This document shows positions 1-64,000 of a DNA stretch of 64,000 nucleotides, in pieces. This DNA comes from Candidatus Avelusimicrobium intestinale. Lineage in GTDB: Bacteria; Elusimicrobiota; Elusimicrobia; Elusimicrobiales; Elusimicrobiaceae. The notes under the pieces were generated by a model. It saw nothing but the letters and a program-made list of their open reading frames with translations. It was not told the origin of the DNA and searched no databases. A program made the translations under genes and the position numbers. The DNA lies in the NCBI GenBank assembly GCA_902765225.1, contig CACWYV010000001.1:62001-126000 (forward strand), written 5' to 3'. Positions within the stretch are counted from its first letter, which is position 1. Every line of letters begins with the position of its first letter.

Positions 1-2
1 CC

Positions 3-794
3 ATCAACGTATGCTTGGCCCCCAAAGGCAAACGCTTTTCGCACGAGTCCAACGGGTACCGCGTGGTAGAACATTTGGCTAATTACGGCGAAGGGCTGAA
101 TTTAACTTTTGCCGTGAAAGACGGGATTATTTGTCATTGCGGGGAAGATTACGCCAACAACCAACTCCGCCCCACCACTACGCCCAACGATTTGGAAAGC
201 ATTTCCGGGCGCAATCAAATGCCCTCTACCTACGAAGGATGTATCGTACGTTTGGCCGATAAAATTGCTTATTTGGGCCGCGATATTGAAGATGCCATCA
301 AGGCAGATATCATCACCGCGGACGATATTCCGCAAAACGTGCGCCGGGAACTGGGAGAGCGCAACGGAGAAATTATCAATACCCTCACGTTGGACCTCAT
401 TGGTCATTCCCAAGGACGGGATTATATTGGATTTTCCGACGAAAAATTTGAACTACTCTCCCAACTGCGCCGTTTCAACCACGAACGCATTTACGACAAC
501 GAACAAATGCGCCAACGCAAAGAAACCATTACCAAATGTATCCGCGATTTGTTTGATTACTTCCACCGGATTTTTGAGCGGTACGGCTTTCAGTACGAAT
601 CTTACGAAAAAGAAGGCAAACAAACGGCCCATAATTTTGCCAATTATATGTATTCTATGCGCAAAGTCTACGGGCAAGACGAAACAAAACTGGATGACAT
701 CATTGCCGACTTTGTGGCCGGAATGACCGATTCCTACGCGCTGGATGTAATGGAAGACGTCATCTTACCTAATTCCATTAAGTTTTTACGGTAA
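3..794 (+). CDS. dGTPase-like HD-domain dNTP triphosphohydrolase, 5' end cut by window
   Basis: The C-terminal part of a dNTP triphosphohydrolase of the dGTPase family, which removes triphosphate from dNTPs. Seen: the frame is open to the window edge, and the segment FSHESNGYRVVEHL matches the family's motif after the HD site. EGCIVRLADKIAYLGRDIED matches the late HD motif (R-x-A-D-x-I-A-Y, D-I-x-D-A). The first HD histidines lie upstream of the window. The TTG at 15 is probably not a start, because in-frame codons continue before it. A strong bidirectional terminator follows. Identification of the family is firm; the preferred nucleotide is not known. Confidence 0.8.
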   Translation: MNVCLAPKGKRFSHESNGYRVVEHLANYGEGLNLTFAVKDGIICHCGEDYANNQLRPTTTPNDLESISGRNQMPSTYEGCIVRLADKIAYLGRDIEDAIKADIITADDIPQNVRRELGERNGEIINTLTLDLIGHSQGRDYIGFSDEKFELLSQLRRFNHERIYDNEQMRQRKETITKCIRDLFDYFHRIFERYGFQYESYEKEGKQTAHNFANYMYSMRKVYGQDETKLDDIIADFVAGMTDSYALDVMEDVILPNSIKFLR

Positions 795-810
795 AAATTC
801 CCTCATAGCA

Positions 811-840
811 AAAGGCCCCGGCGTAACCGGGGCCTTTGTG
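811..840. terminator. Bidirectional intrinsic terminator
   Basis: An 11-bp perfect stem (811-821 with 827-837, aaaggccccgg / ccggggccttt) has a 5-base loop, with A-rich and T-rich flanks. It sits between the convergent dGTPase-like gene and the ankyrin-like gene and can serve both. Confidence 0.85.
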
Positions 841-857
841 TTTCCGGGTAGGAGGTT

Positions 858-1466
858 TTATTTGAACAAGTACGGGGTATATATCTTGAAATAGTCAATA
901 ACTTGATGCATACCGGGAACTTTCTCGTTGGCCAACGCCGCCTGCACAATGCTGCGTCCGCCGGCAAAGCTCAATTCACGCACGAGGGCCATTTTTACGG
1001 GAAGTACAAATTTCATGGCACCGCCGGCTTCCATGGCTGCGTACGCTTCGCGCACGGCCACATCCAACTGGGTTCCCTCATACAATTTAAAAAACACATT
1101 GGCATCAAATTGCTCCGGATGCACCACGCTGTAATTGACGTAACGCATAAACGGAGTTTCCCCCATTTGGTTACGGCTATTAAGAAGTTCAAACAACAGC
1201 GCCCGGTCTTTTTCCCGCACGCGCGCGGACAAGGTTTGCAACGTATATACATCTTGCACATAGTGGAACACATTGTTACCAAACCGGTCCGTTGCTTTTA
1301 ACAAACTCTCATCTTTCAAAAAAGCAATATCCAACGTGCGGCCTTCCTGCACAATTTTTAAGAAGGCTTCTTCTTTGGCTTTTTGCGGCATATCTTCCGC
1401 AATCGTCTCTGCCTGTGCCGATACAAACCCGGCTAAAATAAATAAAGTAAAAAATATCTTTTTCAT
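858..1466 (-). CDS. Secreted protein with ankyrin-like repeats, function unknown
   Basis: A 202-residue protein with a clear signal peptide (MKKIFFTLFILAGFVSAQA) and predicted cleavage near residue 19. The mature part has two segments that resemble ankyrin repeats: ATDRFGNNVFHYV near residues 58-70 and NQMGETPFMRYV near 98-110 (compare D-x-x-G-N-T-x-L-H-x-A). The repeats are few and imperfect, so the fold is inferred. An export role in periplasmic binding is possible but unproven. The start is supported by a run of Gs (ggcggggg) just upstream of the ATG. The upstream region holds an unusual GACCTA motif cluster. It is monocistronic, ending at the shared terminator at 811-840. Confidence 0.65.
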   Translation of the reverse strand: MKKIFFTLFILAGFVSAQAETIAEDMPQKAKEEAFLKIVQEGRTLDIAFLKDESLLKATDRFGNNVFHYVQDVYTLQTLSARVREKDRALLFELLNSRNQMGETPFMRYVNYSVVHPEQFDANVFFKLYEGTQLDVAVREAYAAMEAGGAMKFVLPVKMALVRELSFAGGRSIVQAALANEKVPGMHQVIDYFKIYTPYLFK

Positions 1467-1519
1467 ATGTCCCCCGCCTGCTTACCTATATCTTATGTTC
1501 TTTTGAGTGATTTTACGAG

Positions 1520-1582
1520 GGTCTTAAGACCTACGTTTAGAGGTTTTTGGACCTAGGTAAAAATAGGTCTAAAGACCTATTT
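1520..1582. repeat. Cluster of GACCTA motifs and palindromes upstream of the ankyrin-like gene
   Basis: Noncoding. It contains a 12-bp perfect palindrome at 1520-1531 (ggtcttaagacc), an 8-bp palindrome at 1551-1558 (acctaggt) and a 10-bp inverted repeat at 1561-1570/1573-1582 (aaataggtct aa agacctattt). The hexamer GACCTA occurs at 1528, 1550 and 1574 in the same direction, about two helical turns apart, and once inverted at 1564-1569. Spacing and symmetry resemble an operator array; no regulator is identified. Confidence 0.6.
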
Positions 1583-1627
1583 GCAGATAGGCGGTAAAAG
1601 GCCCCTTAGCAGTTTCCCAACACACAT

Positions 1628-1657
1628 AAAAAACCCCCGGCTTATTCCAGGGGTTTA
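1628..1657 (-). terminator. Terminator of tRNA-Gly
   Basis: Read on the minus strand just after the tRNA: a GC-rich hairpin (aaacccc / ggggttt arms at 1631-1637 and 1650-1656) is followed by a run of six Ts. It ends the tRNA transcript. Confidence 0.75.
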
Positions 1658-1659
1658 AA

Positions 1660-1733
1660 TGGAGCGGGCGAAGAGAATCGAACTCTCGTCTCAACCTTGG
1701 CAAGGTCGCGTTCTACCATTGAACCACGCCCGC
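1660..1733 (-). tRNA. tRNA-Gly(GCC)
   Basis: On the minus strand a full cloverleaf can be folded: acceptor GCGGGCG / CGCCCGC, D arm around GGTTCAATGGTAGAAC, anticodon stem-loop with TTGCCAA (anticodon GCC, glycine), and T arm AGAGTTCGATTCTCT. The terminal CCA is encoded (1660-1662). It is 74 nt including CCA. An extended -10 promoter lies about 27 nt upstream, and an intrinsic terminator follows at once. Confidence 0.95.
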
Positions 1734-1759
1734 AGAAATCCTCTCCTGCCAACGGATAT

Positions 1760-1768
1760 ATTATAGCA
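1760..1768 (-). promoter_or_regulatory. Extended -10 promoter for tRNA-Gly
   Basis: The minus strand reads TGCTATAAT (TATAAT at 1760-1765 with TGC at 1766-1768). Expected initiation is near 1753, giving a short 5' leader that RNase P would remove. No clear -35 is seen, as fits an extended -10. Confidence 0.6.
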
Positions 1769-1791
1769 AATGTACCGCCGGTTGCACAAAT

Positions 1792-2703
1792 TTATTTTTT
1801 ACCCGCACGGCCGGTCTTCCGCGAGGACGGAGCCGGGGCCGTGGCGGGTACAGCCGGTGCAGTACCCGATAGCAATACGCCGGCAATGGATTTTAAGTAT
1901 GTGTTTTCCCGTACGGCTTGTTGTACACCCGGATTGAACCGCAAATCATTCAATACGGCATTGCTGCGAATGACGGCCAACGCCTCTTGCGGACGGTCGC
2001 GGTAGTATTTAACACCCGGGCTGACCAGCAAATGGCTCATAAACCGGCTGTTTGCCACAATCCGCACCAGTTGCGGATCGGCCAACACCGCCTGTACCGT
2101 TGCGTTAGAGAAAAAATTATCAATATCATAGGTTTGATTAGCCAATTCCCGCAGTTGCTGGGGATCCGCCAATAACCGCTCCATACCCGGCCGGCGTAAA
2201 AAGGATTGAATCATATCTTCGTTGGATAACAACTGCCGGATAATTTCCGGGTCGGTTATATTGGAGTTGATATTGGTAATCAAGGCCCACGGTGCCGCAC
2301 CGATCACCTCGTAATTTTGCCGGGTAAAATTCTCCTTATTAAAGCGGTTAAGAATCGGCAACATACTCCCCACATTGGTATAGGCGTCAAAGCGTTCTTG
2401 TCCCCCCTGGATTTGCACATATTTGACACCCGCTTTGGGATCAAAATCCCGTGATTCTTGTATAGGAACCAAATCGTCGGCAATTTTTTCCGTCTGCCTT
2501 TGCGATAACCAAATAAATAACACGGTCAGCCCCAACAAGCCCAGCACAACGCCGCCCAATATTTTATCGGCTTTGCTTTTCCGCACCGGACGCAAAGGCA
2601 CCCCTTCCGGCGGGATAACCGCCGGAGTACCCGGTGCATGAGGCGGATGGTTGCGGTATTTGGCCGGATTACGCAGACGGTCTATAATTTCTTGCTGGTC
2701 CAT
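1792..2703 (-). CDS. Single-pass membrane protein, uncharacterised
   Basis: A 303-residue protein: a proline-rich cytoplasmic N-terminus, one membrane segment near residues 47-66 (ILGGVVLGLLGLTVLFIWL), then a long soluble domain ending in a low-complexity Ala/Pro/Lys tail. The soluble part has short helical units rich in Leu/Asn/Asp-Pro (for example DPEIIRQLLSNEDMIQSFLR and LLADPQQLRELA). These vaguely recall STI1-type chaperone-binding repeats, but this resemblance is weak. I do not recognise the family. The start has a good Shine-Dalgarno (gagaggg). It is divergent from the YbgC gene, and the shared promoter region carries an inverted repeat. Confidence 0.6.
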   Translation of the reverse strand: MDQQEIIDRLRNPAKYRNHPPHAPGTPAVIPPEGVPLRPVRKSKADKILGGVVLGLLGLTVLFIWLSQRQTEKIADDLVPIQESRDFDPKAGVKYVQIQGGQERFDAYTNVGSMLPILNRFNKENFTRQNYEVIGAAPWALITNINSNITDPEIIRQLLSNEDMIQSFLRRPGMERLLADPQQLRELANQTYDIDNFFSNATVQAVLADPQLVRIVANSRFMSHLLVSPGVKYYRDRPQEALAVIRSNAVLNDLRFNPGVQQAVRENTYLKSIAGVLLSGTAPAVPATAPAPSSRKTGRAGKK

Positions 2704-2726
2704 AATTCCCTCTCGGCAAATAACAG

Positions 2727-2776
2727 GTTAGATAAAGTATAATTTATTATAACAGATTATGAAACACTTATCTAAC
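2727..2776. promoter_or_regulatory. Divergent promoter region bracketed by an inverted repeat
   Basis: GTTAGATAA at 2727-2735 and its exact complement TTATCTAAC at 2768-2776 enclose a TATAAT on the plus strand (2738-2743) and a TATAAT on the minus strand (2746-2751). The two -10 boxes would serve ybgC and the membrane-protein gene. The arms are well placed to act as an operator; no -35 box is convincing. Confidence 0.5.
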
Positions 2777-2787
2777 AGGAGTTCCCT

Positions 2788-3180
2788 ATGCTGACAAAGA
2801 CTATCTTTTACCACGATACCGATTGCGGCGGCGTGGTATATTACGGTAACTATTTGAAATTTTTTGAGGAGGCCCGCACCTTGTATATGCAAGAGCGTGG
2901 TTATTCCGTACCCGATTTAATGAAACGTGGCCTTTATTTTGTGGTAGCCCGGCAAGAAACGGAATATAAATATCCCGTCCGGTATGCGGATGTAATTACA
3001 ATAGACACCCAAATTGCCGAAGTGTCCGACATTAAAATTGTTTTTGAAAACACAATTAAAAATCAAGACGGCCGCTTGTGTACCAAAGGGAAAACTACGT
3101 TGGTATGCGTCAATGCACAAGGGATGCCTTCCCCCATGGGCGCCAGCGTCAAGCAAGCCATGGCCCCTACCCCGCGGTAA
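2788..3180 (+). CDS. ybgC: Acyl-CoA thioesterase, YbgC/FadM hotdog family
   Basis: A 130-residue single hotdog-domain thioesterase that hydrolyses acyl-CoA thioesters in the cytoplasm. Seen: the N-terminal family signature FYHDTDCGGVVYYGNYLKFF, with the catalytic-type Asp and the GVVYY turn, followed by E-E-A-R on the long helix. Length is normal for the family. The start has aggag 8 bases upstream. In many bacteria ybgC travels with tol-pal genes; here it stands alone, so a link to the envelope is only inferred. A short hairpin at 3195-3209 lies after the stop but has no T-run. Confidence 0.85.
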   Translation: MLTKTIFYHDTDCGGVVYYGNYLKFFEEARTLYMQERGYSVPDLMKRGLYFVVARQETEYKYPVRYADVITIDTQIAEVSDIKIVFENTIKNQDGRLCTKGKTTLVCVNAQGMPSPMGASVKQAMAPTPR

Positions 3181-3227
3181 GAAAAATCTGTCAGGCGGGA
3201 AATACCCGCACAACCGGAAAATTTTAT

Positions 3228-3233
3228 TATAAT
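3228..3233 (+). promoter_or_regulatory. Possible -10 for the first pilin gene
   Basis: TATAAT sits 42 bases before the ATG at 3275, in a T/A-rich stretch. No good -35 is seen at the right distance, so this is tentative. Confidence 0.35.
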
Positions 3234-3274
3234 AACAACGTAGTGCAAAAATTGATTCTATTTTTGGAATTATT

Positions 3275-3865
3275 ATGATACTGCCCCAAAAAGGAAATTA
3301 CTTCGTTCATACCTCCTCTGCCAGTGGGGTCTTGCCCGTCGTAAATAAAAATAATAGTGTCATTCCGCACCGGATGCGGAATCTCTCCGCTTTCACCCTC
3401 ATTGAATTGTTAGTAGTTGTTCTCATTATCGGCATTTTGGCCGCTATTGCCGTGCCGCAATATCAAAGAGCCGTGGACAAGTCCAAATTTACCCAACTGG
3501 TCACCGTCAGTAAACAAATTGTGGATGCCCAACAGGCCTATTACATGGCTAACGGTGTTTATGCTATGCGGGCGGATGAATTGACGTTGGATCTTCCTTT
3601 ACTGAATAATGGCGCCCAGTTTGGCACTTCCACGTGGCATTGCGAATTTACATACGCCAACGGAGTGGGGGGATCTCCCCGAACATCCTGCTATATGAAC
3701 CAATTAGGTATCGGTTTTCAGCGGTATCATGCAAAAAACCACGTCATATGTTGTGCGTATGCTTCGTCTAACTGGAAAGGCGATTGGTTATGCCAAGATA
3801 TTACCCAAAAGAAAACACCGTACTCCAATCAAAGTAGCATGCGTTGCTATAGCGGAGATATCTAA
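3275..3865 (+). CDS. Type IV pilin-like protein with a long leader (pilin A)
   Basis: A prepilin-like protein of 196 residues. The conserved hydrophobic helix starts at FTLIELLVVVLIIGILAAIA (residues 41-60) with Glu at position +5. The C-terminal domain is short, with Cys pairs that could form disulfides. The residue before the cleavage site is Ala (NLSA|FTLIE), where Gly is usual. From ATG 3275 the leader is about 40 residues. An internal ATG at 3374 would give a normal 7-residue leader but has no Shine-Dalgarno and sits at a hairpin loop. The first 13 codons match the leader of the pilin near 26.6 kb almost exactly, which supports real translation from 3275. Export and assembly need machinery outside the window. 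Confidence 0.8.
   Translation: MILPQKGNYFVHTSSASGVLPVVNKNNSVIPHRMRNLSAFTLIELLVVVLIIGILAAIAVPQYQRAVDKSKFTQLVTVSKQIVDAQQAYYMANGVYAMRADELTLDLPLLNNGAQFGTSTWHCEFTYANGVGGSPRTSCYMNQLGIGFQRYHAKNHVICCAYASSNWKGDWLCQDITQKKTPYSNQSSMRCYSGDI
3362..3382. repeat. 8-bp hairpin inside the pilin A leader
   Basis: ATTCCGCA (3362-3369) pairs perfectly with TGCGGAAT (3375-3382) around a 5-base loop. The alternative start ATG at 3374 begins at the last loop base. The layout recalls REP-like palindromes, but I see no second copy in this window. Confidence 0.5.
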
Positions 3866-3887
3866 CTACGCATTGGCGCATACTTGC

Positions 3888-3920
3888 AAAAAATACCCCG
3901 GGGATACCGGGGTATTTTTG
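3888..3920. terminator. Bidirectional intrinsic terminator
   Basis: An 11-bp perfect stem (3891-3901 with 3907-3917, aaataccccgg / ccggggtattt) has a 5-base loop with A-run and T-run flanks. It separates convergent pilin A and speB. Confidence 0.85.
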
Positions 3921-3937
3921 TGCATATTCAACCCAAC

Positions 3938-4822
3938 TTATTTTTTCTTATCTTTTAAGGCCAAATATCCCATTAACCGGTAAATCAGTTTAGATACGTT
4001 AAACTCCGTAATGGTATCGGCACTGCGTTTGCACGCTTCCACCACATCTACCGCTACGATTTTTTTGCGTTTAATCACTTCTCTAAACAAATCCAACGCT
4101 TCGTACCACATAAACCCGCCCGGTTGCGGTGTACCGGTAGCCGGAATGACCGACGGGTCAAAACCGTCTACATCAATGGTGATATACACCGTATCGGTCA
4201 GTTTTTTGATCACCTGCGGAATTAGTTTTTTGATGTCGCGATGCTCGTGCATTAAAAAAGTAGTCACTTTGCCCGCGTTACAAAACTGTTTTTCCTCGCT
4301 GGCTACGCTACGGATACCCACTTGCACTACCGGCACCTGACGCGACGCCGGATACAACGCACACGCGTGGCTTTTGGGCGTGCCCTCAAACGTGGGGCGC
4401 AAATCTGCATGGGCATCAAAATGCAGGATGCTCAAGTTTTTGTATTTTTCAATGTACGGTTGCGCGAGTGCCTGCGTAACGGTATGCTCCCCACCAATAT
4501 AAAAAGGGATGGCCGGATATTGCATTAAACGGCGCACCGTTTTATCTATATTTTTAAATACGGTATTAGTGGAACCCTTGCAATTCACGGCGGGTTGGGT
4601 GTTGATACCCAGTTCCCACGTTTCGGTTTTCGTTTCCTCGTCCCACAGTTCAATTTGGGTGGAGGCCTCTATCACCGCGGCAGGGCCTTTGGCGGTTCCG
4701 TGTCCGTAGCAGACCGTCTTTTCAAACGGTACCGGCACGACCGCGAATTTACAAAGGGGCAGAGAACTGGTTTTGCTCTCTAGCCCCATGAACTTATCGG
4801 TTTGTACGTTATCTTCGCTCAC
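3938..4822 (-). CDS. speB: Agmatinase (ureohydrolase family)
   Basis: Hydrolyses agmatine to putrescine and urea. Seen: the binuclear Mn motifs GGEHT, HFDAHADL and TIDVDGFDPS in order, plus the N-terminal VPVPFEKTVCYG strand-loop typical of agmatinases. The frame runs open further upstream into pdaD, but that part does not look coding. A GTG at 4822 preceded by a GGA gives an N-terminus like relatives (..DKFMGLE); ATG 4789 is the alternative. It follows pdaD by 14 bases, so the pair makes putrescine from arginine through agmatine. Arginase-type use of arginine is less likely given that partner. Confidence 0.88.
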   Translation of the reverse strand: MSEDNVQTDKFMGLESKTSSLPLCKFAVVPVPFEKTVCYGHGTAKGPAAVIEASTQIELWDEETKTETWELGINTQPAVNCKGSTNTVFKNIDKTVRRLMQYPAIPFYIGGEHTVTQALAQPYIEKYKNLSILHFDAHADLRPTFEGTPKSHACALYPASRQVPVVQVGIRSVASEEKQFCNAGKVTTFLMHEHRDIKKLIPQVIKKLTDTVYITIDVDGFDPSVIPATGTPQPGGFMWYEALDLFREVIKRKKIVAVDVVEACKRSADTITEFNVSKLIYRLMGYLALKDKKK

Positions 4823-4836
4823 AAAAAGTCCGTATG

Positions 4837-5391
4837 TTATCTGACAAATACAGCGGCCGCCAACACCGTCGTCCACATGCCATCTACGCAAATAGCCGAT
4901 TGGGTGATGTTCGTGGTGCGGACAATTTTGCCGCTCATTTTCCAAATTTCTTCTTTTTTATCCCACGTGGTATCGTTATCAAAGTCAATTCCCAACGTGG
5001 TGGAAAGCATAAGGGCGGCCAAATCTTCGGCATAGTCACCCGCTTGCTTATCGGTCTCGCCGAAACTGTGGTGTTCGGACAAATACCCGTAATTGTTTTT
5101 GCCGTCTTTGGGAATAGCCACCCCGACGGACGCCGCAATCATACGGCGATATTCGTTGCTGGTGTTGCGGCTGATGACGCAATGCAAAATCTGTCCGGGC
5201 TTCAACTGTTCCCGGCCTTTAGCGGCGGGGATCAATTTGCAACCGGGCGGGAAAATGCTGGACACCGGCACGATATTAAACGGCGCAATGTGGGCATCGC
5301 GCAAGGCCTCTTCAAAACTGGCCAGTTTTTCTTTGTGACGTCCGATCCCCTTGGTAAGGAAGATCTCTTTTGCTACAAACGGTTCGTACAT
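4837..5391 (-). CDS. pdaD: Pyruvoyl-dependent arginine decarboxylase
   Basis: Decarboxylates arginine to agmatine using a pyruvoyl group formed by self-cleavage. Seen: length 184, the cleavage motif VPVSSIFPPGC around residues 42-52 (cleavage between the two serines), the glycine-rich ISRNTSNEYRRMIAASVGVA strand, and the late GYLSEHH segment. This family is best known in archaea and chlamydiae, in place of PLP-type SpeA. It is first gene of the pdaD-speB pair under a good sigma-70-like promoter. The family call is confident. Confidence 0.9.
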   Translation of the reverse strand: MYEPFVAKEIFLTKGIGRHKEKLASFEEALRDAHIAPFNIVPVSSIFPPGCKLIPAAKGREQLKPGQILHCVISRNTSNEYRRMIAASVGVAIPKDGKNNYGYLSEHHSFGETDKQAGDYAEDLAALMLSTTLGIDFDNDTTWDKKEEIWKMSGKIVRTTNITQSAICVDGMWTTVLAAAVFVR

Positions 5392-5439
5392 TTTTTGTTT
5401 TCCACAGTTCCTTTTATAATAGATTTATTACTACATAAA

Positions 5440-5467
5440 ATTATAACAAAAAAACACATTTTGTAAA
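5440..5467 (-). promoter_or_regulatory. Promoter of pdaD-speB
   Basis: The minus strand carries TTTACA (5462-5467), a 16-base spacer and TATAAT (5440-5445). Initiation near 5433 would give a 5' UTR of about 40 bases before the pdaD ATG, which has only a weak GGA as ribosome site. Confidence 0.55.
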
Positions 5468-5491
5468 CCATTATTTCCCGGTAATATTTTT

Positions 5492-5500
5492 TGCTATAAT
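5492..5500 (+). promoter_or_regulatory. Extended -10 promoter for the second pilin gene
   Basis: TGCTATAAT with TATAAT at 5495-5500; initiation is expected near 5507. No -35 consensus is visible, as in other extended -10 sites of this window. Confidence 0.6.
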
Positions 5501-5566
5501 GACTGGGTAAAATTTTATTTATTGGGACAGTCGCGCCAAATACAAATTTTTACCGGAGCATACGCT

Positions 5567-6118
5567 ATGAAACAAAACCGCGCTTTTACTCTCATTGAAT
5601 TATTGGTTGTTGTACTTATCATTGGTATCTTGGCCTCTATTGCGTTGCCGCAATATCAAAAAGCGGTAGAAAAATCAAAAGCCACGCAAGCCCTCACTCT
5701 CCTCAACTCACTCGGGCAAGCACAAACGGCGTATCGTTTGTCTAGCGGCCAGGCGGCTGAAAAATTTGAGGAACTGGGAGTAGAAATTCCTTTTACGGGG
5801 AACACGCCCTGGCGTACGGTTGATTCCAATATCACCGATACACGCTCTAACGCGGATTGGTCTTTTCAACTTTGGAAACAAAATACAGGGTCCTCTAACC
5901 GTATGATTATGGCAGGGCGCATTTCAGGGCCTTACAAAGGCGGCGGATTCGTATTGTATGTAGATGGCCCGCTGGAAGGGTCGCTGCGTTGCGTGGAACG
6001 CAGCGGACTGGGAATTACTCTTTCCGGCGAGCCCGGACGGTATTGCAAACGGTTTTTTGGCGGAACACTTTTAGGTACGGAATCCGCCACCTTGCGGGAA
6101 TACAAACTACCTCAATAG
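5567..6118 (+). CDS. Type IV pilin-like protein (pilin C)
   Basis: A 184-residue prepilin-like protein. The short basic leader MKQNRA is followed by FTLIELLVVVLIIGILASIA with Glu +5; the residue before cleavage is Ala, as in pilin A. The helix ends in LPQYQKAVEKSKATQALTLL, then a small C-terminal domain with a Cys pair near the end. The ATG at 5567 is chosen because ccggagca lies 8 bases upstream and the leader is then the normal length; the frame is open further upstream. It has its own extended -10 promoter. It could be a major or minor pilin or a type II secretion pseudopilin; the sequence does not decide. Confidence 0.85.
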   Translation: MKQNRAFTLIELLVVVLIIGILASIALPQYQKAVEKSKATQALTLLNSLGQAQTAYRLSSGQAAEKFEELGVEIPFTGNTPWRTVDSNITDTRSNADWSFQLWKQNTGSSNRMIMAGRISGPYKGGGFVLYVDGPLEGSLRCVERSGLGITLSGEPGRYCKRFFGGTLLGTESATLREYKLPQ

Positions 6119-6142
6119 TTTTCCCGTTTTTCTCCCCATAAA

Positions 6143-6151
6143 TGCTATGAT
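6143..6151 (+). promoter_or_regulatory. Extended -10 promoter for the M3 peptidase
   Basis: TGCTATGAT with TATGAT at 6146-6151. Initiation 7 bases on would fall on the ATG at 6158, so the first in-frame protein would be made from a leaderless mRNA. Confidence 0.5.
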
Positions 6152-8200
6152 ATGAGTATGACCAAAAAAATCATACTCATATCTTTTTTGTTTATGCTAG
6201 TTACGGAGGGTTTCTCTATGGCACCTATGTTTAATAAGAACGGTGTGTTACACTTTAATTACAAAGCGGAAGACTTGGCCCCGGCCGAAGCAGCCGCCCG
6301 CCAGGAATTGGAAAAAGACCTCGCCGCATTTATTGCCATCCCCGCCGAAAAGCGCACTTTTGATAATACGATTTTAGGTTACTACCGCATTTTTAAAAAG
6401 TATCACGAGGCCTTAGGCGTCAGCGGATTTTTGGGCTATGTATCTACCGATAAAAACTTGCGGGATACCGTAACCGCCCTGGAAATGCAAATCAGCCAGT
6501 ATATGGTGGATGTTGCGGCCCGGCGTGATATCTACCGTGCCATCCGCGCCTATACCGATACCAACCCGACACTGGACCCCGTGCAAGCCAAACTCGTTAA
6601 AGAAATGCTCATTGGATTTAAGTATAAAGGGATGGAATTAAACGACGAAGATTTGGAAAAGTTCAAAGCATTAAACAAAGAGGAAGCCCAAAACGCCATC
6701 ACCTTTGACCAAAATATCCGCGAATACAAAGACCCGCTGTATGTCACGCGCGAACAACTGGAAGGACTGGGGGAAGATTACATCCAAAAATTACAGAAAA
6801 CGGATGACGGCAAATATGTGGTTACCTTGGACTACCCCGACGTCGTCCCTTTTATGAAAAGCGCCGAGGACGCCAAAGCCCGCCAAGCCCTGGAATATAA
6901 ATACAACCGCCGGGGCGGCGAAAAAAACGTAGAACTGTTGGAAAAATCGTTAACCTTGCGCCGGCAAGCCGCCCATCTGCTAGGTTACAAAACATATGCC
7001 GATTTACAACTGGAAGACCGCATGGCTAAAAATCCGCAAAATGTAATGGCCTTTTTGAAGGATTTACAAAAGAAATTAACGCCCTACGGCAAAAAAGAAA
7101 TCCGCCAAATGATTTCTTATAAGAACGAAAAAACCGGCCAAAAATCCCGTGTGCTTTACCCGTGGGAAAGTGCGTATTGGAGTTATAAATACAGCAAAGA
7201 ACATTTGAATTTGGATAGCGAAAAAATCAAAGAATACTTTCCTTCCCAAGTAGTCATTGACGGGATGTTGGAATTATTCGGCGGGATTTTCGGCATTACG
7301 TTTGAACCGGCCGATATTCCCGTTTGGCACCCGGACGTCAAGGCCTTCCGCATTAAAGACGCACAAGACGGCCGTTTGATTGCTTACTTCTATATGGACT
7401 TATATCCGCGCGAAGGCAAATACAAACACGCCGCGTGTTTTGATTTGGTAGGCGGAGAAGAAAAGCCGGACGGCAGTTACCAAACGCCGTTTGTGGCCAT
7501 TGTAGCCAACATGAACAAGCCGTCCCAAGAGACGCCGTCGCTACTCAAACACGGTGAAGTAGAAACTTTATTCCACGAGTTTGGCCACGTGCTGCACAAT
7601 GCACTCACCCGCGCCAAATACGGTCCGCAAGCCGGCACCAGCGTCAGTTGGGATTTCGTGGAAGCCCCCAGCCAGTTATTAGAGCGCTGGGCCTGGGACC
7701 CGCAAGTGCTTAAGAAAATTAGCAAACATTACAAAACGGGGGAACCGTTGCCGGATGATTTAATCAAGCGTATGATTGATGCCAAAAATTTCGGTACGGC
7801 TACAGCTTATTTGCGCCAAAACTTTTTTGCCCAGTATGATATGACGCTCCACACCCTGGACAAAACACCCGATACCACCAAACTGTATTTTGATTTAACA
7901 AAAAAAATCTGCCGCATCCACTTAACCAAAAACACCATTCCGCAGGCTTCTTTCGGGCATATTATGGGCGGCTATGATGCGGGGTACTACGGGTATTTAT
8001 GGTCGGAAGTAATGGCAGAGGATTTCTTTAGCGAGTTTCAAAAGCACGGCATTTTCAACCCGCAAATCGGGCTTAAATTCCGCCGGGAAATTTTAGAAAA
8101 AGGCGGCAGTATGGAAGAAACCGACCTTGTACAAAACTTCTTGGGCCGCCCGGTGGATAACACGCCGTTCCTTAAGTCACTGGGTTTGGAGGTTAAATAA
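6152..8200 (+). CDS. M3-family metallopeptidase (oligopeptidase)
   Basis: A 682-residue thimet-type zinc peptidase. Seen: zinc motif TLFHEFGHVLH (HExxH near residue 474), with the downstream Glu-containing segment SWDFVEAPSQLLERW, and the late GGYDAGYYGYLWSEVMAEDFF motif typical of M3. It would cut short peptides. Start choice is open: ATG 6152/6158 gives a signal-peptide-like N-terminus (MTKKIILISFLFMLV), whereas ATG 6218 has a strong ggaggg 7 bases upstream and gives a cytoplasmic enzyme. Both may be used. The stop is one base before the next ATG, so it is translationally close to the pantothenate kinase gene. Confidence 0.88.
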   Translation: MSMTKKIILISFLFMLVTEGFSMAPMFNKNGVLHFNYKAEDLAPAEAAARQELEKDLAAFIAIPAEKRTFDNTILGYYRIFKKYHEALGVSGFLGYVSTDKNLRDTVTALEMQISQYMVDVAARRDIYRAIRAYTDTNPTLDPVQAKLVKEMLIGFKYKGMELNDEDLEKFKALNKEEAQNAITFDQNIREYKDPLYVTREQLEGLGEDYIQKLQKTDDGKYVVTLDYPDVVPFMKSAEDAKARQALEYKYNRRGGEKNVELLEKSLTLRRQAAHLLGYKTYADLQLEDRMAKNPQNVMAFLKDLQKKLTPYGKKEIRQMISYKNEKTGQKSRVLYPWESAYWSYKYSKEHLNLDSEKIKEYFPSQVVIDGMLELFGGIFGITFEPADIPVWHPDVKAFRIKDAQDGRLIAYFYMDLYPREGKYKHAACFDLVGGEEKPDGSYQTPFVAIVANMNKPSQETPSLLKHGEVETLFHEFGHVLHNALTRAKYGPQAGTSVSWDFVEAPSQLLERWAWDPQVLKKISKHYKTGEPLPDDLIKRMIDAKNFGTATAYLRQNFFAQYDMTLHTLDKTPDTTKLYFDLTKKICRIHLTKNTIPQASFGHIMGGYDAGYYGYLWSEVMAEDFFSEFQKHGIFNPQIGLKFRREILEKGGSMEETDLVQNFLGRPVDNTPFLKSLGLEVK

Positions 8201-8201
8201 A

Positions 8202-9050
8202 ATGCGCGTTGTCATTGGAATTGATGTAGGCGGTTCCACCACCAAAATTGTGGGATATACCGAAAGCGGAAAACTGATTTCTATGCTCAAGGTAGAAGCC
8301 GCTGACCCGATGACCTCCGCTTACGGAGCCCTGGGAAAATTCATCAACCAAAATAACCTGGAACTGAGTGAAATTGCACAAATTATTTTAACCGGTGTTG
8401 GCGCGGCCTTGTTTACCAAAGACATCTATGGCATCCCCACTACCCAAGTGGACGAATTTCAAGCCATTGGGTTGGGAGGTCTTGCGCTGTCCGGCAAGAA
8501 AGAAGCGTTGGTCGTCAGTATGGGTACCGGGACGGCCTTTGTCCGCGCCGGGAAACAAGGCATCCAACACATTGGCGGTTCGGGGGTAGGCGGCGGCACC
8601 GTGGCAGGGCTTTGCGGCAAACTGTGCGGGGCTACCTCTTTCCGGACTGTCACCAAAATGGCCCGCACCGGTTCTTTGGATAAAGTGGATTTGAATATTA
8701 AAGACATCAGTGCGGCCGAAATCCCCACGCTTCCGCCCAATACAACCGCTTCCAATTTTGGCAAATTGGAAGACAGTGCTTCCGGCGAAGACATCACACT
8801 GGGTGTGCTCAATATGACATTTCAAACCATCGGCATGATGGCCGTATTCGCCTGCCGAAACGACCGGGTAAAAGACGTGATCTTGACCGGTACGCTCTCG
8901 CAAGTTCCGTTTGCTAAAAAAGTATTCCAGGCCCTGCACAAAATGCACGGTATACAATTCATTTTCCCCAAAAATGCGCTTTATGCTACGGCAGCGGGGG
9001 CAGCCCTTTCGTACTTAAACACCCACGGAAAAAAACATGGCAGACGTTAA
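8202..9050 (+). CDS. coaW: Type II pantothenate kinase
   Basis: Phosphorylates pantothenate, the first step of coenzyme A synthesis. Seen: ASKHA-fold phosphate-1 motif GIDVGGSTTKIVGY at the N-terminus, the SMGTGTAF phosphate-2 motif, HIGGSGVGGGTVAGL, and the adenosine motif with ILTGTLS and ATAAGAAL. Length 282 fits. The start at 8202 is supported by tttggaggt within the end of the previous gene; a longer open frame upstream is a shadow. Type II kinases are sporadic in bacteria and often resistant to CoA feedback. It overlaps the next gene by 14 bases. Confidence 0.88.
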   Translation: MRVVIGIDVGGSTTKIVGYTESGKLISMLKVEAADPMTSAYGALGKFINQNNLELSEIAQIILTGVGAALFTKDIYGIPTTQVDEFQAIGLGGLALSGKKEALVVSMGTGTAFVRAGKQGIQHIGGSGVGGGTVAGLCGKLCGATSFRTVTKMARTGSLDKVDLNIKDISAAEIPTLPPNTTASNFGKLEDSASGEDITLGVLNMTFQTIGMMAVFACRNDRVKDVILTGTLSQVPFAKKVFQALHKMHGIQFIFPKNALYATAAGAALSYLNTHGKKHGRR

Positions 9051-9858
9051 TACTTCGTATCAAAAATCCAGTTTCGGTCCGGCGTTTCTGTTTATACCTT
9101 CCTCCCAACGTCAGGCCTTAGCCGCCTACTACGAATTTTGCCGGTTAATGGACGATATTGCAGACGAACCCAACAACCGTGACCCACTCCCGCAACTGGA
9201 AGAATGGCAACAAGAAATCACCCGCATTTTTAACGGAACTGCTCAAACGCCCCTGGGCCAACAACTCAGCCCGATTGTACACGAGTTTGGCCTCAGCCCC
9301 GACCGTTTTTCGCTCTTGATAGAGGGTATGCGTGCAGACGTGGAAGGCAAAACGTATTCCACTTGGGAAGATTTAGACGGATACCTCTACCGGGTAGCCG
9401 TGATTGTCGGATTGGCCACTTTGGATATTGTGGGCATCAAAGGGGATGTTGCCCAAACGTTGGCCGGTCAGTTAGGCCGGGCCGTACAACTGACCAACAT
9501 CATCCGCGATGTGCCGGATGATGCCCGGTTAAACCGGGTTTATTTGCCCACCCAATTGTTGCAATCGTACGGGTTGACCCGGCAAGATATTTTATCCGGC
9601 AAACCTTCTAAAAAATTAGCGCAAGCCCTGGCAACCGTAGACGAACGGGCCCGCCTGTATTACCAGCAGGCCGAAGAAACCATGGCCCGTTTACCCAAAT
9701 TAAAAATGCTCCCTTGCCGGTTAATGGGGTGTGTTTATGCCCAAAATCTTGCTAAAATAAGAAAGAGAGGGTTTTGGTTTGAGACACCTATTAAACTAAC
9801 CAAAACCGAAAAATTAAAAGGAGTCTTCCATGCGTTGTGTAAAACTATGTGGGGTTAG
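9037..9858 (+). CDS. Squalene/phytoene synthase family prenyltransferase
   Basis: A 273-residue trans-isoprenyl diphosphate condensing enzyme. Seen: first Asp-rich motif RLMDDIAD near residues 36-43, and the second motif region RAVQLTNIIRDVPDDARLNR followed by VYLP. It resembles HpnD-type presqualene diphosphate synthases more than plant-type phytoene synthases, but product cannot be told. No HpnC, HpnE, squalene cyclase or carotenoid gene lies nearby, so the substrate route is unknown. It sits in a run with M3 peptidase and pantothenate kinase and overlaps both neighbours, so co-transcription is likely. Confidence 0.8.
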   Translation: MADVNTSYQKSSFGPAFLFIPSSQRQALAAYYEFCRLMDDIADEPNNRDPLPQLEEWQQEITRIFNGTAQTPLGQQLSPIVHEFGLSPDRFSLLIEGMRADVEGKTYSTWEDLDGYLYRVAVIVGLATLDIVGIKGDVAQTLAGQLGRAVQLTNIIRDVPDDARLNRVYLPTQLLQSYGLTRQDILSGKPSKKLAQALATVDERARLYYQQAEETMARLPKLKMLPCRLMGCVYAQNLAKIRKRGFWFETPIKLTKTEKLKGVFHALCKTMWG

Positions 9859-11158
9859 TTTCTTGTTAGCAATCGTGTTGCCCGCTTGGGCCGCCGAACC
9901 GGTTAGTTGTCTTCAAACCGGTAAAAAACTATTTGAGGACAAACAGTACACACAAGCCAAAGATATGTTTCAACAATGTGTTAAAAACGCCCCCAACGAT
10001 ACAGACGCCCGGTTATCCTTGGCCGGGGCGTTACTGACTTTAGATCAATTAGATGAAGCCGAACAGGAATTTCAAACCGCCCTGCAAAGCATGAACCGCA
10101 CTTCCCCTTACCTGTCATACACCTATTCCATGTTGGGCGATATCTCTCTCAAACAACGTAAAAACGACTCCGCCTTTGATTGGTATACCAAATCCTTGGA
10201 ATCCAACGCGGCCAACGTCAATTCGCTCATTGGAAAAGGCGTCATTACGGAATACCGGGGAGACCGCAAAGCCGCCGCGGAATTTTACCGTTCCGCGCTC
10301 GCGGTAGAACCCCTTAATTTAGTAGCACGCCAACGGTTAATCAGTTTGGAACCGGCTTATTTCACCGACAAAGAAATGTTACTCGCGCTGAAACAACGCC
10401 ATGTGATCCAACCGGAGGATAACCCGGAACTTACTCCGGCTTTACGACAACAATTCCTGCAGATCCACCAAGCGGAAATGCGCCGCGGCGTAGATTATTT
10501 GAAACGCAAATATCCCAAAGTGCCGGCCAATTACATCTCTACGTTAAACAAAGGAACCGACTTTGAACGCGAAATACTCACCTTGAACGGATACCAGGCC
10601 TTGCAAAAACACATTGGGCAAGATGCGGTGGAAGCTTTTGTTAAAATCGGTGTACCGCAAACGGAAGTATATGAACTGCGAGATTTGAAAGGACGCAAAA
10701 TTTTCAACAAGGATAATACCTTAACCGAACACGGTTTCTTGGTCTATACCGAAGCCTTGCAAAACCATAAACTGTTCTTACGGCCCAAAGAAAGCATCCC
10801 CCCCACGCAGGCCAAACTGGAAAAAATAGCCCGCATAGAAGAGGATCTAAAACAAGCCGGATATATGGAAATATCCCGCAAAGAACTTAAATTTGTGGAA
10901 ACACAAACGCGTTGCTCGGAGCAGACACTGCGCAACGAACTGGGGTTGTATGTGCTTCCCGTAACTAAACAAAAACGGCGGTATTTCATTATCGCCCGCC
11001 AAACACCGGACCCCAAAAAAAGCATCCCGTACTACTATCTAATGAAGGAAAAAGCCCGGCACGACCCGACAATCAAAGTTCCTTCCAACACGTTGGCGGA
11101 AAGTTACGCCTATTACGACTACACCATCTGTCTGAGCGACGGCAACTTGGTGCAGTAA
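9830..11158 (+). CDS. Secreted TPR-repeat protein, function unknown
   Basis: A 442-residue protein with a signal peptide (MRCVKLCGVSFLLAIVLPAWAA). It has at least three tetratricopeptide-like units in residues 25-165 (GKKLFEDKQYTQAKDMFQQC, A-x-L-L-T-L-D-Q-L-D-E-A-E..., YSMLGDISLKQRKNDSAFDW). The C-terminal half is basic and of no recognised family; it ends in a YYDYTICLSDGNLVQ segment. It starts inside the end of the prenyl-synthase gene with a good aaaaggag site. Predicted location is the periplasm. The TPR part suggests protein binding; nothing more can be said. Confidence 0.7.
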   Translation: MRCVKLCGVSFLLAIVLPAWAAEPVSCLQTGKKLFEDKQYTQAKDMFQQCVKNAPNDTDARLSLAGALLTLDQLDEAEQEFQTALQSMNRTSPYLSYTYSMLGDISLKQRKNDSAFDWYTKSLESNAANVNSLIGKGVITEYRGDRKAAAEFYRSALAVEPLNLVARQRLISLEPAYFTDKEMLLALKQRHVIQPEDNPELTPALRQQFLQIHQAEMRRGVDYLKRKYPKVPANYISTLNKGTDFEREILTLNGYQALQKHIGQDAVEAFVKIGVPQTEVYELRDLKGRKIFNKDNTLTEHGFLVYTEALQNHKLFLRPKESIPPTQAKLEKIARIEEDLKQAGYMEISRKELKFVETQTRCSEQTLRNELGLYVLPVTKQKRRYFIIARQTPDPKKSIPYYYLMKEKARHDPTIKVPSNTLAESYAYYDYTICLSDGNLVQ

Positions 11159-11184
11159 TCATCAGGTTGCTTGCTGATTTACCA

Positions 11185-11220
11185 AACGGTCTGCCTATTT
11201 ACCGGGCAGACCGTTCTTTA
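11185..11220 (+). terminator. Intrinsic terminator
   Basis: An 11-bp perfect stem (11185-11195 with 11205-11215, aacggtctgcc / ggcagaccgtt), 9-base loop, then ctttata. It ends the M3 peptidase to TPR run. Confidence 0.75.
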
Positions 11221-11289
11221 TAGCCCGGTTTACCCCTTTATTTCTAAACTATATCCTAAATTTTGGATGTATTTTAAGAAGAATTTTTT

Positions 11290-11295
11290 TATAAT
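11290..11295 (+). promoter_or_regulatory. Likely -10 of the ATP synthase operon
   Basis: TATAAT lies 37 bases before the atpZ start in an AT-rich stretch. TTGGAT at 11263-11268 is the nearest -35-like box but the 21-base spacer is too long, so only the -10 is proposed. Confidence 0.45.
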
Positions 11296-11332
11296 ATTAG
11301 AGTAGGCGTTTCAGTACGCGCGCGGAGAAAGC

Positions 11333-11578
11333 ATGGTACTCAAAGGTTTTTCCAAGCAGGACCACACAGCTATTTCCACCCTGGGGTTGGAATTTGCCGT
11401 AGCCGAAATTTTGGGTTGCGGGTTGGGACTGTGGTTGGACAAAAAATGGGGAACTTTACCCTGGTGTTTAATAGCGGGTACCTGCGCGGGATTTGCCTTG
11501 GGATTTTATATGGTCTGGCGAACTGCGCAAAACCTGGAACACAACGAAAAAACACATAAACGGACAGATAAAAAATGA
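11333..11578 (+). CDS. atpZ: AtpZ/AtpI-type ATP synthase accessory protein
   Basis: A small 81-residue protein with two membrane segments joined by a short loop (LGLEFAVAEILGCGLGLWLDKKWGTLPW and then GTCAGFALGFYMVW). The G-x-x-x-D-x-x-x-G-T-x-P pattern is the signature of the AtpZ/AtpI group, proposed to help assemble the c-ring or carry divalent cations. The first gene of the atp operon, with a ggag site. It overlaps atpB by 4 bases. Confidence 0.8.
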   Translation: MVLKGFSKQDHTAISTLGLEFAVAEILGCGLGLWLDKKWGTLPWCLIAGTCAGFALGFYMVWRTAQNLEHNEKTHKRTDKK

Positions 11579-12336
11579 ACGTAGCGGATACCATCGCCCA
11601 TCATATTCTGGATCACAATTGGGGAATCACGTTAGCCGGTTTTCATTTGCCGGTAACCACTCACTCGGTAACGATTTTGGGCGTCAGCGTCTTTTTGTTC
11701 ATTGGTCTGATTTGGGCCGCACGCCCACACGCAAGCCGGGCCGGCCGCCTGATAACAACCCTGTTGGAAGAATATGTTACCTTTATTCGGGACGGATTGG
11801 TCTTGCCCAATCTGGGGGCAGAAGGCCGCAGTTTTCTGCCGTATTTCTGCACATTATTTTTATTCATTTTATCCGTCAACCTGGCCGGTATGATTCCCGA
11901 GATGAAAACAGCCACTTCCAACATCTCCGTGACAGCGGCATTAGCCCTTTGTTCGGGCGGACTTATTCTGTACGGCGGTCTAAAATACCACGGTCTTATC
12001 GGTTTTATCAAAGGGTTTGTTCCAACGGGCACCCCCGCCTGGTTGGTACCGCTTATTTTCCCGTTGGAAGTAATCAGCACGGTAATCAAAGTATGTGTAC
12101 TGGCTATTCGTCTCTTTGCCAATATGTTATCGGGACACATGGTGCTGATTTGTTTGCTGCTGATTATCTTTATTGTGGGTCATATGCAAATTTTTGCGGG
12201 AGTAGGAGCGTTGATTCCCGCCATGGGGTTAGAGATTTTTATGACGTGTTTGGAATTATTAGTAGCATTTTTACAAGCGTATGTATTTACCTTGCTAACA
12301 GCCATCTTTACGGGCTCGGTCATTCATACGCATTAA
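11575..12336 (+). CDS. atpB: ATP synthase Fo subunit a
   Basis: The stator channel subunit that passes ions to the c-ring. Seen: 253 residues with five to six membrane spans and the conserved arginine in CVLAIRLFANMLSGHMVL (helix 5), followed by the polar LELLVAFLQAYVFTLLTAIF helix. Start overlaps the atpZ stop (ATGA). Confidence 0.95.
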   Translation: MNVADTIAHHILDHNWGITLAGFHLPVTTHSVTILGVSVFLFIGLIWAARPHASRAGRLITTLLEEYVTFIRDGLVLPNLGAEGRSFLPYFCTLFLFILSVNLAGMIPEMKTATSNISVTAALALCSGGLILYGGLKYHGLIGFIKGFVPTGTPAWLVPLIFPLEVISTVIKVCVLAIRLFANMLSGHMVLICLLLIIFIVGHMQIFAGVGALIPAMGLEIFMTCLELLVAFLQAYVFTLLTAIFTGSVIHTH

Positions 12337-12372
12337 ATTTAAATACGGGCTCGGGCCCGAAGGAGAAAACAT

Positions 12373-12600
12373 ATGGAATTAGCTGTCTTGAAATACATGG
12401 CCGCCGGCTTGGGAGCCGGACTGGTAGTAATCGGTGCAGGGTTAGGACTCGGCAAAATCGGTGTAGCGGCTTTGGAAGGTACCGCCCGCCAGCCGGAAGC
12501 GGCTTCCTTTCTGCGCACGACGATGATTATCATCGCGGCTTTATTGGAAGGGGCTGCCATGTTGGGGCTCGTGATTTGTCTGTTGACGATGGTTATGTAA
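12373..12600 (+). CDS. atpE: ATP synthase Fo subunit c
   Basis: The proteolipid of the rotor ring, 75 residues, two helices. Seen: glycine-rich GAGLGLGKIG in helix 1, the polar loop ARQPEA, and the ion-carrying Glu59 in LLEGAAMLGLV of helix 2. No Gln in helix 1 and no Ser/Thr after Glu59, so the Na+ ligand set is missing and a proton-driven enzyme is inferred. The start has aaggagaaaac upstream; a GC-rich palindrome (cgggcccg) precedes it. Confidence 0.95.
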   Translation: MELAVLKYMAAGLGAGLVVIGAGLGLGKIGVAALEGTARQPEAASFLRTTMIIIAALLEGAAMLGLVICLLTMVM

Positions 12601-12615
12601 ACCGCAAAGGGGAAT

Positions 12616-13110
12616 ATGGGAGATTTACTGAAACCCGATTTTGGGGTAACCTTTCTTACCATTTGTAACTTTTTGCTCTTGGTATATTTGCTTAAAAAAT
12701 TCGCGTGGAAACCAATTATCAGTGCCCTGGAAAAACGCGAACAGCAAATTGCCCATGATAAAGAGCAAGCGCAACAAGCGCGCCAAGCGGCCCAACAGTT
12801 ACAAGCCGAATTGGAAGAAAAGTTAAACCAAGTGGCGCAAACGGCCGCCCAGAAAATGGCCGAGGCCATTAAACGCGGGCAAGACCAACGTGACCAACTG
12901 CTTGCGGATGCCCAAGCACAAGCCGAACGGTTAGTAGCCCAGGCACAAGCGCAAATTGAGGCAGAAAAAAACCAAGCGCTGGCGGATGTCCGCGCGGAAA
13001 TTGTCCGCACAGCTATACTGGCCGCCAAGCAAGTAGTCCGAGAAGAGCTCAACGCGGACCAAACACGCGAAACGGTAGAACGTGTACTAAACGAGGTTAA
13101 ACCCAAGTAA
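12616..13110 (+). CDS. atpF: ATP synthase Fo subunit b
   Basis: The peripheral stalk subunit: one N-terminal membrane helix (FLTICNFLLLVYLLKKF) followed by a long, highly charged Ala/Gln/Glu-rich helix that would form the coiled-coil dimer. Length 164 is normal. It lies between atpE and atpH as expected. Confidence 0.95.
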   Translation: MGDLLKPDFGVTFLTICNFLLLVYLLKKFAWKPIISALEKREQQIAHDKEQAQQARQAAQQLQAELEEKLNQVAQTAAQKMAEAIKRGQDQRDQLLADAQAQAERLVAQAQAQIEAEKNQALADVRAEIVRTAILAAKQVVREELNADQTRETVERVLNEVKPK

Positions 13111-13114
13111 ACTT

Positions 13115-13642
13115 ATGAACAGTTCTCTGCGTATGGCGGCCGGACGTTACGCCGCCGCTTATGACCAACTCAGTCGCACGGCAGCAGATGCTGCCCGCCG
13201 CGCGGAGGAGTTGTCGTCGGCTGCCCACGCATTGGAACCGGTGCGGGACCTATTGGAAGCCCCGGATATCCCCTTGGCGCAAAAGCAACAAGCCCTGCGC
13301 GCGGCCTTGCACCAACTACCGCAGACAGCGGATTTTTTGGAAGTATTACTGGCCGCCAAACGGTACCCTTTACTGTCCGACATTGTCCGTCAAGTGCAAG
13401 CCCTGGCCGACGGACGCCAAGGCATTATTCGGGCGCAGGTGGTATCGGCCCGCCCGTTATCGTCCGCAGAAAAAAAGCAAACGCAAGATACACTTTCAGC
13501 CCGGTACGGGGGTACGGTAGAGGCGTCTTTCCGGGTAGATAAAAACATCTTGGGCGGACTTAAAATTTGGTGCCGCGGAGAACTCATAGACGGCAGTCTG
13601 CAAGCGCAATTTGACCGCTTGCAGGAGAAACTCTTGAATTAA
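13115..13642 (+). CDS. atpH: ATP synthase F1 subunit delta
   Basis: Links the peripheral stalk to the F1 head. 175 residues: N-terminal helical bundle ([16 protein letters not shown]) and C-terminal segment with the family pattern [20 protein letters not shown]. Spaced 4 bases from atpF. Confidence 0.93.
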
Positions 13643-13653
13643 CGGAAAAATTT

Positions 13654-15180
13654 ATGGCAATCAGACCCGAAGAAATAACAACAATCATTAAAGAAAAAAT
13701 AGAACACTTTCACACTTCGGTAGATATTAACGAAGTGGGCACCGTGATTCAAGTGGGTGACGGTATCGCCCGCGTACACGGGTTAAACAACGTTAAAGCA
13801 TCGGAACTGGTGGATTTTGGCAACGGTATCAAAGGCATGGCCATGAACTTGGAATACGACAACGTCGGTTGCGTGCTCATGGGGCCGGATACCCACGTGC
13901 AAGAAGGCGGCAACGTTAAACGTACGGGAGAAGTCATCAGTATTTCCGTCGGCAAAGACGTTATCGGCCGCGTCGTGGATCCGTTAGGCCAACCTTTAGA
14001 CGGTAAAGGACCTATTACGGCTGAAAAAAAGATGCCGCTGGATATTGTAGCCCCCGGGATTATTGACCGCCAACCGGTTAAACAACCGTTGCAAACCGGC
14101 ATTAAAGCCATTGACGCAATGGTTCCCATCGGCAAAGGCCAGCGGGAACTCATCATCGGGGACCGCCAAACGGGTAAAACCGCCATTGCCATTGATACCA
14201 TCATTAACCAGAAAAATATTCCCGCCGCGGAACGTTGCATCTGCATTTACGTGGCTATCGGCCAAAAACAAAGTACGGTAGCGCAGGTGGTCAAAACATT
14301 AAATGATTTTGGAGCCATGGATTATACGATTGTGGTATCGGCTACCGCTTCCGATCCGGCTTCTTTACTCTACATCGCGCCATACGCCGGGTGTGCTATC
14401 GGCGAATATTTTATGTGGCAGGGCAAAGATGTGCTAATTGTGTATGACGATTTATCTAAGCACGCCCAGGCTTACCGTCAAATGTCCTTGCTTTTACGCC
14501 GCCCGCCGGGGCGCGAGGCCTACCCCGGGGATGTATTTTATTTACACTCCCGCTTGTTGGAACGTGCTTGCAAATTATCCCAAGAGAACGGCGGCGGCTC
14601 GCTGACGGCGTTGCCTATCATTGAGACGCAAGCCAACGACGTTTCGGCGTATATTCCTACCAACGTGATTTCCATCACGGACGGACAAATTTATTTGGAA
14701 AGTAATCTTTTCTTAAGTGGCATCAAACCGGCCGTCAACGTGGGGCTTTCCGTCTCGCGCGTAGGTGGCAGTGCGCAACGCAAAACCATGCGCAAAGTGG
14801 CGGGGACGCTTCGCATTGATCTGTCCCAGTATCAAGAGTTAGCCGGATTTGCCCAATTTGGTTCGGAATTAGACAAAGAATCCCAACGCCAAATTGCCCG
14901 CGGCCAACGTATGACGGAACTTCTCAAACAAAACCAATACGCACCGCTAACATTGGCAGAAGAAGTTTTGTCACTGTACGCCGGTACACACGGTTATTTG
15001 GACGATATCCGTACGGCAGACGTATCTGATTACGAAAAACAACTGCTCGCTTTTGCCCGGACAGAATACAAAGCCGTGTTGGAAGAACTAAGCGCAGTGC
15101 AAGAAATGTCCGGCGAATTAGAGAAAAAAATCACCGGGCTACTGGATAATTTTAAAACGGTATTTCAAGCCGGTAAATAG
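13654..15180 (+). CDS. atpA: ATP synthase F1 subunit alpha
   Basis: The non-catalytic nucleotide-binding head subunit, 508 residues. Seen: Walker A GDRQTGKT near residues 170-177, the [11 protein letters not shown] segment and the conserved [10 protein letters not shown] signature (visible as [11 protein letters not shown]). Complete and typical. It is followed 9 bases later by hldD rather than by atpG. Confidence 0.97.
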
Positions 15181-15189
15181 GAGACACAT

Positions 15190-16125
15190 ATGGAAACAAA
15201 ATCAAAGAAAAAATATTTAGTAACCGGCGGAGCGGGTTTCGTCGGCAGTAATATTGCCAAGGCGTTGGAAGCCGAAGGGCACGAAGTAACCGTGTTGGAT
15301 GACTTTTCCAAAAATGGACATTTTAAAAATTTAATTGGGTTCAAAGGGGATGTTATCACGTGTGATTTATTTGAACACGTACCGCACGATATGTACTTTG
15401 ATGCCATCTTCCACGAAGCCGCCATTACCGACACGACCGTGATGGACCAAAAAGCCATGATGGAACAAAATGTGGAAGCATTCAAAAACCTGCTTGACTT
15501 CGCCGCGGAAAACGAAATTAAAAAAGTGATTTATGCCTCTTCTGCCGCTACGTATGGCAACGGTCCCGTTCCCAATGTGGAAACCCAACCGACACACCCG
15601 GAAAACGTGTACGGTTTTTCTAAAGTGATTATGGACAACGTAGCCCGCCAATTTGCGGAAGATAACAACGATATGAAAATTATCGGTTTGCGCTATTTCA
15701 ATGTGTACGGCCCGGGTGAATACCACAAAGGGAAAATGGCCAGCATGGTTTATCAACTCTATAACCAAATGAAAGCAGGCCAACGCCCCCGTGTATTTAA
15801 ACACGGCGAACAACAACGCGATTTTGTATACGTCAAAGATATTGTCAAAATCAATCTGTGCGCGCTTAAAAACGGCAAAGAAACAGGCGTCTTTAATGCC
15901 GCTACCGGCGTACCGCGTGATTACAATGCCATTATCGCCTGCCTCAATAAAGAACTCGGCACGAATTTGGAACCGGATTACATTGACAATCCGTATCCGT
16001 TCTTCCAACTCAAAACGCAAGCCGATATTACCAAGTCCAAGGAAAAACTCGGCTACGAGCCGGATTATACATTGGAGCAAGGCATTGCCGATTATGTGGC
16101 TATTTTAGAGGGGCGCGCCCAATAA
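15190..16125 (+). CDS. hldD: ADP-L-glycero-D-manno-heptose 6-epimerase
   Basis: An extended short-chain dehydrogenase that epimerises ADP-D-glycero-manno-heptose for the LPS inner core. Seen: NAD-binding TGGAGFVGSN at the N-terminus, the catalytic YGFSK (Tyr-x-x-x-Lys), and the HldD signature GLRYFNVYGPGEYHKGKMAS. Length 311 fits. It lies inside the ATP synthase operon, 9 bases after atpA and 12 before atpG, with its own Shine-Dalgarno (aggagac) and no promoter or terminator around it. A related UDP-sugar epimerase is possible but the YHKGKMAS motif favours HldD. Confidence 0.88.
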   Translation: METKSKKKYLVTGGAGFVGSNIAKALEAEGHEVTVLDDFSKNGHFKNLIGFKGDVITCDLFEHVPHDMYFDAIFHEAAITDTTVMDQKAMMEQNVEAFKNLLDFAAENEIKKVIYASSAATYGNGPVPNVETQPTHPENVYGFSKVIMDNVARQFAEDNNDMKIIGLRYFNVYGPGEYHKGKMASMVYQLYNQMKAGQRPRVFKHGEQQRDFVYVKDIVKINLCALKNGKETGVFNAATGVPRDYNAIIACLNKELGTNLEPDYIDNPYPFFQLKTQADITKSKEKLGYEPDYTLEQGIADYVAILEGRAQ

Positions 16126-16137
16126 GCACCGGTTTAT

Positions 16138-17043
16138 ATGGAATCATTACGGGATATACGGCAAAACATCAAGGCCATTAAATCTACGCAGCAGATTATG
16201 CAGACGATGAAGATGATCTCCAACGCCCGCATACGCAAAGCGCAAGATGCCATGACTGCCGCACGCCCTTTTGCCACCAAAATGTTGGAAATGGTGAGCG
16301 ATTTAACACCCGAAGTGCTGGCCCTGCCCCAACCCGAAGACGGACGGGAACGCTGGGCCAGCCGGTTGTTCATTAACCACAGTGCCGACCCAAATAAAAT
16401 CGGGTTATTGGTTATCACGGCAGACAAAGGATTAACGGGCTCTTTTAATGCAGTTATTTTGCGGGCCGCCATGCGGTTTATCAAAGAACACGAAGGACAA
16501 GAAATTTTCGTATTCGCTATTGGCAAAAAAGGGCGGGATTTCCTTTCCCGGTTGCGGCTGAACAACCTGCATATCGTGTACGAAAGTGTAGGAATTTTTC
16601 CTAAGGTATCTTATGCCCATGCGGAACTGTTGGGAGAAGCCGTGTTAAAAGTATTTTTGGAAGAACAACTGGCCTCCGTAACGCTCATTTATAATGATTT
16701 TAAATCTTTAGCGAGCCAGCATTTGGTAGAACAACCGATACTGCCTTTTTCGCCACATGCCGCGCACGAAAAAGTGATAGACCGGGAATTTAGTTTTGAA
16801 CCGGGACTACTGGAAATTTTTAAACTGATGGTACCGCGGTTGGTAAAGGCCAATATGTACCGGGTGCTGTTGGAATCGCAAGCAGCCAATTTGGCGGCTA
16901 CCACCAGTGCCATGGACGCTGCCAGCAAAAACGCAGGAGAAATTGCCGACGCGTTGGGCTTAAAACTCAACAAAGTGCGCCAAGCAGGCATTACAAACGA
17001 AATTTTAGATATTGTAAACGGGGCAGAGGCCCTGACTAATTAA
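16138..17043 (+). CDS. atpG: ATP synthase F1 subunit gamma
   Basis: The central rotor shaft, 301 residues. Seen: N-terminal helix SLRDIRQNIKAIKSTQQIMQ and the C-terminal helix with TSAMDAASKNAGE, plus the TADKGLTGSFNA motif. Slightly longer than the E. coli protein. It follows hldD closely. Confidence 0.95.
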   Translation: MESLRDIRQNIKAIKSTQQIMQTMKMISNARIRKAQDAMTAARPFATKMLEMVSDLTPEVLALPQPEDGRERWASRLFINHSADPNKIGLLVITADKGLTGSFNAVILRAAMRFIKEHEGQEIFVFAIGKKGRDFLSRLRLNNLHIVYESVGIFPKVSYAHAELLGEAVLKVFLEEQLASVTLIYNDFKSLASQHLVEQPILPFSPHAAHEKVIDREFSFEPGLLEIFKLMVPRLVKANMYRVLLESQAANLAATTSAMDAASKNAGEIADALGLKLNKVRQAGITNEILDIVNGAEALTN

Positions 17044-18474
<1,431 letters not shown>

Positions 18475-18475
18475 T

Positions 18476-18889
18476 ATGCCCAACAAACTAAAGTTAAATC
18501 TCATTACGCCCCAAGCGCAACTGCTCAAAGACCAGGAAGTAGATATCGTGGTTCTGCCGGCCTTGCTGGGAGAAATGGGAATTTTGCCCGGGCACATACC
18601 GGTACTGGTGCAACTGACTTACGGAGAACTGCGCTATAAACAAAACGGGCAGGAAAGTGATTTTGCCGTCATGGGCGGATTTGTGGAAGTCAAGGACGAC
18701 GTCGTCAACGTATTTGCCGAAGGGGCTGACCTGGCAGATGAAATTGATGAAGAAGCCGAAAGCCAAAAAATCAAAAAAGCCAAAGATGCCCTCAGCCGCA
18801 AGGACGCAGATATTGATTTTGAATTGGCAGAAATTGAATTAAAACAGGCCATTACCCGCATGAAGGTCAAGCAGCGCAAGTTGGGTTAG
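18476..18889 (+). CDS. atpC: ATP synthase F1 subunit epsilon
   Basis: Small rotor subunit that can regulate ATP hydrolysis, 137 residues. Seen: N-terminal beta-barrel with LPALLGEMGILPGHIP and a C-terminal pair of helices rich in Lys/Glu. It starts 1 base after atpD. Its last 23 bases overlap the 3' end of the convergent mtaB, and no hairpin terminator is seen here. Confidence 0.93.
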   Translation: MPNKLKLNLITPQAQLLKDQEVDIVVLPALLGEMGILPGHIPVLVQLTYGELRYKQNGQESDFAVMGGFVEVKDDVVNVFAEGADLADEIDEEAESQKIKKAKDALSRKDADIDFELAEIELKQAITRMKVKQRKLG

Positions 18890-20135
18890 TTTTTGCTGCT
18901 TTTTCCTCAAACGTTCCCACGCACAACGGCCCTTCCGCACGTGTGATAGAGACGCGTGCCAAACCGTGTAAACCCGTAGGAGCGTTTTCCAATAAGACTT
19001 GCTGAAAGTTAGCGGTAATTCCACATAACCGGCCGTTTTTATGCTCTTCCACCAGCACCGTTTGTTCCGTTCCTACCAACGAAGCCGCAAAGGCCAAACG
19101 CAATTCCTTATCCAACGTGCGTAGCACTTCGGCACGGCGTTTGATTTCTCCGGCAGGCAATTGAGGCAGGAGGGCCGCCTGCGTGCCGGGTCGGGCCGAA
19201 TAACTAAATACGTGTAAGCCGGCTAATTTTTGTGCACGGATAAATTGTACAGTTTGGTTGAAATCGGCTTCGCTTTCGGTGGGAAACCCGGCAATCACAT
19301 CGGCAAAAATGCCAATGCCCGGCAATGCCGCACGCAACTGTTCCACCCGGCGGGCATAGGTAGCTGTATCGTAATGGCGGTTCATGGCTTGCAACACGCT
19401 ATCGCAGCCGGCCTGCAGGGGTAAATGAAAATAATTGCAAAAACGCAAAGGATGTTTTTGGACAACTTGCACCAGATTTTTCGTTAACGTTTGAATTTCT
19501 ATGGAAGAAAACCGCACCCGGAAATCACCGGGTAATCGGGCAATTCGCTCGCACAAATCCGCTAAATCCGCCCCCGTTTGCGGACATTTGTAATTACCGA
19601 TATTAATCCCGGTCAGCACAATTTCCGCAAAACCGTTACGCACCAATCCCTGAATTTCCGTTAGTACATCTGCTAACGGTTTAGAACGTTTTTCCGGACG
19701 GGCAAACGGTACAATGCAATACGAACAGAACGCATCACATCCGTCTTGTATTTTAATAAAGGCCCGGCTATGGCCCTCATGGCCGGAAACGGTCCAACAG
19801 ATATCTTCTTCGTTAAATAATGCACGACCCAGTTCGTATTTCCCAACGAGTTGTACCTGCGGGAACATCTCACGTATGCGGGGGGCATGAGCCGCCGCAT
19901 AACATCCCGTCAGCACCAGACGGGCCGACGAATTGCGGCGTAAAATTTGGCGAATAAGTTTTTCTACATCCTTGTCGGCCTGGTGGGTAACCGTACAGGT
20001 ATTTAATAAACAAATATCGGCCGTTTCCCAGTTGTCAGCAGGCGTAAAACCGTGGCGCAAAAAATCTTCCCTCAAGGCCTGGCTTTCCACTTGATTAACC
20101 CGACAACCGAATGTTTTAATGAAAAAAGAAGTCAT
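18867..20135 (-). CDS. mtaB: tRNA t6A37 methylthiotransferase, MtaB type
   Basis: A radical-SAM enzyme that adds methylthio to N6-threonylcarbamoyladenosine 37 of tRNAs. Seen: the UPF0004 domain with FGCRVNQVES and LLNTCTVT, the radical-SAM cluster CDAFCSYC near residues 133-140, and a C-terminal TRAM-like domain (VGTEQTVLVEEHKNGRLCG). CRVNQVES is nearer MtaB (CKVNQYES) than MiaB or RimO. 422 residues, complete. Start overlaps the rsmE stop by 4 bases. It is last gene of the sppA run and collides with atpC at its 3' end. Confidence 0.87.
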   Translation of the reverse strand: MTSFFIKTFGCRVNQVESQALREDFLRHGFTPADNWETADICLLNTCTVTHQADKDVEKLIRQILRRNSSARLVLTGCYAAAHAPRIREMFPQVQLVGKYELGRALFNEEDICWTVSGHEGHSRAFIKIQDGCDAFCSYCIVPFARPEKRSKPLADVLTEIQGLVRNGFAEIVLTGINIGNYKCPQTGADLADLCERIARLPGDFRVRFSSIEIQTLTKNLVQVVQKHPLRFCNYFHLPLQAGCDSVLQAMNRHYDTATYARRVEQLRAALPGIGIFADVIAGFPTESEADFNQTVQFIRAQKLAGLHVFSYSARPGTQAALLPQLPAGEIKRRAEVLRTLDKELRLAFAASLVGTEQTVLVEEHKNGRLCGITANFQQVLLENAPTGLHGLARVSITRAEGPLCVGTFEEKAAKTNPTCAA

Positions 20136-20830
20136 AGAAGTTTAGCACAGGCAGACACACACGCCGTTTCCGCCCGCAAGATATTTACCCCCAACGTCAC
20201 AGCCGGGGTATGATGCGCCGCCGCCAAAGCAATTTCCTCCGTCGTCCAACCACCCGCCGGACCGATAAAAATGCGTACCTGTTTAGGACGACCGAGCGTA
20301 TCCATTCCCCACGTTACCGTGTGGTGTTGTTCGGCTTCGTAAGCAATCAAGGACGGAATTTTTTCTTCACACACCGCTTGATTAAACGATTGGGGCGGTA
20401 AAAGCCGGGGCAAAAAAGGCGTATTGCATTGTTTGCACGCAGCCAGCATAATTTGTTGCCAACGGACCTGCTTATCTTCCCACTTTTTACTTATATCATA
20501 TTCACTGCGGGCCGATACAATCGGTTGGAAAGCTGCCACGCCCAATTGAGTACATTTATCCAGCACTTCTTCCAATCCGGTGCGTGAATTGGGCACAAAG
20601 CAAAGTGTAATGTCTAACGGTACACGCCGAACCTGACACGGTTTCAACAGTGTTCCGCGTACGAATTTTTTTTGAATTTTATCAATACGTCCCTCATACT
20701 GACGCCCGGTACCGTCAAAAACAAGTACCACGTCCCCTTCCCGGTGCCGTTGCACAACTGCCGCGTGGTGGGCTTCCTCATCCATCAAAAAAAACTCTGT
20801 CTCTTTGATATCTGCCAGATACTGGGGCAT
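20132..20830 (-). CDS. rsmE: 16S rRNA m3U1498 methyltransferase
   Basis: A SPOUT-fold enzyme. Seen: N-terminal PUA-like part with AHHAAVVQRHREGDVV, then GPAGGW and LGVNILRAETA, the knot motifs that bind SAM. 232 residues, normal. The gene joins mtaB by an ATGA overlap. Confidence 0.9.
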   Translation of the reverse strand: MPQYLADIKETEFFLMDEEAHHAAVVQRHREGDVVLVFDGTGRQYEGRIDKIQKKFVRGTLLKPCQVRRVPLDITLCFVPNSRTGLEEVLDKCTQLGVAAFQPIVSARSEYDISKKWEDKQVRWQQIMLAACKQCNTPFLPRLLPPQSFNQAVCEEKIPSLIAYEAEQHHTVTWGMDTLGRPKQVRIFIGPAGGWTTEEIALAAAHHTPAVTLGVNILRAETACVSACAKLL

Positions 20831-20857
20831 ACGTTCTTCCCTTAAATACCGTCATTC

Positions 20858-21415
20858 CTAAAAAAGTAACACCAGCATCCAAATAAACAAGATACCGCCG
20901 ACTATAAGTACTACTCCGGGAGCCAAAAAAGATAATACCCACGCCAACGCCGCCCAACCGTAGGAAATGTTATATACCCGTTTCAGGCCGCGTATCAAAA
21001 AACCCAGTTGCAAGCAAAACACACCCAACAACACAAAGACACCCAAAAACCGGAACACCGGAAACATGGCGCCGATCAGGGCAAATGCGATGAGTAACCC
21101 TCTGATAAACCCGACCGCACCGATGAGTACAAACAAAGGAGCCGGCGGCACAGCCACACGGCCGATGTTCAATACAAAACTACAAAACGCGGCCCATATA
21201 CTGCCGGCTATTAATTCTGCCGCAAATAACAAACATACCAGCAACATAAAAACCGGGAGCGAACTTCCCGAGGATACTTTAAAAAACAACACCCATCCCA
21301 ACGCCGCCATCAAATACCCGGCACACGCTTGGGAAAAAGAACGTTCCTCTACCAGTTGCCGTAAAGTTTCCCGGGGGAATTGGACGTAATCAAAATATAA
21401 TTTCAGCAAATGCAT
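20858..21415 (-). CDS. Yip1-like multi-spanning membrane protein
   Basis: A 185-residue integral membrane protein with about five hydrophobic segments and a short N-terminal soluble part (FDYVQFPRETLRQL). The P-R-E-T-L start and the spacing of helices resemble YIP1-domain proteins. Function unknown. SD gaggcgg before the ATG. It lies between sppA and rsmE in one run. Confidence 0.6.
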   Translation of the reverse strand: MHLLKLYFDYVQFPRETLRQLVEERSFSQACAGYLMAALGWVLFFKVSSGSSLPVFMLLVCLLFAAELIAGSIWAAFCSFVLNIGRVAVPPAPLFVLIGAVGFIRGLLIAFALIGAMFPVFRFLGVFVLLGVFCLQLGFLIRGLKRVYNISYGWAALAWVLSFLAPGVVLIVGGILFIWMLVLLF

Positions 21416-21424
21416 ATCCGCCTC

Positions 21425-22546
21425 TTAATTCACCCACAAGTAGGACACACTGGGGGTAGCCAATGCCTGAATTTGCTTGGCCAGTGTTTGGCTTTCCATG
21501 TTAGAACCGAGCGAAAAAATAAACTCTTTGATTTCATCGCGGCGCGGCGTCAACACCACCGGGTCTTTCAGCCCGGCCAATTCTCCGGCCAACAACCGGG
21601 CTTCTTCTTCGCCACCCAGTTTATCAATGAAACCCAAATTAAAAGCCCGTTGTCCGGTAAACACACGCCCGTCGGTATATTCCGTCAAATCCTCCGGCTT
21701 CACTTGCGGACGTCCGGCCTTAACCGCGGCGAAAAACTGGGTATAGGTATCGTTGACCATATCTTGCAAGAGGGCTTTTTCGGCCGTTGTCATCGGGCGA
21801 TAGGCAGAACCGATATCCTTGTACTTACCCGAAGTAATCGGTATTACTTTCACCCCGATTTTATCAAACAACCCCTCTACATTACTCGTTTGCATAATAA
21901 CGCCCACGGAACCTGTAATCGTGCCCGGTTCAGCCACAATTTGATCGGCCGCCATAGCGATATAAAAACCACCTGATGCCGCCACATCACGCATTAAGGC
22001 AACAATTTTTTTGCCTTTCTCTTTGGCCTTTAACAATTCTCCGTAAATATTCTGCACCGAGGCCACCGTCCCCCCCGGCGAGTTAATATCCAATACAATG
22101 GCTTTAACGTGTTTATCTTCGGCCGCTTGCCGGATACGTTTGGCAATGGCACCGGCTCCCGTCGGACGGTTAAACGGACCCGCATTGTTATCTTGCGCAA
22201 TCACGCCGCGCACTTTAATCCAGGCAATGCCCGGCTTAGAAGAACGCGAAAAAGCCGACACAAATTTTCCGTCGGAGGACTCTGCCGCCAGGGCAGCCGT
22301 TGACTTTGGACATTTGGGGGCCGGGCGGGAAGCCAACATCACCCCGCACACCGCCGATACCATAAACGTGATGAGCAACAGCGTGGACCAAATACTGCGC
22401 GGTACGGAAGCGCTATGTGGGGCACGCGGCCCGTTGGCATAAATAGGGGTTCCCTCTAAACGGTTCTCCGATTGGGCCGACGATTCCGTCCGGGGTGTTT
22501 CCGGGGAATCGGGCGGCAATATCTGTTCTTGATTTTCGTTATCCAT
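21425..22546 (-). CDS. sppA: Signal peptide peptidase SppA (short form)
   Basis: A membrane-anchored serine peptidase of the S49 family that clears remnant signal peptides. Seen: a long Pro/Glu-rich N-terminus, one membrane helix (STLLLITFMVSAVCGVML), INSPGGTVAS, and the active-site serine in DVAASGGFYIAMAAD; a lysine in KIGVKVIPITSGKYKD matches the second catalytic residue. Start at 22546 chosen because aaggagag lies 8 bases upstream; the frame is open to 22585. 373 residues. It heads the sppA-yip1-rsmE-mtaB run under an extended -10. Confidence 0.88.
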   Translation of the reverse strand: MDNENQEQILPPDSPETPRTESSAQSENRLEGTPIYANGPRAPHSASVPRSIWSTLLLITFMVSAVCGVMLASRPAPKCPKSTAALAAESSDGKFVSAFSRSSKPGIAWIKVRGVIAQDNNAGPFNRPTGAGAIAKRIRQAAEDKHVKAIVLDINSPGGTVASVQNIYGELLKAKEKGKKIVALMRDVAASGGFYIAMAADQIVAEPGTITGSVGVIMQTSNVEGLFDKIGVKVIPITSGKYKDIGSAYRPMTTAEKALLQDMVNDTYTQFFAAVKAGRPQVKPEDLTEYTDGRVFTGQRAFNLGFIDKLGGEEEARLLAGELAGLKDPVVLTPRRDEIKEFIFSLGSNMESQTLAKQIQALATPSVSYLWVN

Positions 22547-22603
22547 AAATGGTCTCTCCTTAAATTTACAAAAACACAACAACACGGATAAAATAATACC
22601 TAA

Positions 22604-22628
22604 ATTATAGCAATTAAATTGCTACAAT
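22604..22628. promoter_or_regulatory. Face-to-face extended -10 promoters for sppA and dapA
   Basis: The minus strand reads TGCTATAAT at 22604-22612 and the plus strand TGCTACAAT at 22620-22628. The GCAATT-A-AATTGC core (22610-22622) is a perfect inverted repeat. The -35 area of each promoter overlaps the -10 of the other, so only one could be occupied at a time. Confidence 0.55.
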
Positions 22629-22661
22629 ATGAGCAGTTCCTTTTTAAGCTACGGAGACTAT

Positions 22662-23549
22662 ATGTTGAACGGAATTTTTACCGCATTAGCAACCCCTTTC
22701 ACAACCGACGGAGCTATTGATTTCCCCGCGTTGGAACGCTTGCTGCAGGCCCAGTTGGCCGCAGGCGTGGACGGCATAGTATTACTCGGCACGACGGCAG
22801 AAACGCCCACTTTATCCGCCGATGAAAAAAAACAAATTTTGGATTTTTGTATCCCGCGGCTGACCGGACGATGTAAAATCGTAATCGGCACGGGGGCAAA
22901 TGCTACGGCAGCCGCCGTAGAAAATACCCGCGCAGTATTGCCGTATAAACCGGAAGCGGTGTTAGTCGTCACTCCGTATTACAACAAACCCAATCCGGCC
23001 GGATTAATTGCCCATTATAAGGCCGTTGCCGCCGTGGGACTGCCGATTATTTTGTATCATATCCCCGGGCGAACGGGGCTAAAATTGCCGGACCATGTAT
23101 TGGCCGATTTGCTCAACAAAGTTCCGCAAATTGTGGGCATCAAAGAGTCAGATTATGACCCGGCCCACGTCATGGAAACAGCCGTACGTTATAACGGCAA
23201 AAAGGCCTACTTATGCGGCAATGATGACTTGTTCCCGCAATATTTGGCCATCAACGCGGCCGGTATCATCAGTGCGGCCGCCAATGTGTTTGCCCCGGCC
23301 TTTGTACAAATTTACAAATTATTCAAACAAGGACATGCTGACCAAGCGTTTGATTTGTTTGCTGAGTTATACCCGCATATCAAAGCGTGCTATGCGGAAA
23401 CAAACCCCACGTGTATTAAATATATGTTGTCTAAACGCGGGTTCGGCACGGCAACCGTGCGGCTGCCGTTGGGGAACATTTCTCCCGAACACCAGCAGCA
23501 AATAGATCAATTGTTGCCGACGGCGCCGGCATCGTGGATGATTCGGTAA
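22662..23549 (+). CDS. dapA: 4-hydroxy-tetrahydrodipicolinate synthase
   Basis: Condenses pyruvate with aspartate semialdehyde, the branch point to DAP and lysine. Seen: TIM-barrel signature LGTTAETPTLS, the Schiff-base lysine in PQIVGIKES, and the catalytic Tyr in VVTPYYNKP. The start at 22662 has cggagac upstream, giving 295 residues. First gene of dapA-asd-dapB-Mur ligase. Confidence 0.95.
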   Translation: MLNGIFTALATPFTTDGAIDFPALERLLQAQLAAGVDGIVLLGTTAETPTLSADEKKQILDFCIPRLTGRCKIVIGTGANATAAAVENTRAVLPYKPEAVLVVTPYYNKPNPAGLIAHYKAVAAVGLPIILYHIPGRTGLKLPDHVLADLLNKVPQIVGIKESDYDPAHVMETAVRYNGKKAYLCGNDDLFPQYLAINAAGIISAAANVFAPAFVQIYKLFKQGHADQAFDLFAELYPHIKACYAETNPTCIKYMLSKRGFGTATVRLPLGNISPEHQQQIDQLLPTAPASWMIR

Positions 23550-23553
23550 GCGT

Positions 23554-24435
23554 ATGAAAAAAACCGTAGGAATTATTGGAATTAACGGCATGGTCGGCCA
23601 AAAGATGAAGGCCGAACTGCAAAAGATTAAACTCCCGTTTGAGGTAAAAACTTTCGGACGGAACGACGAGGTCCCGGCGCTGGATATCGCTGTATTGTGT
23701 ACCGACAATCCCGTCAGCCGCAAATTGGCCCCGACATTAAAAGACCGGGTGAAATTCGTTGTGGATATGTCGTCCGAATTTCGCATGACTCCGGGCGTTC
23801 CGCTCGTCATCCCGGAAATTAACGCGCACGCGATTACCAAAGATACGCCGCTGATTGCCAGCCCCAATTGCACCACCACGGGGCTTGTGATGAGTTTGGC
23901 CCCGTTAAAACCATTTTACCGGTTTGAAGAAGTATTTTTCTGTTCGTATCAGGCCATTAGCGGCGGCGGGAAAAAATTGTTGGATGACTTCCATACTCCC
24001 GGCTCTTACTACGCCGAAAACTGCGTACCGCTTATCGGGTCGCTATTAGAGAATGGCCACACCAGCGAAGAACTCAAAGGGCTGTACGAGAGCCGCAAAA
24101 TTTTGGAAATTCCGGATTTAAAAGTCTATTGCCACACGGTACGCGTGGGTGTAGAGAACAGTCATTCGTTGGGTATCACGGTCAAGCTGGATAAACCCGC
24201 CGATTTGGAACAAATCAAACGAGCGTGGAACCATTTCCCCCATGTAAAATACATGCCGTCCGTCGTCACCCCCAAGGAAGCCAGCGGCCAGGAAGACACC
24301 TTTATTTGCCGTTTGCGGCAAGATGTGGAAGATAAAAACATCATCCATTATTTTGTTACATTTGACAATTTACTCAAAGGGGCTGCCATGAACGGCCGGC
24401 AAATTGTTCAGTTACTCCTGGAGCATTTTGTATGA
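23554..24435 (+). CDS. asd: Aspartate-semialdehyde dehydrogenase
   Basis: Reduces aspartyl phosphate to the semialdehyde used by DapA. Seen: N-terminal GINGMVGQKM Rossmann motif, the active-site cysteine in ASPNCTTTGLV, and the catalytic His region YCHTVRVGVENSHS. 293 residues, on the short side. It starts 4 bases after dapA. Confidence 0.93.
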   Translation: MKKTVGIIGINGMVGQKMKAELQKIKLPFEVKTFGRNDEVPALDIAVLCTDNPVSRKLAPTLKDRVKFVVDMSSEFRMTPGVPLVIPEINAHAITKDTPLIASPNCTTTGLVMSLAPLKPFYRFEEVFFCSYQAISGGGKKLLDDFHTPGSYYAENCVPLIGSLLENGHTSEELKGLYESRKILEIPDLKVYCHTVRVGVENSHSLGITVKLDKPADLEQIKRAWNHFPHVKYMPSVVTPKEASGQEDTFICRLRQDVEDKNIIHYFVTFDNLLKGAAMNGRQIVQLLLEHFV

Positions 24436-25121
24436 ACAACCGCTTGTCATACGGAGTACTGATTAACGGAGCCGGCGGAAAAATGGGGCAAGCCCTTATC
24501 CGTTTGATTCACCAACAGCCGCAACTGGGGTTACAGGTGGCCGCCACCCGTAACGCTGCCGGACCGGTTACGGCAGATTTTGATATCGTCCTTGATTTCT
24601 CTACTCCGCAAGGAGCCCAAGAAGCATTTGCATTGGCCCAAAGCCACCGAAAACCTTTTCTAACAGGAACCACCAACTTACCGGAGACGTTGGTACAACA
24701 AATGCAACAAGAAACAAAAATCCCGGTATTTTTTGCGCCCAATGTCAGTTTGAGCGTTTATTTTTTCACACAACTGGCCCAAGAGGCGGCGCGTATGTAC
24801 CGCGGGTACGGCATCCACCTACACGAAATTCACCACATACACAAAAAAGATGCCCCCAGTGGTACCGCTAAAAAATTGGCTGAGGCCGTTTGCCTGCCCA
24901 CCAACGAAGTAACGTATGAACGTATCGGTGAAACCGTCGGCACGCATAACGTACGGTTTTCCTCCCCTTTGGATGAAGTCTCGCTCACGCACAAAGCCCT
25001 AAACCGCGATTTGTTTGCGCAATCCGCCTTGGAAATCGCCCAATGGCTTGTAACGTGTCCGGCGGGATTTTATACGATGTCAGACTATGCAAAATTTAAA
25101 TTAAAGGAAGTTCACTCATGA
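24432..25121 (+). CDS. dapB: 4-hydroxy-tetrahydrodipicolinate reductase
   Basis: Second step of the DAP branch. Seen: GAGGKMGQ nucleotide motif, and the family signature EIHHIHKKDAPSGTA with the catalytic His and Lys. 229 residues, a little shorter than the 270 of E. coli. ATGA overlap with asd and with the next gene. Confidence 0.93.
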   Translation: MNNRLSYGVLINGAGGKMGQALIRLIHQQPQLGLQVAATRNAAGPVTADFDIVLDFSTPQGAQEAFALAQSHRKPFLTGTTNLPETLVQQMQQETKIPVFFAPNVSLSVYFFTQLAQEAARMYRGYGIHLHEIHHIHKKDAPSGTAKKLAEAVCLPTNEVTYERIGETVGTHNVRFSSPLDEVSLTHKALNRDLFAQSALEIAQWLVTCPAGFYTMSDYAKFKLKEVHS

Positions 25122-26533
25122 AAATTCATTTTATAGGAATTGGCGGCGTGGGCATGAGCGCGTTAGCGCAGTTGCACGCCATGGGACAAGACGAAGTAAC
25201 CGGCTCGGACCGGTTGATTAGCAAAGGATACACCGATATGGCTTTGTGGGATTACTTGCAAAAACTCGGCATTAAACTATTCCCGCAAGACGGAAGCGGC
25301 ATAGATGAAAAGACGGAATTGGTGGTTTTATCTTCTGCCATTGAAGAAGACAACCCGGAACTAAAAAAAGCACGTCAATTACATATTCCCACTATGCACC
25401 GCTCGGAATTACTGGCCAAGCACGTGGCCTCTCACCGCACGATAGCCGTTTCCGGCACAAGCGGGAAAAGTACCACTACCGCCATGATTTACGACATTTT
25501 GGCGTTTGCCGGATTAGAACCCTCTGTCATTACCGGGGCGGCTATTTTGTCGCTACAAAAAGACCAAGGGGTTTTTGGCAATGTATACAAAGGAAAATCC
25601 GATTTGCTGATTGTGGAAGCCGACGAAAGCGACGGCTCTATCGTTAAATACAAACCGCACTTGGGCATCTGTCTAAACTTGCAAAAAGACCACAAAGAAA
25701 TTGAGGTATTGCAAGGATATTTTAAGGAATTTATCTCCCATTGTGAAAACACCCTCATCAATGCGGAAGAGACCAATCTGCAACAGTTAGCCCCCCACGC
25801 TAAGACTTTTGGCCTTTCGTACGGGGATATTCACCCGGTTTCCATTAAGGCAGACGGCTTCGGCTCGGATTTCACCATCCAAGGCCAACCGTTCCGCCTG
25901 CAAGTACCCGGATTACACAACGTAGCCAACGCGACGGCCGCTATCGCCGCGGCGTTGCACTTGGGAGTAGATCTGGAAACGTGTGCCAAAGCGTTGCACA
26001 AATTCCAAGGAATTGCCCGCCGTTTTGCCAGCGTGGGAAGTTTTAATAAGATTGAAGTCGTAGATGATTTTGCCCACAACCCGCATAAACTGGCCGCCAC
26101 GATTGCGGCCGCCCACTTACGCGGCAAACGGGTATTGGCTTTTTATCAGCCGCATGCGTTTACTTCCATTAAATTATTAGCCAACGAATTTGTGGATAGT
26201 TTTGCGCGCAGCATCGGGCCGAACGATCATTTGTGGCTAACGGAAGTATATTATCCGGGCGGTACCATTCCGCAAGGCGTATCGTGCAAAACCGTTTACG
26301 AAGGATTAAAAGCGCGTGGAATTAACGTGACGTACGACGGATGCCGCGAACATCTGCTGGCGGAAATGGCCGCCGCGGCCCAACCCGGGGATATATTACT
26401 TGTCCTGGGCGCACGTGACCCAACACTAACAGACTTTGCACGCAAACTGCTGGCCGCACTCAAAGAACACCCGGCCGATTGCACTTGCGCTGCGTGTATG
26501 TTAGGAAATTGCTGCTTGGCATACCGGAAATAA
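25118..26533 (+). CDS. MurC/Mpl-like Mur ligase with altered ATP motif and Cys-rich tail
   Basis: A Mur-fold amino-acid/peptide ligase, 471 residues. Seen: N-terminal HFIGIGGVGMSALAQL, P-loop SGTSGKSTTTAM, EADESDGS, and DDFAHNPHKLAAT. These place it with MurC or Mpl, but the MurC P-loop GTHGKT has become GTSGKS and the H-H-P motif (GHHP or AHHP in MurC and Mpl) has become AHNP. The last 20 residues carry five cysteines (CTCAACML..NCC), not usual in MurC. It is translationally coupled to dapB. It may be a diverged MurC or a paralog with another acceptor; the true murC could lie elsewhere. Confidence 0.7.
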   Translation: MKIHFIGIGGVGMSALAQLHAMGQDEVTGSDRLISKGYTDMALWDYLQKLGIKLFPQDGSGIDEKTELVVLSSAIEEDNPELKKARQLHIPTMHRSELLAKHVASHRTIAVSGTSGKSTTTAMIYDILAFAGLEPSVITGAAILSLQKDQGVFGNVYKGKSDLLIVEADESDGSIVKYKPHLGICLNLQKDHKEIEVLQGYFKEFISHCENTLINAEETNLQQLAPHAKTFGLSYGDIHPVSIKADGFGSDFTIQGQPFRLQVPGLHNVANATAAIAAALHLGVDLETCAKALHKFQGIARRFASVGSFNKIEVVDDFAHNPHKLAATIAAAHLRGKRVLAFYQPHAFTSIKLLANEFVDSFARSIGPNDHLWLTEVYYPGGTIPQGVSCKTVYEGLKARGINVTYDGCREHLLAEMAAAAQPGDILLVLGARDPTLTDFARKLLAALKEHPADCTCAACMLGNCCLAYRK

Positions 26534-26542
26534 ATATAACGC

Positions 26543-26578
26543 TGTAACCCCCGTTCAGTAGGATGGGGGTTACAAAAT
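26543..26578 (+). terminator. Terminator of the dap operon
   Basis: A 10-bp stem (26543-26552 with 26565-26574, tgtaaccccc / gggggttaca) with a 12-base loop, then aaattt. The T-run is weak. Confidence 0.6.
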
Positions 26579-26592
26579 TTCATTGCAAATTT

Positions 26593-26600
26593 GTTATACT
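26593..26600 (+). promoter_or_regulatory. Extended -10 promoter for pilin B
   Basis: TGTTATACT with TATACT at 26595-26600. Initiation near 26607 gives a 5' UTR of about 32 bases up to the ATG at 26639, with gagg 5 bases before it. Confidence 0.5.
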
Positions 26601-26638
26601 GATATTGTCGTAAGCTTGAATTTTATTATGAGGTTATA

Positions 26639-26710
26639 ATGATACTACCCCAAAAAGGAAATTACTTTATTCATACCCCCCCCCGACGGAGAGGCCTTCG
26701 CCCGTCGTAG
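26639..26710 (+). other. Out-of-frame leader of pilin B ending in a stop
   Basis: ATG 26639 has the best ribosome site of the locus (gagg, 5 bases). The first 13 codons match those of pilin A with two changes (MILPQKGNYF..HT). A C9 tract at 26676-26684 follows, then the frame runs into TAG at 26708. One more C or two fewer would join this start to the pilin frame, with no stop between. Confidence 0.55.
26676..26684 (+). repeat. C9 homopolymer in the pilin B leader
   Basis: Nine cytosines in a row inside the leader coding stretch. With seven, the distance from HT to PVV equals that in pilin A. A candidate slippage site. Confidence 0.6.
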
Positions 26711-26733
26711 ATAAAGACAGCTTCCTGACACGC

Positions 26734-27243
26734 TTGTCTCCGGATATCTCTGTTTTTACCCGCGCAAGGTCCGGTTTCACACTCATTGAATTGTTAGTAG
26801 TTGTTCTCATTATAGGCATTTTGGCTTCTATCGCTTTGCCGCAGTATCGGTTGGCGGTGGCAAAAAGCCGATATTCACAACTTATTGTCTTGGCTGATGC
26901 GTACCGCGAAGCGGAAGAAAGATATCGTATGGCTAATGGCGACTATACATATGATTTTGAAGAATTGGATGTGGACCTGCCGATCGGCTGGCATTTAATG
27001 GCCAATGCCAATAATAGAGCGATTGCTTCCGCCGATAGTAAATTGATATGCCGGCTCTACGATGGTAGTGGCGGACTTACCGTATATTGCACCACGGGGG
27101 ACAATAATTATTACCCGGTAAATGAAACCCGAAGATTATGTTGGGCCCGGAAAGATAATGCGTTTGCAGCTAAAGTTTGCAAAAGTTTGGGCGGGGTGTT
27201 TGAACTCGCTATTCCCAGCGGCGATTACTATTTATTACCGTAA
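26734..27243 (+). CDS. Type IV pilin-like protein, frame-separated from its leader (pilin B)
   Basis: The pilin body: SGFTLIELLVVVLIIGILAS (with the usual Gly before cleavage and Glu +5), then LPQYRLAVAKSRYSQLIVLA and a C-terminal domain with two Cys pairs. In this frame the first usable start is TTG 26734, without a Shine-Dalgarno; this would give a 13-residue leader. The likely start at 26639 is out of frame because of the C9 tract. So the gene is either switched off by slippage, slightly broken, or the tract has a sequence error. The body itself is intact. Confidence 0.75.
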   Translation: MSPDISVFTRARSGFTLIELLVVVLIIGILASIALPQYRLAVAKSRYSQLIVLADAYREAEERYRMANGDYTYDFEELDVDLPIGWHLMANANNRAIASADSKLICRLYDGSGGLTVYCTTGDNNYYPVNETRRLCWARKDNAFAAKVCKSLGGVFELAIPSGDYYLLP

Positions 27244-27256
27244 CACGTACATTCAA

Positions 27257-27290
27257 AAAAACTCCCGCTCCAAAGAGCGGGAGTTTTTGC
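27257..27290. terminator. Bidirectional terminator
   Basis: A 14-bp perfect stem (27257-27270 with 27275-27288, arms aaaaactcccgctc / gagcgggagttttt) with a 4-base loop, between convergent pilin B and rplT. Confidence 0.88.
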
Positions 27291-27306
27291 CTCTACACTG
27301 GCTAAA

Positions 27307-27657
27307 CTATTTAGCGGCCTTTACGACGTCCACCAATTTTTTGAAGGACACCGGGTCTTTGATTGCCATTTCGCTAAGCATCTTGCGGTTAAGCGTGATG
27401 TTGGCTTGGGCTAACCCGCTAATGAATTTAGAGTAAGACAATCCTTCTTCACGTACCGCGGCGTTGATACGCATGATCCACGTCTGGCGGTAGGTGGTTT
27501 TTTTGTCTTTGCGGTCCACATACGCATGCACACCCGATTTACCGAGTTGCTGCGTGGCCATCCGCAAGCGGCGGGATTTATCCCCGTAATAACCGCTGGC
27601 TCTATTCAATACTTTTTTCTTTCTTGCGTGTCTGGGAACGCTGAATTTAATTCTCAT
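27307..27657 (-). CDS. rplT: Ribosomal protein L20
   Basis: Large-subunit protein needed for early 50S assembly, 116 residues. Seen: the basic N-terminal tail (RHARKKKVLNRASGYYG) and family segments TYRQTWIMRINAAVREEGLS. Last gene of infC-rpmI-rplT. Confidence 0.97.
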   Translation of the reverse strand: MRIKFSVPRHARKKKVLNRASGYYGDKSRRLRMATQQLGKSGVHAYVDRKDKKTTYRQTWIMRINAAVREEGLSYSKFISGLAQANITLNRKMLSEMAIKDPVSFKKLVDVVKAAK

Positions 27658-27668
27658 GTTTCAACCTC

Positions 27669-27875
27669 TTATTTGGCCATGGGCAGATACTTTTCCAAGA
27701 TCTTCCCTTTGTTAGACTCAGGCGTGATAACCCCAGTCTTACGCATTTCATGCTTGCGCGAGGCAGAAACAGGCGTTAGCAAGTGTTTTCTGCCGGCTTT
27801 TCTGTGGGTGAATTTACCCGTGGCGGTTTTGCGGAAACGCTTTTTACCGCCGCTATGGTTTTTTAGTTTAGGCAT
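27669..27875 (-). CDS. rpmI: Ribosomal protein L35
   Basis: A 68-residue basic protein with the signature MPKLKNHSGGKKRFRKTATG and HLLTPVSASRKHEMRK. In the usual place between infC and rplT, 11 bases before the latter. Confidence 0.96.
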   Translation of the reverse strand: MPKLKNHSGGKKRFRKTATGKFTHRKAGRKHLLTPVSASRKHEMRKTGVITPESNKGKILEKYLPMAK

Positions 27876-27977
27876 TTTTATTTTCCTTTTGTTTAATTGG
27901 CCCTTATTTATCCAACCTGCGGCGGGAGCCGGTCAAGCCCCGAACGCAGTTCCTGCAAAAAGGACCTAAAAATTTAT

Positions 27978-28517
27978 CTAGTTCTTGGGCACAAAGGTCA
28001 TGCTCATCCGGTTGCCGAGCTGTTGCAGCCCACCGTCCACCGTGGCTAACGGCTCCAACCGTTTGGCGGTATCGTTTAAAATTTGGATACCTAATTCCTT
28101 GTGCTGATTCTCGCGCCCGCGGAAGACCACCACAAAGCGAACTTGGTTTTTCTTGCGTAAAAATTCCTCAATCTGGTTGAGTTTGACTTCCAAATCGTGC
28201 GGTGCAATGCGCGATTTGATACGCAATTCCTTCAACGTCACCTTCGCTTGTTTCTTTTTGGCCTCGGCGGCTTTTTTACCCTGTTCGTAAACGTACTTGT
28301 TGTAATCCAGTATTTTACAGACAGGAGGTTGGGCGTTGGGAGAAATCTCCACTAAGTCCAACTCTTGTTCTTTAGCCATCGCAACGGCTTCGCGCGTCGG
28401 AAAGATACCTAACATGGTACCGTCCGAATTAATCACGCGCACTTCGGCCGCGCGGATGTTATGGTTACGGCAATACAAGTCTTGCTTGTAAACTCTTCTG
28501 TTATCAAATCTGGCCAT
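27978..28517 (-). CDS. infC: Translation initiation factor IF-3
   Basis: Binds the 30S subunit and checks start-codon pairing. 179 residues. Seen: N-domain NIRAAEVRVINSDGTMLGIF and PTREAVAMAKEQELDLVEIS, PPVCKILDY, and the C-domain with FRGRENQH. It starts with ATG and not the rare ATT/ATC used for autoregulation in E. coli. There is no clear Shine-Dalgarno; the short 5' UTR carries two inverted repeats. Confidence 0.95.
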   Translation of the reverse strand: MARFDNRRVYKQDLYCRNHNIRAAEVRVINSDGTMLGIFPTREAVAMAKEQELDLVEISPNAQPPVCKILDYNKYVYEQGKKAAEAKKKQAKVTLKELRIKSRIAPHDLEVKLNQIEEFLRKKNQVRFVVVFRGRENQHKELGIQILNDTAKRLEPLATVDGGLQQLGNRMSMTFVPKN

Positions 28518-28518
28518 T

Positions 28519-28552
28519 CAATTTTCTTTGTACAAAATTGCCCCTCTGGGGC
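28519..28552 (-). promoter_or_regulatory. Structured 5' UTR of infC
   Basis: Two competing inverted repeats: GCCCC/GGGGC (28540-28544 with 28548-28552) at the very 5' end of the RNA, and CAATTTT/AAAATTG (28519-28525 with 28534-28540) next to the start codon. They share base 28540. The second would cover the start region. Confidence 0.4.
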
Positions 28553-28559
28553 CTTTATT

Positions 28560-28589
28560 ATTATACCAAGTTCCCCAAAATAGTGTCAA
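28560..28589 (-). promoter_or_regulatory. Near-consensus promoter of infC-rpmI-rplT
   Basis: The minus strand carries TTGACA (28584-28589), an 18-base spacer and TATAAT (28560-28565), with TG before the -10. The -35 lies over the stop codon of the upstream lipoprotein gene. It is the best sigma-70 match in the window. Confidence 0.8.
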
Positions 28590-29056
28590 TGGGCTATAGA
28601 GGTCGCCGGTACATCCATGGGCAGGGGTTGGGTAAGCACCGGGTGTGCCTGGTAACGCAGCGTACCATCCTCAAACAATTCCCATAATTCTTGTTGCCCT
28701 GCCTGGGCCGGATGACGCACCAACCGCCAAGCGGACTGCGGAGATTTCCATTCATTCCCGGACCGGTTTAATAGTGGCGAATGGGTGGGTGTTGGTAAAA
28801 AAATCTCAACCTGATTGTAATCATTACTAAATACACCCGAAGCCCACAAGTTCGGGGATCCGTCCGTTACTTCGCTTAATTGTAGTCCTGTTTCCCAGGT
28901 CCGGATACATTCCTTGCGTACAGAACTCCACACATACCCCGCTGATGCAATACATCCGTGCGCATCTTTGTCGTTTCCAACTAGGTGCGACGAAGATTCC
29001 GGTGTACAGGCGGACAAAAAAACCCACGCGGTAATGCATAATAAAACGTATCTCAT
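28586..29056 (-). CDS. Lipoprotein with SAGYVWS-C motif, function unknown
   Basis: A 156-residue lipoprotein; lipobox FLSAC puts lipidated Cys at 17. The segment GCIASAGYVWSSVRKECIRT, with its two cysteines and aromatic residues, resembles a motif I associate with uncharacterised bacterial lipoproteins. The rest is unrecognised. The ATG has no Shine-Dalgarno; TACAAT ends 6 bases before it, so the mRNA is probably leaderless. Possible location is the inner leaflet of the outer membrane. Confidence 0.65.
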   Translation of the reverse strand: MRYVLLCITAWVFLSACTPESSSHLVGNDKDAHGCIASAGYVWSSVRKECIRTWETGLQLSEVTDGSPNLWASGVFSNDYNQVEIFLPTPTHSPLLNRSGNEWKSPQSAWRLVRHPAQAGQQELWELFEDGTLRYQAHPVLTQPLPMDVPATSIAH

Positions 29057-29062
29057 ATTTTT

Positions 29063-29068
29063 ATTGTA
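29063..29068 (-). promoter_or_regulatory. -10 box placed for a leaderless lipoprotein mRNA
   Basis: The minus strand reads TACAAT, then 6 bases (aaaaat), then the ATG at 29056. Confidence 0.5.
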
Positions 29069-29096
29069 CTAAAAATACAGCGGGAATACCGGATGT

Positions 29097-29873
29097 TTAG
29101 TCTTCCCTATCTGGCACAATGTGTTTGCGGTTACCGCTCCGATTCAACACTACCGGCTCCCCACGGTAAATAATTTTCCCTTTGCCCCACACTTGTGCCT
29201 CCAACGACTCGTAAGCGGAAATGTGAATATTGCCTTTTCCGCCCACTTGCGCCCTACCCGTGTGTACCCGCAAATCAGCCGCGTCTATCTCACCCGCGCC
29301 GCGGTTATCCAGCGTGGCCCGGAGAGCCAACCCGGCCATTTCAATATCCGCTTTGTCCGAGGCGGTAGCATACACCGTTTGTGCATCCAACCGGTTCAAA
29401 TCCACTTCTGCTTGGTCTTTGGCGGATACTTCCAGCCGTTGTACCGTTACGCCATCGGCTGAAAATTCCCCCGCTTGGTTGACGTGGAGCGTTAGTTTCG
29501 GCGCCTGCAACGACCCGCGCACATGTACCCGGCTACGCCCTGTGGCTATCACCGCATATAAATCCGGCCCGGTTACGGCAACGCGCAATTTATCCATACG
29601 GCCTAAAATTCCCTGCGGGGAAAAATGCACCCACAACACTCCTTCTTGCACTTCCACCGCCACCGTGTTGACCAAGTTCTGCGGCCCGCTGACGTGGACA
29701 GTGGCCGTTTCGTGCTGGCGGAAATCCACTTCCACATTCCCTTCTACTTTTAGTGTGTGAAAAGCGGGCAAACTTTCCACGGCTTGTGAAGCATAATGAA
29801 CTTTATGCGGTTTGGCCCCCACCACGACCGCCAAACATAACAATATCCCCCCTATCCATCCTATTTTCTTCAT
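29097..29873 (-). CDS. Secreted DUF2807-type (GIN head) protein
   Basis: A 258-residue exported protein. After the signal peptide (MKKIGWIGGILLCLAVVVGA) come repeated short beta-strands such as FHTLKVEGNVEVDFRQHETA and ATVHVSGPQNLV, typical of the GIN domain that forms a right-handed beta-helix. Its role is unknown; it is often called adhesin-like without proof. The start at 29873 has ggaggg close upstream; the frame is open further up, into the nusB start. No terminator is clear at its end. Confidence 0.75.
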   Translation of the reverse strand: MKKIGWIGGILLCLAVVVGAKPHKVHYASQAVESLPAFHTLKVEGNVEVDFRQHETATVHVSGPQNLVNTVAVEVQEGVLWVHFSPQGILGRMDKLRVAVTGPDLYAVIATGRSRVHVRGSLQAPKLTLHVNQAGEFSADGVTVQRLEVSAKDQAEVDLNRLDAQTVYATASDKADIEMAGLALRATLDNRGAGEIDAADLRVHTGRAQVGGKGNIHISAYESLEAQVWGKGKIIYRGEPVVLNRSGNRKHIVPDRED

Positions 29874-29983
29874 ATTTCCCTCCGAACGCAAGTGGCGCAG
29901 GTTTAGTATACTTTTTTGCAGACCCTTCTCCCGGCAGAAAAAATTATTAGAAAACACTTCCTGTGCACGGACAGCCAGAAATT

Positions 29984-29992
29984 TGCTAGAAT
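29984..29992 (+). promoter_or_regulatory. Extended -10 promoter for nusB-ligA
   Basis: TGCTAGAAT with TAGAAT at 29987-29992, 32 bases before the nusB ATG, which has a separate agagg ribosome site. Confidence 0.55.
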
Positions 29993-30024
29993 GAAAATAA
30001 CTTCTCACGGGAAAGAGGATAAAT

Positions 30025-30435
30025 ATGAGCAACCGAAGAATGGCCCGAGAATGTGCTTTACAATCGTTATATTACGCCGACAGTATGAAATCCGCCTCCG
30101 AGACGACTCTTTCTCACTACACGGACGGTTTTCAAAAAGAACTGGGGGAAAACTTTTCGTTCTGCGAGGATCTCGTCAACGGAACGCATAAATATTTAAC
30201 CAAAATTGATGCCCTCGTTTCCACGTATGCCAAAAACTGGACGGTGGCACGTATGTCAGCCGTGGACCGTTCCATTTTGCGTATGGCTACGTACGAAATG
30301 GTCTTCAGCCCGGATCATGCTCCTATCCCCGCCATTATTGACGAAGCCATTGAACTGGCTAAAAAATACTCTACGGAAAATTCCAGCAAATTTATCAACG
30401 GCCTTTTAGACCAACTTAAAAAAGAACGGAAATAA
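30025..30435 (+). CDS. nusB: Transcription antitermination factor NusB
   Basis: Binds boxA RNA with NusE for rRNA antitermination. 136 residues, all helical. Seen: start RRMARECALQSLYYAD, and the late VDRSILRMATYEM and AIIDEAIELAKKYSTE...KFINGLLD motifs. Co-transcribed with ligA (6 bases apart). Confidence 0.95.
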   Translation: MSNRRMARECALQSLYYADSMKSASETTLSHYTDGFQKELGENFSFCEDLVNGTHKYLTKIDALVSTYAKNWTVARMSAVDRSILRMATYEMVFSPDHAPIPAIIDEAIELAKKYSTENSSKFINGLLDQLKKERK

Positions 30436-30441
30436 TTTCTC

Positions 30442-32427
30442 ATGCAACCCAAAGAAGAAATTGAACAGTTACGTAAACTGATTCGTTTCCACAGTGATTT
30501 GTATTACAACCAAGATAATCCCGTTCTGTCGGATACCCAATACGACGAACTTTATCACCGCTTGCAAACGTTGGAAAAACAATACCCGCAATTTATCACG
30601 CCGGATTCCCCCACACAACGCGTAGGAGGGGTTGCCTCGCGCGCATTCCGGCCAGTCACACACGCTGTACCCATGATGTCTTTGGACAATTCCTACTCGG
30701 CGGATGATATCCGCGAGTGGCACGAACGCACCGTTAAATTATTGGGCCGGGACTCGTTTGAGATGGTGGTGGAAGGGAAAATTGACGGGGTATCGTGCTC
30801 GCTGACGTACCAAGACGGCAAATTGATTCAAGCCGCCAGCCGCGGCGACGGCAAAACAGGCGAAGATATTACCGCCAACGTACTCACCATTCAAAATATC
30901 CCCCACCAACTGCCCCAAGCCCCGGGCGGTGTATTGGAAATCCGCGGCGAAGTGTATTTGGATAAAAAAGATTTAGAGATGTTAAATGCCGAACAAGAAA
31001 GTGCCGGGGGCAATATTTTTGCCAACACCCGCAATGCCGCAGCGGGTTCCTTGCGGCAAAAAGATGCCGCGCTAACAGCCAAACGGCCGCTGAAATTTTT
31101 TGCCCACTCGTTTGGATTGGGCCATATTACCGCCGAAAGTTTCAGCGCGTTTATTAACTGGTGCCGCACGTGGGGATTTGACGTATGTCCCGTACGGACG
31201 CAAGTTACCCAAATTGCCGATGTTATCCGTTTTTACAATGAATTTGCGGACAAACGGGCCGATTTACCGTTTGACGTGGATGGGTTGGTGGTCAAGGTAA
31301 ACCAGTTTCAAGACCAACAACTTTTAGGCGCAACGGCCCGTAGTCCGCGGTGGGCCATTGCCTTTAAATATCCGGCTCCGCAAGCCACCACCACCGTTAA
31401 AAATATTGTATTTTCCGTCGGCAGAACCGGCATCATTACTCCCGTGGCCGAGCTCGCCCCTGTACCTTGCGCGGGTGTAATTATTTCCAATGCCACGCTG
31501 CACAATTTTGATGAAATTCAGCGTTTGGGGGTACGCGTAGGCGATAGTGTGATTATTGAGCGCGCCGGAGAAGTAATACCGAAAGTCATCAAGGTAGCGG
31601 AACACCGCGGCACACAGGAAGTGTTACCGCCCGCGAATTGTCCGTCGTGCGGAGCCCCCGTTTACAAAGAACAAGATGAAGTGGGTTACTATTGCATCAA
31701 CCCGGCTTGCCCGGCCCAATTGCAAGCGCGGCTAATACACTTTGCTTCGCGTGACGCTATGGACATTGACGGGTTGGGAGACGTAGTTGTGCGGGAATTG
31801 GTGAAACTCAATTTTCTGGCTGAATTTGCCGACATCTACCAACTATCTTTTTTACATCTGTTACAACTTCCCAACTTCAAAGATAAAAAAGCGCAGAATT
31901 TACTGGACGCGATTGAAGCGAGTAAGAAACGCCCGCTGGCCAAATTGTTGTTTGCCTTGGGAATTGCCTTCGTGGGTGAAAAAACAGCCGAAGTATTGGC
32001 GGATCATTTCCACACGCTGGATAATTTAAAAAATGCTTCCTTGGAAACGCTGCAGCACATCCCCGACGTAGGTGAAAAAGTTTCCCAGAGTATTTATGAT
32101 TTCTTCCATGACCCAAAGGCGGTAGAACAAATTGAAAAATTGCGGCTGGCCGGGCTAAACTTCACCCAGCCCGAGCGGGAAAAATCGGGTAATATATTAG
32201 AAGGTAAAACCTTGGTATTTACGGGCGAACTGAAAACAATGACCCGCACCCAGGCCGAACAACTGGCCAAACAACACGGCGGAAAGGCCGCAAGCAGCGT
32301 ATCCAAAAAAACAGCCTATGTGGTAGCAGGTGAAGCCGCAGGAAGCAAACTCAAAAAAGCACAGGAATTGGGGATAACCGTTTTGACCGAAGAAGAATTT
32401 TTACAACTGATTCAAAAAACAAATTAA
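30442..32427 (+). CDS. ligA: NAD-dependent DNA ligase
   Basis: Seals nicks using NAD. 661 residues with all domains: Ia, adenylation domain with active-site Lys113 in VEGKIDGVS, OB fold, zinc finger (CPSCGAPVYKEQDEVGYYC then C), helix-hairpin-helix, and a C-terminal BRCT domain (LEGKTLVFTGELKTMTR). Its stop overlaps that of the convergent pilin by 4 bases. Confidence 0.97.
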   Translation: MQPKEEIEQLRKLIRFHSDLYYNQDNPVLSDTQYDELYHRLQTLEKQYPQFITPDSPTQRVGGVASRAFRPVTHAVPMMSLDNSYSADDIREWHERTVKLLGRDSFEMVVEGKIDGVSCSLTYQDGKLIQAASRGDGKTGEDITANVLTIQNIPHQLPQAPGGVLEIRGEVYLDKKDLEMLNAEQESAGGNIFANTRNAAAGSLRQKDAALTAKRPLKFFAHSFGLGHITAESFSAFINWCRTWGFDVCPVRTQVTQIADVIRFYNEFADKRADLPFDVDGLVVKVNQFQDQQLLGATARSPRWAIAFKYPAPQATTTVKNIVFSVGRTGIITPVAELAPVPCAGVIISNATLHNFDEIQRLGVRVGDSVIIERAGEVIPKVIKVAEHRGTQEVLPPANCPSCGAPVYKEQDEVGYYCINPACPAQLQARLIHFASRDAMDIDGLGDVVVRELVKLNFLAEFADIYQLSFLHLLQLPNFKDKKAQNLLDAIEASKKRPLAKLLFALGIAFVGEKTAEVLADHFHTLDNLKNASLETLQHIPDVGEKVSQSIYDFFHDPKAVEQIEKLRLAGLNFTQPEREKSGNILEGKTLVFTGELKTMTRTQAEQLAKQHGGKAASSVSKKTAYVVAGEAAGSKLKKAQELGITVLTEEEFLQLIQKTN

Positions 32428-32921
32428 GGGATTTTATAAACTTGCCATCCGTCGTATAATCCTCCTTTTTTCCCACCAAAACCCTCGCACACCGCCATGG
32501 CTACAGAGTCTGTCTTTTTGGCCCGACATTCCCCGTTGCCGGAAGCAACACTCCGTACATACTGTATGCGGGACTTAAAGGTACAGGAAGTAACAAATGC
32601 CGTTTTGGCCTCATTTTGCCACAAACCACATTTACGTTGGTTGTCAATTTGAATAGCGGTAGAACTAATGATTCTGCCGGGGAGACTCAAATCCAAGGCT
32701 TCCAAGTTGGTAACATAGGCTCCATTGGCTAATTGATACGTTGTTTCTGCATCCGCCAAGGCCTTTGCCATTACTTGTAATTTACTAAATTCGGCCTTCA
32801 AAACAGCTCTTTGGTATCCCGGCACGGCGATAGAGGCCAAAATACCTACAATGAGCACCACAACCAGAATTTCAACAAGGGTGAATCCTTTTTTCTTTTT
32901 ATAATAGTTGTTATTTCCCAT
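32424..32921 (-). CDS. Type IV pilin-like protein (pilin D)
   Basis: A 165-residue prepilin-like protein. The leader MGNNNYYKKKKG is basic and ends in Gly; the helix is FTLVEILVVVLIVGILASIA with Glu +5. The C-terminal part has Cys pairs (QRKCGLW, FVTSCTF, GNGECRAKK, MAVCEGFGG). TATACT ends 6 bases before the ATG and no Shine-Dalgarno is seen, so a leaderless mRNA is likely. It is more divergent than the other three pilins, and its function is open between pilin and pseudopilin. Confidence 0.83.
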   Translation of the reverse strand: MGNNNYYKKKKGFTLVEILVVVLIVGILASIAVPGYQRAVLKAEFSKLQVMAKALADAETTYQLANGAYVTNLEALDLSLPGRIISSTAIQIDNQRKCGLWQNEAKTAFVTSCTFKSRIQYVRSVASGNGECRAKKTDSVAMAVCEGFGGKKGGLYDGWQVYKIP

Positions 32922-32927
32922 ACATAA

Positions 32928-32933
32928 AGTATA
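32928..32933 (-). promoter_or_regulatory. -10 box placed for a leaderless pilin D mRNA
   Basis: The minus strand reads TATACT, 6 bases (ttatgt), then the ATG at 32921. TTGACG at 32949-32954 could be the -35 but the spacer is only 15 bases. Confidence 0.5.
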
Positions 32934-32989
32934 CTATAAAAAAAGTTCCGTCAATTTTTCAATAAGAAAACCTGTTCCCACCTGTTGGG

Positions 32990-33022
32990 GAAAAACACCC
33001 TCCGGTGTAACCGGAGGGTTGT
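32990..33022 (-). terminator. Terminator of the CsgG-like to barrel operon
   Basis: Stem ccctccgg / ccggaggg (32998-33005 with 33011-33018) with a 5-base loop; on the minus strand it is followed by gtgttttt. Confidence 0.75.
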
Positions 33023-33045
33023 TGTATCGTGAATTGGTTTTTTGG

Positions 33046-33699
33046 TTAAAAACGGCAACTGGCTTTGAATGAAGCCGACACGTAACTGTAATCTTGTTGG
33101 CCGATAGAAGAACCTAATAATTTATCCGTGTCGTACCGGAAGGCATTGTAGCGCAGCTCGGAGCCAAGTGCCCATTTACCGCTTTGCCCGAGGCCGATTT
33201 CAAAACCGAAACCCGCAAAATATCCCAGTGACTGCGTAGAGGAATGGTGGGTATATTCCACCCCGTTGATGGTTCTCACATACGCCCCGGTGGCCGAGGT
33301 CAATCCTACCCCAAACGGGATATAGAAACGCGCCCGGGAATCGGGGTTAAAGTTAAAGCGGAAAGATGCCATAGCATTAAACACGTTCATCGCGGTTTCA
33401 ATTTGGTCAGAAGTACCGGCGCCATACCACGTGGTATCTTCCCCGGCAAAAATACCGTCGTTGACTTCCACACCTACGCCAAAGTACTTGGTGGGGAATA
33501 CCAAATAAGACAGCCCAAAAACACCGCCGAATTCACCCCAGGCCAATTCTTCTCCGTGGAAATACACACCGGAGTCTTCCAACCCGGCACCGGCACCGAC
33601 AGACATCGTGAACATATGGTTACCGTCTTCAATACCTTGCGCGCGGGATACCGTACCCAACACAAACAAAGCAACTGCCAGCGTAACTAGTTTTTTCAT
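33046..33699 (-). CDS. Outer-membrane beta-barrel protein
   Basis: A 217-residue exported barrel: signal peptide MKKLVTLAVALFVLGTVSRA, then alternating polar/aromatic strands and a C-terminal Phe (KASCRF), the BAM signal. It contains ARFYIPFGVGLTSATG, similar to RVYIPFGLGIGHVFA of the barrel at 37.9 kb, so the two are likely paralogs of the OmpW/OmpX-like size class. ATG at 33699 has aaaaggag upstream; the longer frame lacks a signal peptide. Last gene of an operon with serS. Confidence 0.75.
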   Translation of the reverse strand: MKKLVTLAVALFVLGTVSRAQGIEDGNHMFTMSVGAGAGLEDSGVYFHGEELAWGEFGGVFGLSYLVFPTKYFGVGVEVNDGIFAGEDTTWYGAGTSDQIETAMNVFNAMASFRFNFNPDSRARFYIPFGVGLTSATGAYVRTINGVEYTHHSSTQSLGYFAGFGFEIGLGQSGKWALGSELRYNAFRYDTDKLLGSSIGQQDYSYVSASFKASCRF

Positions 33700-33751
33700 T
33701 CTTTGTCTCCTTTTTAATGACGGCGCAAAGGGATGTGCCGTTTTTAACAAA

Positions 33752-34954
33752 TTAACTCTGTTGCGGCGGCAACGGCCCTACGTCTCCGTTCGCCGGCACT
33801 TGATAAGGGCTTTTCACCAAAGACTTGGCCAATTCGTCAAATCCCCACTTGTCTCTAAAGGATAGCACATATTGATACTGGTGTAAAGCCAAATCCCGCT
33901 GACCCAGAACGTCATACACCTGTCCGAGCCGCAAGGCATTCCATACCCCCCATCGGCTAGGCTCCTGCCCCTGGACGGCCTGACGGCCCCGTTCAAATAT
34001 CTCACGGGCGGCGGTCCAGTTTCCCTGGGCCATTTGAGCCGTACCCAATGCCGTATAGGCACGCGCTACATAAATATCTTTGTAAAACTGCCCCTGCCCG
34101 ATTTGGTCCAAAAAGAATTGTGCCTGGGCCGAAACTTCGTCATACTGTTTATTTTCATACAGGCAGATGACTTCCACATAATGCATAAGCGGATTGTGCG
34201 GATATTTGGTCCGCAAGTCCCGGATAAACTGCAGCGATTTTTGCGGGTCGTAGTATGGACTATTGCGGGTATTTTGTACTTCAATTAAAATGAGTTTGGC
34301 ACTATCGGCCGTAAATTTAGCTTTTTGGCGGGCCACATTTAATTGCCGTACCCCTTCGGCAGGATCTCCCTTAATCGCAACAATTTTGGCCAAAATTTTG
34401 ATTACATTAGGCAGCGTACCGGCAAAATATTGGTAAATCCCCAATCCAAAAAACGCATCGTAATAAGAAGGATCTAATTTAAGGGAATGTTCCAAATTGC
34501 TAATCGCGCGGCGGCCCGAAAAATACGCCGTTACCCAGCGCCGCGTGCGCATGGAAAACATCGCCCGCAATCCGTATAACGCACCTAACCCCATGTACGC
34601 GTTGGGGTCATCCGGGTGAGTTTTAATCCACCGCTTAATGCCTTGGATAGAATCATCCAAAATACGTTCAAACACACGGCGTTGGTTATCGTCGCTCGTT
34701 TCAAACTCGTACTCGTAGCGGCTCCAAGCAATCATAGCATTGCCGAAATGCCCAAAAGGGTGGTCCGGGTATAATGCAAAAACACGTTGGATATTCTTTT
34801 CGGCGGTAGGGAAATCCAAACTATATACGCCGTTGATGCCCTCGGTAGCATACGCCATGACGTCGGGCGGGAGTTTAATCTCCGCCCGGGCAGGGAATAC
34901 ACTACCCGACAGTAAACACAGGACTATCCATCCCACCATCCACCGGCGCATCAA
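33752..34954 (-). CDS. Secreted TPR-like protein, function unknown
   Basis: A 400-residue protein with signal peptide (MRRWMVGWIVLCLLSGSVFPARA). Helical repeats of TPR type run through most of its length (DFPTAEKNIQRVFALYPDHP, NAYMGLGALYGL, YDAFFGLGIYQYF, ARAYTALGTAQMAQGNW). Likely periplasmic and protein-binding. Its start overlaps the serS stop (ATGA), so it is coupled to serS; the barrel gene follows 52 bases later. Confidence 0.7.
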   Translation of the reverse strand: MMRRWMVGWIVLCLLSGSVFPARAEIKLPPDVMAYATEGINGVYSLDFPTAEKNIQRVFALYPDHPFGHFGNAMIAWSRYEYEFETSDDNQRRVFERILDDSIQGIKRWIKTHPDDPNAYMGLGALYGLRAMFSMRTRRWVTAYFSGRRAISNLEHSLKLDPSYYDAFFGLGIYQYFAGTLPNVIKILAKIVAIKGDPAEGVRQLNVARQKAKFTADSAKLILIEVQNTRNSPYYDPQKSLQFIRDLRTKYPHNPLMHYVEVICLYENKQYDEVSAQAQFFLDQIGQGQFYKDIYVARAYTALGTAQMAQGNWTAAREIFERGRQAVQGQEPSRWGVWNALRLGQVYDVLGQRDLALHQYQYVLSFRDKWGFDELAKSLVKSPYQVPANGDVGPLPPQQS

Positions 34955-36240
34955 TTTTTGGCCTCAATTTTATCTTTACCAAAATACGGGCGCAACGCGG
35001 GGGGAATAACGACGGAGCCGTCGGCTTGTTGGAAATTTTCCAAAATAGCGGCAAAAGTACGTCCTACCGCTAAGCCGCTGCCGTTTAAGGTATGCAGGTA
35101 GGCCTGTTTACCCTGGGCGTTTTTGTAGCGCAACCCCATACGGCGGGCCTGAAAGTCCAGACAATTGGAGCAGGAAGAAATTTCGCGGAATTTATTTTCG
35201 CTGGGCATCCACACTTCAATATCGTACGTCTTGGCTGACGAAAATCCGATATCCCCACTGCAGAGTTCCACCACGTGGTACGGAATTTCTAATGATTTTA
35301 GAATATCCTGTGCGTCGGCCAGCATTTGCTCCAGCATGTCGTACGAATTTTCCGGCTTGGAAAGCATGACCAATTCCACTTTGTCAAACTGGTGGTTGCG
35401 GATTAAGCCGCGCGTATCTTTGCCGTACGTGCCCGATTCTTTGCGGAAACACGGCGAATAGGCCGTTAATTTAATGGGCAATTCTTCTTCCGGCACAACC
35501 CGGATACGGTTGAGGTTCGTGAGCGGAATTTCCGCGGTAGAAATCAAGAATTGTTTCGGCTCCCCGGTCAGTTCGTACATATCTTCCCGGAATTTAGGCA
35601 GTTGGCCCGTTCCTACCAGAATTTCTTCATTGACAATGACCGGCGGCAGAATTTCGGTATATCCTTTTTGGGCGTGCTTATCCAGCATAAAGGCGATAAT
35701 AGCCCGTTCCAATCGGGCCCCGTCTCCTTTAAAGAGCGCAAACCGGCTGCCGGACAACGCAGCCGCGGCTTCAAAATCCAAAATCCCCAGTTTTTCGCCA
35801 ACGGATTGGTGGTCTAACGGTTTAAAATCAAAATGCGGCAACGGCAAGGAACAGGGAATATATTCCGGATTATCAGCATCACTCTTGCCCACGGGAATAT
35901 GCTCGTTAGGTAAATTGGGAATAGATAACAACAAGCGGTTTACTTCCTGTTTAAGCGGCTCTAATTTTTCTTCTTGGGCGGTCATCTCTGTCTTGATTTT
36001 GCCCACCTCGGCCATAGCTTCCTGTGCGGCTTGGTCTCCTTGTTCTTTTTTAATTTTCCCAATAGAGCGCGACATATCGTTGCGTTTGGCACGCAATTCT
36101 TCCACACGTGCTAAAACTGTTTTATACGTTTCGTACTTGGCCAACACTTCATCAATTTGGCCGGCCAGTTCCGGCTTGCGTAACGATAAACGCTTCCTAA
36201 ACTCATCCGGATTTGCGATAATTTGTTTAATGTCTAACAT
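34951..36240 (-). CDS. serS: Seryl-tRNA synthetase
   Basis: Class II synthetase, 429 residues. Seen: N-terminal helical coiled-coil arm (residues 28-105), motif 2 FRKESGTYGKDTRGLIRNHQ and motif 3 GSGLAVGRTFAAILENFQ. Complete. Located within an envelope-type operon, which is unusual company. Confidence 0.96.
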   Translation of the reverse strand: MLDIKQIIANPDEFRKRLSLRKPELAGQIDEVLAKYETYKTVLARVEELRAKRNDMSRSIGKIKKEQGDQAAQEAMAEVGKIKTEMTAQEEKLEPLKQEVNRLLLSIPNLPNEHIPVGKSDADNPEYIPCSLPLPHFDFKPLDHQSVGEKLGILDFEAAAALSGSRFALFKGDGARLERAIIAFMLDKHAQKGYTEILPPVIVNEEILVGTGQLPKFREDMYELTGEPKQFLISTAEIPLTNLNRIRVVPEEELPIKLTAYSPCFRKESGTYGKDTRGLIRNHQFDKVELVMLSKPENSYDMLEQMLADAQDILKSLEIPYHVVELCSGDIGFSSAKTYDIEVWMPSENKFREISSCSNCLDFQARRMGLRYKNAQGKQAYLHTLNGSGLAVGRTFAAILENFQQADGSVVIPPALRPYFGKDKIEAKN

Positions 36241-36248
36241 AAAGCGAA

Positions 36249-36509
36249 CTACTCCTCATTTTCTACATCAAGATCAATTAAAAACGGTTCGGGGAAAAAA
36301 TGGCGGTACGGCTTCAAGTATGTAATAGCGTATTCCATTCCGTACGACGTAATCAAGTGCATGCTGACGGGTGCTACGGAACTCTGCCCCGCTACCAATG
36401 TGCCCACCGTCAATACCAGCAATATAAACAGCACTTTTATAAAAGAAAAGAAGGCCTGAAAAACCAGTTTGATCGGGATACGAATTATCTCCAGTAAAGA
36501 GGACATCAT
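36249..36509 (-). CDS. Small single-pass membrane protein, unknown
   Basis: 86 residues: an amphipathic N-terminus with basic residues, one hydrophobic stretch (FIKVLFILLVLTVGTLVA), and a polar C-terminus ending in acidic residues (LIDLDVENEE). I do not recognise it. It overlaps the CsgG-like gene by 4 bases and precedes serS by 8, so it is a real member of the operon. Confidence 0.55.
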   Translation of the reverse strand: MMSSLLEIIRIPIKLVFQAFFSFIKVLFILLVLTVGTLVAGQSSVAPVSMHLITSYGMEYAITYLKPYRHFFPEPFLIDLDVENEE

Positions 36510-37186
36510 TTGCTCCTTTGCCGTTTGGCTAATTCTTTCTCAAAACTTTTGACCAACTGCTTGGCAATATGGTCAGACGTTTCCAACGCGCTGGAAGAAG
36601 CCGCATCCGCGGACCCGATCCATACAATTTCCGCCGTTTCCACATCCACCAATTTGGCAATCAATCCTACCCGACCGCTAATGGTGTATTCCGTAGGTAA
36701 CACATCGGCCGATTGGGAAACCCGCGTACCGACCTTCTTCAGATACCCGGCGTAAGTGCCGTCCGGACGGCGCATCACTTCTTGCCGATACACCGGCCGC
36801 GCTTCCGTACGGCGGGAAGCCGTAAGGGCCAACTCCGTACGGGCCGGTATATAATCGCTCACTTCCCCGACCAGTAACACATCAACCCCCAAAATCCGGC
36901 CGATTTCCCGCGTGGTCTGTGGCGATAAATACCCCGACACCGCAATATGGTGCTCTGCCAAAATGCTTTCCAACTGGGCCCGTTCTATTACGGTAAATCC
37001 ACGTTGGATAAGGTATTTGGCAAATAAGTTCTCCACTCCCTGCAGCCCCTGTTGCTGGTTGTCAAACGCCATAATACCTATACGATGCATTTGGTCAAAA
37101 TCATACGTCTGGCTGATAACGGTTTTAGGGGTGCAACCTACCAGCCCCCAGCAAACCAATGCCAGCCCGGCCCATACTTTTCTCAT
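36506..37186 (-). CDS. CsgG-like lipoprotein
   Basis: A 226-residue lipoprotein: lipobox GLVGC, then HRIGIMAFDNQQQG, RGFTVIERAQLESILAEH and LGVDVLLVGEVSDY, the alternation seen in CsgG/HfaB proteins and relatives that anchor surface polymers. It has the GFTVIER core but not the transmembrane beta-hairpins clearly, so pore formation is not claimed. No Shine-Dalgarno; TATAAT ends 6 bases before the ATG, predicting a leaderless mRNA. First gene of the operon that includes serS. Confidence 0.72.
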   Translation of the reverse strand: MRKVWAGLALVCWGLVGCTPKTVISQTYDFDQMHRIGIMAFDNQQQGLQGVENLFAKYLIQRGFTVIERAQLESILAEHHIAVSGYLSPQTTREIGRILGVDVLLVGEVSDYIPARTELALTASRRTEARPVYRQEVMRRPDGTYAGYLKKVGTRVSQSADVLPTEYTISGRVGLIAKLVDVETAEIVWIGSADAASSSALETSDHIAKQLVKSFEKELAKRQRSK

Positions 37187-37192
37187 AAATGT

Positions 37193-37198
37193 ATTATA
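37193..37198 (-). promoter_or_regulatory. -10 box placed for a leaderless CsgG-like mRNA
   Basis: The minus strand reads TATAAT, 6 bases (acattt), then ATG at 37186. It sits 25 bases from the opposing kdsC -10. Confidence 0.6.
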
Positions 37199-37223
37199 TA
37201 ATTTTTAACAAATCATAAAAAAG

Positions 37224-37229
37224 TATAAT
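37224..37229 (+). promoter_or_regulatory. -10 box placed for a leaderless kdsC mRNA
   Basis: TATAAT, 6 bases (agtagt), then the ATG at 37236; no Shine-Dalgarno is possible in such a transcript. Confidence 0.6.
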
Positions 37230-37235
37230 AGTAGT

Positions 37236-37835
37236 ATGAAGCAGACGGTTTCTCCTTCTTTTATCCAAAAAGCAAAACATATTAAAGTATTGCTGACGGA
37301 CGTAGACGGCGTAATGACGGACGGAACGCTCAGTTTTTTTACGGATAGCCAAGGTCACACGCATGAGATAAAAAATTTTGAATCGTTGGACGGTATGGGA
37401 CTCATGTATTTGGCCGCTTGCGGTATTAAAACGGGGATTATCTCCCGCGGGACCAGTCCCACGTTGGAGTATTGGGCCAAAATCTTGGGTATGGACTTTT
37501 TGTTTTATAATACTTCCGTCAAAGCCCACGCGTTGGACTATTTACAACAACACCATGGTATCCGGGCCGAAGAAACGGCTTTTATCGGAGATGATTTAAT
37601 TGACCTGGGTGTCTTAGACCGGGTGGGTTTACCGTTAGCCGTAGCCAACAGTGTAGCGGAAATACGCGCCCTGGCTGCTTATACTTCCCCCCGATGTGGT
37701 GGGCACGCGGCGGTGCGAGACATTGCCGAACAGATTTTAAAAGCACGCGGCGAATGGGAGCGTATCGTTACCCAAAACCGCCAAGGCACCTTCCGGCCGC
37801 CGCAACACGCGTTATGTGTTGTAAAAGGGCTCTAA
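37236..37835 (+). CDS. kdsC: 3-deoxy-manno-octulosonate-8-phosphate phosphatase
   Basis: A HAD-family phosphatase that releases KDO for LPS. Seen: motif I LLTDVDGVMTDG near residues 19-30, IISRGTS as motif II, and FIGDDLIDLGVL as motif IV. 199 residues, typical of KdsC tetramers with no cap domain. The C-terminus has a glycine/His-rich RCGGHAAVRD segment known from the family. Divergent from the CsgG-like operon. Confidence 0.9.
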   Translation: MKQTVSPSFIQKAKHIKVLLTDVDGVMTDGTLSFFTDSQGHTHEIKNFESLDGMGLMYLAACGIKTGIISRGTSPTLEYWAKILGMDFLFYNTSVKAHALDYLQQHHGIRAEETAFIGDDLIDLGVLDRVGLPLAVANSVAEIRALAAYTSPRCGGHAAVRDIAEQILKARGEWERIVTQNRQGTFRPPQHALCVVKGL

Positions 37836-37872
37836 AAATCTTAAAATATAAAAGAAAAGGATGATAAAAACT

Positions 37873-38493
37873 ATGAAAAAATTACTCGTATGTTGTTTGT
37901 TGTTTGCCGCCGTACCCGTCTTGGCACAAGACTACTACGGTTTAGAAGATTACGGGCTGTCCAAAAACACGACCCGTGTGGAATTTTACGGCGGAGCCGT
38001 TCTGCCGCAAGATAACTGGGAACCCAACGGAAAGGATCTGGGCGGTACCGGTTGGACGGCCGGCATCGGCTTTATCCGCAACTTAACGCCCGTTTTCGCT
38101 TTGGGAATGGACGGGAATTATGCCCAACTCGGTGACGGAGAAAAAGATGCCTCCCACGCTTATTACCGCACCGGTATAGCCACCGGACTTGTTACGGGGC
38201 GGGTGAATTTCTTCCCCAAACAAGCCACCCGGGTGTATATTCCGTTCGGGCTGGGAATCGGACACGTATTTGCCCGCCAAAAATTCAGTGACGGCTCTCA
38301 TCGGACCGTGGACGGTACGGATTTGGCCGGAATGTTAGGTGCCGGGTTGGAATTTGACCTGGATGACAGTTTGGTTTTTGGCGTAGAAGGCCGGTACTAC
38401 CTGCTCAATGCCGCAGATGAAATCAAAGATACCTTCGGGAAGGACCGGTATCATCATTTCCTGGTCATGCTAAAGATGGGTTGCCGCTTCTAG
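37873..38493 (+). CDS. Outer-membrane beta-barrel protein
   Basis: A 206-residue exported barrel. Signal peptide MKKLLVCCLLFAAVPVLA, then amphipathic strands (TRVEFYGGAVLP, GWTAGIGFIRNL, RVYIPFGLGIGHVFA) and a terminal Phe (KMGCRF). Ends in the same x-x-CRF as the barrel at 33.0-33.7 kb. Start at 37873 fits a signal peptide and has aaaggat upstream; ATG 37861 adds four residues. Follows kdsC by 37 bases. Confidence 0.75.
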   Translation: MKKLLVCCLLFAAVPVLAQDYYGLEDYGLSKNTTRVEFYGGAVLPQDNWEPNGKDLGGTGWTAGIGFIRNLTPVFALGMDGNYAQLGDGEKDASHAYYRTGIATGLVTGRVNFFPKQATRVYIPFGLGIGHVFARQKFSDGSHRTVDGTDLAGMLGAGLEFDLDDSLVFGVEGRYYLLNAADEIKDTFGKDRYHHFLVMLKMGCRF

Positions 38494-38505
38494 TACGCAC
38501 CTTTT

Positions 38506-38537
38506 AAAAAAGCCGCCCTTATAGGGGCGGCTTTTTT
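38506..38537. terminator. Bidirectional terminator
   Basis: A 13-bp perfect stem (38506-38518 with 38525-38537, arms aaaaaagccgccc / gggcggctttttt) between convergent barrel gene and ybeY. Confidence 0.88.
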
Positions 38538-38542
38538 GCGTT

Positions 38543-38992
38543 CTATCTGCTTTTTAAAACGGCGGCAATAATTTTTTCCGCTTGCCGGTCCATTTCCGCG
38601 CGGGCAGTTTGTGTATCGTCGTTCATTCCGGCTAAGTGTAGCGCCCCATGGGCCACATACATCATCATTTCCTGCAAAAAAGTGTGCCCAAACTGCCGGG
38701 CGTTCTTACGCGCCACCGGGTAGCACACAAAAATATCACCAAACGTCCACGGTTCCCCGGGCGGCAAAACGGGGGGCCGCCGGTGATTAAACGAAATAAC
38801 ATCCGTCACGTAATGGTGATTTAAAAAAGTCCGGTTGATACGCAAAATTTCCGCTTCGGAAACAAACACCACATTTACTTCCGCACGTGGCAAGGCCACC
38901 TGCTTGAGGGCACGCTTTAAAGCTGCTTGGAATAAACCCGTGCGCCGCAGGTAACGCGGAATATCGGTTTGATAAAAAATATGAGCGTCCAT
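38543..38992 (-). CDS. ybeY: Endoribonuclease YbeY
   Basis: A zinc-dependent RNase for 16S rRNA 3' end maturation. Seen: metal motif AHGALHLAGMNDD (H-G-x-L-H-L-x-G), and upstream NRTFLNHHYVTDVISFNH. 149 residues. It lies after the glgC terminator, so either read-through or an unseen promoter expresses it. Confidence 0.92.
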   Translation of the reverse strand: MDAHIFYQTDIPRYLRRTGLFQAALKRALKQVALPRAEVNVVFVSEAEILRINRTFLNHHYVTDVISFNHRRPPVLPPGEPWTFGDIFVCYPVARKNARQFGHTFLQEMMMYVAHGALHLAGMNDDTQTARAEMDRQAEKIIAAVLKSR

Positions 38993-39002
38993 AAATCCCC
39001 GT

Positions 39003-39030
39003 AAAAAAGCCGCGTATAAAACGCGGCTTT
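39003..39030 (-). terminator. Terminator of the thyX-glgC run
   Basis: A 10-bp stem (39006-39015 with 39021-39030) and a 5-base loop; on the minus strand it ends in a run of Ts. Confidence 0.8.
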
Positions 39031-39036
39031 GGATGA

Positions 39037-40245
39037 TTAAAACTTATTTTTACCGCGCGGAATAACCACGATACCCGAAGGGTCAATGTAGTATTTTTGC
39101 GAATCGGCTTCCAGATTATGCCCAATCGTCTGGCGGGGGGCAATCTTATTAAAACGGTCCATGACCACTTTTTTCAGTTTAGCCCCGGCGCGGATTTCGC
39201 AATTATCCATAATCACGCAATCTTCAATTTCGGCTCCTTCCCCGATAAATACACTATCACTAATCACGGAATGTTTTATCTTGGCCTTAGGATGAATTAC
39301 GCACCCGTCCCCAATCATGGAATCGGTCACCTTACCGCCCAAAAACTTAGAAGGCGGCACCCGGTGTAACGTAGTGCTGATCGGCCAAGACGGGTTGTTC
39401 AAATCCAATTTGGGTTTAGGACCGAGCAAATCCATATGTGTCTGCCAGAAAGATTCAATCGTTCCCACATCCCGCCAATAACCTTGTTCCTCGTACGATT
39501 TGGCACCGGGGAGTGTTTGGCTCTGGAAGTTGTACGCAAAGGTGCGGTGGTCGCTGAGGATTTTAGGTAAAATATGTTTACCGAAATCAAGCGCGGGCAC
39601 GTCGCAAAATCTTTTTTGCAGTACTTTAAGCAGCACGTCCGTATTAAAAATGTAATTCCCCATAGAGGCATATGCAGATTTGGGATGACCGGGTATCGGT
39701 TTGGGATGAGCCGGTTTCTCATCAAATTGGGTAATACGTCCCTGTGCATCCACCCCCAACACGCCAAAGGCACTGGCTTGCTCTATCGGTACGGTATTGG
39801 CGGCTACCGTTACATCGGCTTTGTTGCGCATATGAAAATCAATCATCTGCCGCACATCCATACGGTAGATATGGTCGGCCCCGAAAATAGCCACCAAATC
39901 AGGCGCGAAATCCCGCACCAAGTTAATGTTTTGGCGCACGGAATCGGCTGTACCGCGGTACCAAATCTCACCCAAACGCATCTGTGGGGGCACGCAGGTT
40001 AAAAAGTGATCGGCCACAATACCTTCCGACCGCCACGTCGTACGCAAATATTCAATCAAACTCTGCGACAAATACTGCACCAACACATAGGAAGAAAAGA
40101 TACCGGAATTGATGAAATTAGACAATACGAAATCTACAATGCGGTACTTCCCGCCAAAAGGCACCGACGGTTTAGAACGGTCTTTCGTCAGCGGGTAAAG
40201 ACGTTCGCCTTTTCCGCCGGCCATAATCATGCCCAGTACTCTCAT
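39037..40245 (-). CDS. glgC: Glucose-1-phosphate adenylyltransferase
   Basis: Makes ADP-glucose for glycogen. Seen: nucleotide motif MAGGKGERLYPLTKDRSKPS, FGGKYRIVDFVLSN, the sugar site GTADSVRQN, and a C-terminal left-handed beta-helix with hexapeptide repeats (VIHPKAKIKHSVISDSVFIG). 402 residues. No glgA or glgB is nearby. Confidence 0.93.
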   Translation of the reverse strand: MRVLGMIMAGGKGERLYPLTKDRSKPSVPFGGKYRIVDFVLSNFINSGIFSSYVLVQYLSQSLIEYLRTTWRSEGIVADHFLTCVPPQMRLGEIWYRGTADSVRQNINLVRDFAPDLVAIFGADHIYRMDVRQMIDFHMRNKADVTVAANTVPIEQASAFGVLGVDAQGRITQFDEKPAHPKPIPGHPKSAYASMGNYIFNTDVLLKVLQKRFCDVPALDFGKHILPKILSDHRTFAYNFQSQTLPGAKSYEEQGYWRDVGTIESFWQTHMDLLGPKPKLDLNNPSWPISTTLHRVPPSKFLGGKVTDSMIGDGCVIHPKAKIKHSVISDSVFIGEGAEIEDCVIMDNCEIRAGAKLKKVVMDRFNKIAPRQTIGHNLEADSQKYYIDPSGIVVIPRGKNKF

Positions 40246-40269
40246 ACTTTTCCCCTTTACGACGTGTTT

Positions 40270-40962
40270 TTATTCGGCTCCCAACGGCAGTTGCCGTTGC
40301 AAGGCTTCAAATGCTTCCCACGACCACGGCATTTTTTCTGCTACGATTTTGGCAATCTCGTCCGCGTACACACGGATTTCCTGTTGCGCGTGTTTGTCCG
40401 TACGCAGACACAAAAAATTGAATAAACTGCGCGCATTCACGCTCCAATAAAACTGGGTATATTGGCACACCGGCAGCACACCGCGGGCCATTTCGCGCGC
40501 TACACCGGCTTCTAATAATTTGCGGTATGCAGCATAAGAAGCCTCTACACTTTCCTCATAAATCCGGCGTAGCTCTTCGTGATTTAACGAACTGTCCGCC
40601 ACGGAACCTTGTTTATTTTTAGTATCCTGTCCGCGGAAAGAAGAAGGGATGTAAAATTCATCTTTTACTTCGGTATACCGGGCACTGACTTCGTTATACG
40701 AACCCCACCGATGGCGCATCCACTGACGGGCCACAAAAATTGGGCAGCAAATATGAAACTGGAAATAGCAATGTTCAAACGGCGTATGATGAGCATGCTG
40801 CATCAGGTACTTAATCAAACGTTTATCTTGTTCTTCCCCTTTAGACACAGCCCCAAACGACACCCGGGCCGATTGCACGGCACGGTCATCCCCGCCCATA
40901 AAATCAATCAGGCGCACAAATCCTTTATCCAACACATCAATTTTTCCAGTAGCAGTTTGCAC
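40270..40962 (-). CDS. thyX: Flavin-dependent thymidylate synthase
   Basis: Makes dTMP with FAD and methylene-folate. Seen: the ThyX motif RHRWGSYNEVSARY, and FEHCYFQFHICCPIFVARQW before it. 230 residues. GTG start with aaaggag upstream. It lies in a run with the secreted protein gene upstream and glgC downstream. Use of ThyX lowers the need for dihydrofolate reductase. Confidence 0.95.
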   Translation of the reverse strand: MQTATGKIDVLDKGFVRLIDFMGGDDRAVQSARVSFGAVSKGEEQDKRLIKYLMQHAHHTPFEHCYFQFHICCPIFVARQWMRHRWGSYNEVSARYTEVKDEFYIPSSFRGQDTKNKQGSVADSSLNHEELRRIYEESVEASYAAYRKLLEAGVAREMARGVLPVCQYTQFYWSVNARSLFNFLCLRTDKHAQQEIRVYADEIAKIVAEKMPWSWEAFEALQRQLPLGAE

Positions 40963-40974
40963 GTAAATTCTCCT

Positions 40975-42282
40975 TTAATTATGTAAAACTTCAACCACAG
41001 AACTTTGCCCGTCCGACAACACTTCCGCCATCAAAACGGCCCGGTCTGTACACGTTGTATCATACACAAATCCGTCTAACGTCACGGTGTCCGTCCGGTT
41101 GAGGTGTCCTTTGTCCAAATCCAAAAAGTGCACTTTGGCACTTTCATATTGGCCGAACATCCCCGACAACAACCCAAATTTAGCCGTATTTTCCACTACT
41201 GCCGCCTGCCAACGTCCTTGGGAAGGAACTACCTGCAAGGAAGGCGGCAACTTGATAATCTCTTGTTTATATTTTACACGATTTGGCGTTCCTACGGTCA
41301 ATTCTTTATAAGCAATCGCTTTTCCTTTTGCCGGCTTCCATTGTACGCGGCCGGAAGAGGCCACGTAAATGGACGCCGGTTCTTGAGATTCTTGCGGCCA
41401 AAAGTTTAATCCGGCTATCCACACACGCGGGTCAGACCGACGCGCTTTATCCATGACAAATTCGCCGTTTTGGTAAACCAGCGGATGCGCTTTCCCCGGT
41501 TGTACACCGCTGACAAAAGGACGTTGGACCCAGAGGGTTTTGTTCGGCCCACAACCGATTTCTTTTACAAAATACGGCAAGGTGGCCACCGTGTTCCACT
41601 GACCGTTTTCATACGCTAAAACCCAGGTTGAGATACGGGCGGAACGCTCGTCATATACAGTAGCGAAAATTTCTGCGGTAACGTTACCGCGCGCCGCTAC
41701 GGCAGAAAGCGTGAGCGGTTTTTTAGCAGCAGGCAATTGGTACAAAAGCGTTTGCACTAATTTATCTTTTTCGCGCTTCCAAACGGTAATTTGCCCTTTG
41801 GCAGAAAGCGTAATCCACTCATCTGCGCCGGGTGCGGAGATATCCGCGGCAGATACGCTGATAACTTCTTGCTCAACCGGCTCATAAATTACTTTCGTAT
41901 GCGCGGCAGCGGCTTCTTTGGGGCCAGATACAACGGACGATTGCGCCGAAGTTTCCGCGTTTGTTTCCCAAACGGCTTCTTGCCCCACCTTGACCTCAGC
42001 CGTCTGAGAAAGGGTTCCCACCGCATAAAGAGGTTGCACTTCGCTAATCGTTCCGGGTTGCGAGTACGTATAAATCAGCCCCAAATCTTTTCCCGTAGTA
42101 GGATTGGTTAGCGGTTCGGCCGCCAAAATAACCTTGAAACGGTCCCCCGGGCGCACCGCCGTTTTGACGGAAGAGGTGTCCAGATACACTTTTCCGTCTT
42201 GCACACGCACCACCGTCATTTGTCCGCAAACGGGAAAAGCAGCGCCCAGTAAAAAAAACAAAAGGAATATTCTCATTTTCAT
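40975..42282 (-). CDS. Secreted protein with possible FlgT-like start and beta-rich body, unknown
   Basis: A 435-residue exported protein: signal peptide (MRIFLLFFLLGAAFPVCG), then a domain of about 80 residues (VVRVQDGKVYLDTSSV, VRPGDRFKVIL) resembling small beta-barrel domains that sit at the C-terminus of FlgT-type proteins. The rest is strand-rich (repeated W-x-x-x and D-x-x-G patterns) and could be a beta-propeller; this is inference. Predicted leaderless: TACAAT ends 6 bases before the ATG. It is followed 12 bases on by thyX. Confidence 0.6.
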   Translation of the reverse strand: MKMRIFLLFFLLGAAFPVCGQMTVVRVQDGKVYLDTSSVKTAVRPGDRFKVILAAEPLTNPTTGKDLGLIYTYSQPGTISEVQPLYAVGTLSQTAEVKVGQEAVWETNAETSAQSSVVSGPKEAAAAHTKVIYEPVEQEVISVSAADISAPGADEWITLSAKGQITVWKREKDKLVQTLLYQLPAAKKPLTLSAVAARGNVTAEIFATVYDERSARISTWVLAYENGQWNTVATLPYFVKEIGCGPNKTLWVQRPFVSGVQPGKAHPLVYQNGEFVMDKARRSDPRVWIAGLNFWPQESQEPASIYVASSGRVQWKPAKGKAIAYKELTVGTPNRVKYKQEIIKLPPSLQVVPSQGRWQAAVVENTAKFGLLSGMFGQYESAKVHFLDLDKGHLNRTDTVTLDGFVYDTTCTDRAVLMAEVLSDGQSSVVEVLHN

Positions 42283-42288
42283 ATAATA

Positions 42289-42294
42289 ATTGTA
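42289..42294 (-). promoter_or_regulatory. -10 box placed for a leaderless mRNA
   Basis: The minus strand reads TACAAT, 6 bases (tattat), then the ATG at 42282 of the secreted protein. Divergent from mazG, 24 bases away. Confidence 0.5.
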
Positions 42295-42318
42295 TATTAT
42301 TTTTAGAAAGAGGTTACT

Positions 42319-42696
42319 ATGAAAAATACATTTGCCGAATTGGTAGAAACGTTTGCCGTCCTACGCGGCCCGAACGGCTGCCCGTGGGACAAGAAACAAA
42401 CGCATGAAAGTTTAATTAAAAATATGCGGGAAGAAGCGGAAGAACTCATTGCCGCCATTGAAAAAAAAGACGTGGAAAACATCAAAGAAGAATTGGGGGA
42501 TGTGTTGTTGCAAGTGTTGTTACACGCGCAAATTGCCCAAGAAGAAGGATGGTTTAACATTGATGACGTAATTCAAGTGTTGTACGATAAACTCCACCGC
42601 CGCCATCCGCACGTATTCGGCTCCCACGCCAAAGCCGCTACGCCCGAAGAAGCCCTGGCCGTGTGGAAAGAAATGAAACAAAAAGAGCGCAAGTAA
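42319..42696 (+). CDS. mazG: MazG nucleotide pyrophosphohydrolase
   Basis: Single-domain MazG of 125 residues; hydrolyses NTPs to NMPs as housekeeping. Seen: GPNGCPWDKKQTHESL, and the metal motif EEAEE then EELGD in the right spacing. E. coli MazG has two domains; the short form is common. Shine-Dalgarno agagg. Confidence 0.9.
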   Translation: MKNTFAELVETFAVLRGPNGCPWDKKQTHESLIKNMREEAEELIAAIEKKDVENIKEELGDVLLQVLLHAQIAQEEGWFNIDDVIQVLYDKLHRRHPHVFGSHAKAATPEEALAVWKEMKQKERK

Positions 42697-42733
42697 CCGA
42701 CCCCAAACCTGTTCTCTGCAACCCAAGAAAGTA

Positions 42734-42742
42734 TGCTATACT
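42734..42742 (+). promoter_or_regulatory. Extended -10 promoter of the permease and recycling operon
   Basis: TGCTATACT with TATACT at 42737-42742, 18 bases before the ATG at 42760, which has its own taggag site. Confidence 0.55.
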
Positions 42743-42759
42743 GGAGATAGGAGCGTATT

Positions 42760-43779
42760 ATGAATGAAACTTCCGCACTGGAAAAATTAGCCCCGGTTAA
42801 TAATATTTGTTTGATGATTCTGGCGGGCACGGCTTCCATGGCCGTGCTGGTTTACACGAAGGCCATTTTAATGCCTTTTGTAATTGCGTTATTTATTTCC
42901 ATGGTTGCAAGCACCTTGGCACGCAAACTTCAAAAAAAATGGCAGATGCCTTATGCGCTGGGGTTAGTGCTCAGTTTTGCGGGGTTTTTGGCTATCGCCC
43001 TGGCCGCGGTATTTTTCATTGCCAATTCCATTGAAAGTTTCGTTTCCGGAGCCGGCATCTATGCCGACCGTCTAAACGATACGTTGGATTGGCTGCTCAG
43101 TCATGCCCGTAAATACGGGGTTACGGTCAACACACAATTCTTTTTGGAAACTGCCGCTAAAATGCCGATTTTTAACTTTGTAAAAAGTTTCGGGGGCATG
43201 CTTGTTTCTATCATTACCAACCTCATGTTAATTACGTTATTCGTTATCTTCTTATTCATGGGCAAAGCCACAGATGACAAACCGCCGCTGATTAGTAGCA
43301 TTGAGCAACGCCTTTCCTTTTATTTAGTAATCAAAATCTTCGTTTCCTTTCTGGCGGCTTTTTTTACGTGGATTGTGTTGGCCCTTGTACACACGGAATT
43401 GGCGTTTATGCTAGCCGTATTAACATTCGTATTAAATTTTATTCCCAACATTGGACCGTTTATCGCCACCGTTTCCCCGCTGCCGGTTCTGTTTTTACAG
43501 TACGGGGGAGACTGGCGTTTGGTAGTGGTGCTTGTGTTATTGACGGCCGTCCATTTCGTTGTAGGGAACATTTTGGAAACGAGATGGATGGGCAAAAGCA
43601 TGGATTTAAACCCCATTGTGGTACTTGTCTGTTTAATTTTCTGGGCACTCGTTTGGGGAATTATGGGGGCCCTTTTGGCAGTCCCGCTTACAGCCGCTAT
43701 CAAAATGATTTTTGAACTAAATGATAATACCCGCCCGCTGGCGCGTTTATTGGCCGGGAGGCACCCCTTTAAATTATGA
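42760..43779 (+). CDS. AI-2E family permease
   Basis: A 339-residue membrane protein of the PF01594 group. About eight hydrophobic segments, with the family pattern FIPNIGPFIATVSPLPV and the late GAPLAVPLTAAIK-like segment (ALLAVPLTAAIKMIFE). Members export varied small molecules; the AI-2 name is historic. It overlaps the next gene by 4 bases and heads the peptidoglycan recycling operon. Confidence 0.87.
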   Translation: MNETSALEKLAPVNNICLMILAGTASMAVLVYTKAILMPFVIALFISMVASTLARKLQKKWQMPYALGLVLSFAGFLAIALAAVFFIANSIESFVSGAGIYADRLNDTLDWLLSHARKYGVTVNTQFFLETAAKMPIFNFVKSFGGMLVSIITNLMLITLFVIFLFMGKATDDKPPLISSIEQRLSFYLVIKIFVSFLAAFFTWIVLALVHTELAFMLAVLTFVLNFIPNIGPFIATVSPLPVLFLQYGGDWRLVVVLVLLTAVHFVVGNILETRWMGKSMDLNPIVVLVCLIFWALVWGIMGALLAVPLTAAIKMIFELNDNTRPLARLLAGRHPFKL

Positions 43780-45092
43780 AAAAAATATTCTCTTCCCCTT
43801 GGGGTTTCATCCCCACGTTGTACTTAGCCGAAGGTTTCCCCTACATTATTATCAATGTAGTGTCTGTGTTGTTGTACCAAGATTTGGGCATTCCCAACGA
43901 TAAAATCGCCTACTGGACCGGGTGGCTCTTCCTGCCGTGGATTTTAAAAATGTTCTGGAGCCCGTTGGTAGATGCAAACTCCACCAAACGGCGGTGGTTG
44001 TTGACGGCCCAGTTGGTCCTGTCTGTCTTATTACTGGCGATTGCCGGCATAGTGGCCGCTTCGGCCTTTACCCAAGTGCATACTGTTTTTCAATTCACCC
44101 TGCTTGGATTTTTTGTAGGCGCATTTGCTTCCGCTACGTTAGATATTGCTACGGACGGCTACTATTTGCTTGCTTTGACGCCCAAAGACCAGTCTCTTTT
44201 TGTAGGTGTGCGAACGTTTTTCTACCGCGTGGCCATGATTTTGGGAAGCGGTATTTTGATTTCGCTGACCGGGGCCTTAACCGAACGCGGATACATGCCC
44301 AAACCGTATAACTGGGTGGTTTTGTTTGGCGGGCTGGGCACGTTATTCTTACTCTTTGCCGCTTTCCACGCGGCCGTACTCCCCCGTCCGCAACAGGACG
44401 GCCCGGCAGTAAACTCTCAAGCCGTAGCATTCAAAGAAGCGTTTGCGGCCTATTTCACGCAAAAAAATATTCTCTATATCCTGCTCTTTATCTTGCTGTA
44501 TCGTTTTGGAGAGGCATTATTGGAAAAAATTGTTCCGTTATTTTTACGCGGTTCTGTAGAGAGCGGTGGCCTTGCCATGAGTTTGCAGGATTTCGGCACC
44601 ATCAAAGGCACCTTGGGTTTATGCGGTATTATTGCCGGCAACTTACTGGGCGGATGGTTGCTCAGTAAATTCAGTTTCAAAAAGTGTATCTGGCCGTTTG
44701 CGTGTGCGCTCGTACTACCGAACTTTTTCTACGTGTATTTGGCCGCCTGCAAACCGGGGTTGCCCATTATTGCCACGCTGATTACGTTAGAAAACTTCGG
44801 CTACGGCTTGGCCATGATGGCGTTAACGGTATTTATTATGTACGTTTCGCAAGGAAAATACAAAACTTCCCACTATGCCATTTCCACCGGGATTATGGCC
44901 CTGGGGATGATGATTCCGTCCATGCTATCGGGCAAAATGCAAGTGGCTCTGGGGTACGAAAAATTTTTCTGGGTCACCGCCCTTATCAGTTTAATTTCGT
45001 TTGCGGTCGTACCGTTGTGTTTTAAAATTAAATCGTTAGAAGAAACGGAACAACGCTTTAAACAAAGCCGATCTGCCAAGGAAGAAAAATGA
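43776..45092 (+). CDS. ampG: AmpG-like MFS permease
   Basis: A 12-span major-facilitator protein, 438 residues. Start TLYLAEGFPYIIINVVS with GW..LPWILK matches the AmpG/PAT group that imports GlcNAc-anhydroMurNAc peptides. Seen: motif with PLVDANSTKRRWLL after helix 2 and SATLDIATDGYYL in the middle. Immediate partners are murQ, anmK and nagZ, which strongly supports muropeptide import. Could import another sugar; context makes AmpG most likely. Confidence 0.82.
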   Translation: MKKIFSSPWGFIPTLYLAEGFPYIIINVVSVLLYQDLGIPNDKIAYWTGWLFLPWILKMFWSPLVDANSTKRRWLLTAQLVLSVLLLAIAGIVAASAFTQVHTVFQFTLLGFFVGAFASATLDIATDGYYLLALTPKDQSLFVGVRTFFYRVAMILGSGILISLTGALTERGYMPKPYNWVVLFGGLGTLFLLFAAFHAAVLPRPQQDGPAVNSQAVAFKEAFAAYFTQKNILYILLFILLYRFGEALLEKIVPLFLRGSVESGGLAMSLQDFGTIKGTLGLCGIIAGNLLGGWLLSKFSFKKCIWPFACALVLPNFFYVYLAACKPGLPIIATLITLENFGYGLAMMALTVFIMYVSQGKYKTSHYAISTGIMALGMMIPSMLSGKMQVALGYEKFFWVTALISLISFAVVPLCFKIKSLEETEQRFKQSRSAKEEK

Positions 45093-45979
45093 TTAAAAAT
45101 TTGAATCTGCCCACGGAACAAATCAACCCGCGTACCCAAGGGTTGGACCGGATGACCCCGCGTCAATTAGCCCGGGTCATCAATAACGAAGATTTCAACG
45201 CGGCCCGCGCCGTTAAGAAAGCCAATAAAGAAATTGCCGCCGCTCTTGTACTGGCGGCCAAAACATACGCCTCCCATCATAAAATTATTTTCATCGGTGC
45301 AGGCACCAGTGGCCGGTTGGGTATTTTGGAAGCCGTGGAATGTGTGCCCACTTTTGGCACACGGCCGGGGCAGATTATCGGTTTAATTGCCGGCGGGAAA
45401 AAGGCTGTTTTCCGCTCGCAAGAAGGTGCTGAAGACAATGCCAAACAAGGCGCTCGGGAGATTGCGGCTCAAGCCAAACCGGGTGATTTGGTAGTAGGTT
45501 TGACGGCCAGCGGGCGTACACCGTATGTATTGGGAGCATTGGTCCAGGCACAAAAGATAGGCGCAGGAACGGTACTTTTGTCGTGCAATCCCGCGGCGGA
45601 CACGTCTCATACACTGGTCCATATTTGTCTGCAAACCGGGGCCGAAGCATTAAGCGGGTCTACCCGTTTAAAAGCCGGCACCGCGACCAAAATGGCCCTT
45701 AACGCGATCACCACCGGAGCCATGGCCCTCTGTGGTAAAACCTTTGGTAATTTAATGGTGGATGTAATGCCCACTAACGAAAAACTCGTCATCCGGGCGA
45801 CCCGGCTGATTGCCACGATTGCCCAAACGGACGAAAAAACAGCCCGGCGGTTGTTAACCGCTTCCGGTAACCGGGTGAAAACAGCGGTGGTTATGCACCG
45901 CAAAAAAATGACACGCGCCGAGGCCGAAAAACGGCTTAAAAAAGCGGGTGGTTTTTTGAGTAGAGCACTGGATGACTAA
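45089..45979 (+). CDS. murQ: N-acetylmuramic acid 6-phosphate etherase
   Basis: Cleaves the lactyl ether of MurNAc-6-P to give GlcNAc-6-P. Seen: SIS-domain motif IGAGTSGRLGILEAVECVPTFG with the catalytic Glu, AGGKKAVFRSQEGAEDN, and LTASGRTPYVLGAL. 296 residues. ATGA overlap with ampG; overlap of 8 bases with anmK. Confidence 0.95.
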   Translation: MIKNLNLPTEQINPRTQGLDRMTPRQLARVINNEDFNAARAVKKANKEIAAALVLAAKTYASHHKIIFIGAGTSGRLGILEAVECVPTFGTRPGQIIGLIAGGKKAVFRSQEGAEDNAKQGAREIAAQAKPGDLVVGLTASGRTPYVLGALVQAQKIGAGTVLLSCNPAADTSHTLVHICLQTGAEALSGSTRLKAGTATKMALNAITTGAMALCGKTFGNLMVDVMPTNEKLVIRATRLIATIAQTDEKTARRLLTASGNRVKTAVVMHRKKMTRAEAEKRLKKAGGFLSRALDD

Positions 45980-47060
45980 ACTGGCGTTGGGACTGATGAG
46001 CGGAACAAGCGCCGACGGACTAACCATCAGCGCGGTCCGGGTGCGTCCGTTCCGGGTAGTTTGTTTTAAAAATTATCCGTATCCTAAGGCATTGCAACAA
46101 AAACTATTGACGGCTTACCAAAGCAACGCTTTCCAACTCAGCGAGCTTCACTATGAATTGGGGGCCTTGTACGCCCAAAAAGTGTTACGTTTCTTAAAAG
46201 ATTTTAAAATAAATAAAAAGGATATTTTAGTCATCGGCTCCCACGGCCAAACCGTCTTACACGCCCCACACGCCCCCATTCCGCATACGTTGCAAATTGC
46301 CGAGCCGAGTTTTATGGCCGAGGAACTGGGTGTTCCTGTCGTAAGCGATTTTCGCGCACGGGATATTGCCCTAAAAGGGGAGGGAGCCCCGTTAATTCCC
46401 TTTTTTGATGAATATATTTGGGGACAAGGTGCGCCTAAAATCCTACTCAATGTAGGAGGTATTTCCAATTTCTCCCTGGTCGGTAAAAACGTAAAAACGC
46501 TGGGGTTTGATGTGGGCCCCGGCAACACGTTAATAGATCTCTGCGCCCAGCGGCTCCTGGATAAACCGTTTGATAAAAACGGCGCGTGTGCCGCACGCGG
46601 AACGCCGGATACTTCGCTCATAGCGCGACTCCTCAAACAATCTTATTTTGCACAAAAACCACCGAAAAGTTTAGACAAAAACACTTTCGGTGCGGATTAT
46701 TTGGCCCGTTATTTCGGCCCGCTGGAACCCGCCCGACGGGCCGATTTACTGGCCACGCTTACTTTTTTTACCGCCGCGGCTATCGCCGACCAACTTACAC
46801 GGTTCGTTCCGCGCCGCTACCAGCGGGAAATCGTTGTTTCCGGCGGCGGATGTTACAACCGCACGCTGCTTACCTTTTTACACCAGTTATTGCCGCATCT
46901 TCGTATTACGACCTCCCTGGATTACGGCATTGACCCGCAGGCCAAGGAAAGCGCAGCGTTTGCGCTCTTTGCTTGGTTAGCCTTGCAAGGCAAAATCAAT
47001 CACTGCCCGCGCGCCACCGGTGCTAAAAAGGCAACTATTTTGGGGAAAATTACACTATGA
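45972..47060 (+). CDS. anmK: 1,6-anhydro-N-acetylmuramic acid kinase
   Basis: Converts anhydroMurNAc to MurNAc-6-P, the substrate of MurQ. Seen: N-terminal GLMSGTSADG, VIGSHGQTVLHAP, NVGGISN, and FDVGPGNTLID with ATP and sugar contacts. 362 residues. It lies between murQ and nagZ. Confidence 0.95.
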   Translation: MTKLALGLMSGTSADGLTISAVRVRPFRVVCFKNYPYPKALQQKLLTAYQSNAFQLSELHYELGALYAQKVLRFLKDFKINKKDILVIGSHGQTVLHAPHAPIPHTLQIAEPSFMAEELGVPVVSDFRARDIALKGEGAPLIPFFDEYIWGQGAPKILLNVGGISNFSLVGKNVKTLGFDVGPGNTLIDLCAQRLLDKPFDKNGACAARGTPDTSLIARLLKQSYFAQKPPKSLDKNTFGADYLARYFGPLEPARRADLLATLTFFTAAAIADQLTRFVPRRYQREIVVSGGGCYNRTLLTFLHQLLPHLRITTSLDYGIDPQAKESAAFALFAWLALQGKINHCPRATGAKKATILGKITL

Positions 47061-48472
47061 ACCCGGCCCGACTCGTCCATCCCGGTTTTTGGTTTGGCAA
47101 AACACCGCTTGAAGAAGCCTTGGCATTAGCCAAGCGCGGCGTAGGCGGGTTTTGTTTGTACGGAGGAACCCGTGCGGAGGTAGCCGCTTTTACAGCGCAA
47201 GTGCGAAGCGTTTCCCCGCTAAATCATTTGCTCATCTCAGCCGATTATGAAGACGGATTAGGCCGCTGGCTTCCCGACGCACCTTTGTTACCCTCTAATA
47301 TGGCACTGGGAGCCGCTGATGATGAAAACCTGGCTTTTGAGAAAGGACTTCTTACCGCCAAGCAAGCCCGCAGTTTGGGAGTGGACTGGGTTTTTGCTCC
47401 CGTGTTGGACCTAGCCGATAATCCGCTCAATCCCATAGTGAATACGCGCTCGTTCGGGGAAGATCCGGCCCGGGTCATCCGGTTAGGACGGGCGTTTTTA
47501 CGCGGGCTCAAACAAGGCGGCGTGTTAAACAGCGTAAAACATTTTCCCGGGCACGGGGATACTATCACCGATTCCCATTTGGCTCTACCCGTTTTACACC
47601 GCAGCGAAGCACAATTGTTCGCGCATGAACTCGTTCCGTTTCAAGCCCTGTTGCCGTTGGCAGACAGCGTGATGCTAGGACATTTGGCGTTGCCGGAACT
47701 GGACCCGGATCATCCGGCCTCACTCTCTATTAAAATTGCACACGGTTTATTGCGTGAGAAATTACACTATAGCGGTTGCGTGCTTACAGATGCGTTACTG
47801 ATGAAAGCCATTGGAGATGAAAAGCAAGCGGCACGCGCCGCATTACAGGCGGGCGCGAATATTTTACTCGTTCCGCAAGATCCGAACGCGCTGATAGATT
47901 TTCTGGAAAAAGAATCGGTTGCTCCGGAAATATATGCGCGTTCGCAAGCCGTGCAAGACGCTTTATGCGCCCGGGTAAAGGCCGTTCCTGCGCCTTCTCA
48001 GCAAATCGCTTTTGCCCCAAGCGATTTTGTCCGAAACGCGGCCCGCAAAGCCATTGCTGCCCGCGGTACGCTACCGGTATTCAAACCGGGAGAAACTATT
48101 TCTTATTTAGAAATAGGCACCGACGGAAAAACCTCTGCCGCACCCTTTTTGGCTGCCTTGCGTGCCCACGGAGTACAACCGGTTGCTTTTAACGGGGAAA
48201 CAGAAAATTTGCTGATTCTGTGTCTGCGCCGTTATCAGGCTTTTCAGGGAAAGATTGCCTTGGAAGATAAAGACGAGCAACTGCTCCGGCAAGCGCTGGC
48301 ACACGCTACACACACAACGGCCGTATTATTTGCCAGCCCCTGGGCCTTGGCGGCCACTCCGGTTGAGCATTTGGTATTTACGTTCAGCCCCGCCCCCGAA
48401 TTTCAGCAAACCGCTGCCGAGATTTTATGCGGCAAACAGAAAGCCGCCGGGCAACTGCCGGTTTCTCTATAA
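47057..48472 (+). CDS. nagZ: Beta-N-acetylhexosaminidase NagZ (GH3)
   Basis: Removes GlcNAc from GlcNAc-anhydroMurNAc. Seen: VKHFPGHGDTITDSHLALP with catalytic His-Asp loop, and FAPVLDLADNPLNPIVN. 471 residues, about 130 longer than E. coli NagZ; the added C-terminal part (from about residue 345) resembles the second alpha/beta domain of longer GH3 enzymes. No signal peptide, so cytoplasmic. Confidence 0.93.
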   Translation: MNPARLVHPGFWFGKTPLEEALALAKRGVGGFCLYGGTRAEVAAFTAQVRSVSPLNHLLISADYEDGLGRWLPDAPLLPSNMALGAADDENLAFEKGLLTAKQARSLGVDWVFAPVLDLADNPLNPIVNTRSFGEDPARVIRLGRAFLRGLKQGGVLNSVKHFPGHGDTITDSHLALPVLHRSEAQLFAHELVPFQALLPLADSVMLGHLALPELDPDHPASLSIKIAHGLLREKLHYSGCVLTDALLMKAIGDEKQAARAALQAGANILLVPQDPNALIDFLEKESVAPEIYARSQAVQDALCARVKAVPAPSQQIAFAPSDFVRNAARKAIAARGTLPVFKPGETISYLEIGTDGKTSAAPFLAALRAHGVQPVAFNGETENLLILCLRRYQAFQGKIALEDKDEQLLRQALAHATHTTAVLFASPWALAATPVEHLVFTFSPAPEFQQTAAEILCGKQKAAGQLPVSL

Positions 48473-48480
48473 TCTCCCTC

Positions 48481-50328
48481 TCACCACACGGTTTGTACGG
48501 TATCATTAGGCACCGTATGTATGATAGACCCGTCGGGCAGTTGCACAAACCGGGCGTGAGCGCCTACACAAAGTTCCCGCTTGCGTACAGAAACACAATA
48601 GGACAAACCGTCTTGTTCCCGACCACTGTAACCGACATTTTCCCACACGTATCCACTTTTGGAAAGCCGCTTTTCCCATACGGCACGTACCCGGTAATTT
48701 GGGGTTTGGATTTCATCTCCGGGCCAAATTTCACTAAAGGCGGTTTGCGTCTTCCGGGCCCGGGAAAACGGTTTTTGGTCGGACGTAAACGAAGCCGCCC
48801 AATCTGCTTGCCGTACACCCAAAGCATAGAGCATACGGGTGAGTTTATTTTCTTGGATACCGTCATTAAATACAAGTACCGTCCCTTTTTGAACACGCAC
48901 GACCGCAGCCCGGTTATTCCATTCGCTTACCAAAAATACTTGCGGACGGTTTTCCCACCACCATCCGCCGCACCAACAAAGTGCCGCTATGCCCAGACAA
49001 GGCACCACCAACCGACGAAAAAACGTTTTGTGCGGAATTTGACTCAATCCGAAAAGGAAAATATAATACGCCGCTATCGTTCCGCCGTTCCACGCAGCCA
49101 CCGGTAAAGCAGAAAAATTAAATGATGCAAAAAACCGGACACATTCTTCAAAGAGAGAAAATCCCCACAAACACGGGTAATACAGCACAATACCTATCCC
49201 GCATAAAGAAAATAAATAGTACGCAAACCCCAACCCCATCAGCCCGGAAGCCAACGGCACCAAAAGCATATTGGATAACAACCCAGTGACCGAAACCTTA
49301 TAAAACACGTTAGTAAAAATAGGCACCAGAGCTAGTTGCGCCGCTAAAGTAGCCAAGAAAATCTGTATAAAAAACCGAATCCAAGCAGGTCCTTTGATAA
49401 GCCCTTGAAAATTATTCAAGCAAATAATAATGGCCGCCGTAGCCAAAAAGGACATTTGGAAACCGGTATCCAACACGGCCTGCGGGGAGATACACACAAT
49501 CACCAAACACGCCAACAACAACCCGTGCAACACCCCGCTGTTACGCCCCAGCAAATAACCGACGCACGCCCCCACCGCCATCAGATAGGCCCGCAGCAAC
49601 GGGGCATCCGCTCCGGCAACTAATGTGTACATTCCGGCCGTCACCAAGGCGGCTAACAACAAAGAACGCCGGCGCAACCCGACAAACATTCCGGCAGCCA
49701 GCGTTAGCAAAGTAACAAATCCCACGTTCCCGCCCGAGGCTACCAGCAGATGTATCGCTCCGCTATCTTGAAAGGCCGTGTACAGATCTGGAGACAACTC
49801 CCCGCGCTCTCCTAACATCACACCCCCCATAACGGCGGCAATCTGCGGCGGGAAAGAACGGGATAGCGTATCTAATATATTCCGGCGAATGTTCCGTATC
49901 ATCCGCCACGGCCAAGCGGCCTTTTGTTGAACGGCCGCTTGGGAAGAGGTAATTTCAACAAATGTTTTTTTACGTGCCAAATAATCACGCCAATTAAAAT
50001 TGCCCGGCAACCGTACCCGATACGGTACCCGTAAACGCCCTGAAAAGCGGATGGTATCTTTCCATTGGGGAGTAAAATGAGTAAACCGGGCAAATACACG
50101 CCCTGCCGCCGGACGACCGTCCACAGTGCGTACGTTTACCCAAACTTGCTCTTGCGCTTTTTTGGAAATAGCAAAGCTGGCCACTTGGCCCACAACGGTT
50201 ACTTCATCCGTAGAAACCGCATGAAAAATATCTTGTTTGGAAGGAGATGGCTGGTAAAAGCAAGCAAGCCCGGCAAGAACGGTCAGCAACACCCATAGCA
50301 AAGGCCGTTTGTAGAAGGAAGGATTCAT
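48481..50328 (-). CDS. comEC: ComEC/Rec2-like DNA uptake channel without nuclease-like domain
   Basis: A 615-residue membrane protein. Seen: N-terminal DUF4131-type part with an OB-like region (VTVVGQVASFAIS), then the Competence domain with IHLLVASGGNVGFV and GADAPLLRAYLMA. The usual motif is ISGLHV; here the core reads ASGGNV. The C-terminal 150 residues have no H-x-H-x-D-H metal motif of the metallo-beta-lactamase domain, so only a remnant is present. It would carry single-stranded DNA across the inner membrane. It overlaps recR by 4 bases. Confidence 0.82.
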   Translation of the reverse strand: MNPSFYKRPLLWVLLTVLAGLACFYQPSPSKQDIFHAVSTDEVTVVGQVASFAISKKAQEQVWVNVRTVDGRPAAGRVFARFTHFTPQWKDTIRFSGRLRVPYRVRLPGNFNWRDYLARKKTFVEITSSQAAVQQKAAWPWRMIRNIRRNILDTLSRSFPPQIAAVMGGVMLGERGELSPDLYTAFQDSGAIHLLVASGGNVGFVTLLTLAAGMFVGLRRRSLLLAALVTAGMYTLVAGADAPLLRAYLMAVGACVGYLLGRNSGVLHGLLLACLVIVCISPQAVLDTGFQMSFLATAAIIICLNNFQGLIKGPAWIRFFIQIFLATLAAQLALVPIFTNVFYKVSVTGLLSNMLLVPLASGLMGLGFAYYLFSLCGIGIVLYYPCLWGFSLFEECVRFFASFNFSALPVAAWNGGTIAAYYIFLFGLSQIPHKTFFRRLVVPCLGIAALCWCGGWWWENRPQVFLVSEWNNRAAVVRVQKGTVLVFNDGIQENKLTRMLYALGVRQADWAASFTSDQKPFSRARKTQTAFSEIWPGDEIQTPNYRVRAVWEKRLSKSGYVWENVGYSGREQDGLSYCVSVRKRELCVGAHARFVQLPDGSIIHTVPNDTVQTVW

Positions 50329-50921
50329 GACAATTTGGTGCGCCCTTTGAGGGAATAACCCAGCGTCATTTCGTCCATATAATCAATATCGCCACCCAAC
50401 GGAACTCCGTACCCGATACGGGATACTTGCACCCCGGTTGCCCGCAACAAATCGGCCAGGTACAGGGCCGTTGTTTCGCCCTCGCTGTCCGGGTCGGTGG
50501 CGATAATCACTTCCCGCACCGGAATTTGTGCATTTTGCACACGCCCAACCAATTCACGGACTTTGACCTGTTCCGCGCCACGACCGTCTAACGGAGAAAT
50601 AGCCCCGTGCAACACGTGATATACGCCGCGGTATGCTTTTGTTTTTTCAATAGCTTCAATATCTTGCGGGTCTTCCACCACGCAAATTTGACTGTGGTCG
50701 CGGTCCGGGTCGGAACAAATCGGGCAGCGGTCTGTTTCGCTATAAGCAAAACAAACCGGACACAATTTGATATCCTGCTTGACCGAAGAAAGTGCCTGGA
50801 TAAATTCTTCCGTTTCTCCTTGCGAAGCACGCAGAAAATAGGTGGCAAACCGCTCGGCTTGACGGGGGCCCACTCCCGGCAACCGACGCAACGCACGGAT
50901 TAAACGGTCCAGACTTTTCAT
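50325..50921 (-). CDS. recR: Recombination protein RecR
   Basis: Works with RecFO to load RecA at gaps. 198 residues: helix-hairpin-helix LRRLPGVGPRQAERFA, four-Cys zinc site (CPVCFAYSETDRCPICSDP), then Toprim EVIIATDPDSEGETTALYL. Nine bases after dnaX; the common ybaB neighbour is absent. Confidence 0.95.
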   Translation of the reverse strand: MKSLDRLIRALRRLPGVGPRQAERFATYFLRASQGETEEFIQALSSVKQDIKLCPVCFAYSETDRCPICSDPDRDHSQICVVEDPQDIEAIEKTKAYRGVYHVLHGAISPLDGRGAEQVKVRELVGRVQNAQIPVREVIIATDPDSEGETTALYLADLLRATGVQVSRIGYGVPLGGDIDYMDEMTLGYSLKGRTKLS

Positions 50922-50930
50922 AGAAATTGT

Positions 50931-52658
50931 TTACGCTACCAACTGCCCCGGAATTACATCTAAAACACGTTGTACTTCTTCCGGCACCGGGCCGTCCGAT
51001 AAAACGGATTCTTCCGCAGAAAAAGTTTCCTGCGTAAGCGGCTCTTCTTCGGAAATTATCTCCATCGGCGCGGGAGCGGCTTGAGGAGGTTGCTCTTGCT
51101 TGCTCGGCGAAACATCCGTAACGCCTTGCACCTCTACGGTAATTTTTACGTGGTTTCCCCCAAATTGTTTAGCGGCTGCTTCCAATTCAGCCAGTTTGCT
51201 TTGAGCAAGTACTTTGTAAAAATCCTTTTCCGGCGGCAGCAACAGTGTCCACGCGGAACCGTTAAACGTTACCGTACTGTTCATCATGACATCGTAAACG
51301 AACGGACTTTTTTCAAAATGTTTGAGCATCTTTTCCCACACTTGACGACCGGAAAGAGCAGCCGGCAAGGTGGATTCTTCCACCTTATTTTTTGGAGCCG
51401 GAGCAGGCGTTGCTACGGCAGCAGTAGTAGATTTTTTGGGAGTTTCTTTCTTCGTCGCCGCAGGAGTTCGCTGGGCTTGGGGAGGAACAGAAGCCGTCGG
51501 AGGAACGACTGTTTCCCCGCGTTCCAACGCTTCCAAACGGCGCACCAAACTTTCAATATCCAAGCAACTGTCCATGACGGTAAACATACCCACTTCCGCG
51601 CTGATCAGGGCATTATCCGAAAATTTGACTTCCTCAATAATCCGGTTCACCTTGCGTGACACTTGCGCCAAAAAACCGGGGCTTACCCCTTCCAGTAGTT
51701 GGCGGGCTCCTTCAAAAGGCTCCCCGCCCTGCCCCAATACAAAATAAAATGCCTCGCCCAACGCAATTTTGAGATCTTTCAAAAAAGAATTAGCATCAAA
51801 ACCCTCGGCTTGTAAGGTTTGGAAAACTTGGTGCAACGCCGCCGTTTCTTTGTGCACCAATGCCCCAATGGCTTGCGCAATCAATTCATCCGGCGTAAGC
51901 CCCAACATATCCCGCACACTCATTTCATCCACACAGGTGCCGCAATACGCAATAGCACGGTCCAACAAGGTCAAGGCATCCCGCATGGCCCCGCCCGCAT
52001 TCTTGGCAATCAGGCGAGCAGCCGCCGGATTTAAATCAATATTTTCAGTCTGGGCCAACTTGACTAAGTGTGCGGAAATTTCTTCCTGTGTGAGCGGCCG
52101 GAAACGAAACGTTTGGCAACGGCTGACAATGGTAGCCGGCACTTTGTGTTTTTCGGTTGTGGCTAAAATAAACACCACGTGGGCCGGCGGTTCTTCAATC
52201 GTTTTGAGTAACGCATTAAAAGAACTGGCCGAGAGCATGTGGACTTCGTCCAAAATGAACACTTTGAAACGATCCCGCGAAGAAGCAAGCGCCACCGTAT
52301 CAATAATGGCTTCCCGCACTTTATCCACTTGGGTATTACTGGCCGCATCCAACTCCAACACGTCCATATCGGCACTTTGGGCAATCTCGCGACATTGGGG
52401 ACATTGGCCACACGGCTCAGCGGTAGGTTTATTTTCCCCATGCCCGGTACAGTTGAGCGCTTTGGCCAAAATGCGTGCAGTGGTAGTTTTGCCGCAACCG
52501 CGCGGTCCGTAAAATAAATAGGCGTGGGCTAAGCGGCCCGATTTTAGGGCATTTTGTAATGTTTTGGAAATACTTTCTTGGCCAATCATGTCCTCAAATT
52601 TTTGGGGACGGTACTTGTTGGCTAAACTGATGTAAGGGGTATTTTCTACAGAAGACAT
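50931..52658 (-). CDS. dnaX: DNA polymerase III subunit gamma/tau
   Basis: Clamp-loader ATPase. 575 residues: Walker A GPRGCGKTTTAR, zinc site CTGHGENKPTAEPCGQCPQC, Walker B/DEXX LDEVHML, arginine-finger S-R-C segment. A Pro/Ala-rich linker (residues about 380-420) leads to a shorter tau-like tail. I see no A-rich slippage site in the middle, so frameshifting to gamma is not evident. Confidence 0.95.
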   Translation of the reverse strand: MSSVENTPYISLANKYRPQKFEDMIGQESISKTLQNALKSGRLAHAYLFYGPRGCGKTTTARILAKALNCTGHGENKPTAEPCGQCPQCREIAQSADMDVLELDAASNTQVDKVREAIIDTVALASSRDRFKVFILDEVHMLSASSFNALLKTIEEPPAHVVFILATTEKHKVPATIVSRCQTFRFRPLTQEEISAHLVKLAQTENIDLNPAAARLIAKNAGGAMRDALTLLDRAIAYCGTCVDEMSVRDMLGLTPDELIAQAIGALVHKETAALHQVFQTLQAEGFDANSFLKDLKIALGEAFYFVLGQGGEPFEGARQLLEGVSPGFLAQVSRKVNRIIEEVKFSDNALISAEVGMFTVMDSCLDIESLVRRLEALERGETVVPPTASVPPQAQRTPAATKKETPKKSTTAAVATPAPAPKNKVEESTLPAALSGRQVWEKMLKHFEKSPFVYDVMMNSTVTFNGSAWTLLLPPEKDFYKVLAQSKLAELEAAAKQFGGNHVKITVEVQGVTDVSPSKQEQPPQAAPAPMEIISEEEPLTQETFSAEESVLSDGPVPEEVQRVLDVIPGQLVA

Positions 52659-52660
52659 AA

Positions 52661-53098
52661 TTAACCTCTAAAATTTTTGGCCCGTCGGACAGCATGGGTA
52701 TAATCCAAACTAATTTTGCCCGGCGTCAAAAAGAACGAAGGCAACAACGCCGTGATTAACAGAATCATGAGAGCCACGTATAATTTATTTAAATCGGAAG
52801 CAAAGAACACAACGCCTACGGCTCCCATACAAAAAATACTCAAGCCAGATACCAGCCGCGTAAACCACCCTAACATCAAAAGTAGGGCCAGCGCCAACTG
52901 AATAACTAGCAGCGAAATCCCCAACGTAATAGGCATCGGCCAACCAATCGCCGCCGCATTAAATAAAAATTCACGGAAGTACAACAGCCCCCCCGCCGCC
53001 ACATAAATAAGCACTAAACTGACGAGAAAACGGGTCAAAAAAACCGTTACCGAAAAAATATCTTCGTTAATTGTACAATGCACAGACATTTGGGGCAT
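52661..53098 (-). CDS. DoxX-like membrane protein
   Basis: A 145-residue protein with four hydrophobic segments and the order seen in DoxX proteins (FLTRFLVSLVLIYVAAGGLL, LLLMLGWFTRLVSGLSIF). Function poorly known; the group is tied to respiratory or redox roles. Good aggagg site. In a tight run between the barrel gene and dnaX. Confidence 0.7.
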   Translation of the reverse strand: MPQMSVHCTINEDIFSVTVFLTRFLVSLVLIYVAAGGLLYFREFLFNAAAIGWPMPITLGISLLVIQLALALLLMLGWFTRLVSGLSIFCMGAVGVVFFASDLNKLYVALMILLITALLPSFFLTPGKISLDYTHAVRRAKNFRG

Positions 53099-53110
53099 AA
53101 CATCCTCCTG

Positions 53111-53965
53111 TTAAAAATCCACTTCGGCCGAAACGGAAAAGAAAGTTCGCCGCGAATCTTCCCGCCGCGGCTCAAACACTTCTACCCCGCCGGAAAAAGT
53201 GGTTCCTTCCCATGTAATTTTTAGCCCGGCTCCCACGGCTACGGCCGGCGAATTGGCCTCGGCATATTGATAACGTGCCACCGCCGCATACGGCGTAATG
53301 ACCCGCGCCGGATAACTGGCTCGCAAAGCCCAGGCATCCCGCAAAAACCCCTGTACAACAGCCGTCATAAAGGGAATATCGGCCCAACTGAACGAAACGC
53401 CGGGCCGTACCCGGTTACTATATTGTAGCACTTTATGCCACGCTGTTTTCAACTCCCACGAACCAACCTCTGCCCCGGCCTCGGCATATAAATTCGTTTC
53501 CACCTGTTTATACACTTCGGGCAAAGCAATACCGCGCGAATCCATCCAGGTATGGTAGCGTGCCTGCCCAACTTGTAACTGCACAAAAGGGTCTTTTATA
53601 ATTCCCCGGAGGTCAAAAGGCCGCCATACCGCACCGGTATAGTAACTGACGGCCTCATACCCAACGGCAGAGGGTTGCCAAAATCCTTGGGCGTATAGCC
53701 GCCAATTGTCCGACATGTCATACGCTGCCCGCCCTCCATAGCGGGAGGTAGAACCTGTTTTTTCCACTTCCCGGTTGTCCGACATGCGGTAAAATTCGTA
53801 AGAGGGAACCAACAGCCAATTGCTATCCAAGTCCCATACGTATACTCCGCGCATGGCAGAATAACCGCGTTCTCCGTTTACACCCAAAAAACTGAGCTGC
53901 CCGTAGCATAGCGCACACGGGCAGATCAGTAGGATGAAACTTAAAAACGCGGTCTTAAGTTGCAT
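53111..53965 (-). CDS. Exported beta-barrel protein, unknown
   Basis: A 284-residue exported protein, signal peptide MQLKTAFLSFILLICPCALC. The body shows alternating strands (GVYVWDLDSNWLLVPSYEFY, DNWRLYAQGFWQP, PFVQLQVGQARYH) and a terminal Phe (SAEVDF) typical of outer-membrane proteins. No family is recognised. The ATG overlaps the stop of the DHS-like gene (TAATG). Confidence 0.68.
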   Translation of the reverse strand: MQLKTAFLSFILLICPCALCYGQLSFLGVNGERGYSAMRGVYVWDLDSNWLLVPSYEFYRMSDNREVEKTGSTSRYGGRAAYDMSDNWRLYAQGFWQPSAVGYEAVSYYTGAVWRPFDLRGIIKDPFVQLQVGQARYHTWMDSRGIALPEVYKQVETNLYAEAGAEVGSWELKTAWHKVLQYSNRVRPGVSFSWADIPFMTAVVQGFLRDAWALRASYPARVITPYAAVARYQYAEANSPAVAVGAGLKITWEGTTFSGGVEVFEPRREDSRRTFFSVSAEVDF

Positions 53966-55029
53966 TATTTCTTTTTGGCTTTAGCCACTTTAGCGTCCTC
54001 GTCCTGTAAGAATTTGACGTAGTTGGACGCTTTGCGTTTTTTCCACGCGCCTTTGTGATAGCCGTAACCGATAATCAGCGGGATAAGCGTTGTACATTCC
54101 CCATAGACCATCTGTTCCAAAGCGGTGGAAACTTTACCCCAGGAAGACGCTTCCTTGAGGGTAGAACCGGAGAGAGCCCCATCGCGCACATCGGCAACCG
54201 TAATTTGAACGGCGTATTTATGCATGGGGATATCGGCCCCCAAAATTTCAGCGGCCACTACTGTGTCTTGGGCGAAGTTTTTCGGCACACCGCCGGACCA
54301 CATCATAAGCCCCGTTTCGCCTGCTTTAATTTTAATTTTCGTCAGTTCCAAAAAATCTTTGGCACTGTCAATAGACACGTGAGCAGCGGGATGTTCGGTC
54401 TGATGGGCTACAAAACCAAACCCGGCCGAACAGTCGCTAAACGCGGGCACGAATATCGGCACGCCGTGTTTGTAAGCATTGTAAACAATGGAATCTTTCC
54501 CTTTTTTATTCTTTTCCAACCATTTGCCCATTTCCCAAATAAACTCGCGGGAAGAATACGGGCGCGGCTCCAAGTAATTGCAAATTTTGTGAATAGTTTC
54601 GTCGCAATTTTTAAGTTGGTCCTCATCAATGTACGTGTCGTAGATGCGGTCAATGTGTAAATCGCGCAGCAAGTTATCGTCTTGGTTATAGGGAGTACCG
54701 ATATAATGTTTGTAACCAAGGGCTTCAAAAAAGTCTTGGTCCACGATGTTCGCCCCGTTAGAAACGATTGCATCCACCATGTTGTTTTGGATCATATCCA
54801 CCACTACTTTTTTCATACCGGCGGATACTAAAGACCCAGCGATACACAAAATCACGGAACACTTCTTGTCCGAAAGCATCATGTTGTAGATTTTGCTCGC
54901 TCTGGCCACTTCGCGCGATGCGTAGGCCATGCCCTCAAACGCTTCTACCATGGGGACCACATTGTATTTTTTCATATCAATGTGTTTGATAGTATTTTTG
55001 AGGAAGTCTTTTTTGGTTAATTTTGCCAT
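53965..55029 (-). CDS. Deoxyhypusine-synthase-like protein, candidate homospermidine synthase
   Basis: A 354-residue protein of the deoxyhypusine synthase fold. Seen: NAD-site segment IVSNGANIVDQDFFE, VPIFVPAFSDCSAGFGF, and the catalytic lysine in KEASSWGKVS, aligned with EAVSWGKI of human DHS. Bacteria lack eIF5A, and bacterial relatives are known to include homospermidine synthases that use putrescine. Putrescine can come from pdaD-speB in this window. Start at ATG 55029 with agagg upstream; a GTG at 55041 is the alternative. Function as homospermidine synthase is inference. Confidence 0.8.
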   Translation of the reverse strand: MAKLTKKDFLKNTIKHIDMKKYNVVPMVEAFEGMAYASREVARASKIYNMMLSDKKCSVILCIAGSLVSAGMKKVVVDMIQNNMVDAIVSNGANIVDQDFFEALGYKHYIGTPYNQDDNLLRDLHIDRIYDTYIDEDQLKNCDETIHKICNYLEPRPYSSREFIWEMGKWLEKNKKGKDSIVYNAYKHGVPIFVPAFSDCSAGFGFVAHQTEHPAAHVSIDSAKDFLELTKIKIKAGETGLMMWSGGVPKNFAQDTVVAAEILGADIPMHKYAVQITVADVRDGALSGSTLKEASSWGKVSTALEQMVYGECTTLIPLIIGYGYHKGAWKKRKASNYVKFLQDEDAKVAKAKKK

Positions 55030-55071
55030 TTCTTTTTGCACCTCTTGCTGAATTTAACTTCTATTTAGTAA

Positions 55072-55079
55072 ATTATAGT
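55072..55079. promoter_or_regulatory. Overlapping divergent -10 boxes for DHS-like gene and glyA
   Basis: The minus strand reads TATAAT at 55072-55077 and the plus strand TATAGT at 55074-55079. They share four bases; no firm -35 for either. Confidence 0.4.
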
Positions 55080-55118
55080 AAATAACACGTAATTTTCATA
55101 GTAAAAAGTGAGGATTTT

Positions 55119-56366
55119 ATGTACCCGAATTTACAACAAACCGATCCGGAAGTTTTTAACGCCGTAGAAAAAGAGCTGACCCGCCAACGGCAACGCATTG
55201 AACTGATTGCTTCCGAGAATTTTACCTCCCTGGCTGTCATGCAAGCACAAGGTTCCGTACTAACTAATAAATATGCCGAAGGATACCCGGCCAAACGCTA
55301 CTACGGCGGATGCGAATATGTGGACGTCGTGGAAACGCTGGCGCGTGAGCGTGCCAAAAAATTATTCGGCGCCGAACACGCCAACGTACAACCCCACTCC
55401 GGCGCGCAAGCCAATATGGCGGTTTATTTTGCTTTATTAAAACCCGGCGACACGGTACTGGGTTTAAATCTTTCTCACGGTGGGCATTTAACGCACGGAC
55501 ACCCGCTCAATTTCTCCGGTAAACTCTACCATATGATTGCCATGAATGTGCGTAAAGATACCGAAGAACTGGATTATGAAGAAGCCGCCCGTTTGGCCCA
55601 AGAACATAAGCCCAAAATGATTTTAGCCGGGGCGTCTAATTACTCCCGCGTGTTTGATTGGAAACGGTTGCGCGAAATTGCCGATACTTGCGGGGCGTAT
55701 TTAGTGTGTGATGTGGCACACTATGCGGGTCTAATTGCCGCCGGAGAATATCCCTCTCCCGTTCCGTATGCGGACGTAGTTACTACTACTACGCATAAGA
55801 CACTACGCGGACCGCGCGGCGGACTCATTTTATGCAAAGCCAGTTTAGCCAAAGCCATAGACAGTGCTGTTTTCCCCGGCATACAAGGCGGTCCTTTAAT
55901 GCACGTGATTGCCGCCAAAGCCGTCTGTTTGGGCGAAGCCCTAAAACCGGAATTTAAAACCTATCAACATCAGGTAAAATTAAATGCCGCGGCGCTTGCC
56001 GACGCACTAAAAGCACGCGGATACCGGCTAGTGGCGGGCGGAACGGACAGCCACGTGATGTGCGTAGATTTGCGCTCTAAAAACATAACAGGGAAAACCG
56101 CCGAAGCCGCTTTAGATAAAGCGGGCATTACCGCCAACAAAAATACGATTCCGTTTGATCCGGAAAAACCGTTTGTCACCAGCGGTTTGCGGTTGGGAAC
56201 ACCCGCCGTCACAACCCGTGGCATGCAAGAAAAAGACATGGAGCAAATAGCCGCGTTTATAGATGAGGCAATCACGCATTACAACGACGAAAATTATTTG
56301 GCCCGGATAGCGGAAAAAGTCAAAAAATTCTTGGAACAATTTCCGTTGTACGCAACGTTGGCGTAA
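55119..56366 (+). CDS. glyA: Serine hydroxymethyltransferase
   Basis: PLP enzyme that makes glycine and methylene-THF from serine. Seen: N-terminal [14 protein letters not shown], the PLP lysine in [14 protein letters not shown], and [14 protein letters not shown]. 415 residues. Followed by folD, which uses the product. Confidence 0.97.
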
Positions 56367-56404
56367 CGCCCTATAAGAGCGAACAAAAACCCGCCCTGAT
56401 TATT

Positions 56405-56413
56405 TGCTAGAAT
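56405..56413 (+). promoter_or_regulatory. Extended -10 placed for a leaderless folD mRNA
   Basis: TGCTAGAAT with TAGAAT at 56408-56413, then 7 bases (gtaatat) and the ATG at 56421. No Shine-Dalgarno. Confidence 0.55.
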
Positions 56414-56420
56414 GTAATAT

Positions 56421-57281
56421 ATGATTTTAGAAGGACGTACCCTAGCCCAACAAATCCGTCAATCCCTGCCTGACAGGGCCGAACATGTGCGCCAAAAATT
56501 AGGCCGCCCGATTTGTTTGTGTGCGCTTGGCTCCACCGACGATTACGCCGCGCGCCTCTACTTGCAAAAAGAAGTAGAAGCCGCCAAATCCCTGGGGTTG
56601 GAAACACATATTTTTGATTTAGACCAAAATACCCCGCCGGAAGGTTTTCTGCGTGCGATAGAAACGCTGGCGGAAACCTCGCACATAGATGCCGTGCTGA
56701 TTCCGCGTCCGTTACCGGCGCAGTTAGCCGACTCCTCCTTCGCCGATTCTTTAAACCCCCACCAAGATGTGGACGGAATGTCCGTAAAAAATCTGGGTCG
56801 TTTGTTTTTGTGTAAGACTTGGCAACAGGTAACTTCCCGGGTCGGTTTTGTTCCTTCCACAGCAACGGCTGTTATGCGGTTGTTGGATTTTCACCGTATT
56901 GAGTTAGCCGGTAAGCACGCCGTTGTAATCGGGCGTTCGGCTACAGTGGGCCGCCCGTTGGCGCATTTACTCTCTTGCAAAAATGCTACGGTAACCTTGT
57001 GCCATTCTTATACCGATTTGCCACGCGCCATCAGCGGGGCGGATATCATCTGTTCTGCGGCAGGAACCCCCGGGTTGTTAAAAACCGAGTGGATTAAAAA
57101 AGGAGCCGTGGTCATTGATATTTCCACAAATTGGAAAAACAACACGCTTTGCGGTGATGCAGATGCCCAAGCGTTGACGGATGCCGGTATCTCTTATTCC
57201 CCCGTTCCGGGCGGAGTAGGACCGGTAACACTTGCAGTACTGCTAGAAAACATTATATTATCTGGTGAACGGAAAATTTAA
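56421..57281 (+). CDS. folD: Methylene-THF dehydrogenase/cyclohydrolase FolD, divergent active site
   Basis: Converts methylene-THF to formyl-THF in two steps. Seen: KDVDG-like HQDVDGMSVKNLGRL, VVIGRSATVGRPLAHLL (NADP site) and PVPGGVGPVTLAVLLENI. Divergent places: the usual Q-L-P-L-P is P-R-P-L-P, and the catalytic Y-x-x-x-K is shifted (LYLQKE). The fold is certain; full dual activity is not. Likely leaderless. The lipoprotein gene follows 9 bases on. Confidence 0.83.
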   Translation: MILEGRTLAQQIRQSLPDRAEHVRQKLGRPICLCALGSTDDYAARLYLQKEVEAAKSLGLETHIFDLDQNTPPEGFLRAIETLAETSHIDAVLIPRPLPAQLADSSFADSLNPHQDVDGMSVKNLGRLFLCKTWQQVTSRVGFVPSTATAVMRLLDFHRIELAGKHAVVIGRSATVGRPLAHLLSCKNATVTLCHSYTDLPRAISGADIICSAAGTPGLLKTEWIKKGAVVIDISTNWKNNTLCGDADAQALTDAGISYSPVPGGVGPVTLAVLLENIILSGERKI

Positions 57282-57290
57282 GGAGACCTT

Positions 57291-57707
57291 ATGAAAACGC
57301 TTACAAAAATTGTCATGCTCACGTTGTGCGTAGGGATACTGGGAGCCTGTGCATCCAAGCAATCCCGGCAGGAAGAATACAATCGCCGCAACGCCCGTAA
57401 AATTTATTTAACGGAAAAAGATTATATGGATGAACTGGGCGAAGAAGCCCGCAAGGAACACCGCGCTGCGCCGCCGGCAGCCGAGTCCGAATATATCTTT
57501 AATGCGGTACCGGAAACCGATAAAGCCATCTATTTCTTTGATGAACGCCGCCGCCCCAAAGTGCCCGGCAATCCGGAAGACGATACCTACAAGAAAGAAA
57601 AACGGTTGTGGGAAAAACCGAAACGCTACTCGGCCGACGAATATTATGCCATGCAAGGAGACGCCGGCCCGCAAACCGAACCGGCCTTGTCCGATTACGA
57701 TTACTAA
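57291..57707 (+). CDS. Small lipoprotein, unknown
   Basis: A 138-residue lipoprotein (lipobox GILGAC, Cys 21). The mature part is highly charged, rich in Arg/Glu/Lys and Tyr, with a Pro-rich stretch and an acidic, Tyr-rich end (LSDYDY). No domain recognised. aaggag site before the ATG. In the same run as folD. Confidence 0.65.
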   Translation: MKTLTKIVMLTLCVGILGACASKQSRQEEYNRRNARKIYLTEKDYMDELGEEARKEHRAAPPAAESEYIFNAVPETDKAIYFFDERRRPKVPGNPEDDTYKKEKRLWEKPKRYSADEYYAMQGDAGPQTEPALSDYDY

Positions 57708-57714
57708 TTAAGCA

Positions 57715-57745
57715 AAAAGCCCCGCTACCAAGCGGGGCTTTTTAT
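57715..57745. terminator. Bidirectional terminator
   Basis: A 13-bp perfect stem (57715-57727 with 57732-57744, arms aaaaagccccgct / agcggggcttttt) with a 4-base loop, shared by the lipoprotein gene and the convergent phosphodiesterase gene. Confidence 0.9.
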
Positions 57746-57755
57746 GCCTTATTTC

Positions 57756-58448
57756 CTATACAAACAAATCAATACAATCGGTAAAAATACCGTCTGCGCC
57801 GGTTTGTTCCAGTTGGCCGGCAACGGCTACCGCATTAACGGTATAAACGTAGATTTTAAGTCCGTTTTCGTGGCAAACTTGGGCTATTTGCGGGGTAAAG
57901 CGCGTGTAATTGATGTGTACGCTTTCAGCCCGCAAAGCGTGCGCTTGGCCCACATCAAACTGCCGCGTGAGTAACCCGATACGCGCTTGGGGCCATAGGG
58001 CGCGCAGCCGCGCCAACGTATCATAATCAAAACTGGAAAACAACACATGCGGCAGTACAGCCGGATAGTCGGCTAACGTATCTAACAAGATTTTTTCTAT
58101 ACCCGGGTAACGGTTGTCATCATTTTTAAGTTCTATGTTGAGCAGTTGTAAATCCGGCGCGACCACAGGTAACACATCTTGCAGGAGGGGTACTACCGCT
58201 AGAGTTGACGTAAACGGATTGACCAGCGGATAGCGCCGCAAATCCGCACCGGATATTTCTGCCAAGCGGATAGTTTGCCCGTGAGCAGATACCAAATCAT
58301 AATCGTGATGAACAGCCAATTGGCCGTCGGCCAACAAATGTACATCCAATTCAAAATACCGCGCGCCTTGTTCGTGCGCCACTTGGAACGCAGGAACGGT
58401 ATTTTGTACGCGGTAACGGTTTGCTCCGCGGTGTGAAAAATAAATCAT
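57756..58448 (-). CDS. glpQ: Glycerophosphodiester phosphodiesterase
   Basis: A cytoplasmic GDPD-fold enzyme of 230 residues that cleaves glycerophosphodiesters. Seen: SHRGANRYRVQNTVPAF with the catalytic His, ELDVHLLADGQLAVHHD with metal Glu/Asp and the second His, and LLNIELKNDD. No signal peptide, so nearer UgpQ than periplasmic GlpQ. ATG 58448 is chosen; it is preceded by TATACT at 6 bases and no Shine-Dalgarno. Confidence 0.88.
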   Translation of the reverse strand: MIYFSHRGANRYRVQNTVPAFQVAHEQGARYFELDVHLLADGQLAVHHDYDLVSAHGQTIRLAEISGADLRRYPLVNPFTSTLAVVPLLQDVLPVVAPDLQLLNIELKNDDNRYPGIEKILLDTLADYPAVLPHVLFSSFDYDTLARLRALWPQARIGLLTRQFDVGQAHALRAESVHINYTRFTPQIAQVCHENGLKIYVYTVNAVAVAGQLEQTGADGIFTDCIDLFV

Positions 58449-58454
58449 ACAAGT

Positions 58455-58483
58455 AGTATAGAAAAATCGCGCGCTCCCGGCAA
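58455..58483 (-). promoter_or_regulatory. Promoter placed for a leaderless phosphodiesterase mRNA
   Basis: The minus strand carries TTGCCG (58478-58483), a 17-base spacer, TATACT (58455-58460), 6 bases, then the ATG. The -35 supports the call. Confidence 0.62.
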
Positions 58484-58510
58484 CTGTCATATATCGACGG
58501 GTGGTTTGCG

Positions 58511-58539
58511 CTGACATTGAAAATTTGATATGATATAAA
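58511..58539 (+). promoter_or_regulatory. Promoter of tRNA-Phe
   Basis: CTGACA (58511-58516), a 17-base spacer, TATAAA (58534-58539), then 6 bases to the first base of the mature tRNA. Initiation would fall at or next to tRNA position 1. Confidence 0.6.
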
Positions 58540-58545
58540 AGTAGT

Positions 58546-58617
58546 GCCGAGGTAGCTCAGTGGTAGAGCACTGGTCTGAAAAACCAGGTGTCGACAGTTC
58601 GATCCTGTCCCTCGGCA
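58546..58617 (+). tRNA. tRNA-Phe(GAA)
   Basis: Cloverleaf: acceptor GCCGAGG / CCTCGGC, D arm GCTCAGTGGTAGAGC, anticodon stem CTGGT / ACCAG with loop CTGAAAA (anticodon GAA, phenylalanine), T arm with GTTCGATCC. Discriminator A at 58617. CCA is not encoded, unlike the tRNA-Gly of this window. A T-rich stretch follows. Confidence 0.93.
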
Positions 58618-58654
58618 CTTCTTTTTGTGCAAAATTTCGTTGTACCAAACGGGC

Positions 58655-59827
58655 CTACCGCACTTGCACGAGTGCAAAGTGCAGATACTCTGTTTCCGGC
58701 ATACCGATCAACACCGGGTGGTCTTTGGCCTGGCCACGCAATTCCACCAGTGTGGCTTGCACCCCTGCCTTGCTGACCCCTTGGCGGATGATATCCACAA
58801 ACAGTTCGCGCGAAACGTGGTGCGAACAAGTAGAAAACGCCAAATATCCGCCGGGTTTTAAACCCTCTAACGCCATTTTGACGAGTTTTACATACAACCC
58901 CACCGCTTGCGGCAACGCCTTGCGGCTTTTGACGAAGGCCGGCGGGTCCAACAAAACGATATCGGGTTGGTCGGGCAGTTCGCCTTTTTTCATGGCAGAA
59001 AGTAACCGCTCTGCATCATCCCGGTGGAAAACGGCCACATCACTTACGCCGTTGAGTTCCGCATTTTGTTTGGCCAGTTCTACCGCCGCGGCGGAAGAAT
59101 CGCACCCCCACACTTGAGCGGCACCCGCGAGCGCAGCCACAATTCCAAACGAACCGATATAGGAGTATAAGTCCAACACCAATTTATCTTTGAAATACGG
59201 TTTTAAGAAAGCACGGTTTTCCCGTTGGTCAAAATAAAACCCTGTCTTCTGTCCACCGCGTACCGGCACGACAAATTTGGCCCCGTTTTCTTCTATTTGT
59301 ACCGTTTCGGGTACTTCGCCGATTATTTCCGGCGTGTTAGTTAAACCTTCTAACGCACGAAACGCGCTATCGTTTTTGTAATAGATACCTTTGGGTTTGA
59401 AAATCTTTTGCAGGGCCGGCGTGATTTGCGGTTTTAACAACTCCATGCCCGCTGTTAAAACATCTACCGTTAAAATATCTCCGTAACGGTCAATCACCAA
59501 ACCCGGCAAATTATCCGCTTCCCCATAACACATCCGCCCGTATTTACGCACGCCAATCTCTTTGCGCCGGGAATAAGCATCATCCAACTTTTCAAAAATA
59601 AAGTTTTCGGGCAAGCTGCCTTCCCCTTTTTGCAAAAGCCGTACAGCAATCAAACTGTGCGGATTAAACGTGCCGATACCTACTTGCACTCCGTCACTGG
59701 CAAGTACCCGCACAAGCGTGCCCGGCTCAATAGAGGTATCCAAGCCGTCAATCTCGTTGGAAAACACCCACCAGTGCCCGGCCTTTAAACGGCGTTCTTC
59801 TTTGACTTTTAGTTTAATTTCCCGCAC
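58655..59827 (-). CDS. Class I SAM-dependent rRNA methyltransferase, RlmI-like
   Basis: A 390-residue protein: N-terminal PUA-type domain (RRLKAGHWWVFSNEID), the family motif GQKTGFYFDQRENR, SAM-binding LVLDLYSYIGSFGI, and catalytic-type LAFSTCSHHVS. RlmI methylates C1962 of 23S rRNA; relatives share the layout. GTG 59827 is the chosen start (ggaatgtaatt before it); the frame is open further inside pyrE. It follows pyrE by 2 bases. Confidence 0.87.
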   Translation of the reverse strand: MREIKLKVKEERRLKAGHWWVFSNEIDGLDTSIEPGTLVRVLASDGVQVGIGTFNPHSLIAVRLLQKGEGSLPENFIFEKLDDAYSRRKEIGVRKYGRMCYGEADNLPGLVIDRYGDILTVDVLTAGMELLKPQITPALQKIFKPKGIYYKNDSAFRALEGLTNTPEIIGEVPETVQIEENGAKFVVPVRGGQKTGFYFDQRENRAFLKPYFKDKLVLDLYSYIGSFGIVAALAGAAQVWGCDSSAAAVELAKQNAELNGVSDVAVFHRDDAERLLSAMKKGELPDQPDIVLLDPPAFVKSRKALPQAVGLYVKLVKMALEGLKPGGYLAFSTCSHHVSRELFVDIIRQGVSKAGVQATLVELRGQAKDHPVLIGMPETEYLHFALVQVR

Positions 59828-59829
59828 AA

Positions 59830-60417
59830 TTACATTCCTTTGTCGTGCATTTCTTCTACTTCCGTAAACGGAATCTTGGCCGCACAAAGCGGGCATTCCC
59901 GGGCCGTGAACGTTTGCATCGGGTACGATAGTAACGACCGCAACGGCACCGTGAGCGGCAAATAGCCCATAGAGCGGTCCACGATGACTCCTACGCCAAT
60001 AACGTTCCCCCCCAGTTTATCCACCAGTTCAATGGCCGTGTTAATCTTGCGGCCGGAAACGGCTACGTCGTCCACAATCAACACATTTTCCCCTTCTTTA
60101 ATGGTGAAGTTGTGTTTTAAAATCATCACCCCGTTATCATCTTTAGAAGCGAAAATAGCCCGCACGCCGCGCGCACGCGCCACTTCTTGCGCTAAGACCG
60201 AGTCCGACGGGGTAAGTGCCATTACCACATCCGCTTTCTTGGTGAATTTATCCGACAACGCCCCCGCAATTTTTTGCGCTAAATGCGGATGCTGCATCAG
60301 CAGGGACGTTTGAATATACGTCTGGCTATGGAAGCCGGAAGGCATCACAAAATGTCCTTCCAAAATGGCTCCGTGTTCCTGTAGAAGACACAGGATGTCT
60401 GTATTATTTCTTGGCAT
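59830..60417 (-). CDS. pyrE: Orotate phosphoribosyltransferase-like
   Basis: Pyrimidine synthesis enzyme. Seen: PRPP-binding motif NVLIVDDVAVSGRKI, the flexible loop with FASKDDNGVMILKHNF, and an N-terminal FVMPSGFHSQTYIQ. 195 residues. The C-terminus has an unusual CPLCAAKIPF segment that could bind metal. An aaggag site precedes its ATG, which lies inside the end of the AsmA-like gene. Confidence 0.85.
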   Translation of the reverse strand: MPRNNTDILCLLQEHGAILEGHFVMPSGFHSQTYIQTSLLMQHPHLAQKIAGALSDKFTKKADVVMALTPSDSVLAQEVARARGVRAIFASKDDNGVMILKHNFTIKEGENVLIVDDVAVSGRKINTAIELVDKLGGNVIGVGVIVDRSMGYLPLTVPLRSLLSYPMQTFTARECPLCAAKIPFTEVEEMHDKGM

Positions 60418-62695
60418 GGTAGTCTCCTTGATAGAACGTCTGTGCGGCTTTAAAATCGGTTTTCAATCCTTTCTCCTGCGCGGCGCGGATGGTAGCCCCC
60501 GTCCGTTTAGCGCGCATCATATCCACCTTCGGTTTTAACATAGAGGACGAAATCCGAAACGCCAATGCCGGGTTGCCGGACTCATCCGTTAAATTCTCCG
60601 CTAGCGCCCCCGAGCGCGAAGTATTGGAAAACATCGTCCATACTATGATATCAAAATTTTCGGCTACCCAGTCAGTCCATCCGCTAACCGTAGCGGAAAT
60701 AGATGGGCCCACCGTGTAAGCATTGTGAATGTTCATTTTACCGTTTTCAAATTCGGCCGAAGCGGCCATGTCGTCAAACGGCACATCCTTGAGTACTTTG
60801 CCGATTTTAAAACTTCCCGCCCGCTCCATACGGTGCATAATAATAAACGGTTGGAAAGTAATGTTTAACGCTTGTTGTTCTTCGGCCCATTTTTCCATTT
60901 GGTGTACTACGCCGCCGGCCAACCGGGCCTCTATCTGGCCGGAAAGTTTTTTCATCCCGGCTTTCATCCCGGTCAGTTCAAACTCACCGTTAAACCGATT
61001 ACCCGATAAGACCGGACTGGAAAAAGTATCCGCCGAAATGTGCCCCGCAAAATTACTCATAAAATTAGGCAGTCGGTTGCGGAAATTACGCAACCACGCC
61101 AGCGAACTGGTATCTTCTTTTATTGGAGTTACTCCTCCGGGGATCAAGGGTACAATCACCGTCACAAAATCTTGTACCGTAGCGATAAAATCCATCGGAT
61201 TAAAATGCTTCCAATACATGGCGGTACGGATACGCCGGTGAGAACTTTTTAAATTATTAACCGAAACGCTCATTTTCAGCGGCACGCCGTTGACTTGGCT
61301 GGAGGCGATATACGTGTACAAATTCCCGTCGCGCCAACTGGCACTTAAATCCAATTTATCAAAAACGGTTTTGTTAACGGTCAATTTCCCTTTTAGGGCG
61401 GTATACATATCCGCAAAACTGTCTTTAGCCTGGAACTGCCCTGTTACATTTTCCACTAAAAATCCGCGGATGTCCCCGTTGATATTCTCTCCATCCACCG
61501 TTACCTGCGGCCAAGTATATTTTCCGTCTTGCCGCTCTAACTGCGCTTGCACCTTGGCTTTTCCCTTGAGTTTATAACGGGCCAAGGGGGTATAATACTG
61601 GCTCTTATTTTCCAAATCAAAAGTGTCCGTGGATACTTTCAGCTGGGCCGTATAGGGAGCTTGTGTAAAATCCAGTTGTCCTTCTCCGGTCGCTTTCACA
61701 TCCGCCGCGGAAACCGTTAATTGATCCATTTGCAATAACCGGTAACTGTTACGCAACGCCCCCCGCGCCTTTAGCACAGACTTCGGCAACGAAAAAGGAA
61801 TTTCCTCTAAATGGAATACGGATAAATCTTTGCTTTCAAAAGCCGGAATCCGGGCCTGCAGCGAGAAAACCGGATCCTGTAAATTATCCAATGTCAAAGA
61901 CACGCTTATCGGCTTACGGAACAAATAGACATGGGCGTGAAAATCGCGCAAGGCAAATTGGGTCCATTTGAGATCCGCCAGATTTATCTGCCCTCCCCCT
62001 CTGATATCAATGTCCGATATACCCGAAGACCACTCGTTGCGCAACACCATTTGAGCCGTAAAATGAGAAAGTTCATTGAGCCGCAACCGTTCAAAAAACA
62101 TATTCAGCCCATACACCGCGTGCGTGACCCCGCTGCCCAAATCTTTATAACTGAGCACCCCGTCTTTTAACGTCCAGTTTTCCACACTTACCGCCAACCG
62201 GCTACCGGATTGCGCGTCCGTATATACGGGCGGATTTTTGGTCTTTAACTGCGGCAAATTATAAACACCATCCGCACGGCGCACAATGTTAAACCGCGGC
62301 GCGTGCAGGGATACTTCATCAATCACCAGTTGTTTCTTTAGTAGCGGCAACAGCTCAAAACGGAGTGTGACGGATTCGGCCGATACCAAGTCCTGCCCCG
62401 GAATGCCCTCGGTATCTAAAATGCGAAAACCTTTTAGTTCCAGCGTGTTAATAAATTTCAAATCCAAGGAAGAGATAGCCACCGGCCGTTGCAAACGTGT
62501 TTGTAATTCCGTGGTGATGACTTCGCTTACGCGCTGGGCATTGAAGGTTTTAAGAAACACAATCCAAGCCACGCTGGCCAGGAACATCCCTATCATCACC
62601 AACAGCAACCCCCACCGCAGGGCAAATTTCAGCCCTGTTTTTAGGTATTGCCAAAAACGGTTTTTCCGTGCGGATGTTGGCGGCTGTGTAGTCAT
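60404..62695 (-). CDS. AsmA-like envelope protein
   Basis: A 763-residue protein with one N-terminal membrane helix (FALRWGLLLVMIGMFLASVA) and a long beta-rich periplasmic part. RPVAISSLDLKFINTLELKG and LVIDEVSLHAPRFNIVRRAD are typical of AsmA-group proteins, which are thought to bridge the periplasm and move phospholipid. Strand repeats run to the end. It lies between the M50-like gene and pyrE, overlapping pyrE by 14 bases. Confidence 0.75.
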   Translation of the reverse strand: MTTQPPTSARKNRFWQYLKTGLKFALRWGLLLVMIGMFLASVAWIVFLKTFNAQRVSEVITTELQTRLQRPVAISSLDLKFINTLELKGFRILDTEGIPGQDLVSAESVTLRFELLPLLKKQLVIDEVSLHAPRFNIVRRADGVYNLPQLKTKNPPVYTDAQSGSRLAVSVENWTLKDGVLSYKDLGSGVTHAVYGLNMFFERLRLNELSHFTAQMVLRNEWSSGISDIDIRGGGQINLADLKWTQFALRDFHAHVYLFRKPISVSLTLDNLQDPVFSLQARIPAFESKDLSVFHLEEIPFSLPKSVLKARGALRNSYRLLQMDQLTVSAADVKATGEGQLDFTQAPYTAQLKVSTDTFDLENKSQYYTPLARYKLKGKAKVQAQLERQDGKYTWPQVTVDGENINGDIRGFLVENVTGQFQAKDSFADMYTALKGKLTVNKTVFDKLDLSASWRDGNLYTYIASSQVNGVPLKMSVSVNNLKSSHRRIRTAMYWKHFNPMDFIATVQDFVTVIVPLIPGGVTPIKEDTSSLAWLRNFRNRLPNFMSNFAGHISADTFSSPVLSGNRFNGEFELTGMKAGMKKLSGQIEARLAGGVVHQMEKWAEEQQALNITFQPFIIMHRMERAGSFKIGKVLKDVPFDDMAASAEFENGKMNIHNAYTVGPSISATVSGWTDWVAENFDIIVWTMFSNTSRSGALAENLTDESGNPALAFRISSSMLKPKVDMMRAKRTGATIRAAQEKGLKTDFKAAQTFYQGDYHAKK

Positions 62696-62699
62696 ACAA

Positions 62700-63380
62700 T
62701 TACCTTAACAAGCGTGCTCCTATATAGTTTACTAAAATTCGCCCCACATTTAAGGTTTCTTTTAGTATACGCAAAGCCGCCTGTTGCAGAGAAACTTCCC
62801 CCGGGAAAATCCCCTTGAGCACTAAGGCCAATACAATTAAATTGGCCAGTATAATTATTACGATGGAAAAAACCGTTCCGCCGGCCAATTTCAAATCGGG
62901 TTGGCGGGCTTCCGATAACGTCTTAAAAGTTTGAATTAAGTGAAACGCCGTAAAAAACCCGATAAGAAACAGAAAAACCGGCCGTAACGGAGCCACAGAG
63001 ATAAACAAATCACCCGTCATATACAAAAAAGCCGTGACCAATACGTACCCCGGCACAAAGTAGGGGGCCAACGCAATAAACACATTGGATTTATCCATTT
63101 TTACGTATCCCGTATTTTTCCGCACGGAAATATCGGCCACCCGCCCCCCGCATAACAAAGCCGCCAAGGCGTGTGTCACTTCGTGCATAAATACATACAT
63201 CCGGGAAAAATTATAAACGGTGTAATGCAGCGTTACGTAAACAGTTGCCCCTAACCAAAACGTCCACCCGGCCCGAAAAGAACCTAACACCCGCAGCAAA
63301 ATATGCCCCGTTTCCAATAACGCAAAAAAGATGACCGGTAGCAAGATAAGTGCAAGAAGAAATTTAAGAAATTTATACAT
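62700..63380 (-). CDS. M50-like membrane protein with HExxH
   Basis: A 226-residue membrane protein with about five spans. The helix MYVFMHEVTHALAALLCGG has the zinc motif H-E-x-x-H, as in site-2-type metalloproteases; a second metal motif (N/D-P-x-x-D) is not visible, so activity is uncertain. ATG 63380 has tggag upstream and overlaps the stop of the lipoate-ligase-like gene (TAATG). Confidence 0.68.
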   Translation of the reverse strand: MYKFLKFLLALILLPVIFFALLETGHILLRVLGSFRAGWTFWLGATVYVTLHYTVYNFSRMYVFMHEVTHALAALLCGGRVADISVRKNTGYVKMDKSNVFIALAPYFVPGYVLVTAFLYMTGDLFISVAPLRPVFLFLIGFFTAFHLIQTFKTLSEARQPDLKLAGGTVFSIVIIILANLIVLALVLKGIFPGEVSLQQAALRILKETLNVGRILVNYIGARLLR

Positions 63381-64000
63381 TAAAATTTCTCCACCCACGC
63401 GCGTTGTTTATAGATAGAAACGGCTTGCTCCCGAGCAGCAGCCAATGTGGCCGCTTCACAAGAAACAGGCCGTAAATCCGTAGCCAAGAAAAAGCGCACG
63501 GCTTCTATGACCGCCCGTTTGAAAAGGGGATTTTTCCGTGCGCCGGGTTGTTGCAATGACCCTTGGTACAAAACAGTCGTACCAAAACGTCGGATCGCCC
63601 CGCCGAGCATTTTTCGTCCGTCGGCTGCCAGCAAATCATTTTCTACCGGACGGATAAAACACGCGCTGGCTTGGTGGTTAGAACTGGGAGCATATGCCGC
63701 GGCGGGCAAAACCGTATCAACCACCCGTCCGCCTACTCCTGCCCTGTCCAACTGTGCCCAGATTGCCGTATGCAACTGACGGTAAATTTCCGCCGGACGG
63801 CCCGGGAAAGAAAACACCAACGAAAATGTTAAATCGTCCGTATGGAACACCACCCCGCCGCCCGTAGGACGACGCGTATAATCTCCGGCAAACGATTGCG
63901 CAGACAAAGTATGGCGAACTTCGCTGACAAACTGGGCATAGCCAAACGTTACTGCGGGAGCAGACGTCCAGTTGTAAAAACGCAGCATAATTTCTTGCGG
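63380..64000 (-). CDS. Lipoate-protein ligase A family, N-terminus cut by window
   Basis: A BPL/LplA-fold enzyme that attaches lipoyl or octanoyl groups to protein lysines. Seen: RRPTGGGVVFHTDDLTFSLV, GRKMLGGAIRRFGTTVLYQG. The frame is open to the window end, and family members have about 20 more residues before LRFYNW, so the ATG at 63988 is probably internal. LplA, LipM and LipB-like use cannot be told apart. Confidence 0.8.
   Translation of the reverse strand, partial: PQEIMLRFYNWTSAPAVTFGYAQFVSEVRHTLSAQSFAGDYTRRPTGGGVVFHTDDLTFSLVFSFPGRPAEIYRQLHTAIWAQLDRAGVGGRVVDTVLPAAAYAPSSNHQASACFIRPVENDLLAADGRKMLGGAIRRFGTTVLYQGSLQQPGARKNPLFKRAVIEAVRFFLATDLRPVSCEAATLAAAREQAVSIYKQRAWVEKF

What the first reader, a model, noticed from the sequence alone, without database searches (positions are those of the whole stretch)
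37184..37238. Divergent pair of leaderless mRNAs with fixed -10 to ATG spacing, part of a wider set
Both kdsC (37236, plus) and the CsgG-like gene (37186, minus) have TATAAT followed by exactly 6 bases and then ATG, with no Shine-Dalgarno. The same layout is seen at 29056 (TACAAT), 32921 (TATACT), 42282 (TACAAT), 58448 (TATACT) and, with 7 bases, at 56421 (TAGAAT). The spacing puts transcription start on the A of the ATG. Seven cases in one window, against other genes that keep good ribosome sites, suggest two translation modes in this genome.
Basis: partly seen in the sequence, partly recalled or inferred. Interest (0 to 1): 0.75.

Follow-up and report, generated by a model that had tools for sequence, protein, structure and literature searches.

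The report
Leaderless genes in a gut Elusimicrobium relative
About one gene in fourteen in this gut bacterium (phylum Elusimicrobiota) has its promoter placed so that the messenger RNA should begin exactly at the start codon, without the usual ribosome-binding leader; this way of starting translation is known in other bacteria, and here it is supported by conservation across dozens of species in a lineage where I found no earlier report.

Summary
All seven quoted sites exist as written, and an eighth (6158, +) was missed. Six TAYAMT hexamers ending exactly 6 nt before an ATG are expected about 0.3 times in a window. In 644 kb of the genome (550 called genes), 38 ATG starts carry the motif. Controls: 1/3180 internal ATGs, 1/563 out-of-frame ATGs, 1/1436 GTG/TTG candidates. 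None of the 38 has a Shine-Dalgarno (SD) site, against 35% of other candidate ATGs. SD-led starts have -10-like boxes mostly 12-50 nt upstream and none within 8 nt. In 46 congeneric loci the CsgG-side spacing is 6 in 45 and 7 in one, while the spacer letters change. kdsC keeps 6-9 in 40 of 46, but one clade has 16-18 nt, and all five of those loci carry an AGGA site. folD behaves similarly. The signal extends through the class and fades in other classes of Elusimicrobiota. Best reading: TA-led leaderless mRNAs (about 7% of genes) beside ordinary SD initiation, in the genus that includes Candidatus Avelusimicrobium. It is a known kind in a lineage for which I found no report. No transcription start was mapped, so leaderlessness is inferred, strongly.

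The parts
37236..37835 (+). kdsC-family phosphatase gene, leaderless start at ATG 37236
   Evidence: HAD/KdsC family (TIGR01670 107.2 bits, over cut-off); only one in-frame start candidate between the upstream stop and the conserved core; spacing conserved in genus
37224..37229 (+). -10 box TATAAT of kdsC, 6 nt before ATG
   Evidence: genus comparison
36506..37186 (-). CsgG-domain lipoprotein gene, leaderless start at 37186
   Evidence: PF03783 CsgG E=3.5e-11; spacing 6 in 45 of 46 congeneric loci, 7 in one
37193..37198 (-). -10 box TATAAT of the CsgG-like gene
28586..29056 (-). small predicted lipoprotein gene with leaderless start; -10 TACAAT at 29063-29068
   Evidence: PWM 20.3; no Pfam family
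32424..32921 (-). type IV pilin-like gene (N-methylation motif) with leaderless start; -10 TATACT at 32928-32933
40975..42282 (-). predicted exported protein of unknown family; leaderless or near-leaderless start; hexamer TACAAT at 6 nt (42289-42294) or extended -10 TATACA at 8 nt
   Evidence: most of 24 congeneric homologues conserve the TATAC..TTATTATATG block
57756..58448 (-). glycerophosphodiester phosphodiesterase gene with leaderless start; -10 TATACT at 58455-58460
   Evidence: PF03009; same layout in the L085 homologue
56421..57281 (+). folD gene, spacing 7 here; extended -10 TTTGCTAGAAT ending at 56413
   Evidence: NCBIfam FolD models; conserved TAnnnT box with spacing 6-9, mostly with TGn, in 26 of 27 genus loci and spacing 6 in f2-family homologues L255, L256

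Best explanation
These are leaderless genes. A sigma-70-type -10 box (TAYAAT, preceded by an A/T-rich tract and in a third of cases by the TG of an extended -10) lies exactly 6 nt before the ATG. RNA polymerase therefore starts on the A of ATG, or within 0-3 nt of it for the spacing-7-to-9 variants. The ribosome should take these mRNAs by recognising the 5'-terminal AUG with initiator tRNA, without SD pairing. The same genome uses ordinary SD initiation for most genes. Shown from sequence: motif, spacing, absence of SD, ATG-only starts, position at the head of transcription units, conservation, exchange with SD starts. Inferred: the transcription start itself and the AUG-first ribosome entry.
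For: Exact-6 peak: 21 of 654 candidate ATGs against about 1.8 at other spacings; separate contig C4: 6 of 256 against 0 of 904 internal ATGs. PWM > 8: 38 ATG starts in 550 genes, 1/3180 internal ATGs, 1/563 out-of-frame, 1/1436 GTG/TTG; SD in 0/38 against 305/870. TA-led genes head transcription units: 53% have a divergent upstream neighbour against 20% for SD genes, 3% have a co-directional gap under 12 nt against 36%. SD starts have -10-like boxes mostly from 12 nt outward, none within 8 nt. Genus conservation: CsgG spacing 6 in 45/46; kdsC 6-9 in 40 of 46, and all five loci with 16-18 nt carry AGGA; folD likewise. Clade spread: hits over reversed control 8.2x in genus, 3.1x in other genera of the family, 2.6x in f2, 4.2x in other families of the class, 1.1x in other classes. 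16S keeps CCTCC.
Against: No RNA 5' end was measured. No -35 enrichment was found (mean best match 2.97 against 2.92 shuffled), so promoter strength is unknown. Some kdsC and folD orthologues have spacing 7-9, which may leave a 1-3 nt leader. 36% of genes have neither signal under my simple start calling, so the two classes do not account for every start.
Confidence: 0.92

Rival explanations
1. The hexamers are chance AT-rich matches near starts, because starts and intergenic DNA are AT-rich.
For: The loose TANNNT-N6-ATG pattern is not above its reversed control genome-wide.
Against: Sharp peak at exactly 6 nt and not at neighbouring spacings; 28 of 33 strict hits open an ORF of 60 aa or more (85%) against 37-38% of all TATG; spacing conserved in 45/46 loci while spacer letters vary.
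Confidence: 0.01
2. The -10 boxes are real, but transcription starts a little further downstream, so the first ATG is lost and translation starts at a later codon with an SD.
For: Start-site distance from the -10 box can vary by a few bases (general knowledge); at window 22629 a TACAAT abuts an ATG and a later ATG with SD (22662) is the likelier start.
Against: kdsC has no other in-frame start before its conserved core; N-terminal homology of FolD begins at residue 1 in the genus; T at -1 in 36/38 marks the A of ATG as the likely +1.
Confidence: 0.03
3. The genes have very short leaders (1-5 nt) rather than none, and rely on general unstructured, AU-rich, S1-aided initiation.
For: kdsC spacing 8-9 in 14 of 46 loci and folD spacing 7-9 in several.
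Against: Spacing 6 is the sharp mode; GTG/TTG starts lack the motif (1/1436), as expected for AUG-dependent 5'-end recognition.
Confidence: 0.04

Closest known systems
TA-led leaderless genes of bacteria (Zheng et al. 2011, PMC3160421)
   Same: TA-like -10 signal about 10 bp before the translation start, no SD, coexisting with SD-led genes in the same genome.
   Different: [quoted passage not shown] the string 'elusimicrobi' does not occur in that paper's text.
-10 motif adjacent to ORFs in Deinococcus-Thermus (PMC12340547)
   Same: TANNNT mostly 6-7 bp before the ORF, acts as a -10 box for leaderless mRNA, with a specific spacing requirement; adding a -35 raises transcription.
   Different: There about 30% of ORFs; here about 7%. 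There tested by experiment; here only by sequence and conservation.

Membership tests
TA-led leaderless genes | -10-like hexamer at a fixed distance (about 10 bp, 6-7 nt gap) before the start codon | tested here: met
   Peak at exactly 6 nt; 38 starts over PWM 8
TA-led leaderless genes | No Shine-Dalgarno at these starts in a genome that otherwise uses it | tested here: met
   0/38 against 305/870; 16S 3' end keeps CCTCC
TA-led leaderless genes | Genes head transcription units | tested here: met
   53% divergent neighbour, 3% close co-directional neighbour
TA-led leaderless genes | AUG start codon | tested here: met
   1/1436 GTG/TTG candidates carry the motif
TA-led leaderless genes | RNA 5' end at the start codon | not testable with these tools
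   No transcript data at hand
TA-led leaderless genes | Translation of the leaderless mRNA | not testable with these tools
   Needs a reporter or ribosome profiling

The most novel reading that the evidence does not exclude
In the class Elusimicrobia leaderless promoters form an old, selected set (for example kdsC/CsgG, folD) whose translation is co-regulated apart from SD-led genes, for instance by the balance of initiation factors, and genes cross between the two modes as their neighbourhoods change.
Probability: 0.12. Interest if true: 0.7.

Novelty: new member of a known kind. Interest (0 to 1): 0.45.

Why it matters
It adds a lineage of mostly uncultured gut bacteria to those with a sizeable leaderless gene set, and gives a clean comparative case: dozens of congeneric species in which the same gene is leaderless in most and SD-led in a few, so the gain and loss of a leader can be followed. 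In practice, gene finders that assume SD sites may misplace starts in these genomes.

Tried and rejected
The raw TANNNT-N6-ATG count in the genome shows nothing and was replaced by start-centred tests. Chance AT-richness was rejected by spacing, internal, out-of-frame and reversed-pattern controls. A -35 box was sought and not found above shuffles. Loss of anti-SD or of IF3 as a cause was rejected: 16S keeps CCTCC and infC is present; an S1-like protein is present but below the rpsA cut-off, as in 12 of the 14 control genomes, so it says little. Searches for papers on leaderless genes in Elusimicrobia found none on the subject; the library is partial.

Full report
What is there. The seven sites are in the sequence as described, and none has an SD site. 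The pair at 37186/37236 is divergent: a CsgG-domain lipoprotein gene on the minus strand (PF03783) and a kdsC-family phosphatase gene on the plus strand (TIGR01670 over its cut-off), with both -10 boxes in the 49-base gap. An eighth case, 6158 +, has TATGAT + 6 + ATG.

The organism. The window is part of a 1.41-Mb genome in 7 contigs. The named relatives are Elusimicrobiaceae gut MAGs.

Is it more than chance? Over all DNA, the loose TANNNT-N6-ATG pattern is not enriched (549 hits against 579 for the reversed pattern). At gene starts it is. In 464 kb, TAYAMT ends exactly 6 nt before 21 of 654 candidate ATGs; other spacings average 1.8, and internal ATGs give 1 of 2263. A separate contig gave 6 of 256 against 0 of 904. 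In 644 kb, 33 hits to TAYAMT-N5-T-ATG open 28 ORFs of at least 60 aa (85%), while 37-38% of all TATG do; the same hexamer at 14 nt gives 4 hits and 1 ORF. A weight matrix built from 28 strict starts scores above 8 at 38 ATG starts among 550 genes, at 1 of 3180 internal ATGs, 1 of 563 out-of-frame ATGs and 1 of 1436 GTG/TTG candidates. The matrix was trained on most of the 38, so the count is an estimate, but the control sets were not used in training. For the window alone, 6 strict cases against 0.28 expected gives P about 5e-7.

Anatomy. The aligned strict starts show TAYAMT at -12 to -7, an A/T-rich tract at -20 to -15, A at -6 (67%), G at -2 (62%) and T at -1 (95%). In the set of 38, T at -1 occurs in 36, G at -2 in 19 and a TGn extended -10 in 13; a -35 box is not detectable. 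In the usual sigma-70 geometry a hexamer at -12 to -7 puts +1 on the A of ATG, and T at -1 with A at +1 is a common start-site preference (general knowledge).

Two modes. Using a simple start assignment, 312 genes have an SD, 38 the adjacent -10 and 200 neither. The first two exclude each other: SD in 0 of 38 against 305 of 870. SD starts have -10-like boxes mostly from 12 nt outward and none within 8 nt, while candidate starts without SD show 30 boxes at exactly 6 nt. The TA-led genes head transcription units: 53% have a divergent upstream neighbour against 20% of SD genes, and 3% follow a gene within 12 nt against 36%. The 16S gene keeps CCTCC and infC is present, so the parts for SD initiation are there.

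Conservation. In 46 congeneric loci the CsgG-like gene has spacing 6 in 45 and 7 in one, never with an SD, although the six spacer letters differ. For kdsC, together show spacing 6 in 24 loci, 7 in two, 8 in three, 9 in eleven, one locus (L053) without a clear box, and 16-18 nt in L074-L078; those five, and only those, carry AGGA at SD distance. For folD, 26 of 27 genus loci have a TAnnnT box close to the ATG (6-9 nt), mostly with TGn in front; L242 has lost it, abuts the upstream gene and has GAGGAG instead; two homologues in the sister family f2 (L255, L256) also have spacing 6. For the gene at 42282, an extended block is conserved, so the choice of hexamer (6 or 8 nt) is open.

Spread. In 246 genomes of the phylum, TAYAMT-N5-TATG exceeds its reversed control 8.2-fold in the genus, 3.1-fold in other genera of the family, 2.6-fold in family f2, 4.2-fold in other families of the class, and 1.1-fold in other classes. 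Start-centred checks on 220-400 kb samples agree in direction for the family and order but are weak outside the genus.

Which genes. They include kdsC, a CsgG-like lipoprotein, folD, a GDPD, hinT, pheS, nadK and mutS, and a radical SAM protein, a chromate transporter, MacB/FtsX, GH57, an oligopeptide-type ABC ATPase, a lipid A acyltransferase and a glycosyltransferase. No single pathway stands out.

Verdict. The sequence evidence supports leaderless transcripts with AUG-first initiation beside SD initiation. The kind is known (PMC3160421; PMC12340547, where the motif lies 6-7 bp before ORFs). I found no report for Elusimicrobiota, within an incomplete library. The step not shown is the RNA 5' end.

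Noticed in passing
window 22629-22665 (+): TACAAT directly abuts the first ATG (22629), so that ATG cannot be in a transcript from this promoter; the start is more likely ATG 22662, which has GGAG at SD distance.
   Followed up: partly
L074-L078, about 60 bases before kdsC: One clade has an SD-led kdsC start (TATAAT, 16-18 nt, AGGA) while the divergent CsgG-like gene stays leaderless.
   Followed up: yes
L242 against L237, L241, L243, upstream of folD: Close relatives differ by a short stretch holding the extended -10; without it folD abuts the upstream gene and has GAGGAG.
   Followed up: partly
window 42282-42310 (-) and L203-L226: The block aaaaTGnTATACnATTATTAT-ATGAAAA is conserved including the spacer letters, more than a fixed distance alone would need; an extra role (operator or 5'-end RNA signal) is possible.
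   Followed up: no
kdsC upstream, L060, L063-L067, L069-L072, L098: A group of species has spacing 9 instead of 6, a shift of exactly three bases, with 8 nt in three others; whether the start moves or a 3-nt leader results is unknown.
   Followed up: no
window 27978-28517 (-): infC (IF3), a factor held to disfavour leaderless mRNAs (general knowledge), lies about 69 bases downstream of the leaderless lipoprotein gene at 29056.
   Followed up: no
G000:C1:405449-406003: A second KdsC-like phosphatase gene, 32% identical to the first, exists in the genome.
   Followed up: no
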